From positions 1-64,000 of the forward strand of contig NZ_JATAAF010000011.1 in the NCBI RefSeq assembly GCF_030341905.1: a stretch of 64,000 nucleotides of DNA. Reading direction: 5' to 3'. A program made the position numbers and the translations under genes. The stretch's first letter is position 1, and every line of letters starts with the position of its first letter. Positions 1 to 64,000 of this stretch are shown in pieces. The notes under the pieces were generated by a model, which ran no database searches, had not been told where the DNA came from, and saw only the letters and a program-made list of their open reading frames with translations. The stretch is from Porticoccus sp. W117 (lineage in GTDB: Bacteria; Pseudomonadota; Gammaproteobacteria; Pseudomonadales; Porticoccaceae).

Positions 1-2
1 AA

Positions 3-170
3 GAGATTTACAGGCGCCGGCAGGAGACAGTTGAACGCAGCTTCGCTGATGCTAAACAACTACACGGTTATCGATATGCTCGCTACACCAGGCTTAATAG
101 AGTGGCTGGTCAGTGTCTGATGGCTGCAACTGCCCAAAACATCAAGAAAATTGCTCAGATGGCGGCCTGA
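3..170 (+). mobile_element. IS1182-family transposase, C-terminal end (cut by window edge)
   Basis: An open frame enters from the left edge and ends in TGA at 170, giving 55 residues. It contains ETVERSFADAKQLHG followed by YRYARYTRLNRV and AAT-AQNIKKIA, the pattern at the end of IS1182-type DDE transposases, which cut and paste their own insertion sequence. The catalytic core would lie to the left of the window, so I cannot tell whether the gene is intact. It sits where pilQ often precedes aroK in related genomes, so an insertion may have separated aroK from its usual neighbours. Confidence 0.75.
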
Positions 171-301
171 GCCTCTATTGAGCCCTCTCTACACTCCAAA
201 CCCCTTGCTTAGCCTCTGTAAATGCCCCAGTACGGTGTTTGCGAGGCTCAACCTAGATTCGAGAAACTCTCCGGCTTTTGGGTTAGCAATGCCCAGAAAC
301 A

Positions 302-331
302 ACAAACCCCAGCAAAAATGCCAGGGTTTGT
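302..331. repeat. Inverted repeat downstream of the transposase
   Basis: ACAAACCC (302-309) and GGGTTTGT (324-331) form perfect 8-bp arms around a 14-nt loop. This could be part of the end of the insertion sequence or a transcription stop. I see no gene between 171 and 426. Confidence 0.4.
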
Positions 332-343
332 CAGCGATCTGAA

Positions 344-369
344 ACCGGGGCCTTGGCTCCGGTTTTTTT
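344..369 (+). terminator. Rho-independent terminator upstream of aroK
   Basis: ACCGGGGCC and GGCTCCGGT pair with one G-T pair and a tight loop, followed directly by seven T residues (363-369). It would stop rightward transcription arriving from the transposase side, so aroK probably needs its own promoter or read-through. Confidence 0.75.
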
Positions 370-426
370 ATTTGCAGTACACAATTCTGGCTGTTAGCGT
401 TGCAGCAGAAAATTCGTGGAGTGACC

Positions 427-948
427 ATGAAATACGCCAGCAATGTTTTTTTGGTGGGCCCCATGGGTACCGGCAAAACCACTATCGGCCGTCAGTTGGC
501 CAGCCATTTGGGTATGTGCTTTATCGACCTGGATCAGGAAATTGAGGAGCGCTGCGGAGCGGATATCCCCTGGATTTTTGATGTGGAAGGTGAACAGGGT
601 TTCCGGCGCCGGGAATCCCAGGTGCTGGAAGATCTGGTTGAGGAAAAAGGCATCGTGCTCGCCACTGGTGGCGGGGCAGTGCTGGCTGAGCAAAATCGCC
701 AATTGTTGAAACAACATGGAGTCGTTATCTACTTGAGTTCCACACTTGAACAACTGCTGGAGCGAACCCAAAAAGACCGCAAGCGTCCGCTGCTGCAAGT
801 GGATGATCCTCGCGAGGTATTGGAGCGCCTGATGCAAGAGCGGGAACCGCTGTATCAGGAGGTGGCGGATATTGTGGTCACTTCGCGCAACCAGCGTCCG
901 CAGGTGGCTGCGGAAGAACTGGCGGAGCAACTACAGCCGTATCTTTAA
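427..948 (+). CDS. aroK: Shikimate kinase
   Basis: The product is 173 residues, normal for AroK. It phosphorylates shikimate with ATP in the cytoplasmic shikimate pathway to chorismate. The Walker A loop GPMGTGKT is at residues 11-18, and the family features DLDQEIE, FRRRES and TGGGAV follow in order. I chose ATG 427 because GGAG lies just upstream and the protein starts a few residues before the first beta strand; an upstream in-frame start at 400 would add nine unneeded residues. aroB lies 218 bp downstream but is separated by a MITE-like repeat, which is unusual for this normally tight pair. Confidence 0.96.
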
Positions 949-954
949 GTACCA

Positions 955-1114
955 CCTGAATCCGTGACTCCAGAGCGGCGCATAGTGCCAGCTCTTGATT
1001 CCACAGCGGTTTCAAAAATACCCACTTAACCTACGGGTGAAGCTAAGATTTTTCAATTCCACTGTGAAACCAATATCTTGCACTCTACACTCGCTCTGAA
1101 GTCACAGATTCAGG
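955..1114. repeat. MITE-like element, copy 1 (160 bp)
   Basis: This 160-bp block lies between aroK and aroB and recurs at 46871-47030 with about 11 differences and no indels. Its ends are inverted repeats: CCTGAATCCGTGACTCCAGA at the left matches the reverse complement of the right end at about 21 of 23 positions. There is no open reading frame. A central ACCC...GGGT dyad could fold in RNA. A 3-bp target duplication (ACC at 951-953 and 1116-1118) is possible if the element includes the flanking A and T, but this is not certain. Confidence 0.8.
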
Positions 1115-1166
1115 TACCTCTGTGGTAAAGTGGCGCCCCCAATAGCCGAGCCAATACGATCCGTAT

Positions 1167-2246
1167 ATGCGAACTCTTACCGTTGACCTGGCCGACCGCA
1201 GTTACCCGATAAAAATCGGTGCAGCGCTGTTGTCACAGCCAGATAGCTACACCCCCTATATCCGTGGTCGGCGCGCCTGTGTTGTCAGCAATACGACAGT
1301 GTCTCCTCTGTATCTGTCTGCTCTCAAAAACGCACTGTCAGATTATCAGGTGGATGAAGTCATTCTGCCGGATGGCGAGCCCTATAAAAACCTCGATACG
1401 CTCAACCAGATTTTCACCAACCTGCTGGAAAAACAACATAACCGCCAGACTACCCTGATTGCCCTGGGTGGTGGCGTGGTGGGTGATATGACCGGCTTTG
1501 CGGCGGCCTGCTACCAGCGGGGTGTAGACTTTATCCAGGTGCCCACCACTCTGTTGGCCCAGGTGGATTCATCCGTGGGGGGCAAGACTGCCGTCAATCA
1601 CCCTATGGGTAAAAACATGATTGGTGCGTTCTACCAGCCCAAAGCGGTGATTATTGATACCGATGTGCTGGCGACTTTGCCAGCGCGCGAATATGTTGCC
1701 GGCGTGGCGGAAGTGATCAAATACGGTGCTATTAACGACGCCGATTTTTTTCAATGGCTGGAGGAAAACAGCCAGCAGTTGTTGAATCGTGATAAGGAAG
1801 CGCTGGCTTACGCCATCGAATGCTCCTGCCGCAACAAAGCGGATATCGTCAGCCAGGATGAGCGCGAAGGTGGTGTGCGAGCGCTGCTGAATTTTGGCCA
1901 TACCTTTGGTCACGCTATCGAAGCGGCCGGGGAGTACAAGCAATGGCTTCACGGTGAAGCAGTGGCGGCCGGTATGGTGATGGCGGCGGATTTGTCGGTG
2001 CGCCTTGGTTGGCTGCCAGGCGAGCAGCTTGACCGCTTGCGCGGGTTAATAGAGCGATTCGGCCTGCCTGTGGCTGCACCGGCTCAGTTCGCCACTGACC
2101 AGCTGCTGGAACTGATGGCCGTCGACAAAAAAGCCACTGATGGCGGCCTGCGCCTGGTGTTGTTAAAAGCCATTGGCAGTGCGGTGGTCACCACCGATTA
2201 CACCCGCGATCAGCTCTGCGAAACTCTCAATTCGGTGCGTAACTAA
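1167..2246 (+). CDS. aroB: 3-dehydroquinate synthase
   Basis: The product is 359 residues, the usual size. AroB converts DAHP to 3-dehydroquinate, the second step of the shikimate pathway, using NAD and a divalent metal. The NAD-binding segment [14 protein letters not shown], the substrate segment [22 protein letters not shown] and the metal-binding [11 protein letters not shown] are all present. ATG 1167 has no clear Shine-Dalgarno sequence in front, so translation may be modest. The 160-bp repeat ends 52 bp upstream, so the promoter either lies within that repeat or in the short stretch after it. hemE follows after 12 bp, probably co-transcribed. Confidence 0.96.
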
Positions 2247-2258
2247 TTCTGTATTCCT

Positions 2259-3362
2259 ATGACTGAACTGTCTCCTGTTAAATCGAAATCTGTATTAAAA
2301 AATGACCGCTTTTTGCGCGCCCTGATGCGCCAGCCTGTGGATGTTACCCCTGTGTGGATGATGCGTCAGGCTGGCCGTTACCTGCCTGAATACCGTGCTA
2401 CCCGCGCCCAGGCTGGCGACTTCATGTCTCTGTGCCAATCCCCGCAGCTGGCTTGTGAGGTGACACTACAGCCTTTGGAACGCTACGATCTGGATGCGGC
2501 GATCCTGTTTTCCGATATTCTCACCATTCCCGATGCCATGGGGCTGGAGCTGTATTTCGAAGCAGGGGAAGGGCCGCGGTTTCGCAAACCGGTCCAGAAT
2601 GCTGCTGCCATTGAGCGCCTGGAAGTGACCAACACCGAACGAGATTTGTCTTATGTCACTGATGCGGTAGCGACCATTCGCCGGGAGCTGAATGGTCGGG
2701 TGCCGTTAATTGGTTTTTCCGGCAGCCCCTGGACACTGGCCACCTACATGGTGGAAGGTGGCAGCAGTCGCGATTGGGCGCGCACCAAGCAGATGTTGTA
2801 CCAGCAGCCTGAAGTGTTGCACTTGCTGCTGTCGAAACTGGCAGACTCGGTCACTGAGTATCTCAATGCCCAGATTGCCGCCGGTGCCCAGGCGGTGCAA
2901 ATCTTCGACAGCTGGGGCGGAGCGCTGTCACACAGTGCCTACCAGGAATTCTCCCTGGCTTACATGAAGCGCATAGTTGCCGGCCTTACCAGGCACTCTG
3001 AAGGCCGTGAGGTGCCGGTGATACTGTTCACCAAAGGCGGTGGCCAATGGTTGGAAATGATGGCTGACAGCGGCTGTCACGCTCTGGGGCTGGATTGGAC
3101 CACCGATATTGGCCAGGCTCGCCAGCGAGTGGGGCAGCGTGTCGCCCTGCAGGGCAATATGGATCCGGCGGTGCTGTACTCATCACCAGAGCGTATTCGC
3201 CAGGAAGTAGGGCAGATTCTGGCCAGTTTTGACCACCACAATGGCCATATTTTTAACCTGGGCCACGGTATTACTCCTACGGTGGATCCCGCTTGTGCCG
3301 GGGCATTTGTTGACGCAGTTCACGAATTGTCTGCGAAGTATCACGCGGCTGCAGGCCAGTGA
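2259..3362 (+). CDS. hemE: Uroporphyrinogen decarboxylase
   Basis: The product is 367 residues. HemE removes four carboxyl groups from uroporphyrinogen III to give coproporphyrinogen III in heme synthesis. [16 protein letters not shown] near residue 30 is the family signature. [12 protein letters not shown] carries the conserved catalytic Asp, and the [13 protein letters not shown] segment is typical. The N-terminal 12 residues before NDRFLRAL are longer than in E. coli, and the real start could be slightly downstream. Pairing with aroB is a likely operon by distance only. Confidence 0.95.
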
Positions 3363-3508
3363 ATCCCACTTAAGCATGAAATGTGACCGGTTGACTCTAC
3401 TACCTTGTTTTGACTGTCTGACGCTCTACTCTTAGCGTTGTAAAGAAGTACTTTGCTGGTGGTATGTCCCACCGCAGAGTTGAACAGTCACTAAGATAGT
3501 CAGTTGCC

Positions 3509-4909
3509 ATGAGTATCAAGCCGGTTCAAGTCAATGTGAACGAGCTGCAGTTGGGTATGTTTGTATCCGGGCTCGATCGACCCTGGACCCAGACGCCCTT
3601 CCCCATCCAGGGCTTTCTGGTTCGCTCAGCGCTGGATATTGAAAACCTGCGCGCCTACTGTGATTACGTCTACATTGACGTCACCAAAGGTCGCGCTGCG
3701 GCACCCGCAAAGCCCAGCCCGATTCCGCGCATTCACCGGGGCGAGGCGCCAGATAAAAAACTGAAATCTGCGCCTGCCCGGCCAACCGTTGCCAAATCAG
3801 CAGCTTCCGGGCGCCGTGTCGGCCAGGTTCCCCTGAAAGTACAGTACGGCGTCTATCGTACCGTAACGCCCATGCGCAAAGAGCTGGTTCAGGCCAACCG
3901 CGCGTTTAACACCCTCAAAGGTAACCTGAGCCTGTTTGCCAAGCAGCTGTCGAAAGGCAAGCAGATTGATTACGACACAGTACGCCGCTCGGTCAACTCC
4001 ATGGTTGATAGTGTGCTGCGCTGCCCGGACGCCTTTACCTGGCTGATGCGCCTGCGCCGCAAAGACCAGGAAACCTACGACCACAGCTTGCGCTCCGCCT
4101 TGTGGGCAGTGCAATTTGCTCGTTTTATTGGCACTTCCAAAGAAGATATTCAGACACTGTGCACTGCTACTCTGCTCAAAGACATTGGCAAAATGCGTTT
4201 GCCCAAAGAGCTGCTCAAAAAGACCAATCGCAGTCCAGAAGAAGAACATCAATACCGCCGCTTTGTGGAATACGGTGTTGAGATGCTGCGCAATACCCAC
4301 CAAGTAGAAGCGAAGGTCATTTCCGTAGTGCGTCACCACTGCGAGCGTTTTGATGGCAGTGGCTACCCGGAAGGTTTGATCGGTAGCAAAATTCCATTGT
4401 TGGCACAGATGTGTGGTATCGCCTCGGTGTACGATGCCATCTCCAACCCCCGCGAATCCGCCAAGCCGGTAGCTGCTTCCCGTGCCATCAGCCTGATCTA
4501 CAACATGCGCGACCGTCAGTTCCGGGAAGACTTGGTACTGCAGTTTATTCAGTCGATTGGCCTGTACCCCACCGGCACCATGGTGGAATTGACCACTGGT
4601 GATATTGGTGTGGTTGTGGAGCAGGATCCAGATTCCCGTCTGACGCCGAAAATCGCCTTACTGGACAATCGTCAAGGTGAGGGTGAAAAAATCGTTGTTG
4701 ACCTCAAGGATCAAAAGGCTGTTACAGCGGTCCTGGAACAGCGCCAACAGTTGATGCGCACGCCTGGCAAGGTGGCCATTGCCCGCGATCTGGAGCCCTC
4801 GCGTTTTGATTTTGATGTGTCAGACCTGACGCCGGAATTCCTGCAGCCCAAAGCAGAGTCCAGTGGTGGTGTTCTGGGCAACCTGAAAGATCGATTGCTG
4901 CGGCGTTAG
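3509..4909 (+). CDS. DUF3391/HD-GYP domain protein, probably catalytically degenerate
   Basis: The product is 466 residues. The N-terminal about 60 residues match the DUF3391 module, followed by a basic Ala/Pro-rich linker and an HD-GYP domain at about 180-350. HD-GYP domains normally hydrolyse cyclic di-GMP through a metal centre. Here H192, the HH pair (276-277) and GYP (285-287) are kept. But the HD motif reads LLKDIGK (K224-D225), the later metal His is absent (RRFVEYG), and the VAD-type Asp is Ser306. It is therefore probably a cyclic-di-GMP sensor or scaffold rather than a phosphodiesterase. No membrane segment is seen. A start at ATG 3509 fits the domain boundary. Confidence 0.88.
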   Translation: MSIKPVQVNVNELQLGMFVSGLDRPWTQTPFPIQGFLVRSALDIENLRAYCDYVYIDVTKGRAAAPAKPSPIPRIHRGEAPDKKLKSAPARPTVAKSAASGRRVGQVPLKVQYGVYRTVTPMRKELVQANRAFNTLKGNLSLFAKQLSKGKQIDYDTVRRSVNSMVDSVLRCPDAFTWLMRLRRKDQETYDHSLRSALWAVQFARFIGTSKEDIQTLCTATLLKDIGKMRLPKELLKKTNRSPEEEHQYRRFVEYGVEMLRNTHQVEAKVISVVRHHCERFDGSGYPEGLIGSKIPLLAQMCGIASVYDAISNPRESAKPVAASRAISLIYNMRDRQFREDLVLQFIQSIGLYPTGTMVELTTGDIGVVVEQDPDSRLTPKIALLDNRQGEGEKIVVDLKDQKAVTAVLEQRQQLMRTPGKVAIARDLEPSRFDFDVSDLTPEFLQPKAESSGGVLGNLKDRLLRR

Positions 4910-4918
4910 GGGTTAACC

Positions 4919-5803
4919 TTACGCCGTCAGCCCCAACGCTTCCCCCATTTTTACCTCTTCTCCCTGGCCCAGCTGCTGATGCCAGTGCATGGCGTCTTTC
5001 TCGAACAACATGATGACCGTTGAGCCAAAGTTGAAATGGCCCAACTCGTCGCCTTTACTCAAGACAACCTCCGTTTCACCATCAAACGTTTGCTCGACCA
5101 CAGTTCGTGGGTTGGGCGCATATTGGCCTTGCCAAACCGTGCCGATACCAGCCACCAGCATGGCCCCCACCAGAACGATAGCCACTTTGCCAGCCGGTGT
5201 TTGAAACAGGCACACCAGACGCTCGTTGCGAGCAAACAATCCGGGTATGTGGGTGGTGGTGGCCTTGTTGACTGAAAACAGGTGACCCGGAATATAACGG
5301 CTGTGAAGCAGCTGGCCGTCAACGGGCATATGCACCCGGTGGTAATCTTTCGGGGACAGATAAATGGTGGTAAAGGCGCCTTGTTCAAACAGATTGGCGT
5401 CCTGCTCGCAGCCCAGCAGAGTGTTGGCGCTAAACGTCTTGCCTTTTGCCTGTATCAGCTGGTCGCCCTGCAAATAGCCTATCTGACTGATGGCGCCATC
5501 CGCCGGGCTGGTGATGGTATTGCTGGCGCTGTCCAGGGGACGTGCCTCCGCTTGCAGCTGACGGGTAAAGAAAGCGTTAAAGCTGGCATATTTATCCAGG
5601 TCTTGCTCCAGCGCTTCTTCCACATTGATGCCATAAGCCGCCACAAAGCGTTCAATCAGCCAGCGCTTGAGCCACGGTGTTTCGCTGTCAGCCAGTTTGG
5701 CGATCAGTCGCGACAGACTGTGTTGGGGGAGTAAACGCTGCAGCGCAGCAAATAACTCGCCGGGTAGATTTTTCACGGCAGGGTTCTGCAAAGGGGTTGC
5801 CAC
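4919..5803 (-). CDS. psd: Phosphatidylserine decarboxylase proenzyme
   Basis: The product is 294 residues. Psd decarboxylates phosphatidylserine to phosphatidylethanolamine at the inner membrane and matures by self-cleavage to a pyruvoyl enzyme. The cleavage motif reads FGST (residues 259-262) instead of the common LGST; the Gly-Ser bond and Ser261 that become the pyruvoyl group are intact. The LSPKDYHRVHMP segment with the catalytic His is present. It lies 2 bp downstream of the rhodanese gene on the same strand, so the two are likely co-transcribed. Its 3' end is 9 bp from the converging HD-GYP gene. Confidence 0.95.
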   Translation of the reverse strand: MATPLQNPAVKNLPGELFAALQRLLPQHSLSRLIAKLADSETPWLKRWLIERFVAAYGINVEEALEQDLDKYASFNAFFTRQLQAEARPLDSASNTITSPADGAISQIGYLQGDQLIQAKGKTFSANTLLGCEQDANLFEQGAFTTIYLSPKDYHRVHMPVDGQLLHSRYIPGHLFSVNKATTTHIPGLFARNERLVCLFQTPAGKVAIVLVGAMLVAGIGTVWQGQYAPNPRTVVEQTFDGETEVVLSKGDELGHFNFGSTVIMLFEKDAMHWHQQLGQGEEVKMGEALGLTA

Positions 5804-5805
5804 AG

Positions 5806-6624
5806 TTACACCTCTACCGGCGTGTCGTCGCGGTTTCCCCAGTCAGACCAAGAGCCGGCATAAGCTCGTATGCGCGGGTAGCCGAGAATTTTTGCCACCA
5901 GATAGGTAAAGCCGGAGCGGTGGTGGGTCTGGCAGTGAGTGACAATATCTTTGTCGGTGGTGAGGCCCAACTGCTGCAGTATTTCTTTGGCGTCTTCCCG
6001 CAGGCGCAAGCTGCGGTTGGGATCCATCAGGCTGGTCCATTCGCAGTTGATGGCGCCAGGAATGCGACCGCCACGCTGAGCCAGCACTTTAGTGCCGTTA
6101 TGCTCACCGGGGCTGCGAGCGTCCCAGATTGCAAAATCGTTGTTGTCCAGGCTGGCCATAATATCTTCGGCGCTGGTGAGCTGGCTCTGGTCGATAGTGA
6201 CAGAAACCGGCTGGCTCTGCGCTTGATGGGGCTCGGTTTCGGTATCGAGACCTTCACTGCGCCAAGCGTGAATGCCGCCATTGAGGTAGGAATAACTGTG
6301 GTGGCCGATTACATCCAGTGTCCAGATCAGGCGCCCGGCCCAGCCGCCACCCTCGTCGTCGTAGCACACCACATGGGTGTGTTCAGACAGTCCCAGGCGG
6401 GAAAACAACGCGTCCAATTGCTGTTTGTGAGGCAAGCGGCCAGGGGCGGGTGGCTCTCCCAAAACAAGCTCTCTCGGAGCCACATGGACAGCCCCGGGAA
6501 TATGCCCCAGGTTGTACTGCTCGTCGGAGCAGAGATCGACAATCAGCACGTTTTGGTCGTGCAAGTGTTGTTGAAGTTCTGTAGCTTCAAGCAGCAGGGA
6601 TAAGGTCATGAAAGTGCTCAACAT
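5806..6624 (-). CDS. Two-domain sulfurtransferase (rhodanese family)
   Basis: The product is 272 residues, with two tandem rhodanese domains; only the second carries the active cysteine, in CQTHHRSGF near residue 230. Such enzymes move sulfane sulfur from thiosulfate or 3-mercaptopyruvate to an acceptor. The substrate cannot be decided from sequence alone. The start may be ATG 6624 or ATG 6609 (MTLSLLLEA); neither has a strong ribosome site. It is followed after 2 bp by psd, and a variable-stem repeat lies about 100 bp upstream. Confidence 0.9.
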   Translation of the reverse strand: MLSTFMTLSLLLEATELQQHLHDQNVLIVDLCSDEQYNLGHIPGAVHVAPRELVLGEPPAPGRLPHKQQLDALFSRLGLSEHTHVVCYDDEGGGWAGRLIWTLDVIGHHSYSYLNGGIHAWRSEGLDTETEPHQAQSQPVSVTIDQSQLTSAEDIMASLDNNDFAIWDARSPGEHNGTKVLAQRGGRIPGAINCEWTSLMDPNRSLRLREDAKEILQQLGLTTDKDIVTHCQTHHRSGFTYLVAKILGYPRIRAYAGSWSDWGNRDDTPVEV

Positions 6625-6725
6625 CGGTTAGCAATTAAGATCGCAGAGTATAGCAGTGAAGCGGATTTTGGAATTAGCTGCTCGCGCAATTTTTAGGGTC
6701 ATACTATTTGGCTTTTGGTATTAAC

Positions 6726-6830
6726 ACCCTGAGCCAGTGAGGTTTCCAGACCTTTGGCCGCAGGGATAGCGGCCAAAGAGCGTACATGGACGTATTAACA
6801 GCGTGTCTGGAAACCTCACTGGCTCAGGGT
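6726..6830. repeat. Variable-stem element L1 (26-bp perfect arms, conserved core)
   Basis: Arms at 6726-6751 and 6805-6830 are a perfect 26-bp inverted repeat (ACCCTGAGCCAGTGAGGTTT and six more bases). They enclose a 53-nt core which, read on the minus strand, matches the cores of the elements at 10705, 18962 and 44344. The core carries two small hairpins with ATCC-type loops (TACGTCCATGTA and GGCCGCTATCCCTGCGGCC). The arms share no sequence with those of the other copies. It sits between rsgA and the rhodanese gene. Confidence 0.85.
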
Positions 6831-6856
6831 TTGGGTGCATTGTGCTGCCCCCCAGT

Positions 6857-7885
6857 CTACAAACTCCCCAAAATCCGCCGGTAGCTTTCCAAACGCTGTG
6901 GAGAAATGTCGCCTCGTTGTTCCGCCGCCAGCAATGCACAACCCGGTTCCTGTTCATGGCGGCAGTCGCGGAATTGGCAATGGCCGAGCAGAGGGCGCAG
7001 CTCTACAAAACCCTCCGCTACCTGTTGGGGTTCCAAATGCCAGAGGCCAAATTCTCGAATACCGGGGGAGTCGATCAGACGGCCTGCGTGGTTGTCATTA
7101 CTCAGGTTGAGATGAAACAATTTTGCAGTGGTGGTGGTGTGGGTACCTTTGGCCCGGGCTTCGGATAGTTCGCCGACCGCAGTGTCCACGCCCGGCAGTA
7201 ATGCGTTGATCAGCGACGATTTGCCCACCCCGGATTGCCCCACAAAGACACTGGTTTTGCCAACCAGCATTTGCTTCAGAGGCTCTATTTCAAAGTCATC
7301 ACCCGCTGCTGTTTTGGCGGAGAGTTTCAGCAGTGGGTAGCCAAGCTTTTCGTAAGGCTCGACCAGCTGCTCAATGGCGTTGCCATTATTGCTACTGAGA
7401 AGGTCGCATTTATTGAGCAACAAAATGGCTTCGATATTCTGATTTTCTGCCGCTACCAGATAGCGGTCAATCAGGTTGGCGAATGGCTCTGGCTCCGGTG
7501 CCACCACGATAAAAATGCGGTCGATATTAGCCGCCACCGGGCGCAGAGCACCGCGATTGTCTGGGCGGTAGAGAGCGGATTGGCGCGGCTGGGTGGCGAC
7601 AATCACGCCATTATCATCACCGCTACTGTCGCGCCACACCACTTCATCACCAGTGACCACGCTGCCGATATTGGCGCGCAAAAAACAGCGTTTCAACGTA
7701 CCGTGTTGCCCACGAGGCTCTACATCTGCCTGTGCACCATAGCGGGAAATGATTATGCCCGGCTGCTCTGGGCCCAGCTGGCTGTCGTCTGGCAACTGCG
7801 TTGTATCTTGCTGGGCTCGCCTGGCGCGTTGCTGTTGATTTTGTTGAACGCGGCGCTGTTGGTTTTTGGTGAGCTTGCGAGCCAT
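6857..7885 (-). CDS. rsgA: Small ribosomal subunit biogenesis GTPase
   Basis: The product is 342 residues. RsgA checks late maturation of the 30S decoding centre. The order is a basic N-terminus, an OB fold, a circularly permuted GTPase domain (NKCD 158-161 before the Walker A GQSGVGKSS 216-224, then DSPG 272-275) and a C-terminal zinc knuckle (C303, C308, H310, C316). This permuted order identifies the family. The position between psd and orn is conserved with E. coli. It diverges from the MscS gene 63 bp upstream. Confidence 0.96.
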   Translation of the reverse strand: MARKLTKNQQRRVQQNQQQRARRAQQDTTQLPDDSQLGPEQPGIIISRYGAQADVEPRGQHGTLKRCFLRANIGSVVTGDEVVWRDSSGDDNGVIVATQPRQSALYRPDNRGALRPVAANIDRIFIVVAPEPEPFANLIDRYLVAAENQNIEAILLLNKCDLLSSNNGNAIEQLVEPYEKLGYPLLKLSAKTAAGDDFEIEPLKQMLVGKTSVFVGQSGVGKSSLINALLPGVDTAVGELSEARAKGTHTTTTAKLFHLNLSNDNHAGRLIDSPGIREFGLWHLEPQQVAEGFVELRPLLGHCQFRDCRHEQEPGCALLAAEQRGDISPQRLESYRRILGSL

Positions 7886-7948
7886 AGATGGGGCTGAAAA
7901 TTGCTGTAGGTTGAAACGCTAGGATATAGCATAATCCGGAGAAGGGAT

Positions 7949-9004
7949 ATGGAGACGCCGATGCTTGCCGACCTGTTGGAACAATTAAAAGACCTGCTGT
8001 TGCCACTGTCATTGATAGCGGTGGTGCTGTTGGGATTATGGTTTAGCCACTGGTTGCTGTTGCGCCGCTCTGGTGTCCATGCGGGCAACCATATGGCCCG
8101 TCAGCTGAGTTTTATGGTGTTGGTGGCGGTAGCGGTTGTGCTGATTATTCTCGCCCTGCCAGTGCCCCACGAAACCCGTAATCAGCTGCTCAGTCTGCTG
8201 GGTTTGGTGCTGACCGGTGTTATCGCGTTCTCTTCCACCACCTTTGTGGCCAATGTGATGGCCGGGCTGATGCTGCGTTCAGTACGCAGCTTTCGTACCG
8301 GGGATTTTATTCGCGTGGCAGAGCACTTTGGCCGTGTTACGGAGCGCGGTTTGTTTCATATTGAAATCCAGTCGGAAGAGCGTGACCTGATTACACTGCC
8401 AAATCTCTATGTGTCTTCCAATCCGGTGAAGGTTGTACACAGCAGTGGCACCATTGTTACCTGCGATCTGTCACTGGGGTATGACGTACCTCATTACAAA
8501 ATAACGCCTTTGTTGAAGAAGGCGGCCAAGCAGGCGGGCTTGCAAGAGCCTTTTGTGCATGTGCGCGAGCTTGGTGACTTCGCTATCAGTTATCGAATTT
8601 GCGGGTTTTACGAAGAGGTGAAACAACTGCTCAGCAAGCGCTCGGAACTGCGCACGCTGGTTCTCGACAATCTTCACGGCGCCGGTATTGAAATTGTCTC
8701 GCCGACCTTTATGAACCAGCGTCAGGTGAACGAGGAACACTTTATTGCGCCCCCTCAACGGACAAAAACGGTTGACCTGAGCGACGCCAATGCCGAGACC
8801 ATGATGTTTGATAAGGCGGAACGGGCGGAAAAACTGGAAGCGTTGCAAAAGGAATTGGCTCAGCTTCAGGACACGGTAAAAGCTGCCGAGTCTCAACAAC
8901 AAATAACCACCGAAAATGGCGACCTGGCGGCCCAGAAGGATCGCATTGCCCTGCTGCAGCGCATTATCGAAGTGGCGGAAGAAAATGGAAAACAGCATGA
9001 CTGA
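7949..9004 (+). CDS. MscS-type mechanosensitive channel
   Basis: The product is 351 residues. Three hydrophobic segments lie at about 18-36, 48-70 and 78-105; the last runs into a Gly/Ala-rich pore-like helix ([24 protein letters not shown]), followed by the beta domain typical of MscS ([14 protein letters not shown]). MscS channels open on membrane tension and release solutes after osmotic downshock. The last about 80 residues are a charged coiled coil ([15 protein letters not shown] and beyond). The stop overlaps the start of orn, so the two are probably translated together. It occupies the neighbourhood of E. coli mscM but is much smaller. Confidence 0.88.
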
Positions 9005-9548
9005 GCATCACAAAGACGATTTGAACCTGATATGGATCGATCTGGAAATGACCGGGCTGGATCCGGAACAGGATGTGATTATTGAAATCGCCACCATTGT
9101 TACAGACAAAAATCTCAATGTGTTGGCGGAGGGGCCGGTTATGGCTATCCACCAGCCGGACGAAATTATGAACGCCATGGACGACTGGAACACCCGCCAG
9201 CACGGCCAGTCTGGCCTTACTGAACGGGTGCGCGACAGCACCATTTCCAGTGCGGATGCGGAACGGGAAACCATCGCGTTTCTGGAAAATTATGTGGAAG
9301 CGGGCAAATCCCCCATCTGCGGCAACAGCATCGGCCAGGATCGCCGCTTTCTGGTTAAGTATATGCCGCAACTGGAAAATTACTTCCACTACCGCAATCT
9401 GGATGTCAGCACCATTAAAGAAATTGCCCGCCGCTGGCAGCCGGAATTGCTGGATGGCTTTCACAAAAAAGGCGCCCACCTGGCGCTGGATGATATTCGC
9501 GATTCTATTGAAGAATTGAAGTACTACCGGGAAACGTTTTTTAAATAG
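8997..9548 (+). CDS. orn: Oligoribonuclease
   Basis: The product is 183 residues, matching the 181 of E. coli. Orn degrades 2-5-nt RNAs and the pGpG made from cyclic di-GMP. The DEDDh exonuclease residues are present: WIDLEMTG (Asp15, Glu17), NSIGQDRRF (Asp) and the His/Asp pair in [18 protein letters not shown] chose ATG 8997, which overlaps the end of the upstream channel gene and follows GGAAAACAGC; ATG 8985 (MENSMTEH) is the alternative. The end overlaps the converging queG stop by 8 bp. Confidence 0.96.
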
Positions 9549-10626
9549 CTGCAGAACGACGGTTGTCGTGTTGTTTTAGTGCCCATTCAATATGTTCCCA
9601 AACCATTTCTGACACTTTCCCTCGTCTGGCTTCCAGGGCGATAATAATTTCCTTGGAACTTGGCGCATTACCCAAGCCCACCGCCAGATTTCGCAGCCAA
9701 CGTTCATAGCCAATACGGCGGATAGGCGACCCGGCAGTGCGTTCCAGAAACTCCGCTTCTGTCCAATTAAACAGATCAACCAACCGGGTACTGTCCAATT
9801 GGTGGCGAGGTAAAAAATCCAGCTCCTGGCTGGCCTTGGCAAAGCGGTTCCAGGGGCACATGGCCTGGCAATCGTCGCAGCCAAACACTCGATTGCCCAT
9901 GGGTTCACGAAACTCTTCCGGTATGGCGTCTTTGAGTTCGATGGTGAGGTAAGAAATACAGCGCCGTGCATCCAGAACGTAAGGCTCGGGGAAGGCATCG
10001 GTGGGGCATACGGTGAGGCAGGCTTTACATTTACCGCACTGATTCTGCTCAGTGGATTGATCAATGGGCAGTGGCAGGTTGGTAAAAATTTCCCCCAGAA
10101 AAAACCAGGAACCCGCGTGACTGTTCAATACCAGAGAATTTTTGCCTACCCAACCGAGCCCGGCTTTTTCCGCCAGGGCTTTTTCCATGACCGGTGCACT
10201 ATCTACAAAGGGGCGCTGTTCCACGGAATGGGGCACGCTTTGTTCAATTTTTTGAGCCAGTTTGGCTAGCCGCTTGCGAATCAGCTTGTGGTAGTCCCGC
10301 CCCAATGCATAGCGGGAAATGTAGGCTTTGTCCGGTTGTTTGAGCACAGCAATCATATTGCTGTCAGCGGACAGGTAATCCATCCTTACGGAAATCACCC
10401 GCAGAGTGCCGGGGTGGAGATGCTCAGGGCGGTAGCGTTTGTCACCGTGGTCAGCCATCCAGCCCATTTCTCCCTGATAACCTTTATCCAGCCAATCCCG
10501 CAAACGCTGGCCTGCTTCGCTTAAATCCACATCGGTAATTGCCACCTGCTGAAAGCCTAGCTCCTGGCCCCAGGTTTTAATCTGTTGGGCCAGTTCGGTG
10601 TAATCAATGGCGGACGTATCTTTCAT
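9541..10626 (-). CDS. queG: Epoxyqueuosine reductase
   Basis: The product is 361 residues when started at ATG 10626 ([15 protein letters not shown]). QueG reduces epoxyqueuosine to queuosine in tRNA, using cobalamin and two 4Fe-4S clusters. The cluster cysteines are visible as [16 protein letters not shown] and later [11 protein letters not shown], with the first Cys of the second set in the RRCIS segment. A C-terminal HEAT-like tail ([11 protein letters not shown]) is typical. The frame stays open 240 bp further upstream, but that stretch runs through a repeat and is not needed. Neighbour nnr is divergent. Confidence 0.94.
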
Positions 10627-10704
10627 AGTGGAGTGAGCGAATGATATTGGCGAGGATATTATCATGGGGGATTCCGTATAATGAGCCTGACAATCTTGAG
10701 GGTA

Positions 10705-10804
10705 GGGCTTGGTTGTACTTTCTGCGACCGTGGCCAGCATGGATGCTGGCCTCGAGTCCCCAGAGATGGGTTCACGACGAGTCGCAGAAAGTACAACCGA
10801 GGCC
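10705..10804. repeat. Variable-stem element L2
   Basis: Perfect 18-bp arms GGTTGTACTTTCTGCGAC (10711-10728) and its complement (10781-10798) extend imperfectly to 24 bp. The 52-nt core read on the minus strand (TCGTCGTGAACCCATCTCTG onward) aligns with the cores at 6752, 18990 and 44373, including the two hairpins with ATCC/ATCTC-type loops. It lies between the divergent queG and nnr genes. Confidence 0.8.
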
Positions 10805-10843
10805 TTGCCTGGCACCAAGCCTGAATTTAGATGAATCAAAAAA

Positions 10844-12349
10844 ATGATAAATAACCAAATTGCCAACCAACTCTACCGCCCAAGCCAGGTTCGCGAACTG
10901 GATCGGGTGGCTATTGAAGAGCGTGGCATTCCCGGTTTTGAGTTGATGCAACGGGCGGGCAGGGCGGCCTTTGAATTGTTGCTGGAATGTTGGCCGAAAC
11001 CTGAAAAACTGCATGTGTTCTGCGGTTCCGGCAATAACGCTGGTGATGGTTATGTGATAGCGGCGCTTGCTGTGCGGCAAGGGTTGCCGGTTCAGGTAAT
11101 TTATCTGGGCGACCCGCAAAAACTGACGGGAGACGCTCAGCTGGCCTATGGCCATGCAATTGCTGCGGGTGTTCCCTGCCAACCGTTTGGCGAAGACAAT
11201 TCTCTGCAAACTGGAGTTGTGGTAGATGCGCTGCTGGGCTCTGGTTTACATGGTTCGGTGCGGGAACCCTTTGGCAAAGCTATCCGGCAGATTAACTCCA
11301 GCCAGTTACCGGTGTTGGCGGTGGATATTCCTTCTGGCTTGTGCGGAGACAGCGGCGCTGAGTTGGGGTTAGCCGTACAGGCGGATGCCACCGTCAGCTT
11401 TATCGGCCACAAGCGCGGTTTATTTACCGGGCGCGGCCCGGCCCTTTGCGGCGAGGTATTTTTCGACTCTCTGGATGTGCCCGCAGATATTTACCAAAGT
11501 CAGCAACCTGTTGCGCAGTTGTTGGAATACGATCGATTGCGGCAACAGTTTCCACCCCGGCGACGAGACGCTCACAAAGGTGACTTTGGCCACCTCATGG
11601 TGATTGGTGGCGATAGCGGTATGGGCGGTGCGGTGATGCTGGCAGCGGAAGCCGCCTTGCGCTGCGGTGCTGGCCTGGTGAGTGTCGCCACCCGCCCGGA
11701 ACATGTACCAGCGCTACTGGCGAGACGGCCAGAAGTGATGGCACTAGGGGTCAATTCCGGGCAGGAGCTGGTCCAACATTTGGCCAAACCCACGGTGCTG
11801 GTAATTGGCCCCGGCTTGGGTCAATCCCCCTGGTCGCAGCAATTGTTGCAAGCGGCGCTGGGTTGTGACTTGCCGATGTTGCTGGACGCGGATGCGCTTA
11901 ATCTGCTGGCCCAAGGCCCACTGTCTTTTTCCAGCCACAATAATGACCGTGTGATTACGCCACACCCAGGGGAAGCGGCCCGTCTTTTGGGGGTTGAGAC
12001 AGCGGCGTTACAAAAAGATCGCTTTAGTGCCGCCCAACAGCTTGTGAACCAAACCGGGGCGGTAACCGTTCTTAAGGGAGCAGGGACTTTGGTGTGCGAT
12101 GGGGAAAACACCACAATTTGCACAGCAGGCAACCCTGGTATGGCCAGCGGTGGTATGGGAGATGTGCTTTCTGGAGTTATAGGTGCGTTGCTGGCCCAGG
12201 GTTTGGCGCCAATGGACGCTGCCCAATTGAGTGTTTACCTACACGCCGCGGCGGCAGACAAGGTAGCAGAACAACAAGGCGAGCTGGGCATGATAGCCAG
12301 CGACCTCTTTCAGCCGTTGAGGGACTTGTTTAATGAGGGAACGGGTTAA
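10844..12349 (+). CDS. nnr: Bifunctional NAD(P)H-hydrate epimerase/dehydratase
   Basis: The product is 501 residues, with two domains. The N-terminal YjeF domain (about 1-225, with GNNAGDGYV and DALLGSGLHG) epimerises damaged NAD(P)H hydrate. The C-terminal ribokinase-like domain (about 235-500, with GDSGMGGAVMLA, DADALN and NPGMASGGMGDVLSG) dehydrates it back to NAD(P)H using ADP. The fused layout is the usual bacterial form. The stop codon is 6 bp before the tsaE start, and the gene order with tsaE and the amidase matches E. coli yjeF-tsaE-amiB. Confidence 0.96.
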   Translation: MINNQIANQLYRPSQVRELDRVAIEERGIPGFELMQRAGRAAFELLLECWPKPEKLHVFCGSGNNAGDGYVIAALAVRQGLPVQVIYLGDPQKLTGDAQLAYGHAIAAGVPCQPFGEDNSLQTGVVVDALLGSGLHGSVREPFGKAIRQINSSQLPVLAVDIPSGLCGDSGAELGLAVQADATVSFIGHKRGLFTGRGPALCGEVFFDSLDVPADIYQSQQPVAQLLEYDRLRQQFPPRRRDAHKGDFGHLMVIGGDSGMGGAVMLAAEAALRCGAGLVSVATRPEHVPALLARRPEVMALGVNSGQELVQHLAKPTVLVIGPGLGQSPWSQQLLQAALGCDLPMLLDADALNLLAQGPLSFSSHNNDRVITPHPGEAARLLGVETAALQKDRFSAAQQLVNQTGAVTVLKGAGTLVCDGENTTICTAGNPGMASGGMGDVLSGVIGALLAQGLAPMDAAQLSVYLHAAAADKVAEQQGELGMIASDLFQPLRDLFNEGTG

Positions 12350-12355
12350 TTGTTG

Positions 12356-12832
12356 ATGGAATCGGTCGATACATACTTTGAGATAGTTGGCGAAGATTCA
12401 ATGGTTGCCTTTGGAGAAAACCTCGGCAACCAATTGCAGGGCGGTGGTGTGGTGTTTCTGGAAGGTGAACTGGGCGCGGGGAAAACCACCCTGAGCCGTG
12501 GAATACTCGCTGCCTTTGGTCACGTTGGTGCAGTGAAAAGCCCTACCTATACGTTGGTGGAACCTTATCAATTTGATGACACCACAGTCTGTCATTTTGA
12601 TCTCTACCGTTTGGGCGACCCGGAAGAATTGGAGTACATGGGTATTCGCGACTACTTTACGGAAGGTAATTTGTGTTTGGTGGAGTGGCCTGTGCGCGGC
12701 GAAGGCTTTTTGCCGGAAGCGGATTTGCGAGTGCGCATCAGTGTCGGTAAAGTGGGCTCTGGCCGCCGGGTTTGCGTGCAGGCGCAAACCGCCAGGGGCC
12801 AGCAAATAATAAACGGGTTGTCTCCTTGCTAA
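12356..12832 (+). CDS. tsaE: tRNA t6A37 threonylcarbamoyladenosine synthesis ATPase
   Basis: The product is 158 residues from ATG 12356; TTG codons at 12350 and 12353 are in frame but less likely. TsaE is the ATPase that, with TsaB and TsaD, makes the universal t6A modification at tRNA position 37. The Walker A GELGAGKTT is at residues 37-45, with the family segments KSPTYTLVEPY, HFDLYRL and VEWPVRG after it. It overlaps the following amidase gene by a few bases. Confidence 0.95.
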   Translation: MESVDTYFEIVGEDSMVAFGENLGNQLQGGGVVFLEGELGAGKTTLSRGILAAFGHVGAVKSPTYTLVEPYQFDDTTVCHFDLYRLGDPEELEYMGIRDYFTEGNLCLVEWPVRGEGFLPEADLRVRISVGKVGSGRRVCVQAQTARGQQIINGLSPC

Positions 12833-14151
12833 AAAGACGCATTACAGCTCAATTTGTTTTTCTTTGGCTACTGCTGTGTTCAGTTGCCTCTACCGCTTCC
12901 ACTGTGGATGGCGTGCGGGTTTGGCGCTCGCCGGACAACACCCGTCTGGTATTTGACCTCAGCGCTGCAGTGGATCACCGTATCTTTACCCTGGAAAACC
13001 CCAGTCGCCTGGTCATCGATATCGAGGACGCTACCTCCAAAACCCGATTCGACAAACTGCCATTGTCCAACACGCCCGTATCTGCCATTCGCAGTGCTGC
13101 CAAAAAAGGTGGTGATTTACGGGTGGTTCTGGATTTAGGCAGCGTGGTGTCGCCGCGCAGTTTTACTCTCAAACCCAATAAGCAGTACGGCCACCGCCTG
13201 GTTATTGATCTTTACGACAAAGCCAAAGCGGCAAAAACTGTTAAAACTATTTCCGATGCGGTTAAAAACAAAGAGCGGGATATCGTTATTGCCATCGATG
13301 CCGGCCACGGTGGGGAAGACCCAGGAGCGCTGGGCAAACGTGGCATCCACGAAAAGCATGTGGCGCTGGCGATTTCCAAAGAGTTAAAGCGCATCGTCGA
13401 TCGTGCTCCCGGCTTTCGTGGCGAGCTGGTACGCAGCGGGGATTACTACATTCCCCTGAAAAAACGCCGCGACATTGCCCACCGCATGCGGGCAGACCTG
13501 TTTGTTTCTGTTCACGCCAACTCGTTTACCTCGCCAAAACCCCGAGGAGCGTCGGTGTATGTGTTATCCACCAAAGGTGCTACCAGTGAAATGGCTCGTT
13601 ATCTGGCCCGCAAAGAGAACAGCTCCGACCTGATCGGTGGCGTGGAAAACGTCAGCCTGAAAGACAAAGACGATGATCTGGCGCGGGTGCTACTGGATCT
13701 GTCCATGGACGCCACCTTGAACAGCAGCCTGGATGTGGCTTCAGAAGTGCTCAAAGGCATGGGGCGTATTTCCAAGCTGCACCAGAAAAACACCGAGCAG
13801 GCCAATTTTGTGGTGCTGCGCTCGCCGGATATGCCCTCCATTTTGGTAGAGACCGGTTTTATTTCCAATCCCAGTGACCGCAAGCTGTTGGTGCAAAGTG
13901 GTTTCCAAAAGAAAATGGCGAACGCGATTTTTACCGGTGTTCAAAGTTACTTTTACAAACGCCCGCTTGAAGGTACCTGGCTGGCGGCTAACCGCAATAA
14001 GGTAGAGCGGACCTACGTGATTGGTCGCGGCGACACTCTGTCGGAAATCGCCCAGCGCCATAAAGTCAGCGTTAAACGGCTGATGAGTTATAACGGCCTG
14101 AAAAGCAGTCGCATTCGCATGGGCCAGCGCCTTAAAATACCGGCTTCTTGA
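12826..14151 (+). CDS. N-acetylmuramoyl-L-alanine amidase, AmiB/AmiC type
   Basis: I place the start at TTG 12826, overlapping the tsaE stop; this gives 441 residues beginning MLKRRITAQFVFLWLLLCSV, a clean Sec signal peptide. A TTG at 12772 is also in frame but would put 18 extra residues before it. The order is an AMIN domain (about 25-125), a zinc amidase_3 domain (AIDAGHGGEDPGA, GIHEK, SVHANSF, VETGFISN supplying His, Glu, His and catalytic Glu), then one LysM repeat (YVIGRGDTLSEIAQRHKVSV). It splits septal peptidoglycan during cell separation in the periplasm. The LysM resembles AmiB. mutL follows after a palindrome. Confidence 0.92.
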   Translation: MLKRRITAQFVFLWLLLCSVASTASTVDGVRVWRSPDNTRLVFDLSAAVDHRIFTLENPSRLVIDIEDATSKTRFDKLPLSNTPVSAIRSAAKKGGDLRVVLDLGSVVSPRSFTLKPNKQYGHRLVIDLYDKAKAAKTVKTISDAVKNKERDIVIAIDAGHGGEDPGALGKRGIHEKHVALAISKELKRIVDRAPGFRGELVRSGDYYIPLKKRRDIAHRMRADLFVSVHANSFTSPKPRGASVYVLSTKGATSEMARYLARKENSSDLIGGVENVSLKDKDDDLARVLLDLSMDATLNSSLDVASEVLKGMGRISKLHQKNTEQANFVVLRSPDMPSILVETGFISNPSDRKLLVQSGFQKKMANAIFTGVQSYFYKRPLEGTWLAANRNKVERTYVIGRGDTLSEIAQRHKVSVKRLMSYNGLKSSRIRMGQRLKIPAS

Positions 14152-14158
14152 TCCCATT

Positions 14159-14227
14159 GTCATCCTGAGCGCAGCGAAGGATCTCTTGGCCGCTACAACG
14201 TCGAGATCCTTCGCTGCTCAGGATGAC
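14159..14227. repeat. Dispersed palindrome, family A copy 1
   Basis: The block runs from GTCATCCTGAGCGCAGCGAA to its near-complement ending CTCAGGATGAC, with GAGATCCTTCG inside. It lies between the amidase stop and mutL. Related palindromes lie at 35457, 56474 and 60358. It could stall or stop transcription, but it has no T run. Confidence 0.85.
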
Positions 14228-14246
14228 ATTAATCTGAAAGTTACTT

Positions 14247-16070
14247 ATGTCCCAAATCCATAAACTTAGCCCCCGCCTGGCCAACCAGATTGCCGCCGGT
14301 GAGGTGGTGGAACGCCCCGCATCCGTTATTAAAGAATTGCTGGAAAACAGCATCGATGCCGGTGCCAACAGGGTGGATGTTGAAGTTGAGGCCGGTGGCG
14401 TTAAGCTGATGCGCATTCGCGACAATGGCAGTGGGGTGGATAAAGATGATCTGCCCCTGGCGCTGTCCCGGCACGCCACCAGCAAGATTGTTGAGTTGGA
14501 AGACCTGGAAGCGGTGCAAACCCTTGGCTTTCGCGGCGAAGCGTTGGCCAGTATCTGCTCCGTCTCGCGGCTCGCCATGACGTCGAATAGTAGTGAGGGG
14601 CAATCTGGTTGGAAGGCGGTGTCTGAAGGCCGGGAAATGGAAGTTAATCTGGAACCGGCTCCGCACCCCCAGGGCACGACGGTTGAAGTGCGCGATCTGT
14701 TTTTCAATACCCCGGCGCGGCGCAAGTTTTTGCGCACCGAAAAAACCGAATTCAATCGCATCGATGATGTGATGAAAAAGCTGTCCCTGAGCCATTTTGA
14801 TGTGGCCTTTTCCCTGCGCCACAACAATAAGACCTTGTTCAATATGCGGCCGGCGGAAAACCAGCTGGAGCAAGAGCGTCGGGTGGCGCAAATCTGCGGC
14901 CCAGCTTTTATGGAACAGGCGGTCTATCTCGATATTAATCGTGGCGGTTTGCGTTTGTGGGGGTGGATGGGATTGCCCACCTTTTCCCGCAGCCAGGCGG
15001 ATATGCAGTATTTCTTTGTTAACGGCCGCGCCATTCGCGATAAGGTGGTCACCCACGCGGTGCGCCAGGCCTATCAGGATGTGCTGTACCACGGCCGCCA
15101 CCCGGCCTACGTACTGTTTCTGGAATTGGACGCCGCCGATGTGGATGTCAATGTACACCCTACCAAGCACGAAGTGCGTTTTCGCGACAGCCGTTCGGTA
15201 CACGGCTTTATTTACAGCACGTTGAACCAGACGGTAGCGGAAGTACGCCCCGGTGAATCCCTGACTGCCAGCGAGGAACAGCTCACTCCCACCTCTGCCA
15301 ATCCGGTATCAATTGCCGATAGCAACGACGGCTTGCGCAGTACCATCGGCCTGGGTTTGGGATACCGGCCGTCTGCGCCGTCGACTCAGCAGATTCAGGA
15401 GCAAGTAAGTCATTACGGTGCGCTGCACCAAGCTGCACCCGTAGCAGATCAGCCAGCCATTGCCGATACCGATGGCAGTGAGGAAGTTCCACCCCTTGGT
15501 TACGCCATTGCCCAGCTCAAAGGCATCTATATTGTGGCGGAGAACGCTGAGGGCATGGTGCTGGTGGATATGCACGCCGCTCATGAACGCATTACCTATG
15601 AGCGCATGAAGGTCGCCTACGAGCAGCAGGGCATGGCATCTCAGCCACTGTTGGTGCCAGAGACTCTGGCTGTGAGCCAGCGGGAGGCAGACAGTGCCGA
15701 ACAGCACCACAGTGTTTTTGAAGCCCTGGGTTTTCAGTTGCAGCGGGCGGGCCCGGAAAGTCTGTTGGTGCGGGAAATCCCGGCACTGACTCGCGGTGCT
15801 GATGTGGAACCGCTGGTGCGAGATGTGCTCTCTGATCTGTTAGAGCACGGCAGCAGCGACCGCATTGCCGCCCACATTAATGAAATACTCGGCACCATGG
15901 CCTGCCATGGCTCGGTGCGCGCCAACCGCCGCCTGACCATTCCTGAAATGAACGCCCTGCTGCGGGACATGGAACATACCGAACGCAGCGGCCAGTGCAA
16001 CCACGGCCGCCCCACCTGGACGCAAATGAGTTTGGCGGAACTGGATAAGCTGTTCTTGCGTGGACGGTGA
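14247..16070 (+). CDS. mutL: DNA mismatch repair protein MutL
   Basis: The product is 607 residues, close to E. coli MutL. MutL couples MutS mismatch recognition to strand incision. The GHKL ATPase motifs are clear: [11 protein letters not shown] (29-40), DNGSGV (59-64) and TLGFRGEAL (92-100). The C-terminal dimerisation domain starts around residue 415. I do not see the DQHAxxExxxE endonuclease metal motif; the equivalent segment reads [12 protein letters not shown], as expected for species that use MutH. miaA follows after 44 bp, the conserved order. Confidence 0.96.
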
Positions 16071-16114
16071 TGTTTTGCTGCTCGTAGCGATACCGCAACT
16101 GTTGTTTCAAAGTA

Positions 16115-17128
16115 ATGGCTACTAAGGCCAGAGAAAACGTGACTGAATCCCCCCAAGCTATCTTCCTAATGGGCCCAACCGCCTCAGGCAAAACCGACCT
16201 GGCAGTGGCACTGTGGGATCATTTGCCGGTGGAGTTGATCAGTGTGGATTCGGCGTTGGTGTATCGCGGTATGGATGTTGTCAGTGCCAAGCCGGATGCC
16301 GCCACGCTGGCAAAGGCGCCGCACCGTTTGATTGATATTCGCGATCCAGGGGAAAGCTACTCCGTGGGGGATTTTGCCCGCGATGCCCGTCGGGAAATGG
16401 ACGCCATCAGTGCCACCGGCAAAATTCCGCTGCTGGTAGGGGGTACCATGCTGTATTTTCGGGCACTGCTGGATGGCTTGGCAGAGTTGCCGCCATCCGA
16501 CCCAGCAGTGCGCGCTGATATTGAAGCCCAGGCTGCGGAGCTGGGTTGGCCCGCCATGCATCAACGCCTGGCCGAGCTCGATCCTCAATCTGCCGAGCGT
16601 ATTCACCCCAATCATTCCCAGCGCATCCAGCGGGCGTTGGAGGTCTGCCTGACTACCGGCAAGCCGTTCTCGCAACTTCTGGATCAGCAGGACAGTAGTT
16701 CTGTTCAGCCCATTACCGATAGCTACCAGATTACCCAACTGGCTATTGCCCCAAGGGATAGAGCGGTGCTGCATCAACGTATAGAAAACCGTTTTGAAAC
16801 CATGATGGCGGATGGTGGTTTGGATGAAGTCAGGCAGTTGTTTGCGCGAGGTGATCTGCACCCGGATCTGCCGGCTATACGTGCTGTGGGCTATCGCCAG
16901 GCCTGGCAACACCTGAGTGGGGAATTAAACTACGACCAGATGGTCACAAAGGCCGTTGTTGCCACCCGGCAGTTGGCAAAGCGCCAGCTTACCTGGCTTC
17001 GCGGCTGGCAGGGCTTGAACTGGGTGTATACGGATACCCCACAGGGAGTGTCGCTAAGTTTCGACGAAATCCTGCAAAATGCCTTGAAAATTCTGAGAAA
17101 CAGTCCCATATACAAGGGTAGTGGCTAG
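16115..17128 (+). CDS. miaA: tRNA dimethylallyltransferase
   Basis: The product is 337 residues, slightly longer than E. coli MiaA. It adds an isopentenyl group from DMAPP to A37 of tRNAs reading UNN codons. The P-loop is [11 protein letters not shown] near residue 24, with [11 protein letters not shown] and the tRNA-binding segment [14 protein letters not shown] following. GYRQAWQHL and [13 protein letters not shown] mark the C-terminal half. The first about 15 residues before [10 protein letters not shown] may not be translated; GTG 16139 is a possible later start. It is followed by hfq in the usual order. Confidence 0.95.
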
Positions 17129-17305
17129 CGTTATCATAACTTTTCGCGACTTTTTACACCTTTAGCCGTGCAGATGACGTTTTTGGGTGCCACAATGACA
17201 GTTGCAACACATTGTTTTTATATTGCAGTTACCAGTAGCAAGCGGTTGGTTGGAGCTGTCGTCAGTTTATGACAACGGCCGATTTCTAAAAATAAGGAGA
17301 ATCCC

Positions 17306-17596
17306 ATGTCAAAGGGGCACAACTTACAAGACCCTTTCCTGAATGTCTTACGGAAAGAGCGTATCCCGGTTTCAATATTTCTGGTCAATGGCATCAAGCT
17401 GCAGGGGCAGATTGAATCCTTTGACCAATTCGTTGTTCTGCTGAAAAACACGGTCAGCCAAATGGTGTATAAACACGCCATTTCCACGGTCGTTCCGGCG
17501 CGCCCGGTTCGCCTGCCTCTTGGTGCTCCCACTCAGGGCCAGCAGGGCGGTGCGGATTACAGCCAGGGCCAGGCCGGCGCTGACTATAACGACTGA
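17306..17596 (+). CDS. hfq: RNA chaperone Hfq
   Basis: The product is 96 residues with the complete Sm core: Sm1 around [18 protein letters not shown] and Sm2 in YKHAIST. The first residues [12 protein letters not shown], including the uridine-binding Gln8 region, match the family. The C-terminal tail after about residue 70 is short, Gly/Gln-rich and probably disordered. Hfq forms a hexameric ring that pairs small RNAs with mRNAs. The start follows a strong AAGGAG. A 177-bp gap upstream suggests its own promoter, but I cannot place one with confidence. Confidence 0.98.
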
Positions 17597-17628
17597 GTCT
17601 GAGTCTATAACCCCTATGGAGGCACTGG

Positions 17629-18948
17629 TTGTTCTTTGATCGCCCGGAATCCGGTGAACTGGCCATCCTGGTTCACCTTGATTTACACAGTGAAAATGAG
17701 CCGGAAGATCCCCGTGAATTTGAAGAACTGGTGCTGTCTGCAGGTGGTGACCCCGTTGACTTCGTCATGGGGCAACGCCAGAGCCCTCATCCCAAATATT
17801 TTGTCGGCACTGGCAAGCTCGAGGAGCTTGCCAGTTTGGTGCGTCACCACGACGCCAAGTTGCTGATTTTTAATCACAATCTTTCTCCCAGTCAGGAACG
17901 CAACCTGGAGCACCACCTCAAATGCCGGGTGCTTGATCGCACTGGTTTGATTCTGGATATTTTTGCCCAGCGTGCCCGTACCCACGAAGGTAAGTTGCAG
18001 GTTGAGCTGGCCCAGTTGCAGCACATGTCTACCCGCCTGGTAAGGGGCTGGACGCACCTGGAGCGCCAAAAGGGAGGTATCGGCCTGCGTGGCCCAGGTG
18101 AAACCCAGTTGGAAACCGACCGCCGTTTGCTGCGTGAGCGCATCAAGTCCATTCAGAAGCGTCTGGCCAAAGTACGCAAACAGCGTGACCAGGGGCGCCG
18201 CTCCCGGCGCCGGGCAGAAATCCCCACGGTTTCCCTGGTGGGCTACACCAACGCTGGCAAGTCCACGCTGTTTAACACTCTCACTACCTCTGAGGTGTAC
18301 GCCGCCGACCAACTGTTCGCCACATTGGACCCCACCATGCGGCGGTTGGAATTGCCGGAAACCGGCCCGGTGATCCTCACCGACACGGTGGGTTTTATCA
18401 GCCACTTGCCCCACAAACTGGTGGAAGCGTTTCGCGCTACGCTGGAAGAAGCGGCCAATGCCTCGTTGTTACTGCATGTGGTGGATGCCGCCGATGAGGA
18501 ACGCCACCGCAATATTCAGCGGGTTGGCGAGGTGCTGGAAGATATTGACGCCCACGAGCTGCCCAGCTTGCTGGTGTACAACAAAATCGACTTGTTGGAA
18601 GAAGGCCGGCCGCGCATTGACCGGGACTCCCGCGGAGTGCCTGTGGCGGTGTGGCTGTCGGCGCAAAACGGCATGGGCCTGGATTTGCTGCAAGACGCCA
18701 TCCGCGAGCGAGTCGGCGCCCGTATGACCCACGGCGTCTATCTGCTTGAGCCACAACAAAGCCGCCTGCGCGCCCGCTTTTACCAGAATAATGCCGTGGT
18801 GCAGGAGCAAACCCTGGATAACGGCGATGTGAAGCTGGAAGTGCGTATGCCGGAGGCAGATTTCTTGCGCCTGTTGAAAAGTGAGCATCTGAATCAGGGC
18901 GACTTGGTGGAGCTGCCGGGTTTTGATGATCTGGCTCAAAGTGCTTGA
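17629..18948 (+). CDS. hflX: Ribosome-associated GTPase HflX
   Basis: The product is 439 residues. HflX binds the large ribosomal subunit and splits stalled or heat-damaged 70S ribosomes. The start is TTG 17629: GGAGG at 17618-17622 is six bases upstream, and no ATG fits the frame. The N-terminal HflX domain (about 1-190, with a coiled coil KSIQKRLAKVRKQRDQGRRS) precedes the G domain: GYTNAGKST (G1), DPTMR (G2 area), DTVGFI (G3), NKIDLL (G4). The gene follows hfq by 32 bp and is probably in the same transcript. Confidence 0.96.
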   Translation: MFFDRPESGELAILVHLDLHSENEPEDPREFEELVLSAGGDPVDFVMGQRQSPHPKYFVGTGKLEELASLVRHHDAKLLIFNHNLSPSQERNLEHHLKCRVLDRTGLILDIFAQRARTHEGKLQVELAQLQHMSTRLVRGWTHLERQKGGIGLRGPGETQLETDRRLLRERIKSIQKRLAKVRKQRDQGRRSRRRAEIPTVSLVGYTNAGKSTLFNTLTTSEVYAADQLFATLDPTMRRLELPETGPVILTDTVGFISHLPHKLVEAFRATLEEAANASLLLHVVDAADEERHRNIQRVGEVLEDIDAHELPSLLVYNKIDLLEEGRPRIDRDSRGVPVAVWLSAQNGMGLDLLQDAIRERVGARMTHGVYLLEPQQSRLRARFYQNNAVVQEQTLDNGDVKLEVRMPEADFLRLLKSEHLNQGDLVELPGFDDLAQSA

Positions 18949-18961
18949 TTGCCAGTAGTGG

Positions 18962-19068
18962 GCGGGAAGCGAAGCATCGCTTTCAGACCCGCTGTAAATA
19001 CTTCCATGTACGCTCTTTGGCCGCTATCCCTGCGGCCAACGGTCTGAAAGCGATGCTTCGCTCCCCGC
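18962..19068. repeat. Variable-stem element L3
   Basis: Arms at 18962-18989 and 19041-19068 form a 28-bp inverted repeat with one mismatch (GCGGGAAGCGAAGCATCGCT at the left). The 51-nt core CGCTGTAAATACTTCCATGT onward is nearly identical to the minus-strand core of L1 and aligns with L2 and L4. The second core hairpin is GGCCGCTATCCCTGCGGCC. It lies between hflX and hflK, a pair normally kept close. Confidence 0.85.
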
Positions 19069-19180
19069 TGCAAGGCTTGTCGTGTTATCTGGCAAACAAA
19101 TCCCTCACAAACTCTTGAATTTCCAGATAGAATCCCCACCATCTTGTTAATACCTATCTAATACATTGACGGAGCTGAAT

Positions 19181-20329
19181 ATGGCCTGGAATGAACCCGG
19201 TGGCGGCCGTGACCGCGATCCTTGGGGTGGCAAAAACGGTGGCGATGGGCCGCCGGATCTGGACGAGGCGCTGCGAAAGCTGAAAGAGCGCTTTGGCGGG
19301 CTGTTTGGTGGCTCTGGCTCCGGTGGTGGCAAAGGCGTTAGCGGAGCCCTTGTGGGTGTAGTCATCGGAGTGGTTCTGGCAGTTTGGGCACTGATGGGCT
19401 TCTATCAAATAGACGCCAAAGAGCAGGCAGTGGTTTTGCGCCTGGGTAAGTTCCAGGAGGTCAAAGGCCCAGGTCTGCAGTGGAACCCGCCAATTATCGA
19501 TTCGGTAACCAAAGTGCTGGTGACCGAGGAGCGTGAGTATCGCTCCAAGGGTTTGATGCTGACGCAAGACGAGAGCATTGTCAGCGTGCCGCTCACCGTT
19601 CAATACAATATTAAGGAATCCAAAGATTTCGTGTTGAACGTGAAAGACCCGGAAGTCAGTTTGCGCCATGCCACCGAAAGTGCTATCCGCCATGTGGTGG
19701 GTAGTACCACCACCAGTGATGTGTTGTCGGAAGGTCGTTCAGCGATGGCGGATGAAACCCGCTCCCGACTTCAGAAGTACCTCGACACGTACCAAACCGG
19801 CATGTACATCACCCAGGTGAACATCCTGGAAGCAGAGCCACCTACCCAGGTAAAAGCGGCGTTTGATGATGTGATTTCCGCCAAGGAAAACAAGGATCAA
19901 TACAAAAATCAGGCAGAGGCTTACTCCAACGAAGTGATCCCCAAGGCCCGTGGTACCGCGCAACGCCTTATTCAGGAAGCGACAGCCTATCGTGACCGGG
20001 TGATTGCTGAGGCAGAAGGTCAGGCGCAACGTTTTGAAAAACTGTTGGTGGAGTACCAAAAAGCCCCGGAAGTAACTCGTCAACGTTTGTATATCGATAC
20101 GGTTCAAGAAGTGATGGGCAATTCCACCAAAGTCATGGTGGATGTTGAAGGTGGTAATAACATGCTTTATTTGCCGTTGGATCGCCTGGTAGACGCACAA
20201 CCAAAACCGAAGATAAATACCAGTGAAGGTAGCGTTCTCGATAATCCAGAAATTCTCAATCTGATCGATCAGGTTGTTCAGCAAAGGCTGCGTGAGCAGA
20301 GCAGCAGCAACCGTCGTGGAGGCCGCTAA
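19181..20329 (+). CDS. hflK: FtsH modulator HflK (SPFH family)
   Basis: The product is 382 residues from ATG 19181, preceded by GGAG. The N-terminus is Gly-rich and cytoplasmic (MAWNEPGGGRDRDPWGGKN). One membrane helix follows at about 60-80 (GALVGVVIGVVLAVWALMGF), then the SPFH/band-7 domain and a long helical region. HflK and HflC form a cage around the FtsH protease in the inner membrane and regulate its activity. The stop TAA overlaps the hflC start by one base, indicating coupled translation. Confidence 0.96.
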   Translation: MAWNEPGGGRDRDPWGGKNGGDGPPDLDEALRKLKERFGGLFGGSGSGGGKGVSGALVGVVIGVVLAVWALMGFYQIDAKEQAVVLRLGKFQEVKGPGLQWNPPIIDSVTKVLVTEEREYRSKGLMLTQDESIVSVPLTVQYNIKESKDFVLNVKDPEVSLRHATESAIRHVVGSTTTSDVLSEGRSAMADETRSRLQKYLDTYQTGMYITQVNILEAEPPTQVKAAFDDVISAKENKDQYKNQAEAYSNEVIPKARGTAQRLIQEATAYRDRVIAEAEGQAQRFEKLLVEYQKAPEVTRQRLYIDTVQEVMGNSTKVMVDVEGGNNMLYLPLDRLVDAQPKPKINTSEGSVLDNPEILNLIDQVVQQRLREQSSSNRRGGR

Positions 20330-21192
20330 TGAAAGTGTCACACATAATTGCCATTGTGGTGCTGGGCTTGATTGCCATTAACAGTGTTTACCGGGTACAG
20401 GAAACCGAAAAAGCGGTATTGCTGGAGTTTGGTAAAATTGAAGATGCCAATTTGCAGCCAGGCCTGCATTTTAAAATTCCCGTTGTTCAGGAAGTGAAAA
20501 TTTTTGACGCTCGGGTGTTGACCTTGGATGCTAAGCCGGAAAGCTACTACACCATCCAGAAAAAACGCCTGGACGTAGATTCTTTTGTGAAGTGGCGCAT
20601 CAATGATGTGGAGACTTATTACAAAGCCACTGGTGGTGTTGAGCAAACCGCCATGAACCGTCTGCAAGCTCGTGCCAACGATGGCTTGCGTAACGAATTT
20701 GGTAAGCGCACTCTGCACGAAGTGGTATCCGGTGAGCGTGACCAGTTGATGGAGTTGCTGACGGTGGAACTGAACCAGGCGGTTCAGCAGGACTTGGGTA
20801 TTGAGGTAGTGGATGTTCGTGTTAAGAAAATCGATTTCCCTCAAGAGGTTAGTGGTCCGGTTTATGACCGTATGCGTACTGACCGTGAAAAAGAAGCCCG
20901 TCAGTACCGCTCAGAAGGTAACGAGGAAGCGGTAAAAATTCGTGCCGACGCCGATCGTCAGAAAGTGGTAATTGAGGCGGAGGCCTACCGAGAGGCGGAG
21001 CAGTTGCGCGGTGATGGCGACGCCAAGGCTGCTGGTATCTATGCGGACGCTTACAACAAAGACCCAGAGTTCTACGCTTTTCTGCGCAGCCTGGAAGCCT
21101 ACAAGCAATCCTTCGCCAACAAAGGCGATATGATGCTAGTGGATCCGGACAGTGAATTCTTCCGTTACTTGAAGGATTCCAAAGGCAAGTAA
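20329..21192 (+). CDS. hflC: FtsH modulator HflC (SPFH family)
   Basis: The product is 287 residues. An N-terminal membrane anchor (about 5-20, IIAIVVLGLIAINSVY) leads into a periplasmic SPFH domain, with the charged helix EARQYRSEGNEEAVKIRADA and the end segment YAFLRSLEAYKQSF typical of HflC. It works with HflK as a hetero-oligomeric cage around FtsH. A strong terminator follows 18 bp after the stop, marking the end of this transcript. Confidence 0.96.
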   Translation: MKVSHIIAIVVLGLIAINSVYRVQETEKAVLLEFGKIEDANLQPGLHFKIPVVQEVKIFDARVLTLDAKPESYYTIQKKRLDVDSFVKWRINDVETYYKATGGVEQTAMNRLQARANDGLRNEFGKRTLHEVVSGERDQLMELLTVELNQAVQQDLGIEVVDVRVKKIDFPQEVSGPVYDRMRTDREKEARQYRSEGNEEAVKIRADADRQKVVIEAEAYREAEQLRGDGDAKAAGIYADAYNKDPEFYAFLRSLEAYKQSFANKGDMMLVDPDSEFFRYLKDSKGK

Positions 21193-21210
21193 TCCTGAAT
21201 ACGTTTGGGT

Positions 21211-21244
21211 GAAAAGAGGTGGTTTCGGCCACCTCTTTTCTTTT
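21211..21244 (+). terminator. Rho-independent terminator after hflC
   Basis: GAAAAGAGGTGG (21211-21222) pairs perfectly with CCACCTCTTTTC (21229-21240) across a TTTCGG loop, and TTTT follows. It closes the hfq-hflX-hflK-hflC transcript. Confidence 0.9.
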
Positions 21245-21278
21245 GGCCAGCAATCCAGCCTATGCTAGAATCGCGCAA

Positions 21279-21299
21279 CCGGGTAACCCCGGTTTTTTT
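21279..21299 (+). promoter_or_regulatory. Terminator-like hairpin in the leader of the DUF2065 gene
   Basis: AACCGGG and CCCGGTT form a 7-bp stem with a TAAC loop, followed by a run of seven T. TATGCT at 21261-21266 just upstream could be a -10 box. The hairpin would then lie at the very start of the DUF2065-purA transcript, like an attenuator. Alternatively it is a second terminator for hflC. Confidence 0.4.
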
Positions 21300-21346
21300 G
21301 TGGGTAAAGTAAGCCGGGACGGTGATCAAAGGGGCAATGCGGTTTA

Positions 21347-22889
<1,543 letters not shown>

Positions 22890-22906
22890 ATCCAACACTC
22901 TTCTGA

Positions 22907-22967
22907 CAAATAATCACCCACAAAAAAACCTGCTTTATCAGCAGGTTTTTTTGTGGGTGATTATTTG
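22907..22967. terminator. Bidirectional terminator between purA and cysN
   Basis: The arms CAAATAATCACCCACAAAAA and eight more bases (22907-22934) are a perfect 28-bp inverted repeat with 22940-22967, closing a TTATC loop. The inner part is CCTGCT/AGCAGG flanked by A7/T7, so it works as a terminator in both directions for the converging purA and cysN genes. Confidence 0.93.
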
Positions 22968-22973
22968 TGCTAA

Positions 22974-24644
22974 TTAACGTGAGTTTTCACCACATTGCTG
23001 AACCACGGATTCAATGATTGCGCTGTCCAGCTTGTCGCAGGGCAATTCAATCAGCGGCGCCTGTTCCAGCGCAGTTTTAATCACCCCAAGATCGCGGTTG
23101 TCACTCACCACCACAACGATCAAACCCGCTTCCAGCAGTGGCTTCAGAGCAACCGGCGAATCGTTGTTCAGATCCAACAGGAAGGTGTGAAATCCCTGGC
23201 GGTGCAGTGCCAACTCCACGCGGTGAGCGCCGGACAGGCAGTTGCTCCATATGCAGCGGCTGCTGTGAGGCTTGATGGCGGAGCGCATCTGCTGGGTTAC
23301 CGCGCTGGCGAACTGATCCACATTGTCACTGGCGGTGTTATTGACTATTTGGGAAATCATGCCGGCACCAACCGTGGCATTGGTCAGGCGATCGATAATC
23401 ACAAAACTGCCGGTAGTTCGGTTGCTGCCGTAGGTGTCGTGAATTACCGCTTCTGTAAGGCTGACGTGGGCTTCGCCAATGCCATTGAGAGGCAACTGCT
23501 CGGCATCTTGCTGCTGCAGGCTGTTGATATCCAGCTGCCAGTCCAGTGACGAAATAGTACCGCTGGTGTAACGGGTGCCAATTTTGAAATCGTAGCGCTT
23601 GCCGGGCGTCAGGGCGTCTTCATTCATCCACACAATGTGGGCTTTGAATTCGTCGCTCACCGCTCCGTGGTGTTCCGGGTCTACAAGCTGGTCACCGCGA
23701 GAAATATCAATTTCGTCATTCAGGGTTACCGTGATGGCCTGACCGGGAATAGCACTGGTTACCGGGCGGTCGCCCACCAGAATTTCCTTCACGGTGCTGG
23801 TTTGCCCGGAGGGCAGTGCAGTCACCAGCTGACCGGTGTGCAACTCGCCGGAGGCCAGAGTGCCGCAGTAACCACGAAAGTTCAGGTGAGGGCGGTTGAC
23901 GTATTGCACAGGCATGCGCATTGCCTGCTGTTCCGGTGTGGTGCTGACATCGATGTGATTCAGCAGCTCCATCAGGGTTGGCCCTTGATACCAGGGCATA
24001 TTGATACTGCCCTGAACCACGTTGTCGCCGGCCAGTGCAGAAAGGGGGACAAAATGGCTTTCCACATCGGGGAAGCGCTGCGCCAATGCCAGGAAATCAC
24101 TTTGAATCTGTTGGAAAGTCGCCTCGCTGTATTCCACCAAATCCATTTTGTTGATTGCCACCACAAAGTGGCGAATACCCAGCAGTGAACAGATGTAACT
24201 GTGGCGCCGGGTTTGTGCCTGCACACCGTAGCGAGCGTCAATCAGCAGAACCGCCAAGTCCGCCGATGATGCACCGGTGGCCATATTGCGGGTGTACTGC
24301 TCGTGCCCAGGAGTGTCAGCGATAATAAATTTGCGTTGATCGGAGGAAAAATAACGGTACGCCACATCGATGGTAATACCTTGCTCGCGCTCCGATTGCA
24401 GGCCATCTACCAGCAGTGCCAGGTCGGCACTGTCACCGGTAGTGCCAACAATTTTGCTGTCTTTGGCGACGGCGGCCAGCTGATCCTGATAAACCGTTTT
24501 CGAGTCGTGCAGCATGCGTCCAATCAGAGTGGACTTGCCGTCGTCGACGCTGCCGCAAGTAATAAAACGCAGCAAATCTTTTTGCTCGTGTTGTTGCAAG
24601 TACGCTTCAACGTTGGTTTCAATCAGGGCGGTATGAGCGTTCAT
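22974..24644 (-). CDS. cysN: Sulfate adenylyltransferase GTPase subunit with degenerate APS-kinase-like tail
   Basis: The product is 556 residues, about 80 longer than a plain CysN. The first about 455 residues are the CysN GTPase ([29 protein letters not shown]) that drives ATP sulfurylase CysD. The last 99 residues (22974-23273) read [15 protein letters not shown], then [13 protein letters not shown]. This resembles the opening of APS kinase (CysC), but the Walker A GLSGAGKS is shortened to CLSGAH, and the later kinase motifs are missing. So a CysNC fusion has probably lost its kinase function. I chose ATG 24644; ATG 24656 is possible. It lies downstream of cysD. Confidence 0.93.
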
Positions 24645-24736
24645 TGGTATGACCATTTAGTTGATGTGCGGATATTTTTATGGGCGCTTTTTATAAAAAC
24701 CGTTTCGTAAAAAAATTGATCTGTCAGAACGATTTG

Positions 24737-25675
24737 TCAGAAATAGCCTTCGCGTTTTTTCTTTTCCATGGACGCGCTCTGATCGTGATCGATCGCTCGC
24801 CCGGAACGTTCCGATGTTCTCGCCACCAGCAGTTCCTGGATAATTTCCGGCAAGGTGGTGGCCTGTGAACTGACGGCACTGGTGAGCGGGTAGCAGCCCA
24901 GAGTTCTAAAGCGCACCCACTCCTCGCGAAGCTGTTCGTTGGGTCGTGGTTCCAGGCGTTCGTCATCCACCATAATCAGAGAATCGTCCCGCTCTATAAC
25001 CGGCCTTGGCGCCGCGTAGTACAGCGGTACAATTTCTATATTTTCCTTGTAGATGTATTGCCAGATATCCAGTTCTGTCCAGTTGGACAGCGGAAAAACC
25101 CGGATCGATTCACCCTGGTTGCGACGGCCGTTGTACAGCTTCCACAATTCCGGGCGCTGGTTTTTTGGGTCCCAGCGATGGTGCTTGTCGCGGAACGAAT
25201 AAACTCTTTCCTTGGCACGGGATTTTTCTTCATCGCGCCGCGCGCCGCCAAAAGCAGCATCAAACTGATACTTGTCCAGCGCCTGCTTAAGCGCATCGGT
25301 TTTCATAATGTCGGTGTATTTGCTGCCGTGCTCAAACGGGTTAATGCCGGCGGCCAGGCCTTCCTGATTAGTATGCACCAGCAGTTCCATGCCCGCTTCT
25401 TTGGCGGCGCGGTCACGGAATTCAATCATCTCCCGAAACTTCCAGGTGGTGTCAATGTGCAGCAGGGGAAACGGCGGCTTTCCTGGAAAGAAGGCTTTTT
25501 TCGCCAGGTGCAACATAACCGCAGAGTCTTTACCAATGGAGTACAGCATCACCGGGTTTTCAAACTCGGCGACCACTTCACGAATAATGTGTATGGATTC
25601 CGCCTCCAGCTGTTGCAGGTGAGTGAGCTTCTGCTGACTGAGTGATACAGCGGAGTTGGCGTTGTACGACGTCAT
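24737..25675 (-). CDS. cysD: Sulfate adenylyltransferase subunit 2
   Basis: The product is 312 residues. CysD is the N-type ATP pyrophosphatase that makes APS from sulfate and ATP, helped by CysN. The PP-loop [10 protein letters not shown] appears near residue 46. [19 protein letters not shown] and [15 protein letters not shown] are strongly conserved family segments. It is followed by cysN after 92 bp, normal for an operon. The long upstream region toward cysE probably holds CysB-controlled promoters. Confidence 0.96.
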
Positions 25676-25873
25676 GTTGAATCCTGAAAAACTGTGTCTA
25701 AAATTTTTGATCTGTTATTGACCTAAAATCAGGGCTTGCCCAAATAGTGCTCGATACTGAATTAAAGTTATTCAGCTATCAGCAGGGTGGCATTTATATC
25801 AATACTTGAAAAATTCTGGGAATGACTTGCAGTTCTAAAGTTAGATCAAAAGGCTATGCAACTATTAACCAGT

Positions 25874-25905
25874 CAATCGAATAGTTCTCCTGAACTATTC
25901 GATTG
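25874..25905. repeat. Perfect 14-bp hairpin
   Basis: CAATCGAATAGTTC (25874-25887) and GAACTATTCGATTG (25892-25905) are exact complements around TCCT. No T run follows on either strand, so it is not a typical terminator. Confidence 0.8.
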
Positions 25906-25992
25906 GCGCCCAGCTACTGTGTCTATTTAAGGGGAAAAGTGGCGATGCTGCGCACTTACATAGATAAGAAAGTCTTGATTTTACTGGGCTCG

Positions 25993-26067
25993 CGCCGTCT
26001 TTGACGGCGGCGGCACATCCCTGTGCCGCATTATTAACCGGAACATAATGTTTGCCGGGTTAATAAT
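25993..26067. repeat. Three adjoining hairpins, possible degenerate variable-stem element
   Basis: In order: CGCCGTC-TTT-GACGGCG (25993-26009), GCGGCACA-TCCC-TGTGCCGC (26010-26029), and ATTATTAACCGG (26030-26041) pairing with CCGGGTTAATAAT (26055-26067). The middle hairpin, with its ATCCC loop, resembles the second hairpin of the L1-L4 cores, but the enclosing long stem is missing. Confidence 0.6.
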
Positions 26068-26207
26068 GATCAGGGCCTTTTGATGCTATATTTTCAGTTG
26101 TTGCTTTGATGGGTAAATAGTGAAAGGTTCTTGGGTTATAACCGAAAATCATTCTTTTTTTTCTGACGCCGTTGGTATAAAAGCGCGCTCATTATGAGGT
26201 TGAAAGT

Positions 26208-26987
26208 ATGTTTAAGCATATTCGTGACGATATAAATAGTGTGTTTGCGCGTGATCCGGCGGCGCGCAATGCCGCTGAGATTCTTCTTCTGTATCCCGGT
26301 TTGCACGCAATATGGTGGCACCGGGTGAGTCACTGGCTGTGGAATAAAAAGGTTCGCTGGCCGGCGCGCATACTTTCCAATATTGTGCGTTTGCTGACCG
26401 GTGTGGAAATTCACCCGGGTGCTACGGTGGGGCGTCGCTGCTTTATTGACCATGCCAGCGGTGTGGTTATTGGCGAAACCGCAGAGTTGGGAGACGACTG
26501 CACCCTGTACCACGGTGTGACCCTTGGGGGCACCAGTTGGGGTAGCGGCAAACGTCACCCTACGCTGGGTAATAATGTGGTTGTTGGTGCTGGTGCCAAA
26601 ATACTGGGCCCGATTACGATTGCCGATGGCGCCCGTGTTGGCTCAAACTCCGTGGTGGTTAAAGAAGTGGCGGAAGGTACCACGGTAGTTGGTATTCCCG
26701 CTCACGTGGTGAAGGAAAAGAAACCTGAAAAAGCAGACCCGAAATCACGTGTGGAGCAACTGATTGGTTTTCGCGCGTACGGCGAGATTGACGATACTCA
26801 CGGTGACCCTGTAGCCCAGGTGGTAAGCAATATTTTGCGTCATTCCCGCGCCCTGGAGCTGCAAGTTCGCTGTCTGCAACAAGCCTTGGACGGTGCCGGT
26901 ATTGATTCCACACGTACCGCTATTCCCGGTATTGATGCGGCGGATTTTTTGCGCGAGGAAGAATCATCCCCTGGGTATGTCATTTAG
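26208..26987 (+). CDS. cysE: Serine O-acetyltransferase
   Basis: The product is 259 residues. CysE makes O-acetylserine, the carbon acceptor for sulfide and the natural inducer (via N-acetylserine) of CysB. An N-terminal helical part with [19 protein letters not shown] precedes a left-handed beta helix of hexapeptide repeats ([29 protein letters not shown]). The short N-terminus and long C-terminal tail resemble the EpsC/plant-like branch rather than E. coli CysE. It lies divergent from cysD and upstream of cysJ inside the sulfur cluster, which supports the substrate. Confidence 0.92.
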
Positions 26988-26998
26988 ACAGCCCTTTG

Positions 26999-27034
26999 TC
27001 ATCACGAGCCGCGCAGTGGAGCGGCTCGCGATGA
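26999..27034. terminator. Palindrome family B copy 1, after cysE
   Basis: TCATCACGAGCCGC pairs with GCGGCTCGCGATGA with one mismatch around GCAGTGGA. It belongs to the GTCATTGCGAG-type palindromes and lies just past the cysE stop, where it may weaken transcription into cysJ. Confidence 0.65.
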
Positions 27035-27156
27035 TAAGGTTCCGCACTCCCATATAACACCTCGTTATTTCCCTATCGCTTTTATTTCGTTCTGTTGTGT
27101 CAGAGGCCTGTCTAAGGTTACGCCTCTAATATTTATAGTGGCCACAGGTTTTGGTT

Positions 27157-28965
27157 ATGTCTTCACAAATTTTGCAACAACTGTCGGGACCGTTGAGCAA
27201 CGACCAGGTTGAAATTATTCGCACTGCCGTCGGCGATTTATCCGTTGAGCAAACCCAGTGGTTGAGCGGTTATTTGGCCGGTTTGGCTGCCGCTCGCCAA
27301 GGCGAAGCGGGAACCCAGGGCGCGGCATTCGGCGCCCGTGAAGAGGTTGCTGAACAGCCACAGATAACGGTTCTTTTTGGTTCCCAAACTGGCAATGCCA
27401 GTGGTGTTGCCAGCGCTTTGTATGGGCAGTTGGAGGCAGATGGCTTTCAGGTAAAACTGGAAGATATGGCCGACTACAACCCCCGCAACCTTAAAAAAGA
27501 ACAGTACATTGCTCTGGTAGTCAGTACTCAGGGTGAAGGTGATCCGCCGGACGATGCGCTGGCATTTCATGAATTTTTGTTTTCCCGCAAAGCGCCAAAA
27601 CTGGAAAACCTTAAATTCAGCGTGATGGGTTTGGGGGATTCCAGCTATGAGCAGTTTTGCCAGACTGCGAAAGAATTTGATGAGCGTTTGGCAGAGCTCG
27701 GTGGTGAGCGCACACACAGCCGCATCGACGCCGACGTGGATTACAGTGGCGAACAAAAACAGTGGATTGAACAGTGGCAGTCGGTGGCCGAACAACTGCA
27801 AAAAACCGTTGCTCGCCCGAAATTGAGTGTGGTTGGTGGCGCCGATGTGGCACAGCCACAGTGGAGCAAATTCCAGCCTTTTACCGCCGAAGTGATCAAC
27901 AGCATTTGCATTACGGGTCGCGGTTCCGGAAAAAACATTCAGCACGTAGAAATTTCCCTGGAGGAGTCCGGTCTGCACTATCAGCCGGGTGACGCACTGG
28001 GTGTGTGGCCGCAAAACAACACTGATCTGGTGGATGAAGTATTGCAATTGACGGCGCTGGACGGTGACGCCAACGTTCAGGTAGACGATGCTGAAACCAC
28101 TCTGCGCGATGCCCTGACCAATCAGCGTGAACTGACCCAGGTGTCGAAAAAGTTTCTCGAGCAGTTAGCTACGGACAATGAACAGTTGCAGCAGTTGCTG
28201 GAAGGCGACCGCAAGGATCTGATCGCGTTTATGCAAAATACCCAAGTGGTGGAATTACTGGCTCTGGTTTCCCGTGATTGGCAGCCACAGCAGCTGGTGG
28301 ATCAACTGCCAGGCATTACGCCGCGCCTGTATTCCATTGCCTCCAGTACTGATGCAGTCGACGAAGAAGTACACCTGACGGTGGGTCTGGTTGCCGATGA
28401 GCGCGATGGCCAGGTTCGTTTTGGTGCCGCGTCTCGCTTCCTGGCGGATATCAGTGAAGGGGATTCTGTGCGGGTTTTTGTGGAGCACAACCGTCACTTT
28501 AAACTGCCAGAAAACGGTGATACTCCGATTATTATGGTGGGCCCTGGCACCGGTGTGGCACCGTTCCGTAGTTTTATGCAGCAGCGCGATGCCAACGGCG
28601 ACAGCGGCGATAACTGGCTGCTGTTTGGCAACCCCCACTTCCATACTGATTTCCTTTACCAGACCGATTGGCAGGGTTGGCATAAATCCGGCTTGCTGAC
28701 ACGCATAGACCTGGCCTTTTCCCGGGATCAGAAAGACAAAATTTATGTGCAGGATCGCATGGCAGAAAACGCAGCGGATTTGTATCAGTGGTTGCAAAAC
28801 GGTGCACACTTTTACGTGTGTGGTGACCAGAAAAATATGGCCAAGGCGGTGGATGAAACACTGCACCAAATTGTCGCTGAACAAAGTGGCCAAGGCGACG
28901 ACTACGCCGCTGATTATTTGAAACAGCTGAAGCGCGATGGTCGTTACCAACGGGATGTGTATTAA
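27157..28965 (+). CDS. cysJ: Sulfite reductase flavoprotein alpha subunit
   Basis: The product is 602 residues from ATG 27157, with AGG eight bases before it. CysJ passes electrons from NADPH through FAD and FMN to CysI. An N-terminal flavodoxin domain (about 65-205, VLFGSQTGNA and STQGEGDPPDD) is followed by a FAD-binding domain (RLYSIASS) and an NADPH-binding domain (GPGTGVAPFRSF, CGDQKNMAKAV, ending KRDGRYQRDVY). cysI follows after 81 bp on the same strand. Confidence 0.96.
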   Translation: MSSQILQQLSGPLSNDQVEIIRTAVGDLSVEQTQWLSGYLAGLAAARQGEAGTQGAAFGAREEVAEQPQITVLFGSQTGNASGVASALYGQLEADGFQVKLEDMADYNPRNLKKEQYIALVVSTQGEGDPPDDALAFHEFLFSRKAPKLENLKFSVMGLGDSSYEQFCQTAKEFDERLAELGGERTHSRIDADVDYSGEQKQWIEQWQSVAEQLQKTVARPKLSVVGGADVAQPQWSKFQPFTAEVINSICITGRGSGKNIQHVEISLEESGLHYQPGDALGVWPQNNTDLVDEVLQLTALDGDANVQVDDAETTLRDALTNQRELTQVSKKFLEQLATDNEQLQQLLEGDRKDLIAFMQNTQVVELLALVSRDWQPQQLVDQLPGITPRLYSIASSTDAVDEEVHLTVGLVADERDGQVRFGAASRFLADISEGDSVRVFVEHNRHFKLPENGDTPIIMVGPGTGVAPFRSFMQQRDANGDSGDNWLLFGNPHFHTDFLYQTDWQGWHKSGLLTRIDLAFSRDQKDKIYVQDRMAENAADLYQWLQNGAHFYVCGDQKNMAKAVDETLHQIVAEQSGQGDDYAADYLKQLKRDGRYQRDVY

Positions 28966-29046
28966 TTCCTTCAGCAATGAAGGTGGCAAGCAAACGCACT
29001 GTATAGCTATGAGTATAGTAGCTAGCTAGATTTGAGAAGTTGAAGT

Positions 29047-30768
29047 ATGAGTGAAAAAGTTGAATTGGCTCCGACGGAAGGGCTGAAAGAAAGAAGCCGC
29101 CACCTGCGCGGTACGTTGGTGGAAAGCCTGGGTGATGCCATTACCGGCGCCATTCGCGAAGAAGACCTGCATATCCTCAAGCATCACGGTACCTACCAGC
29201 AAGACGACCGGGATATGCGCAATGAGCGCCGCAAGCAGTTTTTGGAGCCGGCCTACAGCTTTATGATTCGCGCCCGTATGCCAGGTGGTGTCTGTACTCC
29301 CCAGCAGTGGCTGGCCATGGATGATATTGCTCAGGAGTTTGGCAACAACACTTTGCGCCTGACCACTCGCCAGACGTTCCAGTTTCACGGTGTGATCAAG
29401 GATCACCTGCGGCCCACATTCCAGCACATGCACTCCGTTCTGGTGGACGCCATTGCCGCTTGCGGTGACGTCAACCGCAATGTGATGTGTAACCCCAACC
29501 CGGTGGAAAGCCAGGTTCACGAAGAGGTGTACCAGTGGGCGGTGAAAATTTCCGAACACCTGTTGCCCAACACCAACGCTTACGCGGAAGTATGGCTGGA
29601 CGGTGAAAAGGTAGATGTGGAAACCGAGAAAGAGCCCATCTACGGTGACACTTACTTGCCGCGCAAATACAAAACGGTAGTGGCGGTTCCCCCGTACAAC
29701 GATGTGGATATCTACGCCCACGATATGGGTTTTATTGCCATTATCGAAGACGGCGAATTGAAAGGCTTTAACGTCACTGTTGGTGGTGGCCTTGGCATGA
29801 GCCACGGTGACCCGGAGACCTTTGCTCGCCTGGCGGACCTGATCGGTTTCTGTACCCCGGATCAGGTGCTGGAAGTGTCGGAAAAAATTCTCACCATCCA
29901 GCGAGATTACGGCGACCGTGTAAATCGCCGCCTGGCACGCTTTAAATACACTATCGCCAAGCACGGCATTGAGTGGTTTAAAAAGGAACTCAACGACCGT
30001 TTGGGTTACGACCTGCAGGCAGCGCGGCCGTTTGAATTTATCAGCAACAGCGACCGCTACGGCTGGGTGGAAGGTTACGATGGCCGCTGGCACGTCAACC
30101 TGTTTATTGAGAATGGCCGCATTAAGGATGGCGATGGTTTGCAGCTGATGACCGGCTTGCGAGAAGTTGCGAAGGTGCACAAAGGCGATTTACGCATTAC
30201 CCCCAACCAGAACATCATTATCGCCAATATCGCCCCCCAAGATCGGCCGCAGATTGAAGCGCTGATGGAACAGTACGGTCTTCTCGATGGTACAACCACT
30301 TCAGCTGTGCGCCGCAACAGCATGGCCTGTGTGGCATTTCCTACCTGTTCCCTGGCAATGGCGGAAAGCGAACGCTACCTGCCCAGCCTGGTGAGTAAAG
30401 TAGAGCAGCAATTGGTTGAGCACGGTTTGCAGGACGAAGAAATCACCGTGCGCATGCAGGGTTGCCCCAACGGTTGTGGCCGGGCTGTGTTGGCGCAAAT
30501 TGGCTTTATTGGCAAAGGCCCTGGCAAGTACAACATGTATTTGGGTGCCGGTCGCTGGGGACAACGCTTCAGCGCCCTGTACCTGGAAAACATCGACGAA
30601 GCGGAGATTCTCGCTGAGCTGGATGGGCTGTTTGGCCGCTTTGCTGCAGAGCGCCAGCCAGCTGAACCATTTGGTGATTTTGTGATTCGCGCTGGCATTG
30701 TGGCAGAAAACAGTGAGCCAGCGGCTTTCCACAATGAAATGAAACGCGTTGATGTCGTGGAAGTTTGA
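29047..30768 (+). CDS. cysI: Sulfite reductase hemoprotein beta subunit
   Basis: The product is 573 residues. CysI reduces sulfite to sulfide by six electrons at a siroheme-4Fe-4S centre. The cluster cysteines appear as CVAFPTC and GCPNGCG in the last third. The substrate Arg/Lys segments lie in [13 protein letters not shown] and [11 protein letters not shown]. It follows cysJ closely and its siroheme comes from cysG, encoded 1.3 kb downstream. A palindrome of family B lies between its stop and the converging cysB. Confidence 0.97.
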
Positions 30769-30772
30769 TCAT

Positions 30773-30820
30773 GTCATTGCGAGCCGCCTTTCCTGCTAAG
30801 GACAATGGCGGCTCGCAATG
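30773..30820. terminator. Palindrome family B copy 2, between cysI and cysB
   Basis: CATTGCGAGCCGCC (30775-30788) and GGCGGCTCGCAATG (30807-30820) are perfect 14-bp complements. The element sits exactly between converging genes, consistent with a transcription stop or an mRNA 3' stabiliser. Confidence 0.75.
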
Positions 30821-30841
30821 GTTACAAGGATATAGACTCTC

Positions 30842-31831
30842 TCAAGCCTGCTGAATCAGCCGATACGGCAATTGTTTTTCGTCAATGCAGGTGATCACTT
30901 TGTTGTCCCGATATTCCTGAATCGCTTGATCCACCAGCTCCCGCTGTAAGTGTGGCGCCAGCATGGCGATAAAGTCGTAGGTAAAATTGCTCAGATACAG
31001 GTCTTCACGAAAGCCGATCCAGGTAGTGTAGGTGGGCAGTATGTCGTGGGTGCTGATGGCCACAAGATCGTTGTCCTGCACCGGGTGGTAGGCCATGTTG
31101 GCCACAAAACCGATACCAAGTCCTTCGCGCACGTAAGTTTTGATCACGTCTGCGTCTCGGGCGGTGATGGCGATATTCGGCTCCAGCCCGGCCTTTCGAA
31201 TTGCATCCACCAGAGTCGAGCGGTCCGTTGAACTGAACAGGTAAGTCACAATCGGGTAGCGGACGATGTCTTCCAGCTCCGGTTGATCCAGCTTCGCCAG
31301 AGGGTGGTCGCGAGGTATCAGCAGAGCCTGATCCCAGTAATAGCAGGGCAGGGTGACCATATTGTTGCGCCGTGGCTTGGCGCTGCTGGCGATGGCAAAG
31401 TCCACGTGGCCGGTTTTCAGCCACTCGTCAATTTGATCATTGGTGCCCTGGTGCAGATCCAGCTGTACATCCGGGTAAAGCTCGCGGAATTTGCTGAAGA
31501 TATCCGGCAGCACATAGCGGGCCTGAGTATGGGTGGTGCCAATGGTGAAGACGCCGCCGTGCTCATTTTGCAGGTCGTCCGACAACTGCTTGATATTGTC
31601 CACTTCACGGAGAATATTCTTCGCCTTCACCAGTACCTGCTCGCCGGCCTCGGTAATGCCATCAAGGGTCTTGCCGCTGCGGGAAAACAGCCGCAGGCCA
31701 AGTTCTTCCTCAAGCAGTTTCAGCTGCTTGCTGACCCCTGGCTGCGAGGTGTACAGCTGTTCAGAGGCGGCGGTAATGTTGAAACCGTTTTCGGCAATGG
31801 CAACAAAATAGCGCAGTTGCTGCAGTTTCAT
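30842..31831 (-). CDS. cysB: LysR-type regulator CysB of cysteine synthesis
   Basis: The product is 329 residues from ATG 31831 (MKLQQLRYFVAIAENGFNIT). The frame is open 96 bp further upstream, but that part is not conserved-looking. The winged helix-turn-helix is at about 15-60 (SEQLYTSQPGVSKQLKLLEEEL), and the C-terminal two-lobe effector domain binds N-acetylserine or sulfate (GTTHTQARYVLP). CysB activates cys genes during sulfur limitation; its place in the middle of the cys cluster supports this over the related Cbl. Confidence 0.94.
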   Translation of the reverse strand: MKLQQLRYFVAIAENGFNITAASEQLYTSQPGVSKQLKLLEEELGLRLFSRSGKTLDGITEAGEQVLVKAKNILREVDNIKQLSDDLQNEHGGVFTIGTTHTQARYVLPDIFSKFRELYPDVQLDLHQGTNDQIDEWLKTGHVDFAIASSAKPRRNNMVTLPCYYWDQALLIPRDHPLAKLDQPELEDIVRYPIVTYLFSSTDRSTLVDAIRKAGLEPNIAITARDADVIKTYVREGLGIGFVANMAYHPVQDNDLVAISTHDILPTYTTWIGFREDLYLSNFTYDFIAMLAPHLQRELVDQAIQEYRDNKVITCIDEKQLPYRLIQQA

Positions 31832-32112
31832 AAACAGGCTCTCACGAACAGCGGTGTTTGCGCGCTGTCGGGTAGTGGCGTAAAAAAGCCACCTGGCCGA
31901 GGCCCGGTGGCAGTCAATGTGTTGCATTGCCCGGATGGCAGAACGTTGCCCTCAAGGAAGGGGCGGTTTTTTAACATGAACAAATGTTTCATATCAAACA
32001 GTATAGAGTGTTAATAACGAAAAAATATTAACAAATAAGAAGAGATTATTTTTTTATAGTTCCCCCGGTAGCTACATTGGCCCGACCTTTATTTTGGCAG
32101 TAGCAGTGCCTT

Positions 32113-33588
32113 ATGAATTATTTTCCTCTTTTCGCCAACCTTCGTAACAAGCCTGTTCTTGTGGTTGGTGCTGGCAACATCGCCTGTCGCAAAATTGAAC
32201 TGTTGCGCAAAACCGGCGCCCACATAAACGTAGTGGCCAAAGCCGCTTGTGAGCAGGCTTTGCAGTGGCACGATGAGGGTGTTATCTCCCTGCGTTTGGG
32301 GGAATTCCAAACTTCCGACCTGGACGGTCAATGGCTGGTGGTTGCCGCCACAGAAAATTCTGCGGTGAACTGCGCTGTAGAACAAGCAGCAGTTGAGCGG
32401 CAGCTATTGGTGAATGTGGTGGACGATCGCGAACTGAGCCACTTTGTAGTGCCTTCCGTGATCGATCGCCACCCGGTTCAGGTGGCCATCTCAACCGGTG
32501 GCGAAGCGCCGGTACTGGCCCGCAGCCTGCGCGCTCAGTTGGAAGCCCAGTTGCCGTCTTCACTGGGTCGCCTGGCCACTCTGATGGGCCATTGGCGCGA
32601 TGCGGTCAAACAAAAACTCAAGCGCCCCGGGCAACGACGGCAGTTTTGGGAGCAGGTTTTGGCCTCGGCTGTTCCCCAATTGGTCTATCAGGAACAAGAT
32701 CAGCGGGCAGAAGCCAGTATGCTGCGCCTGCTCAACAGTGATGACAGCCCTGAGCGCGATAATAATGGCCCTGAGCGTGGCCACGTCAGTCTGGTAGGCG
32801 CCGGCCCTGGCGATCCGGAGCTGCTCACCATCAAAGCCCTGCAGCGTATTCAGACTGCCGATGTGGTGTATTACGACAACCTGGTCAGCGATGACGTGTT
32901 GGAGTTGATTCGTCGCGATGCTGACCGCGTCTACGTCGGCAAAAAGGCCGGTGCGCACAGTTGCAGCCAGAGCCACATACAGGAACAACTGCGCGACGCC
33001 GCTCTGGCGGGCAAGCGGGTAGTGCGCCTGAAAGGGGGGGATCCTTTTGTGTTTGGGCGCGGCGGTGAAGAACTTGAAGTGCTGGCAGAAGCAGGCGTCA
33101 GCTTTGATGTAGTGCCGGGAATTACAGCAGCGGCGGCTACTGCCGCCTATACTGGTATACCACTGACCCACCGCGATTATTCCCACTCTGCGATTCTGGT
33201 GACCGGTCACGGTAAATCGGCGCAGGGGGAAGACAGCAGCGACGTGGATTGGCAGGCATTGGCTCGCAGCAAGCAGACCCTGGCTATCTATATGGGTCTT
33301 AAAAAGTCTCCCGTGATTGCTGAGCAGCTGATCGCCCACGGTCGTTCGCCGCAAACACCACTGGTGATTGTCGAGCGGGCCACCACTGACAAGCAGCGCC
33401 AGATCAGTGGTGTACTCAAAGACTTGCCGCAACTTGTCGAGAGTCATGGGGTCGAATCCCCCGCCATGATTTTGATTGGCGAAGTCTGCCAGCTGGCAGG
33501 GCGCTACGCCTGGTTTGGTGATCAGCCTGTTGATGAGCAGCTTATAGATGAGAGTCAGCCGGTTAAACAACAAGCCTCCGGCTTTTAA
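32113..33588 (+). CDS. cysG: Siroheme synthase
   Basis: The product is 491 residues. The N-terminal half (about 1-210) is the NAD-dependent precorrin-2 dehydrogenase/ferrochelatase (PVLVVGAGNIACRKIELL). The C-terminal half (about 220-465) is uroporphyrinogen-III C-methyltransferase (SLVGAGPGDPELLTIKA, RLKGGDPFVFGRGGEE, GITAAAATAAYTGIPLTHRD). It makes siroheme for CysI, which explains its place here. It diverges from cysB across a 281-bp AT-rich region that probably carries both promoters. Confidence 0.96.
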   Translation: MNYFPLFANLRNKPVLVVGAGNIACRKIELLRKTGAHINVVAKAACEQALQWHDEGVISLRLGEFQTSDLDGQWLVVAATENSAVNCAVEQAAVERQLLVNVVDDRELSHFVVPSVIDRHPVQVAISTGGEAPVLARSLRAQLEAQLPSSLGRLATLMGHWRDAVKQKLKRPGQRRQFWEQVLASAVPQLVYQEQDQRAEASMLRLLNSDDSPERDNNGPERGHVSLVGAGPGDPELLTIKALQRIQTADVVYYDNLVSDDVLELIRRDADRVYVGKKAGAHSCSQSHIQEQLRDAALAGKRVVRLKGGDPFVFGRGGEELEVLAEAGVSFDVVPGITAAAATAAYTGIPLTHRDYSHSAILVTGHGKSAQGEDSSDVDWQALARSKQTLAIYMGLKKSPVIAEQLIAHGRSPQTPLVIVERATTDKQRQISGVLKDLPQLVESHGVESPAMILIGEVCQLAGRYAWFGDQPVDEQLIDESQPVKQQASGF

Positions 33589-33591
33589 CCT

Positions 33592-33616
33592 GAATCCAAT
33601 CTTGCGGACTCAGGCT
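33592..33616. repeat. Small imperfect hairpin between cysG and cysK
   Basis: CCTGAATCC and GGACTCAGG pair with one mismatch around an AATCTTG loop. The left arm is identical to the first nine bases of the 160-bp MITE-like element, but the remainder is unrelated and no T run follows. Confidence 0.45.
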
Positions 33617-33644
33617 TAATTCAACTAACAATAAGGGTACTGAA

Positions 33645-34607
33645 ATGATTTACGACAATATTCTGCAAACCATTGGTCGCACTCCGGTTGTTAAGGTCAA
33701 TCGCCTGGGGCCTGACCATGTCAATCTGTTTGTCAAAGTGGAATCGTTTAACCCCTTGGCATCGGTAAAAGACCGCCTTGCTATTGCCATCGTCGAAGAC
33801 GCAGAGCGCAAGGGAATTTTGAAACCGGGCCAGACTATTATCGAAGCCACATCGGGCAATACCGGTATCGCCCTGGCTATGGTGGCGGCTGCCAAGGGTT
33901 ATCCCTTTGTTGCCACCATGGTTGAGACCTTTTCTGTAGAACGTCGCAAATTGATGAAGGCTCTGGGCGCCAAAGTGATCCTGACGCCAGCGGCGGAGCG
34001 GGCCAGCGGTATGGTACGCCTTGCGGAAGAACTGGCGGAGAAAAATGGCTGGTTCCTGGCCCGTCAGTTTGAAAACCAGGCCAACCCGGAATATCACCGC
34101 AATACCACGGCCCCGGAAATTCTGCGCGACTTTGCCGGCCAGCGCCTGGACTACTTTGTTAGTGGCTATGGTACCGGTGGCACCATTACTGGTGTGGGTG
34201 AAGTGCTGAAAGTGGCTCGCCCGGAAGTCAAAATTGTCGGTACTGAGCCGGAAGGTGCCGCTTTGCTGGCAGGTAACGAGTGGCAGCCACACAAAATTCA
34301 GGGCTGGACGCCGGACTTTATCCCCGAAGTGATGAATCGCGATGTGATTGATGAGGTCATTCCGGTGAATGACACCGTGGCTCGCGATACCGCTTTGGCA
34401 CTGGCCCAGCAAGAAGGTATTTTCGTGGGTATTTCCGCCGGTGGTACGTTTGCCACCGCCTTGAAAGTGGCAGAAACGGCACCGGCTGGCAGCAACATCC
34501 TGGCCATGTTGCCGGATACCGGCGAGCGTTACCTGAGTACCTTCCTGTTTGATGACATCAGTGAAGAGTCCGACGACCTGTGGCTGCAACAAGTGACTGG
34601 TCAGTAA
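33645..34607 (+). CDS. cysK: Cysteine synthase (O-acetylserine sulfhydrylase)
   Basis: The product is 320 residues. It makes cysteine from O-acetylserine and sulfide with pyridoxal phosphate. The PLP lysine is K42 in SFNPLASVKDRLA, and TSGNTGIALA and GYGTGGTITGVGEVL bind the substrate and cofactor phosphate. The SVKDR motif and length fit the CysK class. A CysM assignment is less likely but not excluded without an alignment. It lies between cysG and cysH as part of the cluster. The start follows AATAAGGGT. Confidence 0.92.
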   Translation: MIYDNILQTIGRTPVVKVNRLGPDHVNLFVKVESFNPLASVKDRLAIAIVEDAERKGILKPGQTIIEATSGNTGIALAMVAAAKGYPFVATMVETFSVERRKLMKALGAKVILTPAAERASGMVRLAEELAEKNGWFLARQFENQANPEYHRNTTAPEILRDFAGQRLDYFVSGYGTGGTITGVGEVLKVARPEVKIVGTEPEGAALLAGNEWQPHKIQGWTPDFIPEVMNRDVIDEVIPVNDTVARDTALALAQQEGIFVGISAGGTFATALKVAETAPAGSNILAMLPDTGERYLSTFLFDDISEESDDLWLQQVTGQ

Positions 34608-34691
34608 GTTGTTGTATGGCAGCCTGGCTCAGTCTGGGCTGCCGTTTATGCCCCAGGTTTAAAGCAAGCATTTTTTCTGTTGAGTTTTCCC

Positions 34692-35450
34692 ATGTCCCTG
34701 ACCCAAAAAACCGCCCAGCTGGTGGCTCGCCTTGGCGAAATCGCTAGCGAACATCGCCCGGTTGCCCTTGCCAACAGCCTCAGTATTGAGGATATGGTGC
34801 TTACCCATCTGATCCTGGAAAACAAGATTCCGGTGGAGATCTTTTCCCTGGATACCGGTCGCCTCCATGAGGAGACCCTGAAAGTGATCGATGATGTGCG
34901 CGAGCGCTACGGCTATCGTATTGCGGTGTACTATCCGGATGCGGAAGAACTGCAGGCCTATGTGGCAAATAACGGCGTCAATGGCTTTTATAACTCTGTG
35001 GAGCAGCGCAAGGGTTGTTGCCATGTGCGCAAGGTGCGCCCACTGCAGAGAGCCCTCAAAGGCAAGCAGGCGTGGATTACCGGCATGCGCCGCAGCCACG
35101 GGGAAACCCGCACCGACCTACAGGAAAAGCAGTGGGACAGTGGCAACGGTTTGTGGAAGTACAATCCACTGGCCGATTGGCAGGAAAAGGAAATCTGGCA
35201 GCTGATTCGCGATAACCAGATTCCCTACAACAGCCTTTACGACAAGCACTACGCCAGTATTGGCTGCCAGCCCTGTACCCGTTCCATCACCATGGGCGAG
35301 GACGTGCGTGCCGGGCGTTGGTGGTGGGAAGACCCGCAAAACAAGGAGTGTGGGCTCCACGTTGAAGCGACCCCAATCAGTATTTTGCCCGCCGATGATT
35401 CACCGGCCGAAGTAGGCCAACGCTCTTATGATGGCGGTGATCAGGGGTAG
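34692..35450 (+). CDS. cysH: Assimilatory APS reductase (4Fe-4S type CysH)
   Basis: The product is 252 residues from ATG 34692. It reduces activated sulfate to sulfite with thioredoxin. Besides the PP-loop-like SIEDMVLTH, it has the cysteine set that binds a 4Fe-4S cluster (C109-C110 in RKGCCHVRK; C192 and C195 in GCQPCTRS) and the catalytic C220 in ECGLH. In this family the four extra cysteines mark adenylylsulfate (APS) reductases; PAPS reductases such as E. coli CysH lack them. It therefore probably acts on APS, matching the kinase-less CysN. Confidence 0.94.
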   Translation: MSLTQKTAQLVARLGEIASEHRPVALANSLSIEDMVLTHLILENKIPVEIFSLDTGRLHEETLKVIDDVRERYGYRIAVYYPDAEELQAYVANNGVNGFYNSVEQRKGCCHVRKVRPLQRALKGKQAWITGMRRSHGETRTDLQEKQWDSGNGLWKYNPLADWQEKEIWQLIRDNQIPYNSLYDKHYASIGCQPCTRSITMGEDVRAGRWWWEDPQNKECGLHVEATPISILPADDSPAEVGQRSYDGGDQG

Positions 35451-35456
35451 GCAGTT

Positions 35457-35545
35457 GTCATCCTGAGGAGGCGAAGCCGACGTGAGGATCTCACAACCAT
35501 GAGACTTGTGAGATTCTCACGTCCGGGTACCCACCCCAGAATGAC
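35457..35545. repeat. Dispersed palindrome, family A copy 2
   Basis: It starts GTCATCCTGAGGAGGCGAAG and contains GTGAGGATCTCA pairing with TGTGAGATTCTCAC. The right end (AGAATGAC) is worn compared with copies at 56474 and 60358. It lies between cysH and rluA. Confidence 0.8.
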
Positions 35546-35588
35546 ATGAAAGTATTAAAATGGTCGTCTGATTTTTCAGGCACCAACC

Positions 35589-36251
35589 ATGAGCCAATTT
35601 CACTACCAACCACCGCAAAATCCACTGGATATTGTCCATGTGGATGACCACCTTATTGTGCTCAATAAACCTTGCGGCCTGCTGACCGTGCCAGGCCGTT
35701 TGCCTGAGCACAGGGATTCTCTGGCCCTGCGGGTACAGCAGCAATACTCCGGCGCTTTGGTGGTGCACCGCCTGGATATGGATACTTCCGGCATTGTGGT
35801 GATGGCCTTAAACCAGCAAAGTCATCGTCATCTCAGTCGTCAGTTTCAGGATCGGCATACCCAAAAAGCCTACTACGCCTGGGTATGGGGGGAGGTGGCC
35901 GAGCACAGAGGCAGCGTTGACCTGCCGTTAATTTGCGACTGGCCCAACCGCCCACTGCAAAAAGTGGATCATGAAAACGGCAAACCTTCCCTGACCCACT
36001 GGCAGCGCCTGGCTGTTCGCCAGGTTTGTACATTGCTGGAACTACAGCCGCACACTGGGCGCTCTCATCAGCTGCGGGTGCATATGCAGGCCATCGGCCA
36101 CCCCATACTGGGTGACCGCTTCTACGCCCACACACAGGCCCTGGAAGCAGCGGATCAGCTGCAATTGCACGCCGCCAGGTTGGCGTTAGATCACCCTGTC
36201 AGCGGTGAATTGATGACCTTTGAGGTGCCGCCGCCGTTCGAATTGGGTTAG
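35589..36251 (+). CDS. rluA: Dual-specificity pseudouridine synthase RluA type
   Basis: The product is 220 residues, very close to E. coli RluA (219), which modifies U746 of 23S rRNA and U32 of some tRNAs. The catalytic Asp lies in HRLDMDTSGI, and the segments KPCGLLTVPG and LELQPHTGRSHQLRVHM are typical. It has no S4 domain, also as in RluA. The last 43 codons and the terminator are duplicated at 37060-37249, on the far side of a toxin-antitoxin module. Confidence 0.92.
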   Translation: MSQFHYQPPQNPLDIVHVDDHLIVLNKPCGLLTVPGRLPEHRDSLALRVQQQYSGALVVHRLDMDTSGIVVMALNQQSHRHLSRQFQDRHTQKAYYAWVWGEVAEHRGSVDLPLICDWPNRPLQKVDHENGKPSLTHWQRLAVRQVCTLLELQPHTGRSHQLRVHMQAIGHPILGDRFYAHTQALEAADQLQLHAARLALDHPVSGELMTFEVPPPFELG

Positions 36252-36311
36252 CGGTCGATAATAAAAAACCCGCCACGCGTTATTTGTACAGTGACGGGTT
36301 TTTACAGGTGG
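36122..36311. repeat. Direct repeat DR1: 3' end of rluA plus terminator (190 bp)
   Basis: This block matches 37060-37249 base for base except five substitutions and no indels (about 97 percent). It covers the last 130 bp of rluA and its terminator. With its partner it brackets the parDE module. Confidence 0.95.
36264..36303 (+). terminator. Terminator of rluA
   Basis: AAAAACCCGCCAC (36264-36276) pairs with GTGACGGGTTTTT (36291-36303) with one mismatch and a 14-nt loop, with A and T runs on both sides. It is duplicated at 37202-37241. Confidence 0.8.
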
Positions 36312-36405
36312 TAACAACCTCTTTGATCTATGAGGCAGCCAATGAAGGGTAGATTTAGCCTGGATTGTTTGAATCGGCTTTGGTTGGGTCAACGCTGCTC
36401 ATTGC

Positions 36406-36717
36406 CTAAGCATTGCCCTTGTGGCCAAAGTAACGCTGAATATTGGCGCTATCGAAAATAACCGACATTACCTGAATATCACACTGATACTTCCGGTAAA
36501 AGATAATGTGCCGCCCATATTCATGGCGATGGTAACCTTTCCGAAGGTCATCACATTTGCGTCCCATATCGGGATTGTCGGCCAATAGTTGCAAAGTGTT
36601 TTCTAAACCTTTGTCATATTTTTCCGCTTGAGACACTCCCCATTTTGAGGCGGTATAGAGGAATATTTCTTGGACTTGTTTCTCAGCGCGTTTTGAATAG
36701 TAGAAATTATTTGCCAT
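36406..36717 (-). CDS. ParE-type toxin (RelE/ParE family)
   Basis: The product is 103 residues from ATG 36717 (MANNFYYSKRAEKQVQEIF). It has the RelE/ParE fold pattern: two N-terminal helices (KRAEKQVQEIFLYTASKWG...AEKYDKGLENTLQLLADNP), then basic beta strands (GYHRHEYGRHIIFYRK) ending in ILFD-like VIFDSANIQRYFGHK. ParE toxins of this sort poison DNA gyrase; RelE-like mRNA cleavage cannot be excluded. Its start overlaps the antitoxin stop by 11 bp, the usual coupling. The module is less GC-rich than its neighbours, suggesting it was acquired. Confidence 0.9.
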   Translation of the reverse strand: MANNFYYSKRAEKQVQEIFLYTASKWGVSQAEKYDKGLENTLQLLADNPDMGRKCDDLRKGYHRHEYGRHIIFYRKYQCDIQVMSVIFDSANIQRYFGHKGNA

Positions 36718-36961
36718 TAAACTGTTCTTTAGCCTCGGCAATAATTTCAGCATGGGTACGCCTGCTCATTCCGCTTCCTTCTGCGGCGATCAGCTCTTGC
36801 TCAAGAAACTTATGAGTGGCTTGAAGTTCCGCTTCTTCCTTTTCCAAGAGCCTCAGCCCTGCGCGAACAGCTTCACTTGTGTTGCGATAACGGCCACTGG
36901 CTTTGAGCTGTTGTAAGAAACCATTGAAGTGATCGCCAAGATCAACGCTTGTATTTGCCAT
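36707..36961 (-). CDS. ParD-type antitoxin (ribbon-helix-helix)
   Basis: The product is 84 residues. The N-terminal half (NTSVDLGDHFNGFLQQLKASGRY.NTSEAVRAGLRLLE) is the ribbon-helix-helix of the ParD/CC2985 group, which binds the operator as a dimer. The C-terminal half wraps the toxin. It is transcribed first and overlaps the toxin by 11 bp. A dyad at 36997-37011 inside the probable promoter is the likely autoregulatory operator. Confidence 0.92.
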   Translation of the reverse strand: MANTSVDLGDHFNGFLQQLKASGRYRNTSEAVRAGLRLLEKEEAELQATHKFLEQELIAAEGSGMSRRTHAEIIAEAKEQFNGK

Positions 36962-36996
36962 GATAAAAACCTTTCAAATTGTTACCCTTCAAAAGC

Positions 36997-37029
36997 TACC
37001 AATATTTGGTATTTTCGTCAATTGGTCAA
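36997..37029 (-). promoter_or_regulatory. Probable promoter and operator of parDE
   Basis: TACCAATATTTGGTA (36997-37011) is a dyad with 6-bp arms. On the minus strand TTGACC, about 17 bp upstream of AATATT, gives a plausible sigma-70 promoter with the dyad over its -10 box. Binding of the ribbon-helix-helix antitoxin here would give autorepression. Confidence 0.5.
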
Positions 37030-37059
37030 ATTTTAGACAAGTGCGGCCAATATTAAACA

Positions 37060-37249
37060 CTACGTCCACACACAGGCCCTGGAAGCAGCGGATCAGCTGC
37101 AATTGCACGCCGCCAGGTTGGCGTTAGATCACCCTGTCAGCGGTGAATTGATGAACTTTGCGGTGCCGCCGCCGTTCGAATTGGGTTAGCGGGCGACAAT
37201 AAAAAACCCGCCACGCGTTATTTGTACAGTGACGGGTTTTTACAGGTGG
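37060..37249. repeat. Direct repeat DR2: copied end of rluA plus terminator
   Basis: This is a 190-bp copy of 36122-36311 with five substitutions. It carries a non-functional piece of rluA (no start) and the complete terminator, and its last three bases are the CCA end (complement) of tRNA-Arg. Confidence 0.95.
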
Positions 37250-37323
37250 CGCACCCGGCGCGATTTGAACGCGCGACCTTCGGCTTCGGAGGCCGACACT
37301 CTATCCAGCTGAGCTACGGGTGC
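37247..37323 (-). tRNA. tRNA-Arg(CCG)
   Basis: Read on the minus strand, GCACCCG pairs with CGGGTGC to form the acceptor stem. The D arm GTAGCTCAGCTGGATAGAG, anticodon stem TCGGC/GCCGA with loop CTCCGAA (anticodon CCG, reading CGG) and T arm with GTTCAAATC are all in place, 77 nt including an encoded CCA. The DR2 repeat abuts its 3' end. Confidence 0.96.
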
Positions 37324-37339
37324 AGTGAAATGAGCGCGC

Positions 37340-37368
37340 ATGATACTGATATTGGCTGGGGGAGTCTA
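37340..37368 (-). promoter_or_regulatory. Promoter of tRNA-Arg
   Basis: On the minus strand TAGACT (-35, complement of 37363-37368) and TATCAT (-10, complement of 37340-37345) are 17 bp apart, followed by a GC-rich discriminator GCGCGCTC typical of stable-RNA promoters. Confidence 0.6.
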
Positions 37369-37405
37369 TCTCTGCGGTGGCATTTCACCGGCACAGGTTT
37401 GGCGC

Positions 37406-37411
37406 TATAAT
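37406..37411 (+). promoter_or_regulatory. -10 box upstream of the cytochrome gene
   Basis: A consensus TATAAT lies 77 bp before the cytochrome start codon. The -35 match at 17 bp upstream (TTTCAC) is weak. Confidence 0.4.
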
Positions 37412-37487
37412 CCGCCCCTGACAGAAGTTAAGTGGGCCTGGCCCACCAGTAAGCCACGATCATAATAACAGCGTTTTGGAGCTGAAA

Positions 37488-37922
37488 ATGAGCCAACTGA
37501 AATCTTGGGGTGTATTGCTGATTGCCGCAGTGCTGGTCGCTTGTGGGTCTGACAAACAGACGGAATACTCAGCTGAACAGGAAAAAGCCATTGCTGAGCG
37601 CATTGCGCCCGCTGGCGCCTTGGCGATGGAGGGCGACCCCATTGCGTCGGCACCGGTTGCAGCGCCGAGCAATTCAGGGCCGCGCTCCGGCGAAGACATT
37701 TACAAAAAATCCTGCTTTGCCTGCCATGCTACTGGTGCTGCCGGTGCCCCCAAATTGGGTGATGCGGGCGCCTGGGCCGATCGCATCGCTCAGGGCATGG
37801 ATACTCTGAATGACCACGCCTGGAACGGTTTTAAAACCATGCCCGCCAAAGGTAACTGTTTTGACTGCTCTGAAGAGGAAATCCAGGCAGCGGTTCAATA
37901 TATTGTGGATGGTAGTCAGTAA
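37488..37922 (+). CDS. Lipoprotein c-type cytochrome (cytochrome c5-like)
   Basis: The product is 144 residues from ATG 37488 (GGAG seven bases upstream). The signal peptide ends in a lipobox, VLVAC (Cys19), so the protein is likely membrane-anchored in the periplasm. A disordered linker leads to a single heme-binding CFACH (76-80). The axial Met is probably M118 in KTMPAKGNC. Two further cysteines (CFDC, 124-127) match the cytochrome c5 subgroup. It probably shuttles electrons in respiration; the partner is not shown by context. A good terminator follows. Confidence 0.9.
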   Translation: MSQLKSWGVLLIAAVLVACGSDKQTEYSAEQEKAIAERIAPAGALAMEGDPIASAPVAAPSNSGPRSGEDIYKKSCFACHATGAAGAPKLGDAGAWADRIAQGMDTLNDHAWNGFKTMPAKGNCFDCSEEEIQAAVQYIVDGSQ

Positions 37923-37949
37923 AAGCGATAAGCCTCGCACAGAACCTTC

Positions 37950-37975
37950 AAAAGCCTCCTTCGGGAGGCTTTTTT
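37950..37975 (+). terminator. Terminator after the cytochrome gene
   Basis: AAAAGCCTCC and GGAGGCTTTT form a 10-bp stem with a TTCG tetraloop and a T tail. Confidence 0.93.
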
Positions 37976-38042
37976 GTGGCTGAACTTTCATTTCTGTACC
38001 CGGTCTTAGCGGTATCGTTTTACGACAGCAATTGGACGTTCT

Positions 38043-39122
38043 ATGCTTAATAAAAAATTTTTGTTGGTGTTCGCTGCAGCAAGTGGAATTCTGCTTCAAG
38101 CCTGTAATGTGGACACTGGTGGTATCCATGCCAATGTACAAACAGGCTCTATAGCCAGCAAAGGTGATTTTCAAATGCCCGATGATGAAACCTTGAAACA
38201 GACACTGACGCCACTGCAGTATCGTGTTGCCCGGGAAGATGGCACCGAACCGGCATTTCGCAATGAATACTGGGACAACCACGAACATGGCATCTATATA
38301 GATGTCGTATCCGGCAGAGCGTTGTTCAGTAGCCTGGATAAATACGATTCCGGCAGCGGTTGGCCCAGTTTTACCCGGCCCATCGACAGTGATGAAATTG
38401 TCGAAAAACGCGACTTCAATTTCGGCATGGTGCGTACCGAAGTACGCAGCCACACCGCCGATTCCCACCTTGGCCATGTGTTTGAAGACGGCCCAAAAGA
38501 CCGTGGTGGCCTGCGTTACTGCATCAATTCGGCGTCGATGAACTTTGTGCCACTGGCTGATATGGCGAGCCGGGGTTACAGCCAGTACCTGCAGCCATTT
38601 GCCGATGCCGGTCTGGTCGAGCTGCCGGAAACCAAGGTTGAAGTGGCCTATTTGGCTGGTGGTTGCTTCTGGGGTATGGAAGAAATCATTCGTGCCATTC
38701 CCGGTGTACTCAATACCGAAGTAGGCTACACAGGCGGCGATCTGGCGAATGCTACCTACGACGATGTGAAAAAGGGCAACACCGGCCACGCGGAAAGCAT
38801 CAAGGTAGAATTTAATTCAACCGTGTTGAGTTTCGATGTGTTGTTGCGAGACTGGTTTTTCAAAATGCACGACCCCACCACGGAAAATCGCCAGGGCAAC
38901 GATATTGGCAGTCAGTACCGCAGCGCCATTTTTTACCATTCAGATGCCCAGAAAGCGGCTGCGGAACAAGTGATCAAGGAAGTGGATGCCGCCGGTAAAT
39001 GGCCTAAAGCCATTGTTACCGAAGTAACTGCTGCCGGGGATTTCTGGGCGGCGGAAACCTACCATCAGGATTATTTGCAGAAGTATCCCAATGGTTACAC
39101 TTGCCATTGGATCAGGGATTGA
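38043..39122 (+). CDS. MsrB-MsrA fused methionine sulfoxide reductase, lipoprotein
   Basis: The product is 359 residues. A signal peptide with lipobox-like LLQAC (Cys21) suggests a membrane-anchored periplasmic enzyme. MsrB comes first (about 50-175; [18 protein letters not shown], catalytic C160 in RYCINSASM; the usual zinc cysteines are absent), then MsrA (about 198-355; catalytic C208 in [24 protein letters not shown]). Together they repair both diastereomers of oxidised methionine in proteins. The order B then A is opposite to PilB of Neisseria. It converges on tatC across a perfect palindrome. Confidence 0.93.
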
Positions 39123-39132
39123 ATTTTAACTC

Positions 39133-39158
39133 GTCATTGCGAGGCGCCTCGCAATGAC
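39133..39158. repeat. Palindrome family B copy 3 (perfect 26-bp)
   Basis: GTCATTGCGAGGC and its exact complement abut with no loop. It is the shortest form of family B and lies between the converging msrBA and tatC genes. Confidence 0.85.
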
Positions 39159-39164
39159 AGATAG

Positions 39165-39941
39165 CTACCCAGCCTCGGTTTCCACCGGGGCTTTTTTGAT
39201 CCAGCGGCCAAAAAATACCCCGGCTTCAAACAGCAGCCACATGGGTACTGCCAACAGACATTGAGAAATGGGGTCTGGGGGTGTCAGCAGCATGGCCACC
39301 ACAAAACAGCCCACTACAATATAGGGGCGCTTGCTCACCAGTTTTTTTGGGGATATGGCGCCGGAAAAAATCAGCAGCATGGTGGCGATGGGAATTTCAA
39401 AGGCGATGCCAAAGGCAAAAAACAGCTTGAGGGCGATTTCCAGATAGCTGGTAATGTCTGGTGCCATCTGGATGCTCAGCGGGCCGGTGCTGGTAAAAAA
39501 CAGCCACACCAGCGGGAAGATCACGTAGTAGGCGAACGCCACACCGGCGTAAAACAGCACAATGCTGGACAGCAGAATAGGCATCGCCATTTTGCGTTCA
39601 CGGCTGTAAAGGCCGGGGGCGATAAACCCCCACAGCTGGGAAAGTATGTAGGGCACCGCAATAAAAATGGCCACCGCAAAGGTCAATTTCAGGGGAGCAA
39701 AAAATGACGCAGTAATGTTGGTGGCAATCATGGTGCTGCCTTCCGGCAAGGCAGCTCGCAGAGGTGCAGAGACAAACTCGTAAATGTCGTTGCTGAAGGC
39801 AAACAGCCCGGCAAACAACAGCAGGACCACCAGCAGAATTCTCAGCAGGCGATCGCGCAGCTCAATCAGGTGTGCCACCAGCGGTTGTTTGTGCTGATCC
39901 TGTTCGGCGGCTTCGCTGTTGGAAGGTTCGTCGCTGCTCAT
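39165..39941 (-). CDS. tatC: Sec-independent translocase subunit TatC
   Basis: The product is 258 residues with six membrane helices. TatC binds the twin-arginine signal and nucleates the Tat pore, which exports folded proteins. HLIELRDRLLRILLVVLLLF at the N-terminus and SQLWGFIAPGLYSRERKMA are family signatures. The start overlaps the tatB stop (ATGA), so translation is coupled. The order tatA-tatB-tatC downstream of hisIE is as in Pseudomonas. Confidence 0.97.
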   Translation of the reverse strand: MSSDEPSNSEAAEQDQHKQPLVAHLIELRDRLLRILLVVLLLFAGLFAFSNDIYEFVSAPLRAALPEGSTMIATNITASFFAPLKLTFAVAIFIAVPYILSQLWGFIAPGLYSRERKMAMPILLSSIVLFYAGVAFAYYVIFPLVWLFFTSTGPLSIQMAPDITSYLEIALKLFFAFGIAFEIPIATMLLIFSGAISPKKLVSKRPYIVVGCFVVAMLLTPPDPISQCLLAVPMWLLFEAGVFFGRWIKKAPVETEAG

Positions 39942-40297
39942 GGGTTTTTAGGTGTGTGGCCAGGTGGGTCGGTATTGGTGGTGCTGTCTTCTGGCTTGTC
40001 ATCCCGCGGCAGGGGCTCGAAGTGGTGGCCTTCAGGGTTGCTCTGCTCCACCATTTTTTCCATTTCTTTTTTACTGGCTTCCAGTTGCCGCAGTATTTCT
40101 TCGTTGTGCAGCTGACGGCGCACTTCGTCCAGCTGGAATTCGTTCTCAATTCCTTGTTTGATATTGCCCAGACTGCGCTTTAAACGGCCGATCCACAGGC
40201 TGATGGCGCGCACGACTTCTGGCAGGCGCTTGGGGCCGATGACAATCAAGCCAAGCACAGCTATTACCAGGAGTTCGGCACCACCAATATCAAACAT
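39938..40297 (-). CDS. tatB: Sec-independent translocase subunit TatB
   Basis: The product is 119 residues. One N-terminal membrane helix (MFDIGGAELLVIAVLGLIVI) with the conserved Glu, then GPKRLPEVVR and an amphipathic helix, then a charged, Pro-rich and probably disordered tail. TatB works with TatC in signal recognition. It lies 6 bp after tatA and overlaps tatC. Confidence 0.95.
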   Translation of the reverse strand: MFDIGGAELLVIAVLGLIVIGPKRLPEVVRAISLWIGRLKRSLGNIKQGIENEFQLDEVRRQLHNEEILRQLEASKKEMEKMVEQSNPEGHHFEPLPRDDKPEDSTTNTDPPGHTPKNP

Positions 40298-40303
40298 AGT
40301 GAA

Positions 40304-40522
40304 TTACGAATTTTTTTCTTCGGCTTTTTCCGCTGCACTGGTGTTTTCTTCCACGGATTCGTTTTCCGTTTCTTCCAGTTGCTTGGGATCGTCGTTAACT
40401 GCGCTTTTAAAGCCTTTTACGGCGCCGCCCAGGTCGCTACCGATAGAGCGCAGTTTTTTGGTGCCGAAAATCAGCGCCACAATAATCAGGATAATGAGTA
40501 ATTCTTGCCAACCAAAACCCAT
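40304..40522 (-). CDS. tatA: Sec-independent translocase subunit TatA
   Basis: The product is 72 residues: one membrane helix ([20 protein letters not shown]), then the amphipathic helix with [15 protein letters not shown], and a short acidic tail. TatA oligomers form the variable pore. It is the first gene of the tatABC group, 11 bp after hisE. Confidence 0.96.
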
Positions 40523-40533
40523 GACCTTTCCCC

Positions 40534-40881
40534 TTAATCGTTGTTTATTTGATTGCCGCGCGCGGCTTTTTCGTCGTGCCCGGAAGTGCCAAAGCGGCGT
40601 TGTAGTTCATTCAATACAGACTCTGCATTTTCCCCAAGGTGAGACAGCATTACCAGCGAGTGGAACCACAGGTCGGCAGTTTCACCAACCAGATCACGGT
40701 TATCGCCGCTGTGGTGCGCATCTTTAGCGGCAATAATCGCTTCGGTGGCTTCTTCGCCGACTTTTTCAAGAATCTTATTCAGCCCCTTGTGATGCAAGGA
40801 CGCCACGTAGGAACTGTCCGGGTCGGCACTGCGGCGCTGGGCCAAAATGCCATCAAGCTGTTGCAGAATATCGTTGCTCAT
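40534..40881 (-). CDS. hisE: Phosphoribosyl-ATP pyrophosphatase
   Basis: The product is 115 residues, all-alpha MazG-like fold. HisE converts phosphoribosyl-ATP to phosphoribosyl-AMP, the second step of histidine synthesis. [31 protein letters not shown] carries the Glu residues that bind magnesium (quoted in parts: KVGEEATE, then ADLWFH). In many enterobacteria it is fused to HisI; here, as in Pseudomonas, it is separate and lies 27 bp from hisI. Confidence 0.94.
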
Positions 40882-40908
40882 CGCTTATGTTCTTAAAAAA
40901 TTATGTTC

Positions 40909-41325
40909 TCAATAGATGTCTTTGGGGTCTTTCAGAATCGGGTCGGCATCTTGCCATTCACCATTTTCCAGCGGGCGAAAAAAACAGGATTCTCGACCGG
41001 TGTGGCAGGCAATACCGCCCAACTGTTCCACTTGCAGCAATACGGTGTCGCCGTCGCAATCCAGGCGAACTTCTTTTACCTGCTGCACATGACCGGAGGA
41101 TTCGCCTTTGCGCCACAGTTGCTGGCGCGAACGCGACCAGTATACGGCCTGCTTTTTCTGCACGGTAAGCAACAGGGATTCTGCATTCATCCAGGCCATC
41201 ATCAACACCCGGCCGCTGGCCGCGTCCTGGGCGATGGCGGGCACCAGGCCGTCAGTGTTCCATTTCACAGATTGCAGGAAAGTTTGCTGGCAAGAATCCA
41301 CGGGTTTATTTCTCAACGGTTTCAC
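40909..41325 (-). CDS. hisI: Phosphoribosyl-AMP cyclohydrolase
   Basis: The product is 138 residues. HisI opens the adenine ring of phosphoribosyl-AMP, the third histidine step. [28 protein letters not shown] and the zinc/magnesium ligands in [13 protein letters not shown] and [11 protein letters not shown] are all conserved. It lies 10 bp from the end of ubiB on the same strand and is probably in the same transcript. Confidence 0.95.
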
Positions 41326-41335
41326 AGTGGCGTGA

Positions 41336-42880
41336 TTATGACACAGTTAGGACAGCAGCCAGAGCAACACCAATGGCCGTACCAATCAGCACCCCAATCA
41401 GTAAATTCAACAGCGGGCGCCGCCGCTGCGGTGGCCGGGATGTGGCAAGGGTGTTTTCCAAACGTTCTATCTGCTGCAGAGAGCGATACACCATCTGGGG
41501 AATCTGTGGGAAGTGCTCCAGCCACTCCGGGCCGTAGCGTTTTATTTTTTCCAGTAACGCAGACGGGCTGACACGGCGTTTCAGCCAACGTTCCAGAAAC
41601 GGGTGGGCGGTGGCCCACAAATCCAGATCCGGATGCAGTTGACGACCCAGGCCTTCCACGTTGAGCAGGGTTTTCTGCAGCAGCACCAATGATGGCTGCA
41701 TTTCCATATCAAAGCGGCGTGCAGTGCGGAACAGGCTCACCAGGATATGGCCGTAGGATATTTCGCTCAGTGGGCGCTGGAATATCGGCTCACAAACCGC
41801 GCGAATGGCACTGGTAAATTCATTGATAGGGGTTTGCTCTGGTACCCAACCAGAGAGCACGTGCAGTTCCGCCACCTGGCGGTAGTCGCGGCGGAAAATA
41901 GCCAGCAGGTTGCGCGCCAGGTAGTACTGATCGTTGTCGCTCAGAGTACCCATAATGGCGCAATCCACCGCCAGATAACGAGGCTGGTTGGGCTGGCTGG
42001 CATCCACAAATATGTTGCCAGGGTGCATGTCGGCGTGGAAAAAGTTGTGGTCGAACACCTGGGTAAAAAAGATTTCTACCCCCCGTTCCGCCAGGGCTTT
42101 AAAGTCGGTTTTTTGTTCGCTCAATGCCGCTACGTCGGTGACCGGCGTGGCGTAAATACGCTCGGTAACCATGACCTGTTCGTTGCTGTAATCCCAGTAC
42201 ACTTCCGGTACATACAGCAGCCCGCCCAGTTCGGCAGTGTCAAAGTTGCGTCTCAGCAGTGAAGTGTTGGCGGCTTCGTGTTGCAGGTTAAGCTCGTCGA
42301 GGATGGTGGTACGGTAATCCTGAACGATTTCTTCCGGGCGCAGACGACGCCCTTCGGTCGTTCGCGCCACCAGCGCGGCCACGGTTTCCAGCAATAGCAA
42401 ATCCTGTTCGATGGTTTTTTCAATGCCGGGGCGAATGGCTTTGACCACCACTTCGGTACCGTCTTTCAAGGTGGCGGCGTGCACCTGGGCCACGGACGCG
42501 GAGGCCAGCGGCTTGCGGCTGAAATGGCCAAACAGGTTATCGACGCTGTCACCAAGGGCGGCTTCAACAATATCGGTAAATTGTTGGGGTTCAAACGGTG
42601 GTACGTTGTCCTGCAGCTTGTCCAGCTCGCTGACAATGTCGGCGGGCACCAGGTCTGGCCGGGTGCTCAACAGCTGGCCAAACTTCACAAATACCGGCCC
42701 CAGTTCTTCCAGAGCCAGGCGCAGGCGTTCGCCTCGTGAGCGTTTGGGTTCCGGCAGCAGCTGCGCTGGCTTAACCAGCAGTTTCAGGGCAGGCGGCAGC
42801 TTTTGATCGTTGAAAAACGTATCCAAACGGTGGCGCTGGAATACACGTATGATTTTTGCCAGGCGGCGAATGCGTCTCAC
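41336..42880 (-). CDS. ubiB: Ubiquinone biosynthesis kinase-like protein UbiB
   Basis: The product is 514 residues. UbiB belongs to the ADCK/ABC1 atypical kinase family and acts as an ATPase required for ubiquinone synthesis at the membrane. The diagnostic KxGQ motif appears as [16 protein letters not shown], and the Ala-rich loop lies in [10 protein letters not shown]. The C-terminus has two short membrane helices ([20 protein letters not shown]). It overlaps the ubiJ stop by 4 bp, so the two are translationally coupled. Confidence 0.96.
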
Positions 42881-43509
42881 TCGGACTCTCCCTGTCGTTC
42901 AGCAAGTTGTTGCTGAATGCGCCGCACACGGGCGTTGAGGCGCTCCAGATCGCTGCTCAGAGTACGAACGCCACTGGCAAACTGACTCATCTCCTCAGAG
43001 TTGGGGGTGAGTTGGGCTTCATCTTTTAAAAAGTTTTCCGCCACCGCTACAACCCGTGGCCGCGCTTGCTGCTGCCAACGGTGGGTGGCTTTGGCTGTTT
43101 TGATGGCCAGGTGTGCGGGTAGCTCGCCGATGATTTGCGCCAGCGCACCCTCCCAGTCGATATCCAGGTCGGAAAGAATGGCTTTTAGTTTTTGCAGGCG
43201 ATCCAGCTGGCCGCGCACTTCCACGCCGCGCCCGGTGATGGTGTCACCCTCTGCCAGTGCCATGGCAATCAGGTCATTGGCAGAGCCTTTCACCACCACA
43301 TCTGCCTCGCCTTCCAGTTCGCTATAGAGGTTGATCTGCTCACCACCACTGACCACGGTAAAGCCCAGATTGGGAGCGGTGATGTCTATGCGCAGGCAGG
43401 TGATGCCCATCTCCGAGAGCCGCTGACGGGTGGCCGGGTCGTGTTGCAGGGCGCGGTTAATCAGGATTTCGACACCGGCGAGGGCGCTGCTTTGTAGCTG
43501 TGCAATCAA
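42877..43509 (-). CDS. ubiJ: Ubiquinone biosynthesis accessory factor UbiJ
   Basis: The product is 210 residues with an N-terminal SCP2 lipid-binding domain (about 20-115) and a C-terminal coiled coil ([21 protein letters not shown]). UbiJ, with UbiK, binds ubiquinone precursors for the soluble Ubi enzyme complex. Its position between ubiE and ubiB, with 4-bp overlaps on both sides, is the conserved arrangement. Confidence 0.93.
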
Positions 43510-44267
43510 GCCTTAAAGCCCCGGTGCAGGGCGACAATGCCGCCGGTCATGTTGTGGTAGCTGCAGTTGTCGAAGCCCGCATCTTGCATCATTTCCTTGA
43601 GGCTTTCCTGATCCGGGTGCATGCGGATGGATTCCGCCAAATAACGGTAACTATCGGCGTCGCTGGCCACCAGCTCGCCCATTTTCGGCAGCAATTTAAA
43701 GGAATAGAAATCGTAGGCTTTGCCCAACAGCTCGCTGGTAGGCTTGGAGAATTCCAGCACCAACAGGCGCCCGCCGGGTTTCAGCACCCGCAACATGGAA
43801 CGCATGGCCAGGGCTTTGTCGGTGACATTGCGCAGGCCAAAGGCGATGGTGATGCAGTCAAAGCTGTTGTCCGGGTAGGGCAGGTATTGGGCATCTGCCT
43901 GGGTGAAATGAATGTTGCCGGCAACACCACTGTCCAGCAGCTTGTCGCGGCCCACTTTGAGCATGGAGTCGTTGATATCCGCCAACACCACCAGACCGTC
44001 TTCGCCGACGATGCGAGAGAACTTGGCGCTCAGGTCGCCAGTACCACCGGCGATATCCAGTACATGATGACCTGCGCGCACTCCCGATAACTCAATGGTC
44101 AGGCGCTTCCACAGACGGTGGATGCCGCCGGACATCAGGTCGTTCATCAGGTCGTACTTGGCAGCCACGGAGTGAAATACATCCGCCACCTTGCCCGCTT
44201 TTTCCTCGGTTTTGACGGTTTCAAAACCGAAGTGGGTAGTGTTGCTTTGGCTATTGGATTCGCTCAT
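43506..44267 (-). CDS. ubiE: Ubiquinone/menaquinone methyltransferase UbiE
   Basis: The product is 253 residues. UbiE C-methylates the quinone ring using S-adenosylmethionine. The SAM-binding motif [12 protein letters not shown] is near residue 70. The family signatures [18 protein letters not shown] and [17 protein letters not shown] are present, ending [16 protein letters not shown]. It is the first gene of the ubi-his-tat transcript; the region upstream holds a variable-stem element. Confidence 0.97.
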
Positions 44268-44343
44268 GGGTTGAGTGCCTAAAAGTTTGGAGGCTGATTG
44301 TACTATGGAAGTGGGGGTAGTGCTGTAGTTCGATTATGGTGGC

Positions 44344-44453
44344 GATCAGTATGCGGCGGTAATATTCCTGACACGCCGTGGATACATCCCTGTAGGCTCT
44401 TCTGCGGCATCCTTGCCGCAGACGGTCAGGAATATTGCCACCGCATACTGATC
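44344..44453. repeat. Variable-stem element L4
   Basis: Arms at 44344-44372 and 44425-44453 form a 29-bp inverted repeat with two mismatches, both of which become G-U pairs in RNA. The 52-nt core ACGCCGTGGATACATCCCTG onward aligns with L1-L3, with hairpins TACATCCCTGTA and TGCGGCATCCTTGCCGCA. The arm sequence (GATCAGTATGCGGCGGTAAT) is unique to this copy. Confidence 0.85.
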
Positions 44454-44485
44454 TTCATATTTGGCGTCGGCAGTGCTCAATTACC

Positions 44486-44572
44486 GTCATTGCGAGGAGC
44501 CCGCAGGGCGACGCGGCAATCTAGTGGCTTTTACCCGAAGACTCTGGATCGCCGCGCTTCGCTCGCGATGAC
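44486..44572. repeat. Palindrome family B copy 4 (long form)
   Basis: It opens GTCATTGCGAGGAGCCCGCA and closes with CTTCGCTCGCGATGAC, with GCGGCAATCTAG and CTCTGGATCGCCGCG as inner arms. This is the long form of the GTCATTGCGAG palindromes. Confidence 0.8.
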
Positions 44573-44675
44573 GCCATTCTTACAGATTCCGTTGGAATAA
44601 TTTGAGGGCTTTGCTATGTTGCTCCCTTAATAAGGGAGTTGAAGTGTTAAAAAAACTGAGTCGTTTGAATTAACT

Positions 44676-45035
44676 GTTATACCTTATGAAAGATTTAGAT
44701 AAGCTCGAAGACGAAGTATATAACGAAGAAACTTTCATTCTATTCTTGGAAGCCCTTGCTGCTGACAGACTAGATGAGGAAGAAAAAGAGAAGGCTAATC
44801 CAAGTAATCCATATGATAGAGGTCATAATGGATGGGAGCATGGAACTATTGGGCAGTATCTTGATGCGTCTGCTGCATGGGCAAACTCATCAATTAATGG
44901 ATTGCCACTCATGCCAAAAGAGATTAATCCCTGGAAGCGTATGGCGCAAATATTACACGCAGGAAAAATATACGAGTGAGGTATAACAAGTTGCTGTATC
45001 GGACGCGCAAGTGGCGCCCGTGTTTGAAGTGTCTA
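44676..45035 (+). mobile_element. Possible solo integron-type gene cassette
   Basis: GTTATACC (44676-44683) stands directly before the DUF7660 start codon, and its complement GGTATAAC (44980-44987) directly after the stop. The latter opens TATAACAAGTTGCTGTATCGGACGCG, which looks like the left half of an attC site (quoted in part). The matching right half (GTTRRRY) is not evident downstream, so if this is a cassette its attC is worn. The gene is markedly more AT-rich than its neighbours. The boundary at 45035 is approximate. Confidence 0.4.
44686..44979 (+). CDS. DUF7660-like small protein
   Basis: The product is 97 residues, acidic, with no signal or membrane segment. The pattern NEETFILFLEALAADR, then NGWEHGTIGQYLDASAAWA and NPWKRMAQILHAGKIYE matches the DUF7660 family as I remember it; these are short proteins of unknown function, often immunity-like or cassette-borne. 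Base composition is AT-rich compared with the flanking ubi operon. Its start and stop are tightly bracketed by GTTATACC and GGTATAAC. I do not assign a function. Confidence 0.75.
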   Translation: MKDLDKLEDEVYNEETFILFLEALAADRLDEEEKEKANPSNPYDRGHNGWEHGTIGQYLDASAAWANSSINGLPLMPKEINPWKRMAQILHAGKIYE

Positions 45036-45165
45036 TGTGTCATGAGCACTATTGAGTGAATTGTATTTTGGTTGGGGATGATTGCGAATGTGCTCATGAT
45101 CTTTGGAACAGGCTAGTCGAATAGAGACCATATTGGCAGGCTGGCTGGTGATTGGGGAACCGGTT

Positions 45166-45951
45166 TTATACCCCGATCACGATCTGGCTGACAATCCCAA
45201 TACTTAGCCATTCCTGCAACTGCCCAGCCATTACTTCACCCACCTGTTGTTCGGGCATAACCGTCGCCGCTTGCTCACACAAGTCGGCAAAGTTGCCGCC
45301 GCGCAGTGCCAGTTGCAGGCTGTTCCATTCAAGGGGCTCGCAGGAACGGAATTCTGACAGTCGCTCGATGCTGCGCCACATCAGCCACAGGCTGTCCGGT
45401 TGTTCTGTGGCAGGTTCTGGTGCCTGTTCGGCGCGCAATTGTTGCCAGCTTTCCACACTGTTCCAGCGGGCGTTAAAGAGTTGCACACTGGGGTGCAGCC
45501 GCAGTTGCATGTTTGGCCACTGTTCCGGGGCTAATTGCTGCAATTCTGTGAGTGTGGAGCGGGGTACTTCCGGGGCGTCGAATACGTCCAGCAGCAGGCG
45601 TTCAAAAGCGGCGATTTCGGCAATGATCGGGTGGTTTTTAAAAGGCTCTGTAGTGGCCAGATAAGTGGGCAGTTGGTTGGCAAACTGACGCAGGGAGCGA
45701 TAGTGGGAAGGGTGTTGCTGGGTGTAACCGGCGACCATTTCTTCGAACAGATCGTCCCCCAGGTAGAGGCCGAGTATTTCGTGGTCGTTGTCGATGGCCT
45801 CTCGCAGGCGCAAGCGGTAGGCATTGCGGTAAATGCCGAGGCGGGTATCCGCACCCAGCTTGTCGTCATCCAGCACCAGGTTGTTGATGCTGCCCTGGCC
45901 TTCGGTCAGGTAGGCCATAAAGCGTTTTTGCAGTTCGATCAGTTGCGTCAC
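45166..45951 (-). CDS. DUF2063 partner of the MNIO enzyme (BufC/HvfC-like)
   Basis: The product is 261 residues from GTG 45951, whose first bases overlap the stop of the MNIO gene (GTGA). The N-terminal DUF2063 region includes QKRFMAYLTEG and RLGIYRNAYRLRLREAI...FPxxxxxLG-like DNDHEILGLYLGDDLF; the C-terminal half is Gln/Leu-rich. In known MNIO systems this protein binds the precursor peptide and presents it to the oxygenase. The longer open frame up to 46344 is a shadow over the MNIO gene. No gene follows immediately; the next is the divergent cassette gene. Confidence 0.88.
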   Translation of the reverse strand: MTQLIELQKRFMAYLTEGQGSINNLVLDDDKLGADTRLGIYRNAYRLRLREAIDNDHEILGLYLGDDLFEEMVAGYTQQHPSHYRSLRQFANQLPTYLATTEPFKNHPIIAEIAAFERLLLDVFDAPEVPRSTLTELQQLAPEQWPNMQLRLHPSVQLFNARWNSVESWQQLRAEQAPEPATEQPDSLWLMWRSIERLSEFRSCEPLEWNSLQLALRGGNFADLCEQAATVMPEQQVGEVMAGQLQEWLSIGIVSQIVIGV

Positions 45952-46826
45952 GCCAATGCGGCTCCGTGATTTGTGATCAGGTCTTGTGCGGGCAATTGCT
46001 GCTGGGCAATGGTTTTGGCCTGTTGCAGTTCTGCGTAGAGTTCTTCGAAAGAGGGAATGTTGTCGTCCCGCTCGATCATGGTGCTGACTGCGCCAAAGCG
46101 TTGCAGGGCTTTGCCGTACAGGTGCCACACCGCATCCGGTACGTCGTGATCGTGAGTGTCGATCACGTAGTCGCCGTAGTCGGAGTGACCGGCGAGGTGA
46201 AATTGTTGCACCCGCTTGGGGTCGATGCCCTGCAGGTAAAGGTCGGGGTCGAAGCCGTGGTTGCGGGCGCTCACATAGATGTTGTTGATGTCCAACAGAA
46301 TCAGGCAGTCCGCCCGGTCTGCCACCGCCTGCAAAAACTCCCATTCCTCCATCACCGAATCCCGGTAGCTGAGGTATGAGGAAACATTCTCTACCAGTAT
46401 TTGCTGGCCGAGAAAATCTTGCACCTGGCGAATGCGGGCGGCCATATGCTCGATGGCTTCTTCCGTATAGGGCATGGGCAGCAGGTCATGGCTGTTGACG
46501 CCGCCCTGAGAGGTCCAGCACAGATGGTCGGAGAGCCAGCGGGGTTGCACTTCGGCGGCCAGGGTTTTCAAACGCCGCAGGTAATCCATGTCCAGCGGAT
46601 CGGTGGAACCCAGTGACAGGGACACCCCGTGCATCACCATCGGGTAGCGTTCGCGCACCTGGTGAAGGTAGTACTTGGGCTTGCCGCCGCCGATCATAAA
46701 GTTCTCGGAAATCACTTCGAACCAGTCGATGTCTGGCTGGTGATCGAGTACATGCTGGAAGTGGTTGGTGCGCAGCCCCAGGCCGAAACCGAGAAACTGT
46801 CTGTCCATGGATATGTCCTGATGCAT
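45948..46826 (-). CDS. MNIO-family (DUF692) multinuclear iron oxygenase
   Basis: The product is 292 residues (a start at M7, 46808, is possible). It is a TIM-barrel DUF692 enzyme; relatives (MbnB, HvfB, BufB) modify cysteine residues of ribosomal peptides using two or three irons. The metal-binding segments are visible: MHGVSLSLG, WLSDHLCW, ILVENVSSYLSY, LLDINNIYVSARN, FHLAGHSD and DTHDHDV. It overlaps the DUF2063 partner by 4 bp. The Cys-rich precursor is the next gene upstream on the same strand, separated by a MITE-like repeat. Confidence 0.92.
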   Translation of the reverse strand: MHQDISMDRQFLGFGLGLRTNHFQHVLDHQPDIDWFEVISENFMIGGGKPKYYLHQVRERYPMVMHGVSLSLGSTDPLDMDYLRRLKTLAAEVQPRWLSDHLCWTSQGGVNSHDLLPMPYTEEAIEHMAARIRQVQDFLGQQILVENVSSYLSYRDSVMEEWEFLQAVADRADCLILLDINNIYVSARNHGFDPDLYLQGIDPKRVQQFHLAGHSDYGDYVIDTHDHDVPDAVWHLYGKALQRFGAVSTMIERDDNIPSFEELYAELQQAKTIAQQQLPAQDLITNHGAALA

Positions 46827-46870
46827 AAAATGAGAATACCACCGGGCGAACCCGGTGGTATAGGACTTAA

Positions 46871-47030
46871 CCTGAATCCGTGACTCCAGAGCGGCGCATA
46901 GTGCAAGCTCTTGATTCCACAGCGGTTTAAAAAATACCCACTTAACCTAGGGGTGAAGCTAAGATTTTTCAATTCCACTGTGAAACCAATATCTTACGCT
47001 CTGCATCCACTCTGAAGTCACGGAATCAGG
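46871..47030. repeat. MITE-like element, copy 2 (160 bp)
   Basis: This copy aligns end to end with 955-1114 (about 93 percent identical, no gaps), with terminal inverted repeats agreeing at about 20 of 23 positions. It lies between the precursor and MNIO genes of the bufferin-like operon. The target duplication is not clear here. Confidence 0.8.
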
Positions 47031-47054
47031 TTTGATACAACAATAAAGCGGCGA

Positions 47055-47504
47055 TCAGGGGCCGACTTTACCGCCAATATCCGCGCAGGCTTTTGCGGTG
47101 GTGGCGACAAAACCGTGGCCTTTGCAGCTGGCGTGGCCAGCACAGGCGTTTTCGGCGGTTTTGCAATCGTTGTGGCCTTTGCACACATTAACGCCGTAGC
47201 AGTGCACCAGGTCGGCTTTTTTAACGGTGCCGCGCCAGGCATCTTTGACGGTGCCGCCAACGTCCACACAGGCTTTGGTTGGCATGGCAACAAAACCGTG
47301 GCCTTTACAGCTGCCGTGGCCGGCACAGGCATTTTCTGCGGTTTTGCAGTCGTTGTGGCCTTTACACACGTTGGCGTTGTAACAGTGTGCCAGGTCGGTG
47401 GTGGCAGAGTGGTTGCCAGCAAAGGTGGCACCAGCGGTCAGTGCGCTAGCGGCGGCTACTGCCAGAGCAATGCCGGTGCGTTTGGCGATTTCAGGTTTGT
47501 TCAT
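47055..47504 (-). CDS. Bufferin-like Cys-rich precursor with two tandem core units
   Basis: The product is 149 residues from ATG 47504, chosen because GGAG lies eight bases before it; ATG 47519 is five codons upstream. A Sec signal peptide ([17 protein letters not shown]) is followed by two near-identical units of about 50 residues with a 61-residue period (about 38-88 and 99-149). Each has six Cys in [30 protein letters not shown]....AC. This resembles copper-binding bufferin precursors of the BufA2 kind, whose cysteines are oxidised by MNIO enzymes. The tandem duplication is the odd feature. Function is inferred from the neighbouring MNIO and DUF2063 genes. Confidence 0.85.
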
Positions 47505-47565
47505 GATAGCTTTCTCCATAGTGTTTTATACAGAAGAAGGAGGGATGTAATGCATAACTATAATA

Positions 47566-47585
47566 AGCCGACCGGTCGGTCGGCT
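47566..47585. promoter_or_regulatory. TetR-like operator upstream of the precursor gene
   Basis: AGCCGACCGGTCGGTCGGCT holds the perfect 12-bp palindrome CCGACCGGTCGG. On the minus strand it lies just upstream of a possible -10 box (TATAGT), about 60 bp before the precursor start. The pattern resembles TetR-family operators, but no TetR gene is in the window. Confidence 0.45.
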
Positions 47586-47633
47586 AACAGATAAGAGAGC
47601 AGGGCGAGAGTAAAGTTCCGTAAAGGACGAGTT

Positions 47634-48467
47634 TTATTTGCTGTGGGTCAGATAACCCACCAGCGGGTCGCCGCCGGTGTAGTTTTCCAGGCTGGAGAGA
47701 GAATCGATGAACAGGTAAAACAGTTCCGCCTGTGAACAGACATCCAGTTTGGCGTAGCTGTTTTTGCGGTGCAGCTTGACGGTTTCTGGTGAGATGCCCA
47801 GTTTTTCGGCAATGGAACGAGTGGAGTGGCCGTGCAGGAACAGTTGCACCACCTGGGTTTCCCGGTCGGTGAGTATGGAGCGGCCAAAGTTGTCCAAGGC
47901 GCTTTCCAGCTGGTGAGGCAGGTTGGTGTTGTCACCATTGACGATTTTTTGCCCCCAGTGCTGGCGACAGAGTTCGGCAATCAGAGGGGTGATTTCTTCC
48001 AATACCTGAACATCGCGCCGGTTGATGCCCTGACTGGTCTGGGTGCGACCCAGAGCGATGTTGATACCAATGCCTTCGCCCAGACTCAGGTTGTAGCCAA
48101 ACTCATCCGTCAGGCCGGTGTAACGGTAGTAGCTGCGGTAGTATTCGCTGCTGCCAAAGCCGTTGGGAACAATATTTTTAAGGCGGTAAAAACCGTTGAC
48201 TTCATTGTCGGCAATAGCGCGAAAGCAGGGGTCAAGCAGGTAGGCGCCTTCCATAAAACGTACTACGTTCACTTCCCGTTCTGAAGAAGGTAAGTCGTTG
48301 TATGCCAGCAGCGGCTTCTGGTTTTTACGGTACAGCAGTACCAGGGCGTTATTAAACGATACCAGCCGTTTCAATACAGCGACCAATTGGCCCGGAAAGG
48401 AGTCTGACCCCAGAGTGGGGAGAAGTGAGGCTACCGCTTCGCTAAAAACATCAAGGTCGCTACGCAT
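47634..48467 (-). CDS. LuxR-type transcription regulator
   Basis: The product is 277 residues. The N-terminal about 190 residues are a GAF/autoinducer-like sensor region of unknown ligand; the C-terminal LuxR helix-turn-helix is at about 200-255 (LTDRETQVVQLFLHGHSTRS, IAEKLGISPETVKLHRKN). It lacks the receiver domain of response regulators. It is encoded between the bufferin-like operon and the aminotransferase-permease group, all on the same strand, so either group may be its target; similar regulators often sit by class III aminotransferases and permeases. Confidence 0.88.
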   Translation of the reverse strand: MRSDLDVFSEAVASLLPTLGSDSFPGQLVAVLKRLVSFNNALVLLYRKNQKPLLAYNDLPSSEREVNVVRFMEGAYLLDPCFRAIADNEVNGFYRLKNIVPNGFGSSEYYRSYYRYTGLTDEFGYNLSLGEGIGINIALGRTQTSQGINRRDVQVLEEITPLIAELCRQHWGQKIVNGDNTNLPHQLESALDNFGRSILTDRETQVVQLFLHGHSTRSIAEKLGISPETVKLHRKNSYAKLDVCSQAELFYLFIDSLSSLENYTGGDPLVGYLTHSK

Positions 48468-48539
48468 CGGGCAATCTTATCTGCAATGCCGTTGCGTTGG
48501 CAATTATTTGACGGTATTCATTTTGTTGCTGGTGAATAG

Positions 48540-48573
48540 AATAATGGAATGGCACTGGGGCCATTCCATTATT
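48540..48573. terminator. Hairpin after the aminotransferase gene
   Basis: AATAATGGAATGG (48540-48552) and CCATTCCATTATT (48561-48573) are perfect 13-bp complements. It is close to the aminotransferase stop (48584, minus strand) but lacks a long T run. Confidence 0.55.
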
Positions 48574-48583
48574 GGGGTTCGGT

Positions 48584-50008
48584 TTACGCCGCTTTGTCTG
48601 GGCGCTGCCACTTACCCTGCTCTTCCATATCCTTCATGGTGGCCTCAATAGCCTTCCTTAAGGTATTGACGATAAAGTCCACATCGTCGCGGTCAATCAC
48701 CAACGGTGGTGACATCACATTCAAATTGACAATGGGTCGCACAATCAATCCCAGAGCGTCGGCGTGGTTGGCAACGCATTTGCCAATGTCCAGTTCATCG
48801 GGAAACAGTGCCTTGGTTTCTTTATCTTGCACCATCTCTACGCACACCATCAGGTGCGAACCGCGCACATCGCCAACAATCGGCAGATCTTTCAGGGTGG
48901 CAACCTGCTGTTGGAAGTAGGGGCCCAGCTCCTTAACATGGCTGAGGAGATTTTCCCGTTCCATGATTTCGATATTTTTCAGGGCCGCCGCGCAAGCAAC
49001 CGGGTGCGCAGAATAGGTATAACCATTGGCAAAACAGCGGCCGCTATCGGCTTTTGCGATTACCTTGTGAATACGGCTGGAATAGATGCAGGCGCCCAAG
49101 GGTTGGTAGCCGGAAGTGATGCCCTTGGCGCTAATGATAATGTCCGGCTGAATATCAAAAAGAGTTTTGCTGGTGAACCATTCTCCAAGGCGACCAAAAG
49201 CAGTAACCACTTCATCGGACACGTACAGAATGTCGTGTTTCTGGCAAAGCTCCCAGGTTCTGCGTTGATAGCCTTTGGGTGGCACGATCACCCCTCCGGC
49301 ACCAAGAATGGGTTCGGCGAAAAATGCAGCTACTTTATCCGCGCCCAGCTCGTTGATTTTGTCTTCCATTTCTTCAATCAGGGAATCGAGAAAATCCGCT
49401 TCATTCATGCCCTGTGGTGCCCGGTAGTAATTGGGGGAAGACAGGTGGTGGATGGTGTCGCGGATAAAGTCGAATTCTTCCGGGTGATCGCCGGGCTTAC
49501 CGCCAATAGACATAGCCGCGTAGGTGGTGCCATGGTAAGAATTAATTCGCGACAGGATGTGTTTTTTCTCATGCAGGCCGCGACAGTTCTGGTAGAACTG
49601 AATCAAACGGTAAGCTGTATCCACAGCTGTGGAACCGCCACAAGTGAACATGGTGTGATTCAAATCACCCGGTGCCAGCTCCGCCAGCTTTTTTGCCAGG
49701 GTGGCGGCGGGTACGTTGGTGAGATCAACAAAAGCGCTGGCATAGGCCATTTTTTTGGTTTGTTCGGCAATGGCTTCTACCATCTCGTCTCGACCAAGCC
49801 CGATGTTGGTGCACCACAAACCGCCGACGGCATCCAGGTATTTATTGCCATCGGTATCGTAAATGTAGGCACCTTCAGCAGCGGCAATAGGGAGCGCGCC
49901 TTCCTCAGGAAAAACATCCAGAAGTTGCCAGGGGTGTGTGTGATGATTTTTGTCAGCTGTATTGATTTCAGTGCTGTCAAATTCATTAAAGTCTACGTTA
50001 ACGGTCAC
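48584..50008 (-). CDS. Class III (omega) aminotransferase
   Basis: The product is 474 residues. It is a PLP fold-type I aminotransferase of the omega-amine group (putrescine/beta-alanine/taurine:pyruvate kind). The catalytic Lys lies in IISAKGITSGYQPLGA, the cofactor segment in FTCGGSTAVDTAYR, and VSDEVVTAFGRLG holds the PLP-binding Asp. The precise amine cannot be read from sequence. It lies 124 bp downstream of the permease gene on the same strand, with an AT-rich gap that may hold its own promoter. The N-terminal 25 residues (VNVDFNEFDSTEINTADKN) are a variable extension. Confidence 0.92.
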   Translation of the reverse strand: MTVNVDFNEFDSTEINTADKNHHTHPWQLLDVFPEEGALPIAAAEGAYIYDTDGNKYLDAVGGLWCTNIGLGRDEMVEAIAEQTKKMAYASAFVDLTNVPAATLAKKLAELAPGDLNHTMFTCGGSTAVDTAYRLIQFYQNCRGLHEKKHILSRINSYHGTTYAAMSIGGKPGDHPEEFDFIRDTIHHLSSPNYYRAPQGMNEADFLDSLIEEMEDKINELGADKVAAFFAEPILGAGGVIVPPKGYQRRTWELCQKHDILYVSDEVVTAFGRLGEWFTSKTLFDIQPDIIISAKGITSGYQPLGACIYSSRIHKVIAKADSGRCFANGYTYSAHPVACAAALKNIEIMERENLLSHVKELGPYFQQQVATLKDLPIVGDVRGSHLMVCVEMVQDKETKALFPDELDIGKCVANHADALGLIVRPIVNLNVMSPPLVIDRDDVDFIVNTLRKAIEATMKDMEEQGKWQRPDKAA

Positions 50009-50132
50009 GGTTTTATTGCCTCTTTACTCAGTGTTTTGTGAGCTTATTGGGAGGGGTTGATCTGTGGTTATACCCTGTTAAGGGAGGTGTAAATATTTTT
50101 TAAAAATACAATTAATTTTGCAAAAAATATTG

Positions 50133-51500
50133 TTAAGAATTTTCATGCTCAGCCTTTCTAACCAAAAACTCTCCCAATGCCATGGTGATGATGGCCCCTA
50201 AAAACACCGGCCATTGCATGCCTTCTGCCGGCGTCCAGATAAACAGAAATAGCGCCAGCGCTATAACAAATAAACAGCTGTAGGCAGCGATCCGGGCGAA
50301 CAATTTGCCGCCGGGGACTCGAAAGGGACGGTGACGTTGTGAATCCATTTTTCTGAGTTTTAAAAACGCCAGCATCATGCCCACATAGGTGAGCAGAAAG
50401 ATAACCGCACTGAACGAAAATAATGACCAGAACAGGTCTTCGTTTGATGAGGCGATCAGGCCGTAAAACAGTAATACCAGTGTGCTGACCACACCCATGG
50501 CAATGGCTGCCCCCATAGGCGTGCCGTTACGCGGATGGGTTTTGCCCAGTATTTTGGGTAGCTCACCATCCAGGGCCGCTTCCGCCATGGCTCGGTTGCA
50601 ACCCATTGCCCAGGTCACCCCATTGGATAAAAACGTGTAGAGCGCCGCGATGCCCAGAACGGTGACAAACGCAATTCCCAGCGAGCTATCGCCAAAGAAA
50701 AGGGTCAATGTATCCACCAGACCTTCAACCAGATTGACATCGGCCACCGGTACAGCGGCCAGTATTGCCAGTGTTCCCAGTACATAAAACAGCAAAATGA
50801 TGCAGCCGGAAAACAGTGTGGCTCTGGGCAAGTCTCTGGCGGGGTTTTTAATTTCATCGGCACTGGCAGACATCAGCTCAAACCCCAGCATGCCGTAAAT
50901 GATAGCGGGGATGTATTCCAGGCTGCCGCTCCAGGTAGGCGTCAAGGTCTCCCAGGAAATGCGATTGGCCATGCCGTTTTCCTGAACATAATTCAAGCCG
51001 CCGATAATTAGCGTGATGAAAATAATCAGTTTGAGAATGGCGCCCACATTGGGCACCCACTTGCCAACTTTTAATGTGACGATGTTGACGATCACAGAAA
51101 CCCAGGACAGCACAATGCCGATAATGATTTGTCCCGCAAGAGACAACTCGGGGGCGAACAGTTGTTTGAATACACCGGCAAATAAAATAAATATGGATGG
51201 GTTCCACAGCGCGGTGTTGACCCAATAGGCCCAGGATATTCGCGACCCCCAACGCTTTCCGTAGGCGTTCCTCACCCAGGCGTATACACCGCCTTGTTCC
51301 GGGTAGGTAGTGCCCATTTCAGCGCTGATCAAGCCGAAGGGTAGAAAGAAAATAACCGCGAGAAATAACCACCAAAACAGGCTGGATACACCCACGGAAG
51401 CGGCCGCGGCCAGAGTGTCCAGCAACAAAATTGCCGACACGGTAAACAGTGTCAGGTCTCTGGCTTTGAGTGTTTTTATGTGATTGATGGACATGCGCAT
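50133..51500 (-). CDS. APC-family amino acid or amine permease
   Basis: The product is 455 residues from ATG 51500 (MRMSINHIKTLKARDLTLF), with ATG 51494 equally possible. About twelve hydrophobic segments are visible, with the APC features FFLPFGLISAEMGTTYPEQGG and GFELMSASADEIKNPARDLPRA. Such transporters take up or exchange amino acids or polyamines. The neighbouring aminotransferase suggests an amine or amino-acid substrate, but none is proven. It diverges from the TonB receptor gene across 235 bp. Confidence 0.9.
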   Translation of the reverse strand: MRMSINHIKTLKARDLTLFTVSAILLLDTLAAAASVGVSSLFWWLFLAVIFFLPFGLISAEMGTTYPEQGGVYAWVRNAYGKRWGSRISWAYWVNTALWNPSIFILFAGVFKQLFAPELSLAGQIIIGIVLSWVSVIVNIVTLKVGKWVPNVGAILKLIIFITLIIGGLNYVQENGMANRISWETLTPTWSGSLEYIPAIIYGMLGFELMSASADEIKNPARDLPRATLFSGCIILLFYVLGTLAILAAVPVADVNLVEGLVDTLTLFFGDSSLGIAFVTVLGIAALYTFLSNGVTWAMGCNRAMAEAALDGELPKILGKTHPRNGTPMGAAIAMGVVSTLVLLFYGLIASSNEDLFWSLFSFSAVIFLLTYVGMMLAFLKLRKMDSQRHRPFRVPGGKLFARIAAYSCLFVIALALFLFIWTPAEGMQWPVFLGAIITMALGEFLVRKAEHENS

Positions 51501-51613
51501 ACCCGGCAAATTAAAAATATTTTTTGAGCTCTTATGTGCCGTATGTTGGCGCACTCTCAGCTCGACGTTTAATTACCTTAGCGTTATTCGGCTTTGACGA
51601 TACCCTACCTGAT

Positions 51614-51627
51614 GGGGATATATCCCC
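51614..51627. promoter_or_regulatory. Palindrome in the permease/TonB-receptor divergent promoter region
   Basis: GGGGATATATCCCC is a perfect 14-bp palindrome about midway between the two divergent genes, and two direct GTTTACA repeats follow at 51651-51670. It is a candidate regulator site, possibly for the LuxR-type protein encoded at 47634. Confidence 0.4.
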
Positions 51628-51735
51628 TGTTCTTTTAACGGTGACATCGTGTTTACACAACTTGTTTACAAAGCAACGCCGACCAAAAAAACGTCGGCTT
51701 AAAAAATTCCGTTATTTTTGGAGGATAACCCGATC

Positions 51736-54036
51736 ATGAAGCACGTTCACAAGCCGTTGTACTCTGCAATGCTTCTCGCTGGCGCTGCCTGTGCCGTACC
51801 AAATGCCTACGCCGATGTGCTGGAAGAGGTGGTTGTCACCGCGCAAAAACGCGCGCAATCCGTAAACAGTATTGGTGTTTCTGCCAATGCATTTTCCGGC
51901 AATCAGCTCAGCGATCTCGGCGTGGATAACGCTGTTGATCTGGGTGCAGTTACGCCGGGCTTAATTGCGGTGAACGTAACTTCCGGTGGTACTCCTGTAT
52001 TTGCCATTCGCGGTATCGGCCTGGATGATTTCAGCCCCAATAATACCAGTGGTGTGGGTGTTTATACCGACGAAGTATTTGCCAGTAACCCGGCATTTTT
52101 GGGTGGGCAGCTGTTTGATGTGGAGCGTGTGGAAGTCTTGAAAGGCCCACAGGGAACACTCTATGGAAAGAACACTACCGGTGGTGCGATCAACTTTATC
52201 AGCAACAAACCCACCGATGAATTTGAAGGTTCTTTCGAGGCCAGCTACGGGCGTTTTAACACCCTGGAAATGACGGGAGTGGTCAGCGGTGCCTTGTCCG
52301 ATACAGTGCGAGGCCGCCTGAGTGCCAATTTTATCGACAGTGACGGTTGGCAAACAGACGTTGCCACCGGCCAGGAATTTGGCAGCGACGAACGCTTTGC
52401 CATTCGCGGCATTCTGGATTTTGACCTTGGTGAAACCGGCAGTGCCATGCTCAAGGTGTATCACAGCCAGGACAGCTCCAAACCGGTTTCTCCCGATGTG
52501 CAAGGCCTGGGGGATTTCTTTGGCGACCCTTCCTTTGATGCACTCAACTCTCCGTCAGATCCCAGCTTGGTGACTGCCGGTGACCTGATTGTGGATCGCG
52601 ATGAAGATGGCAGTGGCGTATCCCTGCACCTGCAATACGAAATGGAAAACTTCGACTTTATTTCCATTTCCGCGTTGGATCAGTACGACCGTCAGGTGGT
52701 GGATAACTACGGCGGTTCTGCAGCGGCGATTCTGGATTTGTTTCAGGACAACGAAATGGATCAATGGTCCCAGGAATTTCGCCTGGTGAGCAATGGCGAC
52801 GGAGATTTTACCTGGGTGGCCGGGGTGAATGTTTCCAATGAGGAAGTGACCGTTGTCGATACCTTTGACGATTCCTATTTGGTGACCGATTCCACCAATA
52901 TCAGCTTTGTGTTTGATCCGGCGGATGTGGCTGAGCAGGGTCTTGATTTACTCACCGGGGATTACGTCCAGGAAACCGATTCCTACGGGCTGTACCTGCA
53001 CACCGAAACCCAGTTAAACGACGTGCTGAAACTCACTGTGGGCGCGCGCTACTCATACGACGACCGTTCATTTAACGGTGTTGCCACCAACAGCGATGCT
53101 GCCGGCTCATTCAACGATGTCATCACCTCGTTGAATGAAAGCCAGACAGACAGTGCCTTTACCGGAAAGGTCGGCCTGGACTGGAACGCCAGCGAAGATG
53201 TGTTGGTATATGGCAGTGTGTCTACCAGCTACAAAAGCGGCACTTACTACGGCGCCGCGGTATTGGACGATGTGGGCTGGGCCTACGTGGATCCGGAAGA
53301 TGTCACCGCCTTTGAAGTGGGTTTCAAGGCCACTTTGCTGGATGGAGCCATGCAGTTTAATGGTGCCGCCTTTATGCTCGATTACGAAGATCGCCAATCC
53401 CTGATCAGTTTGGTGGTGGACGACTTTAGTAACTTTCTGGGCTTTCCGGTAGTGGACACCACACTGGTTAATGTGCCGGAGTCTGAAAGCCGCGGCTTTG
53501 AGCTGGATTTGACCTGGGCGGCCACCGACCAATTGAGCATTGTTGCCGGTGTGGGTTACCTGGATAGCGAAGTGACCCGCGCGCCCACCGCTGCTGATAT
53601 GCGTGGCATCAACCCGGACCCCAGTGTCAATGATCAGGCGACTATCGACGGTACCGGTTTTGTGGATGCCCTGGCGGGGCCGCTGACCGCCGGGTCGGTG
53701 CTTTCCCAGGCGCCAGAGTGGAGTTATAACGGTCTGGTGGCTTATGAGATTCCTCTCGACGATGAGATGAGCATCACCCTGCAAACCAGCTACAGCCGTG
53801 TGGATAGCCAGGTAGCGCAGCTGGCGGATGCCAACGCCGAGTACGGGCCGGTGAAATCACTGGATGCGCAGATTACTCTGGAGCAGGTGGACGGTTCCTG
53901 GGAAGTGGCGTTATTCGGGAAAAATATCACCGATAACGATTCGGAAACCTATTCGTTCAGCAGCTTTGCTGGCCGCTCGGTATACCGCCAGAAACCGGCA
54001 ACTTATGGTGTTAAGTTCAAATACCTGTTTCAGTGA
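51736..54036 (+). CDS. TonB-dependent outer-membrane receptor
   Basis: The product is 766 residues from ATG 51736, 11 bp after GGAGG. A signal peptide (YSAMLLAGAACAVPNAYA) precedes a TonB-box-like VLEEVVVTAQKR, a plug domain (about 45-160: FAIRGIGLDDF, VERVEVLKGPQGTLYGKNTTGGAI) and a beta barrel ending in GVKFKYLFQ with the terminal aromatic residue. It uses TonB energy to import a scarce substrate. The permease and aminotransferase next door suggest a nitrogen compound rather than iron, but this is inference from context. Confidence 0.93.
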   Translation: MKHVHKPLYSAMLLAGAACAVPNAYADVLEEVVVTAQKRAQSVNSIGVSANAFSGNQLSDLGVDNAVDLGAVTPGLIAVNVTSGGTPVFAIRGIGLDDFSPNNTSGVGVYTDEVFASNPAFLGGQLFDVERVEVLKGPQGTLYGKNTTGGAINFISNKPTDEFEGSFEASYGRFNTLEMTGVVSGALSDTVRGRLSANFIDSDGWQTDVATGQEFGSDERFAIRGILDFDLGETGSAMLKVYHSQDSSKPVSPDVQGLGDFFGDPSFDALNSPSDPSLVTAGDLIVDRDEDGSGVSLHLQYEMENFDFISISALDQYDRQVVDNYGGSAAAILDLFQDNEMDQWSQEFRLVSNGDGDFTWVAGVNVSNEEVTVVDTFDDSYLVTDSTNISFVFDPADVAEQGLDLLTGDYVQETDSYGLYLHTETQLNDVLKLTVGARYSYDDRSFNGVATNSDAAGSFNDVITSLNESQTDSAFTGKVGLDWNASEDVLVYGSVSTSYKSGTYYGAAVLDDVGWAYVDPEDVTAFEVGFKATLLDGAMQFNGAAFMLDYEDRQSLISLVVDDFSNFLGFPVVDTTLVNVPESESRGFELDLTWAATDQLSIVAGVGYLDSEVTRAPTAADMRGINPDPSVNDQATIDGTGFVDALAGPLTAGSVLSQAPEWSYNGLVAYEIPLDDEMSITLQTSYSRVDSQVAQLADANAEYGPVKSLDAQITLEQVDGSWEVALFGKNITDNDSETYSFSSFAGRSVYRQKPATYGVKFKYLFQ

Positions 54037-54076
54037 GTGCCCCTGAACAGCTAGCACCCTTCTGATAAACCCTCTG

Positions 54077-54105
54077 CGCCCCGGCAGCATTCCGCTGTCG
54101 GGGCG
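54077..54105. terminator. Hairpin between the TonB receptor and ispA
   Basis: CGCCCCGGCAGC (54077-54088) pairs with GCTGTCGGGGCG (54094-54105) with one G-T pair and a 5-nt loop. The following bases (TTGCCTTCTTT) are T-rich only in part. It separates the converging receptor and ispA genes. Confidence 0.7.
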
Positions 54106-54123
54106 TTGCCTTCTTTAGTAACC

Positions 54124-55008
54124 CTAGTACCGCCGGGTAACGATGTAATCAGCTACCGCGCGCAGGCCATCGGCCCGCTGGTCAAACTCAGACAGAGCGT
54201 CCAGGCTGTCGCTGTATAGCTGTGCGGCTTTTTGTTTGGCGCCTTCCAGCCCCAGCAGCGACGTGTAGGTAGGTTTGTTGAGAGCCTGATCGGCGCCCTG
54301 GCGTTTCCCCAGCACAGCGGTGTTGCTTTCCACATCGAGAATATCGTCCTGCACCTGAAAGGCCAGGCCCACAAGGCGACTGTATTTTGCCAAGGCGGTT
54401 AGCTGGCTGGCAGAGGCGCCAGCGCTGAGGGCGCCCAGCTGGATACTGGCATCGATTAAAGCACCGGTTTTCAGGTGGTGCATTTGTTCCAATTGCTGCA
54501 GGGAAAGGGTCTGGTCAACCGCCGCCAAGTCAATAGCCTGACCTGCCACCATACCCTGGGCGCCTGCCGCCTGGGTCAATTTGGCGATCATTTGCAGGGC
54601 TTGCTGCGCCGGGGTGTGGTCGAGCTGGGTTAGCTGTTCAAAAGCCAGCGCCTGCAGAGCATCGCCGGCGAGAATGGCGTTGGCCTCGCCAAAGCGCACG
54701 TGGCAGGTAGGATTGCCCCGGCGCAGGTCGTCGTCGTCCATGGCGGGCAGGTCGTCGTGAATCAGCGAGTAGGCGTGGATCAATTCCAGAGCACAGGCCG
54801 CCCGGTCGGTGTCCGTATTTATATCGCCCACTGCCATTGCCGCGCCATAAGCGAGCATGGGGCGCACCCGCTTGCCGCCATTAAGTACGCTGTACTCCAT
54901 GGCCTGGTGCAGTGAGTTGGCATCAGCATGGGCGCTCAGGCAATGGTTAAGGGCCGCGTTGACCCGCTCCAGAGTGATTGCCTGGAGTTGTTCCAGTGGT
55001 GAGGTCAT
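54124..55008 (-). CDS. ispA: Farnesyl diphosphate synthase (polyprenyl synthetase)
   Basis: The product is 294 residues from ATG 55008 (MTSPLEQLQAITLERV). It condenses isopentenyl and dimethylallyl diphosphates to farnesyl diphosphate for quinones and peptidoglycan carriers. The two Asp-rich motifs are LIHDDLPAMDDDDLRRG and FQVQDDILDVE. The start overlaps the xseB stop (ATGA), the conserved xseB-ispA pairing; dxs, which usually follows, is not next here. Confidence 0.95.
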   Translation of the reverse strand: MTSPLEQLQAITLERVNAALNHCLSAHADANSLHQAMEYSVLNGGKRVRPMLAYGAAMAVGDINTDTDRAACALELIHAYSLIHDDLPAMDDDDLRRGNPTCHVRFGEANAILAGDALQALAFEQLTQLDHTPAQQALQMIAKLTQAAGAQGMVAGQAIDLAAVDQTLSLQQLEQMHHLKTGALIDASIQLGALSAGASASQLTALAKYSRLVGLAFQVQDDILDVESNTAVLGKRQGADQALNKPTYTSLLGLEGAKQKAAQLYSDSLDALSEFDQRADGLRAVADYIVTRRY

Positions 55009-55262
55009 TGGTTGTCGGGGTCGAAAGGTTGCTCGCTGAGTTCGCCGTTTTCCCCACGGGTGAGAATGGCCACTTTCTGTTCCGCTTCCGCCAGCGCCTG
55101 TTGGCATTGGCGGGTAATCTGGATGCCTTGCTCAAAAGCCTTGAGGGACTCCTCCAGGGACATTTCGCCCTTTTCCATGTCGCTGACCAGGGCTTCCAAT
55201 TGACCTAGTTGTTTTTCAAAATCAATGGCTTTGCTGGAGCTGGATGATTTTTTGCCGGCCAC
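55005..55262 (-). CDS. xseB: Exonuclease VII small subunit
   Basis: The product is 85 residues from GTG 55262 (MAGKKSSSSSKAIDFEKQLG), typical for XseB (about 80). An upstream ATG at 55313 is in frame but would add 17 unneeded residues. IDFEKQLGQLEALVSDMEKG and EESLKAFEQGIQITRQCQ form the helical hairpin that coats XseA; together they degrade single-stranded DNA. It overlaps ispA by 4 bp. Confidence 0.92.
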   Translation of the reverse strand: MAGKKSSSSSKAIDFEKQLGQLEALVSDMEKGEMSLEESLKAFEQGIQITRQCQQALAEAEQKVAILTRGENGELSEQPFDPDNQ

Positions 55263-55401
55263 GGTAACTCTCTGTTTTCTGAAAGCCTGCCACCCTAACG
55301 GAGCCATATCCATGGGTCAATCCATCGATGATAAAAAGCGCCGTAGTGGTGGGGGTAGGAAATAGATTACAAAAAAATCAGAATTTTACCGATAGTATCC
55401 C

Positions 55402-55549
55402 GTCGCCCACATTGGCACACTGGCTTGGCACTGAAGCACACCATCATGGATGTTCCCCTCCCACGGATGACACGGATGTTTTGTAAGGTGGCTCCACGGT
55501 TGGAGACTATACTGCTTTAAACCCCCAGGCTCGCGCTTGGGGGTTTTTC
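55402..55549 (+). ncRNA. Candidate small RNA 1 with repeated GGA motifs
   Basis: A terminator at 55519-55549 closes a rightward transcript in a 584-bp region where no plus-strand gene exists. A possible promoter (TTACAA at 55367-55372 and GATAGT at 55391-55396, 18 bp apart) gives a start near 55402. The RNA contains ATGGAT, ACGGAT, ACGGAT and TTGGAG, which match the ANGGA pattern bound by CsrA/RsmA. It may be a CsrB/RsmZ-like sponge. I see no GacA-type upstream box, so the family assignment is open. Confidence 0.4.
55519..55549 (+). terminator. Terminator of candidate small RNA 1
   Basis: AAACCCCCA (55519-55527) and TGGGGGTTT (55538-55546) form a 9-bp stem followed by a T tract on the plus strand only. 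Confidence 0.85.
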
Positions 55550-55567
55550 TTTTTCTGGTCTGTATGC

Positions 55568-55595
55568 TTGACAGTGTCTGCGGTGCAGGTATGCT
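55568..55595 (+). promoter_or_regulatory. Sigma-70 promoter of candidate small RNA 2
   Basis: A consensus TTGACA (55568-55573) and TATGCT (55590-55595) are 16 bp apart, just downstream of the previous terminator. Confidence 0.7.
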
Positions 55596-55601
55596 GAGGG
55601 T

Positions 55602-55808
55602 AACTGTCACGCGGCGGCCTGCTGCCGCTTTGCAACAGGAGGTGCTACCTTCTTCAGCATCCCACAACAGCGTCGATGGCACCGGCCATTATCCGCTATC
55701 AGCCACCGGGCTCAACAGCCCGCTGCTTACAGTCTTCTTTGCGCTTTCACAAAACTATTTAACGTCTTTTTTAGAAAACCCCGCCTGGATTGTCCGGCGG
55801 GGTTTTTT
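55602..55808 (+). ncRNA. Candidate small RNA 2 or structured leader of the HNH gene
   Basis: From the promoter above to the terminator at 55775-55808 lies a 207-nt unit with no good reading frame. It has compact hairpins (GCGGC...GCCGC near 55611; CGGGCT-CAAC-AGCCCG near 55707). It could be a free small RNA, or a leader whose terminator is regulated to control the HNH gene that starts 39 bp later. It does not match 4.5S, RNase P or tmRNA by eye. Confidence 0.45.
55775..55808 (+). terminator. Terminator between candidate small RNA 2 and the HNH gene
   Basis: AAAACCCCGCC (55775-55785) pairs perfectly with GGCGGGGTTTT (55796-55806), with a 10-nt loop and six T. Confidence 0.9.
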
Positions 55809-55846
55809 ATTTCCAGCACAATTGAAAATCCAGGAGGAGTGACGCT

Positions 55847-56407
55847 GTGCAACCGATGATCCTGCGCCTTAATCTGGCAGGCCAGCCCATTGAGTGGCTG
55901 GGTTGGCAAGACGCGGTCTGTATGTACTCGCGAGAGCTGGTGAAATGGACAATGGGGGATGTCGTGCAACGGGTGCACGGTGGTTATTCCCGTTTTACCG
56001 GCGAGCGTACTGTGGTGGAACTGCCCAGCATTATGGCTTGTGGCGGCGAACGCATGGCCCAGCCGCGCAGGAGTTACCCGCTGAGTAACCGGGCATTGTT
56101 TGTGCGCGATGCCTACCTGTGTATGTATTGCGGCCGCGACTTTGAGGCCAGCGAGCTCACCCGTGATCACATCCGCCCCACCTCGCGCGGCGGTAAAGAC
56201 TGCTGGAAAAACGTGGTGTCCGCCTGCCGGCGCTGTAACCAGCACAAAGCGGACTATCTGCTGGAAGAAATTGGTATGGAACTGATTGCCCTGCCGTACC
56301 GCCCCAACAACGCCGAATACCTGGCGCTGATTAACAGCCGACGGATACTGGGGGATCAGATGGAGTTTCTGCGCGGGCAGTTCTCCAAGAATGCGAGGTG
56401 GTTGTAA
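55847..56407 (+). CDS. HNH endonuclease domain protein
   Basis: The product is 186 residues from GTG 55847 with AGGAGGAG upstream. The C-terminal half has an HNH fold with zinc cysteines: YLCMYCGRDF, then LTRDHIRPTSRGGKDCWKNV and SACRRCNQHKAD. The N-terminal half (GQPIEWLGWQDAVCMYSRE) is typical of a widespread chromosomal HNH family found in free-living gammaproteobacteria whose role is unknown, perhaps DNA repair. There is no partner methylase, so it is not a recognisable restriction enzyme. Confidence 0.88.
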   Translation: MQPMILRLNLAGQPIEWLGWQDAVCMYSRELVKWTMGDVVQRVHGGYSRFTGERTVVELPSIMACGGERMAQPRRSYPLSNRALFVRDAYLCMYCGRDFEASELTRDHIRPTSRGGKDCWKNVVSACRRCNQHKADYLLEEIGMELIALPYRPNNAEYLALINSRRILGDQMEFLRGQFSKNARWL

Positions 56408-56473
56408 AAAGCTGCGGGCGGCGAGCAGATCAAGCGTGATTGCTATCCTGAGCGGCGCTCATTTGAAGGAACC

Positions 56474-56559
56474 GTCATCCTGAGTCGCGCAGCGACGTGA
56501 GGATCTCACAACTATCAGAGCCTGAGATCCTCACGTCGGCTACGCTTCCTCAGGATGAC
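56474..56559. repeat. Dispersed palindrome, family A copy 3
   Basis: It runs from GTCATCCTGAGTCGCGCAGC to CTCAGGATGAC with the inner arms GACGTGAGGATCTCA and TGAGATCCTCACGTC. Its right end overlaps the last codons and the TGA stop of the ABM gene on the minus strand. Confidence 0.9.
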
Positions 56560-56897
56560 GAGTGGCTGGATTTGCTCGCAGCCCGCGGCTCGTGGCCCGA
56601 TGCGAATTCATAACACCGCTCCACCTTAACAACTTCCACTTTATACCGCTCATACCACCGCTCTCGCCCAAGCTGCTGCGCTTCCATGTGCTCACTATTG
56701 GCCTTCCAGTTTTTAATGGCGTCCAGTGATTGCCAGTAGGATATAGTGATTTCTGTTTCGCCTTCGCAGGCGCTTTCCATACCGATATAGCCCGGTTGCT
56801 GTTCTGCCAGTTGGCGCATGCGCTCTGCAGTGCGACTGTACTGGTCGCCTTTGCCGGCGGCGGTGGGTGTGGCGGTAAAAATAACGGCGTAGGTCAT
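56550..56897 (-). CDS. Antibiotic biosynthesis monooxygenase (ABM) domain protein
   Basis: The product is 115 residues from ATG 56897 (MTYAVIFTATPTAAGKGDQY). The dimeric alpha-beta ABM fold is recognisable from QPGYIGMESA and ITISYWQSLDAIKNWKANSEH. Members range from quinone- and heme-acting oxygenases to proteins of unknown use, so no reaction is assigned. The last residues (SSHSSS) and the stop codon come from an inserted family A palindrome, so the original C-terminus was probably shorter or different. The gene starts exactly at the edge of the nested inverted repeat. Confidence 0.82.
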   Translation of the reverse strand: MTYAVIFTATPTAAGKGDQYSRTAERMRQLAEQQPGYIGMESACEGETEITISYWQSLDAIKNWKANSEHMEAQQLGRERWYERYKVEVVKVERCYEFASGHEPRAASKSSHSSS

Positions 56898-57166
56898 AGG
56901 GGGCGTTCTCAATTAGAGAGCTGTTGCTGCTGGAGCCCATTTTTTCTCTCAGCAAGGCACCGTGAGTGCCTTGTAGTTACTCTACATAAGCGAACGGTAA
57001 CACCGCTGAGGGGAAAAATGGGCCCAGCCCTTCGGGTTGCGCCTGAAATGGCGCCATACTGTGTTATTCGTCGCTCATTTGGAATGACCAAACCACTCTC
57101 CTCATGCCTTGCCTGGCACCATTTCAGGCACAACAGCAATAACTCTCTAATTGAGAACGCCCCCTA
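56897..57166. repeat. Nested 270-bp inverted-repeat element
   Basis: Outer arms of 33 bp (56897-56929 and 57134-57166; TAGGGGGCGTTCTCAATTAG at the left) match with two mismatches. Inside lie an imperfect pair of about 21 bp (56932-56953 with 57005-57025) holding a perfect hairpin CAAGGCAC-CGTGA-GTGCCTTG, and a second pair GCCTGAAATGGCGCC/GGCACCATTTCAGGC (57041-57055 with 57115-57129) with one mismatch. No reading frame is present. It spans the entire gap between the ABM start and the transporter stop. Confidence 0.85.
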
Positions 57167-58513
57167 GGCCCTCAGGCTATTGATAAAGGTGACGGCGATC
57201 AGCAGCGGGCAGACGTAGCGCACGTAGCCTGGCCAGATTTTCCAGAACAGGGTTTGCTCGGCCTGTTCCATACCCTGTTTAATTTCTTCCAGCACCTTAT
57301 TGCGGTGCATCACCCAGCCGGCAAACAGGCACAGCACAATGCCCAGCAGCGGCTGGCTGTATTTGGTGGTCAGATCCACCACAAAACCAAAGGCCGCATC
57401 GCCGCCGAGAACGATAAGCGTACTGATGGCAAAAATGGCGCCGCCAATCAGCCAGGCGGCTTTCGGGCGTGGTTGGTTGTGGTTTTCCACCGTGTAGGCC
57501 ACCGGTACTTCCAGCATGGAGATGGATGAGGTGAGGGCGGCGATGGTCATCAAGGCAAAAAATGCGAAACCAATAAACTGGCCGGTTCCCCCCATGGTGT
57601 CAAACAGGGCGGGAAGGGTCTGGAAAATCAGCCCTGGCCCGGCAACCAGGTCGCCGTTGCTGAAAATTTCCACACCGTTATTTTGCGCCACAAACATGGC
57701 GGGGATTATCAGCAGGCCGGCCATAAAGGCGATGCCGGTATCCACCACAGTAACAATGGCTCCTAGCTGGGGCAGGTTTTCCTGTTTGCTGATGTAGGAA
57801 CCGTAGATCAGCATGGTGCCCACACCCAGGGAGAGGGAAAAGAACGCCTGACCCATGGCTTCTACCATGATGGTGGGGTTGGTGATCTGGGAAAAGTCCG
57901 GGTTGAGGTACAGCGCCAGGCCATCTGCAGCACCGTCTTGCAGCAGCACGTAAACAATCAGTGCCCCCAATAACAACAACAGGGATGGCATCAATCGACT
58001 GGACCACTTTTCAATGCCTTTTTCCACGCCGCGGCTGATCACCCAGATAGTAGCCAGAGCAAACAGCAGGGTAAAAAACAGGCTGCGGCTGGCGCTGCTT
58101 TCCACCAGCCAGCGGGCGGCGCCATCGCAGCCCAGGGCGGTGGCCACCGGCTCCGCCAGGTGAGCGATCATCCAGCCAGCGACGATGCTGTAAAAACTCA
58201 GGATCAGGCTGGCTATCAGCACTGCGTACAGCCCAGTAAATTTTCCGACGGTACGTGCACGATTGCTGCCAGCTATCTCACTGAGTGCGCCCACCATATT
58301 GGAGCGGGTGTGGCGGCCAATGACCAGTTCTGCCATCAGTGCCGGATAGGCGAGTACAAAAGCCAGCACGAAGTACAGCAGCACAAAGGCGCCACCACCG
58401 TTTTCCGCAGTATTGGTAGGGAAACCCCACACATTGCCGAGCCCCACTGCCGATCCGGCAGCGGCCATAATGAATCCAAAACGCGAAGAAAACTGGCCTC
58501 TTGCTGCTGCCAT
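57164..58513 (-). CDS. Sodium-dependent transporter, NSS/SNF family
   Basis: The product is 449 residues with about eleven to twelve membrane helices. The first helix has the NSS sodium/substrate-binding motif GFIMAAAGSAVGLGNVWGFP, and AENGGGAFVLLYF follows. Such transporters co-import amino acids or related small molecules with sodium. The substrate is unknown. The stop codon lies within the outer arm of the nested repeat. Upstream (58514-58675) there is a 10-bp-arm inverted repeat toward the divergent acetolactate-synthase-like gene. Confidence 0.92.
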   Translation of the reverse strand: MAAARGQFSSRFGFIMAAAGSAVGLGNVWGFPTNTAENGGGAFVLLYFVLAFVLAYPALMAELVIGRHTRSNMVGALSEIAGSNRARTVGKFTGLYAVLIASLILSFYSIVAGWMIAHLAEPVATALGCDGAARWLVESSASRSLFFTLLFALATIWVISRGVEKGIEKWSSRLMPSLLLLLGALIVYVLLQDGAADGLALYLNPDFSQITNPTIMVEAMGQAFFSLSLGVGTMLIYGSYISKQENLPQLGAIVTVVDTGIAFMAGLLIIPAMFVAQNNGVEIFSNGDLVAGPGLIFQTLPALFDTMGGTGQFIGFAFFALMTIAALTSSISMLEVPVAYTVENHNQPRPKAAWLIGGAIFAISTLIVLGGDAAFGFVVDLTTKYSQPLLGIVLCLFAGWVMHRNKVLEEIKQGMEQAEQTLFWKIWPGYVRYVCPLLIAVTFINSLRA

Positions 58514-58567
58514 GGTCTACCCTCAAGATAATAGTTTTGCCGTATCATACCTATTCCGGGTAGGGGC

Positions 58568-58613
58568 CAACAGTTGAAAATAACTTTTAACAATGTTTAC
58601 TGGTCAACTGTTG
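58568..58613. repeat. Inverted repeat in the divergent promoter region
   Basis: CAACAGTTGA (58568-58577) and TCAACTGTTG (58604-58613) are perfect 10-bp complements, 26 bp apart. The spacing suits a two-site operator shared by the transporter and the downstream enzyme gene. Confidence 0.5.
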
Positions 58614-58675
58614 TGCAGGTTCTATGGCCATCCAAACGTCTTTCACATAACCACAGATAATTAAGAGAGCAACCC

Positions 58676-60328
58676 ATGAAAGCATCCGACTTGTTTGTTA
58701 AATGCCTGGAAGAAGAAGGCATCGAGTACATTTTTGGTGTTCCCGGTGAGGAAAACGCCGACTTTATGATGTCTCTGGAACAGAGCGATCAAATTCGTTT
58801 TATTCTCACTCGCCACGAACAGGGTGCGGCTTTTATGGCGGAAATTTACGGGCGCCTGACTGGCGACCCCGCAGGCTGCCTGGGTACTTTGGGGCCGGGT
58901 GCCACTAACCTCATTACCGGTGTTGCCGACTCCAATATGGACCGTGCACCCATGCTGGTGCTCACTGGCCAGGGTGCTTCCACCCGCTTGCACAAAGAGT
59001 CCCACCAGGTGATGGATGTGGTGGGTATGTTCGAGCCAGTCACCAAATGGGCCACCCAGGTAATCCATGCCGACAGCATTCCGGAGATTACCCGCAAGGC
59101 GGTGCGCTTGGCGCGCACTGAAAAACCCGGCGCTGTGCACGTAGAGCTGCCGGAAGATATCGCCAAATGGGAAACCGACAAGAAGCCTCTGGCGGTGAAA
59201 AAATTCCGCCGCTCGGTGCCGGACGACAAAGCCATCGACCGCGCGTTTGAAAAGATCAAAAGTGCCAAGCGGCCACTGATTGTTGCCGGCAACGGCTGTA
59301 TTCGCCGCCGTGCCAGCAAACAGCTGCGTATGCTCTGCGAAAAAACCGGTATCGGCGTGGTCAGCACGTTTATGGCCAAAGGCTGTGTGGACATGGATGC
59401 GGATTACTGCCTGTACACCATCGGCCTTGGCGCCAAGGATATTGTCTCCTGTGCGGTAGATGCTGCCGACCTGGTGATTACCATCGGCTACGATATGGTG
59501 GAATACCACCCGAGCCTGTGGAACCCGGACGGCGACAAGGAAATTGTGCACATCGACTTCCTGCCCGCCGAGATCGATGAGAGCTATCACCCGGAAGTAG
59601 AAGTAGTGGGCGATCTGGCCCACGCCCTGTGGATGCTCAATGAGCGAGTGGATGCCGCTGGTGCCCTGGAATTTGATCTTGACCAGCAAAAAGCCGTGCG
59701 TCGCGACATGTGGGCTGAATTTACCGCCCACAAAGACGACGACACCGAGAATTCAATTCGCCCTCAGAAGGTTCTCTGGGATTGCCGTCAAGTGATGGGG
59801 CCAGACGATATTCTGCTGTCCGACGTGGGCGCCCACAAAATGTGGATCGCTCGCCATTACCAGTGTCACGAACCCAATACCTGCCTGATTCCCAACGGCT
59901 TCTGCTCCATGGGCTTTGCTCTGCCGGGCGCCATCGCCGCTGCCCTGGTACACCCGGACAAGCGCATCCTCGCCATTTCCGGCGATGCCGGTTTTATGAT
60001 GAATGTGCAGGAGATGGAAACCGCCCGCCGCCTCAACTGCAACCTGGTGGCCATGGTGTGGGAAGACAACGCCTACGGCCTGATTGCCTGGAAGCAGGAA
60101 AACGAATTCGGCAAACACACCGAACTGGATTTCGGCAACCCCGACTGGATTCAACTGGCCAATGCGTTTGGCTGGCACGGCCACTTTGTTGCCAACAGCC
60201 GCGACCTGGCCAGCTCCCTGGAAGCGGCCTTTAACGAACAGGGGCCAAGCCTGGTGGTGGTGCCTATCGATTATCGCGAGAACGGCATTTTGACCGAGCG
60301 GTTGGGTAAGGTGACTTGCTCGATTTGA
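58676..60328 (+). CDS. Acetolactate synthase-like thiamine-diphosphate enzyme
   Basis: The product is 550 residues in the three-domain ThDP layout. The catalytic Glu is in LTRHEQGAAFMAE and the ThDP-binding motif is GDAGFMMNVQEMETARRLNC...WEDNAYG. It resembles the single-gene acetolactate synthase large subunit, which joins two pyruvates, but no regulatory small subunit lies nearby. Other members act on glyoxylate or sulfoacetaldehyde, so the substrate is uncertain. It is followed by an aldehyde dehydrogenase after 139 bp, suggesting a shared pathway. Confidence 0.85.
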   Translation: MKASDLFVKCLEEEGIEYIFGVPGEENADFMMSLEQSDQIRFILTRHEQGAAFMAEIYGRLTGDPAGCLGTLGPGATNLITGVADSNMDRAPMLVLTGQGASTRLHKESHQVMDVVGMFEPVTKWATQVIHADSIPEITRKAVRLARTEKPGAVHVELPEDIAKWETDKKPLAVKKFRRSVPDDKAIDRAFEKIKSAKRPLIVAGNGCIRRRASKQLRMLCEKTGIGVVSTFMAKGCVDMDADYCLYTIGLGAKDIVSCAVDAADLVITIGYDMVEYHPSLWNPDGDKEIVHIDFLPAEIDESYHPEVEVVGDLAHALWMLNERVDAAGALEFDLDQQKAVRRDMWAEFTAHKDDDTENSIRPQKVLWDCRQVMGPDDILLSDVGAHKMWIARHYQCHEPNTCLIPNGFCSMGFALPGAIAAALVHPDKRILAISGDAGFMMNVQEMETARRLNCNLVAMVWEDNAYGLIAWKQENEFGKHTELDFGNPDWIQLANAFGWHGHFVANSRDLASSLEAAFNEQGPSLVVVPIDYRENGILTERLGKVTCSI

Positions 60329-60357
60329 TCGAACAGGTCACTCCTGACTTTCCCTAT

Positions 60358-60445
60358 GTCATCCTGAGGGAGCGTAGCGACCGTGAGGATCTCAGAGCCT
60401 TCAAGTGGTGAGATCCTCACGTCGGCTTCGCCTCCTCAGGATGAC
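60358..60445. repeat. Dispersed palindrome, family A copy 4
   Basis: This is the best preserved copy: GTCATCCTGAGGGAGCGTAG onward to CCTCCTCAGGATGAC, with ACCGTGAGGATCTCA and TGAGATCCTCACGTC as inner arms. It separates the acetolactate-synthase-like gene from the dehydrogenase. Confidence 0.9.
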
Positions 60446-60467
60446 AATATTGAAGTAGATATTCCCT

Positions 60468-61895
60468 ATGACTGACCACTTCCCCCCAATGATCCACGGC
60501 GCCACCGACAAGGGAGAGTCGTTGTCCGTTTCCTCCCCCTACAGCGGCGAGCACATTGCCACGGTGGCCCTGGCCGATGAACAGCAAGTGGAGCTGGCCC
60601 TGAATACTGCCTACGCCCTGTTTCGAGACCGCGACCAGTGGTTGCCGTTACAGCGGCGGGTGGAAATATTGGAAGCCACGGCGGTACTGATGGCCGAGCA
60701 GTTTGATGAACTGGCCAACGGCGCTGCCGAAGAAGGAGGCAAGCCGCTGCTGGATTCACGGGTGGAAGTGCAGCGGGCCATCGATGGGGTCAAACTCTGT
60801 GTGGAACACATTGCCCAGCATGCCGGTGGCGTGGTGCCGATGCCACTGGCAGATCGCATGGCCTTTACCCAGAAAGAACCCATTGGCGTGGTGGTGGCGG
60901 TCAGCGCCTTCAACCACCCCCTTAACCTGATTGTCCACCAGGTGGGCCCGGCCATTGCGGCGGGATGCCCGGTGATTGTTAAACCGGCTCAGGATACGCC
61001 ACTGTCCTGTTTGCGTTTTGTGGAATTACTGCACCGGTCGGGTTTGCCGGAGCAGTGGTGCCAGGTGGCGATACCCAATTCCCTGGAATTGGCCACCGCT
61101 CTGGTAAGCGACAGGCGAGTGGGTTTCTTTTCGTTTATTGGCAGCGCCAGAGTGGGCTGGATGTTGCGCGGCAAACTGGCTCCCGGTACCCGGTGCGCTC
61201 TTGAGCACGGCGGCGCGGCGCCGGTTATCGTCGACGCCAGTGCCGACTTGGGCAAGTTGATTCCGGCGCTGTTAAAAGGGGGCTTTTACCACGCTGGCCA
61301 GGTGTGTGTGTCGGTGCAGCGGGTGTATGTGCCCAACGCGCTGTTGCAGAAAGTCGCTGAACAATTGGCTAAAGGCGCCTCCAAACTGGCGGTGGGCGAC
61401 CCGCTGGCGGATGCCACCGAAGTGGGGCCGTTGATTCGCGCTGCCGAAGTAGAACGGGTTCACCAATGGGTTCAGGAAGCCGAGCAGCAGGGTGCGAAAT
61501 TGAAAGTGGGCGGCCGTATATTGGGCAATAATTGCTACGCCCCCACTGTGCTGGTCAACCCGCCGGACGATGCCCAGGTGAGCACCCAGGAAGTGTTTGG
61601 CCCGGTGGTGTGCCTGTACGGCTACGACAAACTGGACGACGCCATTCGCCGCGCTAATAGCCTGGATGTGGCCTTCCAGGCGGCGGTATTCAGTCAGGAT
61701 ATCGACCGCGCCATGACTATCTGCCACTGGCTGGATGCCTCAGCGGTGATGATTAACGAACACACCGCCTTTCGTCACGATGGGATGCCGTTCGCGGGGC
61801 TGCGCCACTCTGGGCTTGGCGTGGGTGGCATAGGTCACACTATTGATGAAATGCAGATCGATAAAATGACAGTGATGCGCGTCACATCACACTGA
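60468..61895 (+). CDS. NAD(P)-dependent aldehyde dehydrogenase
   Basis: The product is 475 residues, normal for the superfamily. The catalytic Cys lies in FYHAGQVCVSVQRVYV and the general-base Glu in CALEHGGAAPVIV (EHGG in place of the common ELGG). FSFIGSARVGWML is the nucleotide-binding loop, and EVFGPVVCLY is at the C-terminal side. It oxidises an aldehyde to the acid or an acyl-CoA; which aldehyde is unknown. Its place after the acetolactate-synthase-like gene suggests the two act in sequence. Confidence 0.88.
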   Translation: MTDHFPPMIHGATDKGESLSVSSPYSGEHIATVALADEQQVELALNTAYALFRDRDQWLPLQRRVEILEATAVLMAEQFDELANGAAEEGGKPLLDSRVEVQRAIDGVKLCVEHIAQHAGGVVPMPLADRMAFTQKEPIGVVVAVSAFNHPLNLIVHQVGPAIAAGCPVIVKPAQDTPLSCLRFVELLHRSGLPEQWCQVAIPNSLELATALVSDRRVGFFSFIGSARVGWMLRGKLAPGTRCALEHGGAAPVIVDASADLGKLIPALLKGGFYHAGQVCVSVQRVYVPNALLQKVAEQLAKGASKLAVGDPLADATEVGPLIRAAEVERVHQWVQEAEQQGAKLKVGGRILGNNCYAPTVLVNPPDDAQVSTQEVFGPVVCLYGYDKLDDAIRRANSLDVAFQAAVFSQDIDRAMTICHWLDASAVMINEHTAFRHDGMPFAGLRHSGLGVGGIGHTIDEMQIDKMTVMRVTSH

Positions 61896-61980
61896 TTTTT
61901 CCAGCGCTGCTTCGTAGTCCGTTGCTTTATGGCTGTGCTAATCTAGCGAAATAATAATTAACAACAACGGATTGCCTGCC

Positions 61981-62805
61981 ATGACCATCGACGAAATTTT
62001 TAAACGGGTTCAGCAACTGCCTCCCGGATTACCGCAAATCGCCCAGGAAATTCTGCTGGCGTTTGAAAACAATGCGGATGTAGACCTCAAAGTCATCGCT
62101 GACAAAATCTCCCAAGATCAGGTCATCGCCGCCAAAGTGCTGCGCCTGGCCAACTCCGCCTACTTTGGCGGTGCCCGCAATGTGGCCACCCTAGACCAGG
62201 CGGTGGTGTTACTGGGTATGTCGGCACTGCGCACCCTGGTGGTGGCATCCAGCGCCACTGGCATGTTCCCGGATATGCCCGGCTTCGATAAAGAGACTTT
62301 CTGGAAACACAGCTTCCAGGTGGCAAGCCTCTGCCAAAAACTGGCAAAAATCGCCGGGCTGGACGCCAACGTCGCCTTTATGTGCGGCATGCTGCACCGC
62401 ATTGGCGACCTGCTGATTCGCATGGCCAACCCGTCATTGAGTGCCGACATCGATAGCTACGAAGAAATGGGCGCCTGCCGTGCCGAAAGCCAGAAAAATC
62501 TGATGGGTCTGGACTACGCCGAAGTGGGCGAAGCCCTGGCGCAACGCTGGGACTTCCCGGAAGTCATCCAGCACACCATCGCCCACCAACTGGAACCGCA
62601 ACATTACGAAGGCGAAGAAAACTACGCCGCGCTGTTGGCCGTAGCCGATCACCTGCTGTGTTCAGTGGCGAAAGAGCTGGATGAAAGCGATGAAGAATAC
62701 TACCCGGAAGCGGCGGCCAGATTGTTGGCGTTGTCACGAGATAAAGTGTTGGATCGGTTGGAAGAGGTGATGGAGGCTAGTGGGGAAGAGTTGGCGGTGG
62801 TTTGA
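61981..62805 (+). CDS. HDOD domain protein
   Basis: The product is 274 residues and is a single HDOD domain: LPPGLPQIAQEILLAFENNA, then KVLRLANSAYFGGARNVATL, QVASLCQKLAKI and HRIGDLLIRMANP with ELDYAEVGEALAQRWDFP-like GLDYAEVGEALAQRW. HDOD proteins resemble HD phosphohydrolases but usually lack the metal site and take part in signalling or stress control. No partner domain is fused. The next gene lies 55 bp downstream. Confidence 0.9.
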   Translation: MTIDEIFKRVQQLPPGLPQIAQEILLAFENNADVDLKVIADKISQDQVIAAKVLRLANSAYFGGARNVATLDQAVVLLGMSALRTLVVASSATGMFPDMPGFDKETFWKHSFQVASLCQKLAKIAGLDANVAFMCGMLHRIGDLLIRMANPSLSADIDSYEEMGACRAESQKNLMGLDYAEVGEALAQRWDFPEVIQHTIAHQLEPQHYEGEENYAALLAVADHLLCSVAKELDESDEEYYPEAAARLLALSRDKVLDRLEEVMEASGEELAVV

Positions 62806-62860
62806 GTTATTGATTATCCTACACCTATTGCTCATCAATCACTCTATCAAGGAAGATTTT

Positions 62861-63280
62861 ATGAAAATTATTGCTCTGGGTTTTTCATTATTTTTAATGC
62901 AAGTTTTCCCCATGGGATGGGTAAGAGCTGTGCTGCCTTTAGGGGAGCTATTTTCCGGACTACCCAAATACATCCAGTACTTTACAAATTTAGCCATAGT
63001 GTTGGCCCTCCTTGGGACAGTAGTATTTTTCTTTTTGAGGCAATGTGAAAAAAGGTACAGATTGCCCGAAACCGTCCCTGGCCTGAAATGGATGGTGTTA
63101 GGCATTGGTCTCTATTGTTTATATGTACTTGTTTGGTCCATTGCCGCGTCTATACTTGGTGGTGGCTCTACATTTGTTTTCCTGCAATTTGCCAAGTACT
63201 TGCTAGTCCCGTCTAAAGTTTGTCTCCTGATAGGTTCTATTAAGGTCTTGCTGGCGTATCAGATTGCCAAGGTGGCCTAG
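62861..63280 (+). CDS. Hypothetical inner-membrane protein
   Basis: The product is 139 residues from ATG 62861, with AAGGAAG just before it; the longer open frame from 62780 overlaps the HDOD gene and is not needed. Four hydrophobic stretches are visible (about 2-22, 33-52, 80-105 and 112-135). I do not recognise a family. The composition is more AT-rich than its neighbours, which may mean acquisition. It precedes a family B palindrome remnant. Confidence 0.65.
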   Translation: MKIIALGFSLFLMQVFPMGWVRAVLPLGELFSGLPKYIQYFTNLAIVLALLGTVVFFFLRQCEKRYRLPETVPGLKWMVLGIGLYCLYVLVWSIAASILGGGSTFVFLQFAKYLLVPSKVCLLIGSIKVLLAYQIAKVA

Positions 63281-63288
63281 TAGATATT

Positions 63289-63330
63289 GTCATCGCGAGC
63301 GTAGCGTGGCGATCTAACGACTTCGCTTTT
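63289..63330. repeat. Palindrome family B copy 5 (partial)
   Basis: GTCATCGCGAGCGTAGCGTG followed by GCGATCTAACGACTTCGC matches the left part of the family B long form; the right terminal arm is missing. Confidence 0.6.
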
Positions 63331-63387
63331 AGGCGATCTACTATTTAAGAGTCATTGGATTACTTTACTTGAGCTACCCAACTGTTA

Positions 63388-63414
63388 TGCTATACGTGTT
63401 TTACATGTATAGCA
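63388..63414 (+). promoter_or_regulatory. Operator dyad of the RelBE-type module
   Basis: TGCTATACGTGT and ACATGTATAGCA are complementary at 11 of 12 positions around TTT, ending 13 bp before the antitoxin start. A ribbon-helix-helix antitoxin would be expected to bind here and repress its own operon. Confidence 0.65.
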
Positions 63415-63426
63415 AAAGAGGTTGTC

Positions 63427-63639
63427 ATGTTAGCTATTCGATTACCCAAAGACGTTGAGGATCGCCTGACGCAGCTTGCCAACAGAACTGGTCGCACCAA
63501 AACATTCTATGCACGGGAAGCTATTCTGGAGCATTTGGATGAGATGGAAGAAAGGTATCTGGCTATCAGCCGTTTGGAAAACCCCGGCAAGCGCTGGACA
63601 TTAGACGAGATGGAGCAAGATATTGACCTGGAAGGTTGA
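63427..63639 (+). CDS. RelB-like ribbon-helix-helix antitoxin
   Basis: The product is 70 residues. The N-terminal [20 protein letters not shown] then [19 protein letters not shown] is a ribbon-helix-helix of the RelB/StbD/CopG type; the acidic C-terminus binds the toxin. AGAGGTTG precedes the start. It overlaps the toxin start by 17 bp and has a strong operator dyad upstream. Confidence 0.92.
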
Positions 63640-63889
63640 ATTTGACGATGCGGCCGCAAAGGAGTTGCGCAAACTCGACCGCCAAGCCCAAAAAGAAATC
63701 CTACGCTACTTTCGTGAGCGCATTACCACCGATGAAGATCCCCGCCGATTTGGTAAGCCTCTGTCCCGTGACTTGGCAGGGCTATGGCGCTACCGGGTTC
63801 GCAACTACCGAATGATCTGCCAGATTAAAGATGATGTTCTTGTGGTATTGGTGCTGACCGTTGGCCACCGCCGGGATGTTTACGGTTAA
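63623..63889 (+). CDS. RelE-like toxin
   Basis: The product is 88 residues from TTG 63623 ([20 protein letters not shown]), inside the end of the antitoxin gene. The RelE features are all there: [18 protein letters not shown], then [16 protein letters not shown] and [17 protein letters not shown], with the basic residues used for mRNA cleavage on the ribosome. No other start codon fits the conserved N-terminus. Confidence 0.93.
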
Positions 63890-63917
63890 CTGCCTGTCGC
63901 AATGACGGCTAAAGAAA

Positions 63918-64000
63918 CTACTCTTCAGCCTGCCACTTCTCCATAAACCCTTTCGCCCCCTCTTTACCCAAATAGCGCTTTAAATACTTGCTGGGCATTT
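63918..64000 (-). CDS. Unidentified gene, C-terminal end (cut by window edge)
   Basis: On the minus strand a frame enters from the right edge and ends in TAG at 63918, encoding MPSKYLKRYLGKEGAKGFMEKW and a short AEE tail (quoted in part). The basic, helical end could be a C-terminus or, if the ATG at 63998 is real, a 26-residue fragment. I do not recognise it. Confidence 0.4.
   Translation of the reverse strand, partial: MPSKYLKRYLGKEGAKGFMEKWQAEE

Follow-up and report, generated by a model that had tools for sequence, protein, structure and literature searches.

The four elements L1-L4 in a 64-kb window of the Porticoccus sp. W117 genome (contig NZ_JATAAF010000011.1; the window denotes this whole stretch) belong to a repeat with 61 copies in that genome, in which a core with two small hairpins, whose loops have the form ANGGAN, is closed by a long stem that is under strand-specific constraint to pair. 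The repeat is gained and lost between species and is related to the RNA family TwoAYGGAY. On balance, if with considerable reserve, we take it to be a dispersed, REP/BIME-like variant of TwoAYGGAY that serves as a docking RNA for CsrA. The folded strand would then be RNA, CsrA would bind it, and the transcribed copies would jointly act as CsrA docking or titration sites, as we infer from the sequences compared here. The main rival is a mobile element whose single-stranded DNA forms the same hairpins.

Elements of the window

The first-pass annotation had placed four elements in the window, each with a 51-53-nt core inside a long stem. This design was confirmed, and the coordinates were right within a few bases. 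L1 (6724-6832, plus strand) has 26-bp unbroken arms (6726-6751 and 6805-6830) around a 53-nt core (6752-6804), scored 114.2 bits under our covariance model, R1, and is antisense to both of its neighbours, a rhodanese-domain gene and the gene of an RsgA GTPase. L2 (10701-10808, plus strand), with 18-bp unbroken arms (10711-10728 and 10781-10798) and a 52-nt core (10729-10780), is flanked by diverging queG-like and NAD(P)H-hydrate epimerase/dehydratase genes; its hairpin H2 is a variant with a CCC/GGG stem and the loop AGAGAT, in which the GGA is lost, as in few copies.

L3 (18961-19069, minus strand) has an outer stem with 22-bp unbroken arms and a 51-nt core at approximately 18989-19041, and is located 12 nt past the stop codon of a gene for an HflX-like GTPase, with hflK following after 111 nt; it is antisense to both. 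Hairpin H1 (19017-19039, minus strand) has the 7-nt loop AGGGATA, and H2 (18999-19010, minus strand) reads UAC-AUGGAA-GUA, an ANGGAN hexaloop closed by C-G; 21 nt lie between the two GGA motifs, as counted on the sequence. L4 (44345-44452, minus strand; core 44373-44424, 52 nt) has a longest unbroken arm of 12 bp, with Watson-Crick pairs at 26 of the 28 stem positions, and stands between a ubiE gene and a DUF2063 gene in the same sense as both.

RNA folding gave z-scores of -12.0 for L1, -10.4 for L2, -12.8 for L3 and -8.7 for L4, and for each element none of 200 shuffles was as stable. When the window was scanned with R1, exactly L1-L4 were returned, all four of which are within the training set of the model. 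The strand that carries the AYGGAY-type loops, here called the informative strand, is plus for L1 and L2 and minus for L3 and L4. The loops had originally been read as ATCC: the two small hairpins are real and covary, whereas ATCC is the complement of the AYGGAY of the informative strand. That the four stems share no sequence is a fair description of L1-L4, but across the family the arms show weak position preferences (GAC/GTC at the base, TTT at about -8 to -10, GGG at about -17 to -19), and stems are shared in the high-copy relative G010.

Copy number and distribution

R1 was built from an alignment of 19 copies. The expectation that a mobile or structured element would occur in many copies with different stems, and not just in four, was borne out by the genome-wide covariance search: R1 found 61 copies in the own genome (G000), all of which contain the core on inspection by eye. 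BLAST with L3 alone gave 15 matches in the genome, two of them L3's own arms. R1 matched 45 times in the congener G001, 24 times in the congener G002 and at least 101 times in G010. Among the 38 genomes of the relatives set 14 were carriers, and in a sample of the class Gammaproteobacteria 49 of the 274 genomes and 44 of the 222 genera matched at E 1e-6 under stricter filters and with at most 14 places scored per genome; both counts include the own genome. Within a single family, the copy number per genome ranges from zero to at least 101.

A pattern for the core that leaves the stem free found at least 119 stretches among the matches listed. The titles of these were mostly gammaproteobacterial, with Marinobacter, Microbulbifer, Stenotrophomonas, Cellvibrio, Halopseudomonas, Rheinheimera and Haliea among the genera. 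Core-pattern matches were also seen in metagenome-assembled contigs titled Rhodobacteraceae, Nitratireductor and Klebsiella pneumoniae (loci L173, L118, L155, L163 and L166), and these reflect either horizontal transfer or mis-binned contigs. L3 had no match in the plasmid, phage and E. coli collections.

For the analyses below, the nine lowest R1 matches (48.1 bits or less) were left out of the G000-G002 set, which retained 121 of 130 elements, and 27 of the 180 matches in other genomes were left out as partial, cut by contig ends or oddly long, which retained 153.

Pairing and strand

In the 19-copy alignment 93.5% of the cells were paired and both partners had changed in 32 of the 39 pairs; none of the shuffled or slid alignments came close to the real pairing. 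Both-sided changes were also present in five of the eight pairs of H1, where 95.4% of the cells were paired, and in two of the three pairs of H2. We then counted wobble mismatches in the stems, read on the informative strand. A usable stem was present in 256 of 274 elements, and these contained 302 G.U and 49 A.C (75:14 in G000, 34:4 in G001, 35:6 in G002 and 158:25 in the others). Since R1 itself favours G.U, a control free of the stem was needed. The core pattern gave 129 matches, of which 13 were too close to contig ends, 98 had a stem and 18 had none; the G.U excess was again found (115 vs 22 A.C). A stem was seen at 98 of these 116 matches, compared with three of 1,190 trials at random positions. 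The bias was seen whatever the gene context, with G.U:A.C counts of 44:4 in copies that are sense with both neighbouring genes and 55:13 in copies antisense to both.

The claim that the stem is constrained for pairing far more than for sequence thus holds, by pair covariation as well as by the G.U bias. Because pairing is kept as the sequence changes and G.U is much more frequent than A.C, selection acts on one strand in its folded, single-stranded form; neither a process on double-stranded DNA nor a constraint on the other strand would give such an excess of G.U. Folded single-stranded DNA would have a matching preference, for G.T over A.C.

Loops and the proposed CsrA site

In the G000-G002 set, 103 of the 121 elements had two or more C-ANGGAN(N)-G motifs in the core, compared with two of 6,050 shuffled cores, and 108 contained at least two ANGGA. 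The 18 elements without two intact motifs include L2, and one broken-stem copy of G000 (C54:111735), read in the wrong register, was scored as a miss. In 208 standard-length cores of all sets, the H2 loop read A (207), N, G (207), G (207), A (208), N; this set was found in part by a pattern that fixes these letters, and the G000-G002 counts are the fair figures. The loops were more often A(G/T/A)GGA(T/C/A) than strict AYGGAY, and the H1 loop often had 7 nt.

According to a review on CsrA, the binding site is an ANGGAN hexaloop closed by AC/GU, with the SELEX consensus RUACARGGAUGU, and two sites are bridged across 10-63 nt, best above 18. H2 of L3 agrees with this consensus at ACA, GGA and GU, and the two ANGGAN loops, closed by C-G and about 21 nt apart on one strand, are what is described for published CsrA/RsmE sites. 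The same source states that a 7-nt loop can reduce affinity, and binding of H1 may therefore be weaker. The first-pass annotation had suggested that the core is recognised by a protein or forms a three-way junction; both are supported, as the core folds into such a junction and, with its two CsrA-type loops, resembles a protein site.

If the informative strand is made as RNA, it would form a long stem and, at its top, a three-way junction bearing two ANGGAN hexaloops, and at a distance of about 21 nt one CsrA/RsmA dimer could hold both loops. The stem would have only to pair, and its sequence would be able to drift by coupled changes, while the repeat would spread within genomes in the manner of REP/BIME, often as divergent pairs. 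A more far-reaching possibility, which we put forward tentatively, is that a mobile repeat has acquired a CsrA site as its core and, with dozens to more than a hundred scattered copies in a genome, makes up a distributed CsrA sink or docking array, the size of which varies between related species. The copy number of the repeat could in that case tune a global regulator, and the stems could diverge as only pairing is selected and as divergent partners with unlike stems would each fold alone.

The distribution of csrA neither proves nor kills the CsrA reading. A csrA gene was matched in 35 of the 38 relatives, including all 14 carriers, and in the class sample in 235 of the 274 genomes and 45 of the 49 carriers. 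The four carriers without a csrA match are G045, G106 and G137, which are 67-88% complete, and G233, which is 98% complete. Genomes without csrA are not significantly depleted among the carriers (hypergeometric p 0.13 for all genomes and 0.059 for genomes at least 90% complete), and a link between loss of csrA and loss of elements amounts to a trend only.

Were CsrA to bind the copies, unannotated repeats would in many gammaproteobacteria account for a share of the CsrA regulon and of CsrA titration, and mobile DNA would be linked to a master regulator.

Relation to TwoAYGGAY and other known systems

At the Rfam gathering thresholds the window gave a single tRNA only, and 18 other loci gave nothing. 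With a free threshold the best plausible family in the own genome was TwoAYGGAY (RF01731), at 40.6 and 35.2 bits against a gathering score of 43. RF01731 and CsrC belong to one clan, CL00106. The search of eight genomes with RF01731 resulted in 14 hits in G000-G002, nine of which were elements of this repeat, on the same strand, and five of a second family (see below); RF01731 hits were also obtained in G010, G027 and G029, the overlap with R1 being compared for G000-G002 only. Scores above the cut-off occurred in two of the eight genomes, with one hit each in G027 and G029. Thus the earlier statement that no named family has this design does not stand, as the TwoAYGGAY model detects elements of this repeat in the matching orientation, if mostly with scores short of its cut-off.

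TwoAYGGAY was listed as a probable RNA by Weinberg and colleagues in 2010 (PMC2864571) and was proposed to bind CsrA by Gardner and Eldai, the RMfam authors, who also described its external stem as poorly conserved. Like TwoAYGGAY, the repeat has on one strand a closing stem that encloses two terminal loops of the AYGGAY type; unlike it, the repeat lies mostly below the curated score. High copy number, divergent pairs and intergenic dispersal, all found here, are not mentioned in the parts of the TwoAYGGAY literature available to us. The repeat is related to TwoAYGGAY and works like it, yet is no member by curated score. If the copies bind CsrA, TwoAYGGAY, the function of which has been open since 2010, would gain a genomic setting and a simple test.

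CsrB, CsrC and RsmX/Y/Z are encoded by one to three dedicated genes per system with promoters of their own. The repeat resembles these sponge sRNAs in its repeated GGA in hairpin loops and its match to the CsrA consensus, but its copies are short and intergenic, number up to 100 or more and have no conserved promoter. Another likeness is to RsmU (PMC7694677), an RNA that arises from an mRNA 3' UTR in Xanthomonas and binds RsmA. RsmU itself is reported to be conserved in Xanthomonas only and to come from a single locus, and has three or four GGA motifs and binding that survives changes of GGA. Further sources were PMC4333381, PMC9788540, PMC7652899, PMC3733652, PMC4383904 and PMC3116915. A literature search, in which subscription journals were barely covered, found no paper describing this repeat family.

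Gain, loss and mobility

L1-L3 are absent from both congeners. The sites of L1 and L2 are empty in G001 and G002, the place of L2 being about 110 nt shorter in both, and at the place of L3 a different palindromic repeat, of the TGTCATCCTGAGC type, stands in G002. L4 is absent from G002, where 141 nt correspond to 940 in the window; in G001 its right flank had no match. The stretches of G001 and G002 syntenic with L1-L3 contained one R1 copy only (G001 827195-827302), for which G000 and G002 have an empty site. Elements common to sites of G000-G002 numbered ten with both flanks matching and an eleventh with one flank. Between such orthologs, the stems can be nearly identical (C12:174276 and C17:30458) or carry many coupled changes between 95% identical flanks (C1:253977), and wholly different elements can stand between flanks of 95% identity (C34:24298). 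The G000 copy C54:111735 has a broken, chimeric-looking stem, and its G002 ortholog is intact.

This turnover, with copies from none to at least 101 and reciprocal presence and absence, is what a REPIN-type DNA mobile element would show. The informative strand would on this account fold as single-stranded DNA, a transposase or recombinase acting in trans would recognise its hairpins, the mobile unit would be the divergent pair, with singles as its remnants, and the likeness to CsrA sites would be coincidental. We regard such an element as the less probable explanation, albeit one with a real claim. Neighbouring elements less than 400 nt apart were divergent in 37 of 43 cases, and divergent pairs occurred at 22 of 43 G010 loci; these 43 loci count one place twice (L071 = L310), some G010 singles are cut by contig ends, and the third match of L341 looks spurious. 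The copies are intergenic and often stand beside stop codons, and the strand bias persists in antisense copies. Compensatory changes are also reported for the spacers of published REPINs. On the other hand, no match to PF01797 (Y1-type, RAYT transposase) was found in G001 and G002, which have 45 and 24 elements, and three were found in G000; mobilisation by RAYT was rejected, as two carriers have no such match. Two tests did not establish a target duplication, which together with terminal inverted repeats would mark a MITE: (i) shared words of at least 7 nt occurred at 16 of 178 single copies, with about 7.5 expected, and (ii) a second test gave 29, with a mean of 18.7 and a maximum of 31. The REPIN-type account also fails to explain why A, G, G and A are fixed and both N positions free in both loops. 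We presume that the elements are moved by a mobilising enzyme.

High copy number, extragenic position, often near stop codons, inverted doublets and compensatory changes in a paired spacer are common to the repeat and to REP, BIME and REPIN sequences; REPs have 20-40 bp and a GTAG or CGTC tag, while the repeat has about 108 nt, a two-loop core, no GTAG/CGTC tag that we noticed and the two carriers without a Y1 transposase match.

Identical H1 six-mers were present in none of 16 divergent pairs in the genus and in three of 21 elsewhere (permutation p 0.17), and the arm identity of divergent partners gave p 0.04; the proposal that partners must have unlike stems is weak on these values and was abandoned. 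At L310/L071, close to a contig end (G010:C135), the element is surrounded by a perfect inverted repeat, 60 bp or longer, which is probably an assembly artefact.

Genomic setting

With neighbouring genes taken from a simple codon-usage gene caller, 118 of the 121 G000-G002 elements overlapped no called gene. Among 116 elements with both neighbours, 43 were antisense to both, 34 were sense with both, 21 lay between convergent and 18 between divergent genes. Alignment of the flanks of G000-G002 together revealed no strongly conserved sequence, promoter, terminator or U tract outside the stem; in G010 some subfamilies extend further outward than the stem. Given the unbiased orientation and no conserved promoter or terminator, the route by which antisense copies such as L3 would be transcribed is not evident.

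Of 66 antisense copies, 29 had a stop codon no more than 20 nt away. Taken with the high stability of the stems, this would agree with plain 3'-end hairpins that protect or end transcripts, a task that any stable stem performs and for which the loops are irrelevant. We consider this unlikely, as the loops are conserved as A-N-G-G-A-N, such closeness to a stop was seen in only ten of 57 sense copies (Fisher p 0.0019) and the flank alignment contains no conserved U tract.

Coupled change of the stems

Whole subfamilies in G010 have one stem in common at different places, which indicates that the stem travels with the element. In four stem clusters, comprising 54 of 60 distinct elements, double Watson-Crick changes affected 127 cells, clustered at -9 to -15 and not independent of one another; 44 of the 127 were transversions, which cannot pass via G.U. 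One-sided changes in the same clusters numbered 44, of which 28 were to G.U, two to A.C and 14 to other mismatches. The coupled change could be due to strong selection, to arm-to-arm correction or to both.

The excess of double over one-sided changes (127 vs 44), with its transversions, and an ortholog pair in which both outer arms are replaced (C55:39963; flanks 87-92% identical) would suit neutral palindromes whose arms are kept alike by template switching during replication, or quasipalindrome correction, with folding unselected. Such a process predicts equal numbers of G.U and A.C, in contrast to the observed 302:49 and 115:22 and to the 28:2 among one-sided changes in G010. As the sole cause it is disfavoured and quite improbable, although it may act alongside selection. 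The repeats provide a natural experiment on how stems evolve when pairing is all that is constrained, which can be followed through strand-specific G.U counts.

The earlier suggestion that a stem arises at each insertion as a copy of flanking DNA has the difference of stems between most G000 copies in its favour, but we reject it as very improbable, since the arm sequences are absent from the empty sites examined (those of L1, L2 and L4 in G002) and one stem recurs at many places in G010. The stems conserved within subfamilies, which had been named as the mark of a conventional repeat, thus exist in G010, while those of G000 mostly differ.

Variants and other repeats

An insert of about 50 nt within the H1 loop was observed in G000 (C45:125543 and C12:282928), G001 (C1:2244696, C1:1459437 and C1:1342547) and L098:5469. 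These inserts form extra hairpins, the stems of which differ between copies yet pair. In a variant of about 122 nt (G000 C1:219122, C17:30458, C12:217390 and other copies) an extra small hairpin follows H2; the G002 ortholog of C17:30458 is without it, so that the hairpin can be gained or lost inside an otherwise matching element.

The second family, which looks unrelated, also has two C-ANGGAN-G loops in a closing stem; across 134 alignment columns its copies share about 97% identity, and one of the few positions that vary is the N of the first loop (C, T or A). Three copies are present in G000, among them L354 (C26:18706-18839), and four in G002 (L355-L358); none was found in G001 or the other relatives searched. 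The TGTCATCCTGAGC-type palindromic repeat occurs in the window at 14157-14227, approximately 60356-60445 and 56472-56559, with many copies in the genome and the congeners. A further repeat stands beside L4 (window positions approximately 44485-44572) and is 87-88% identical to other places in the genome.
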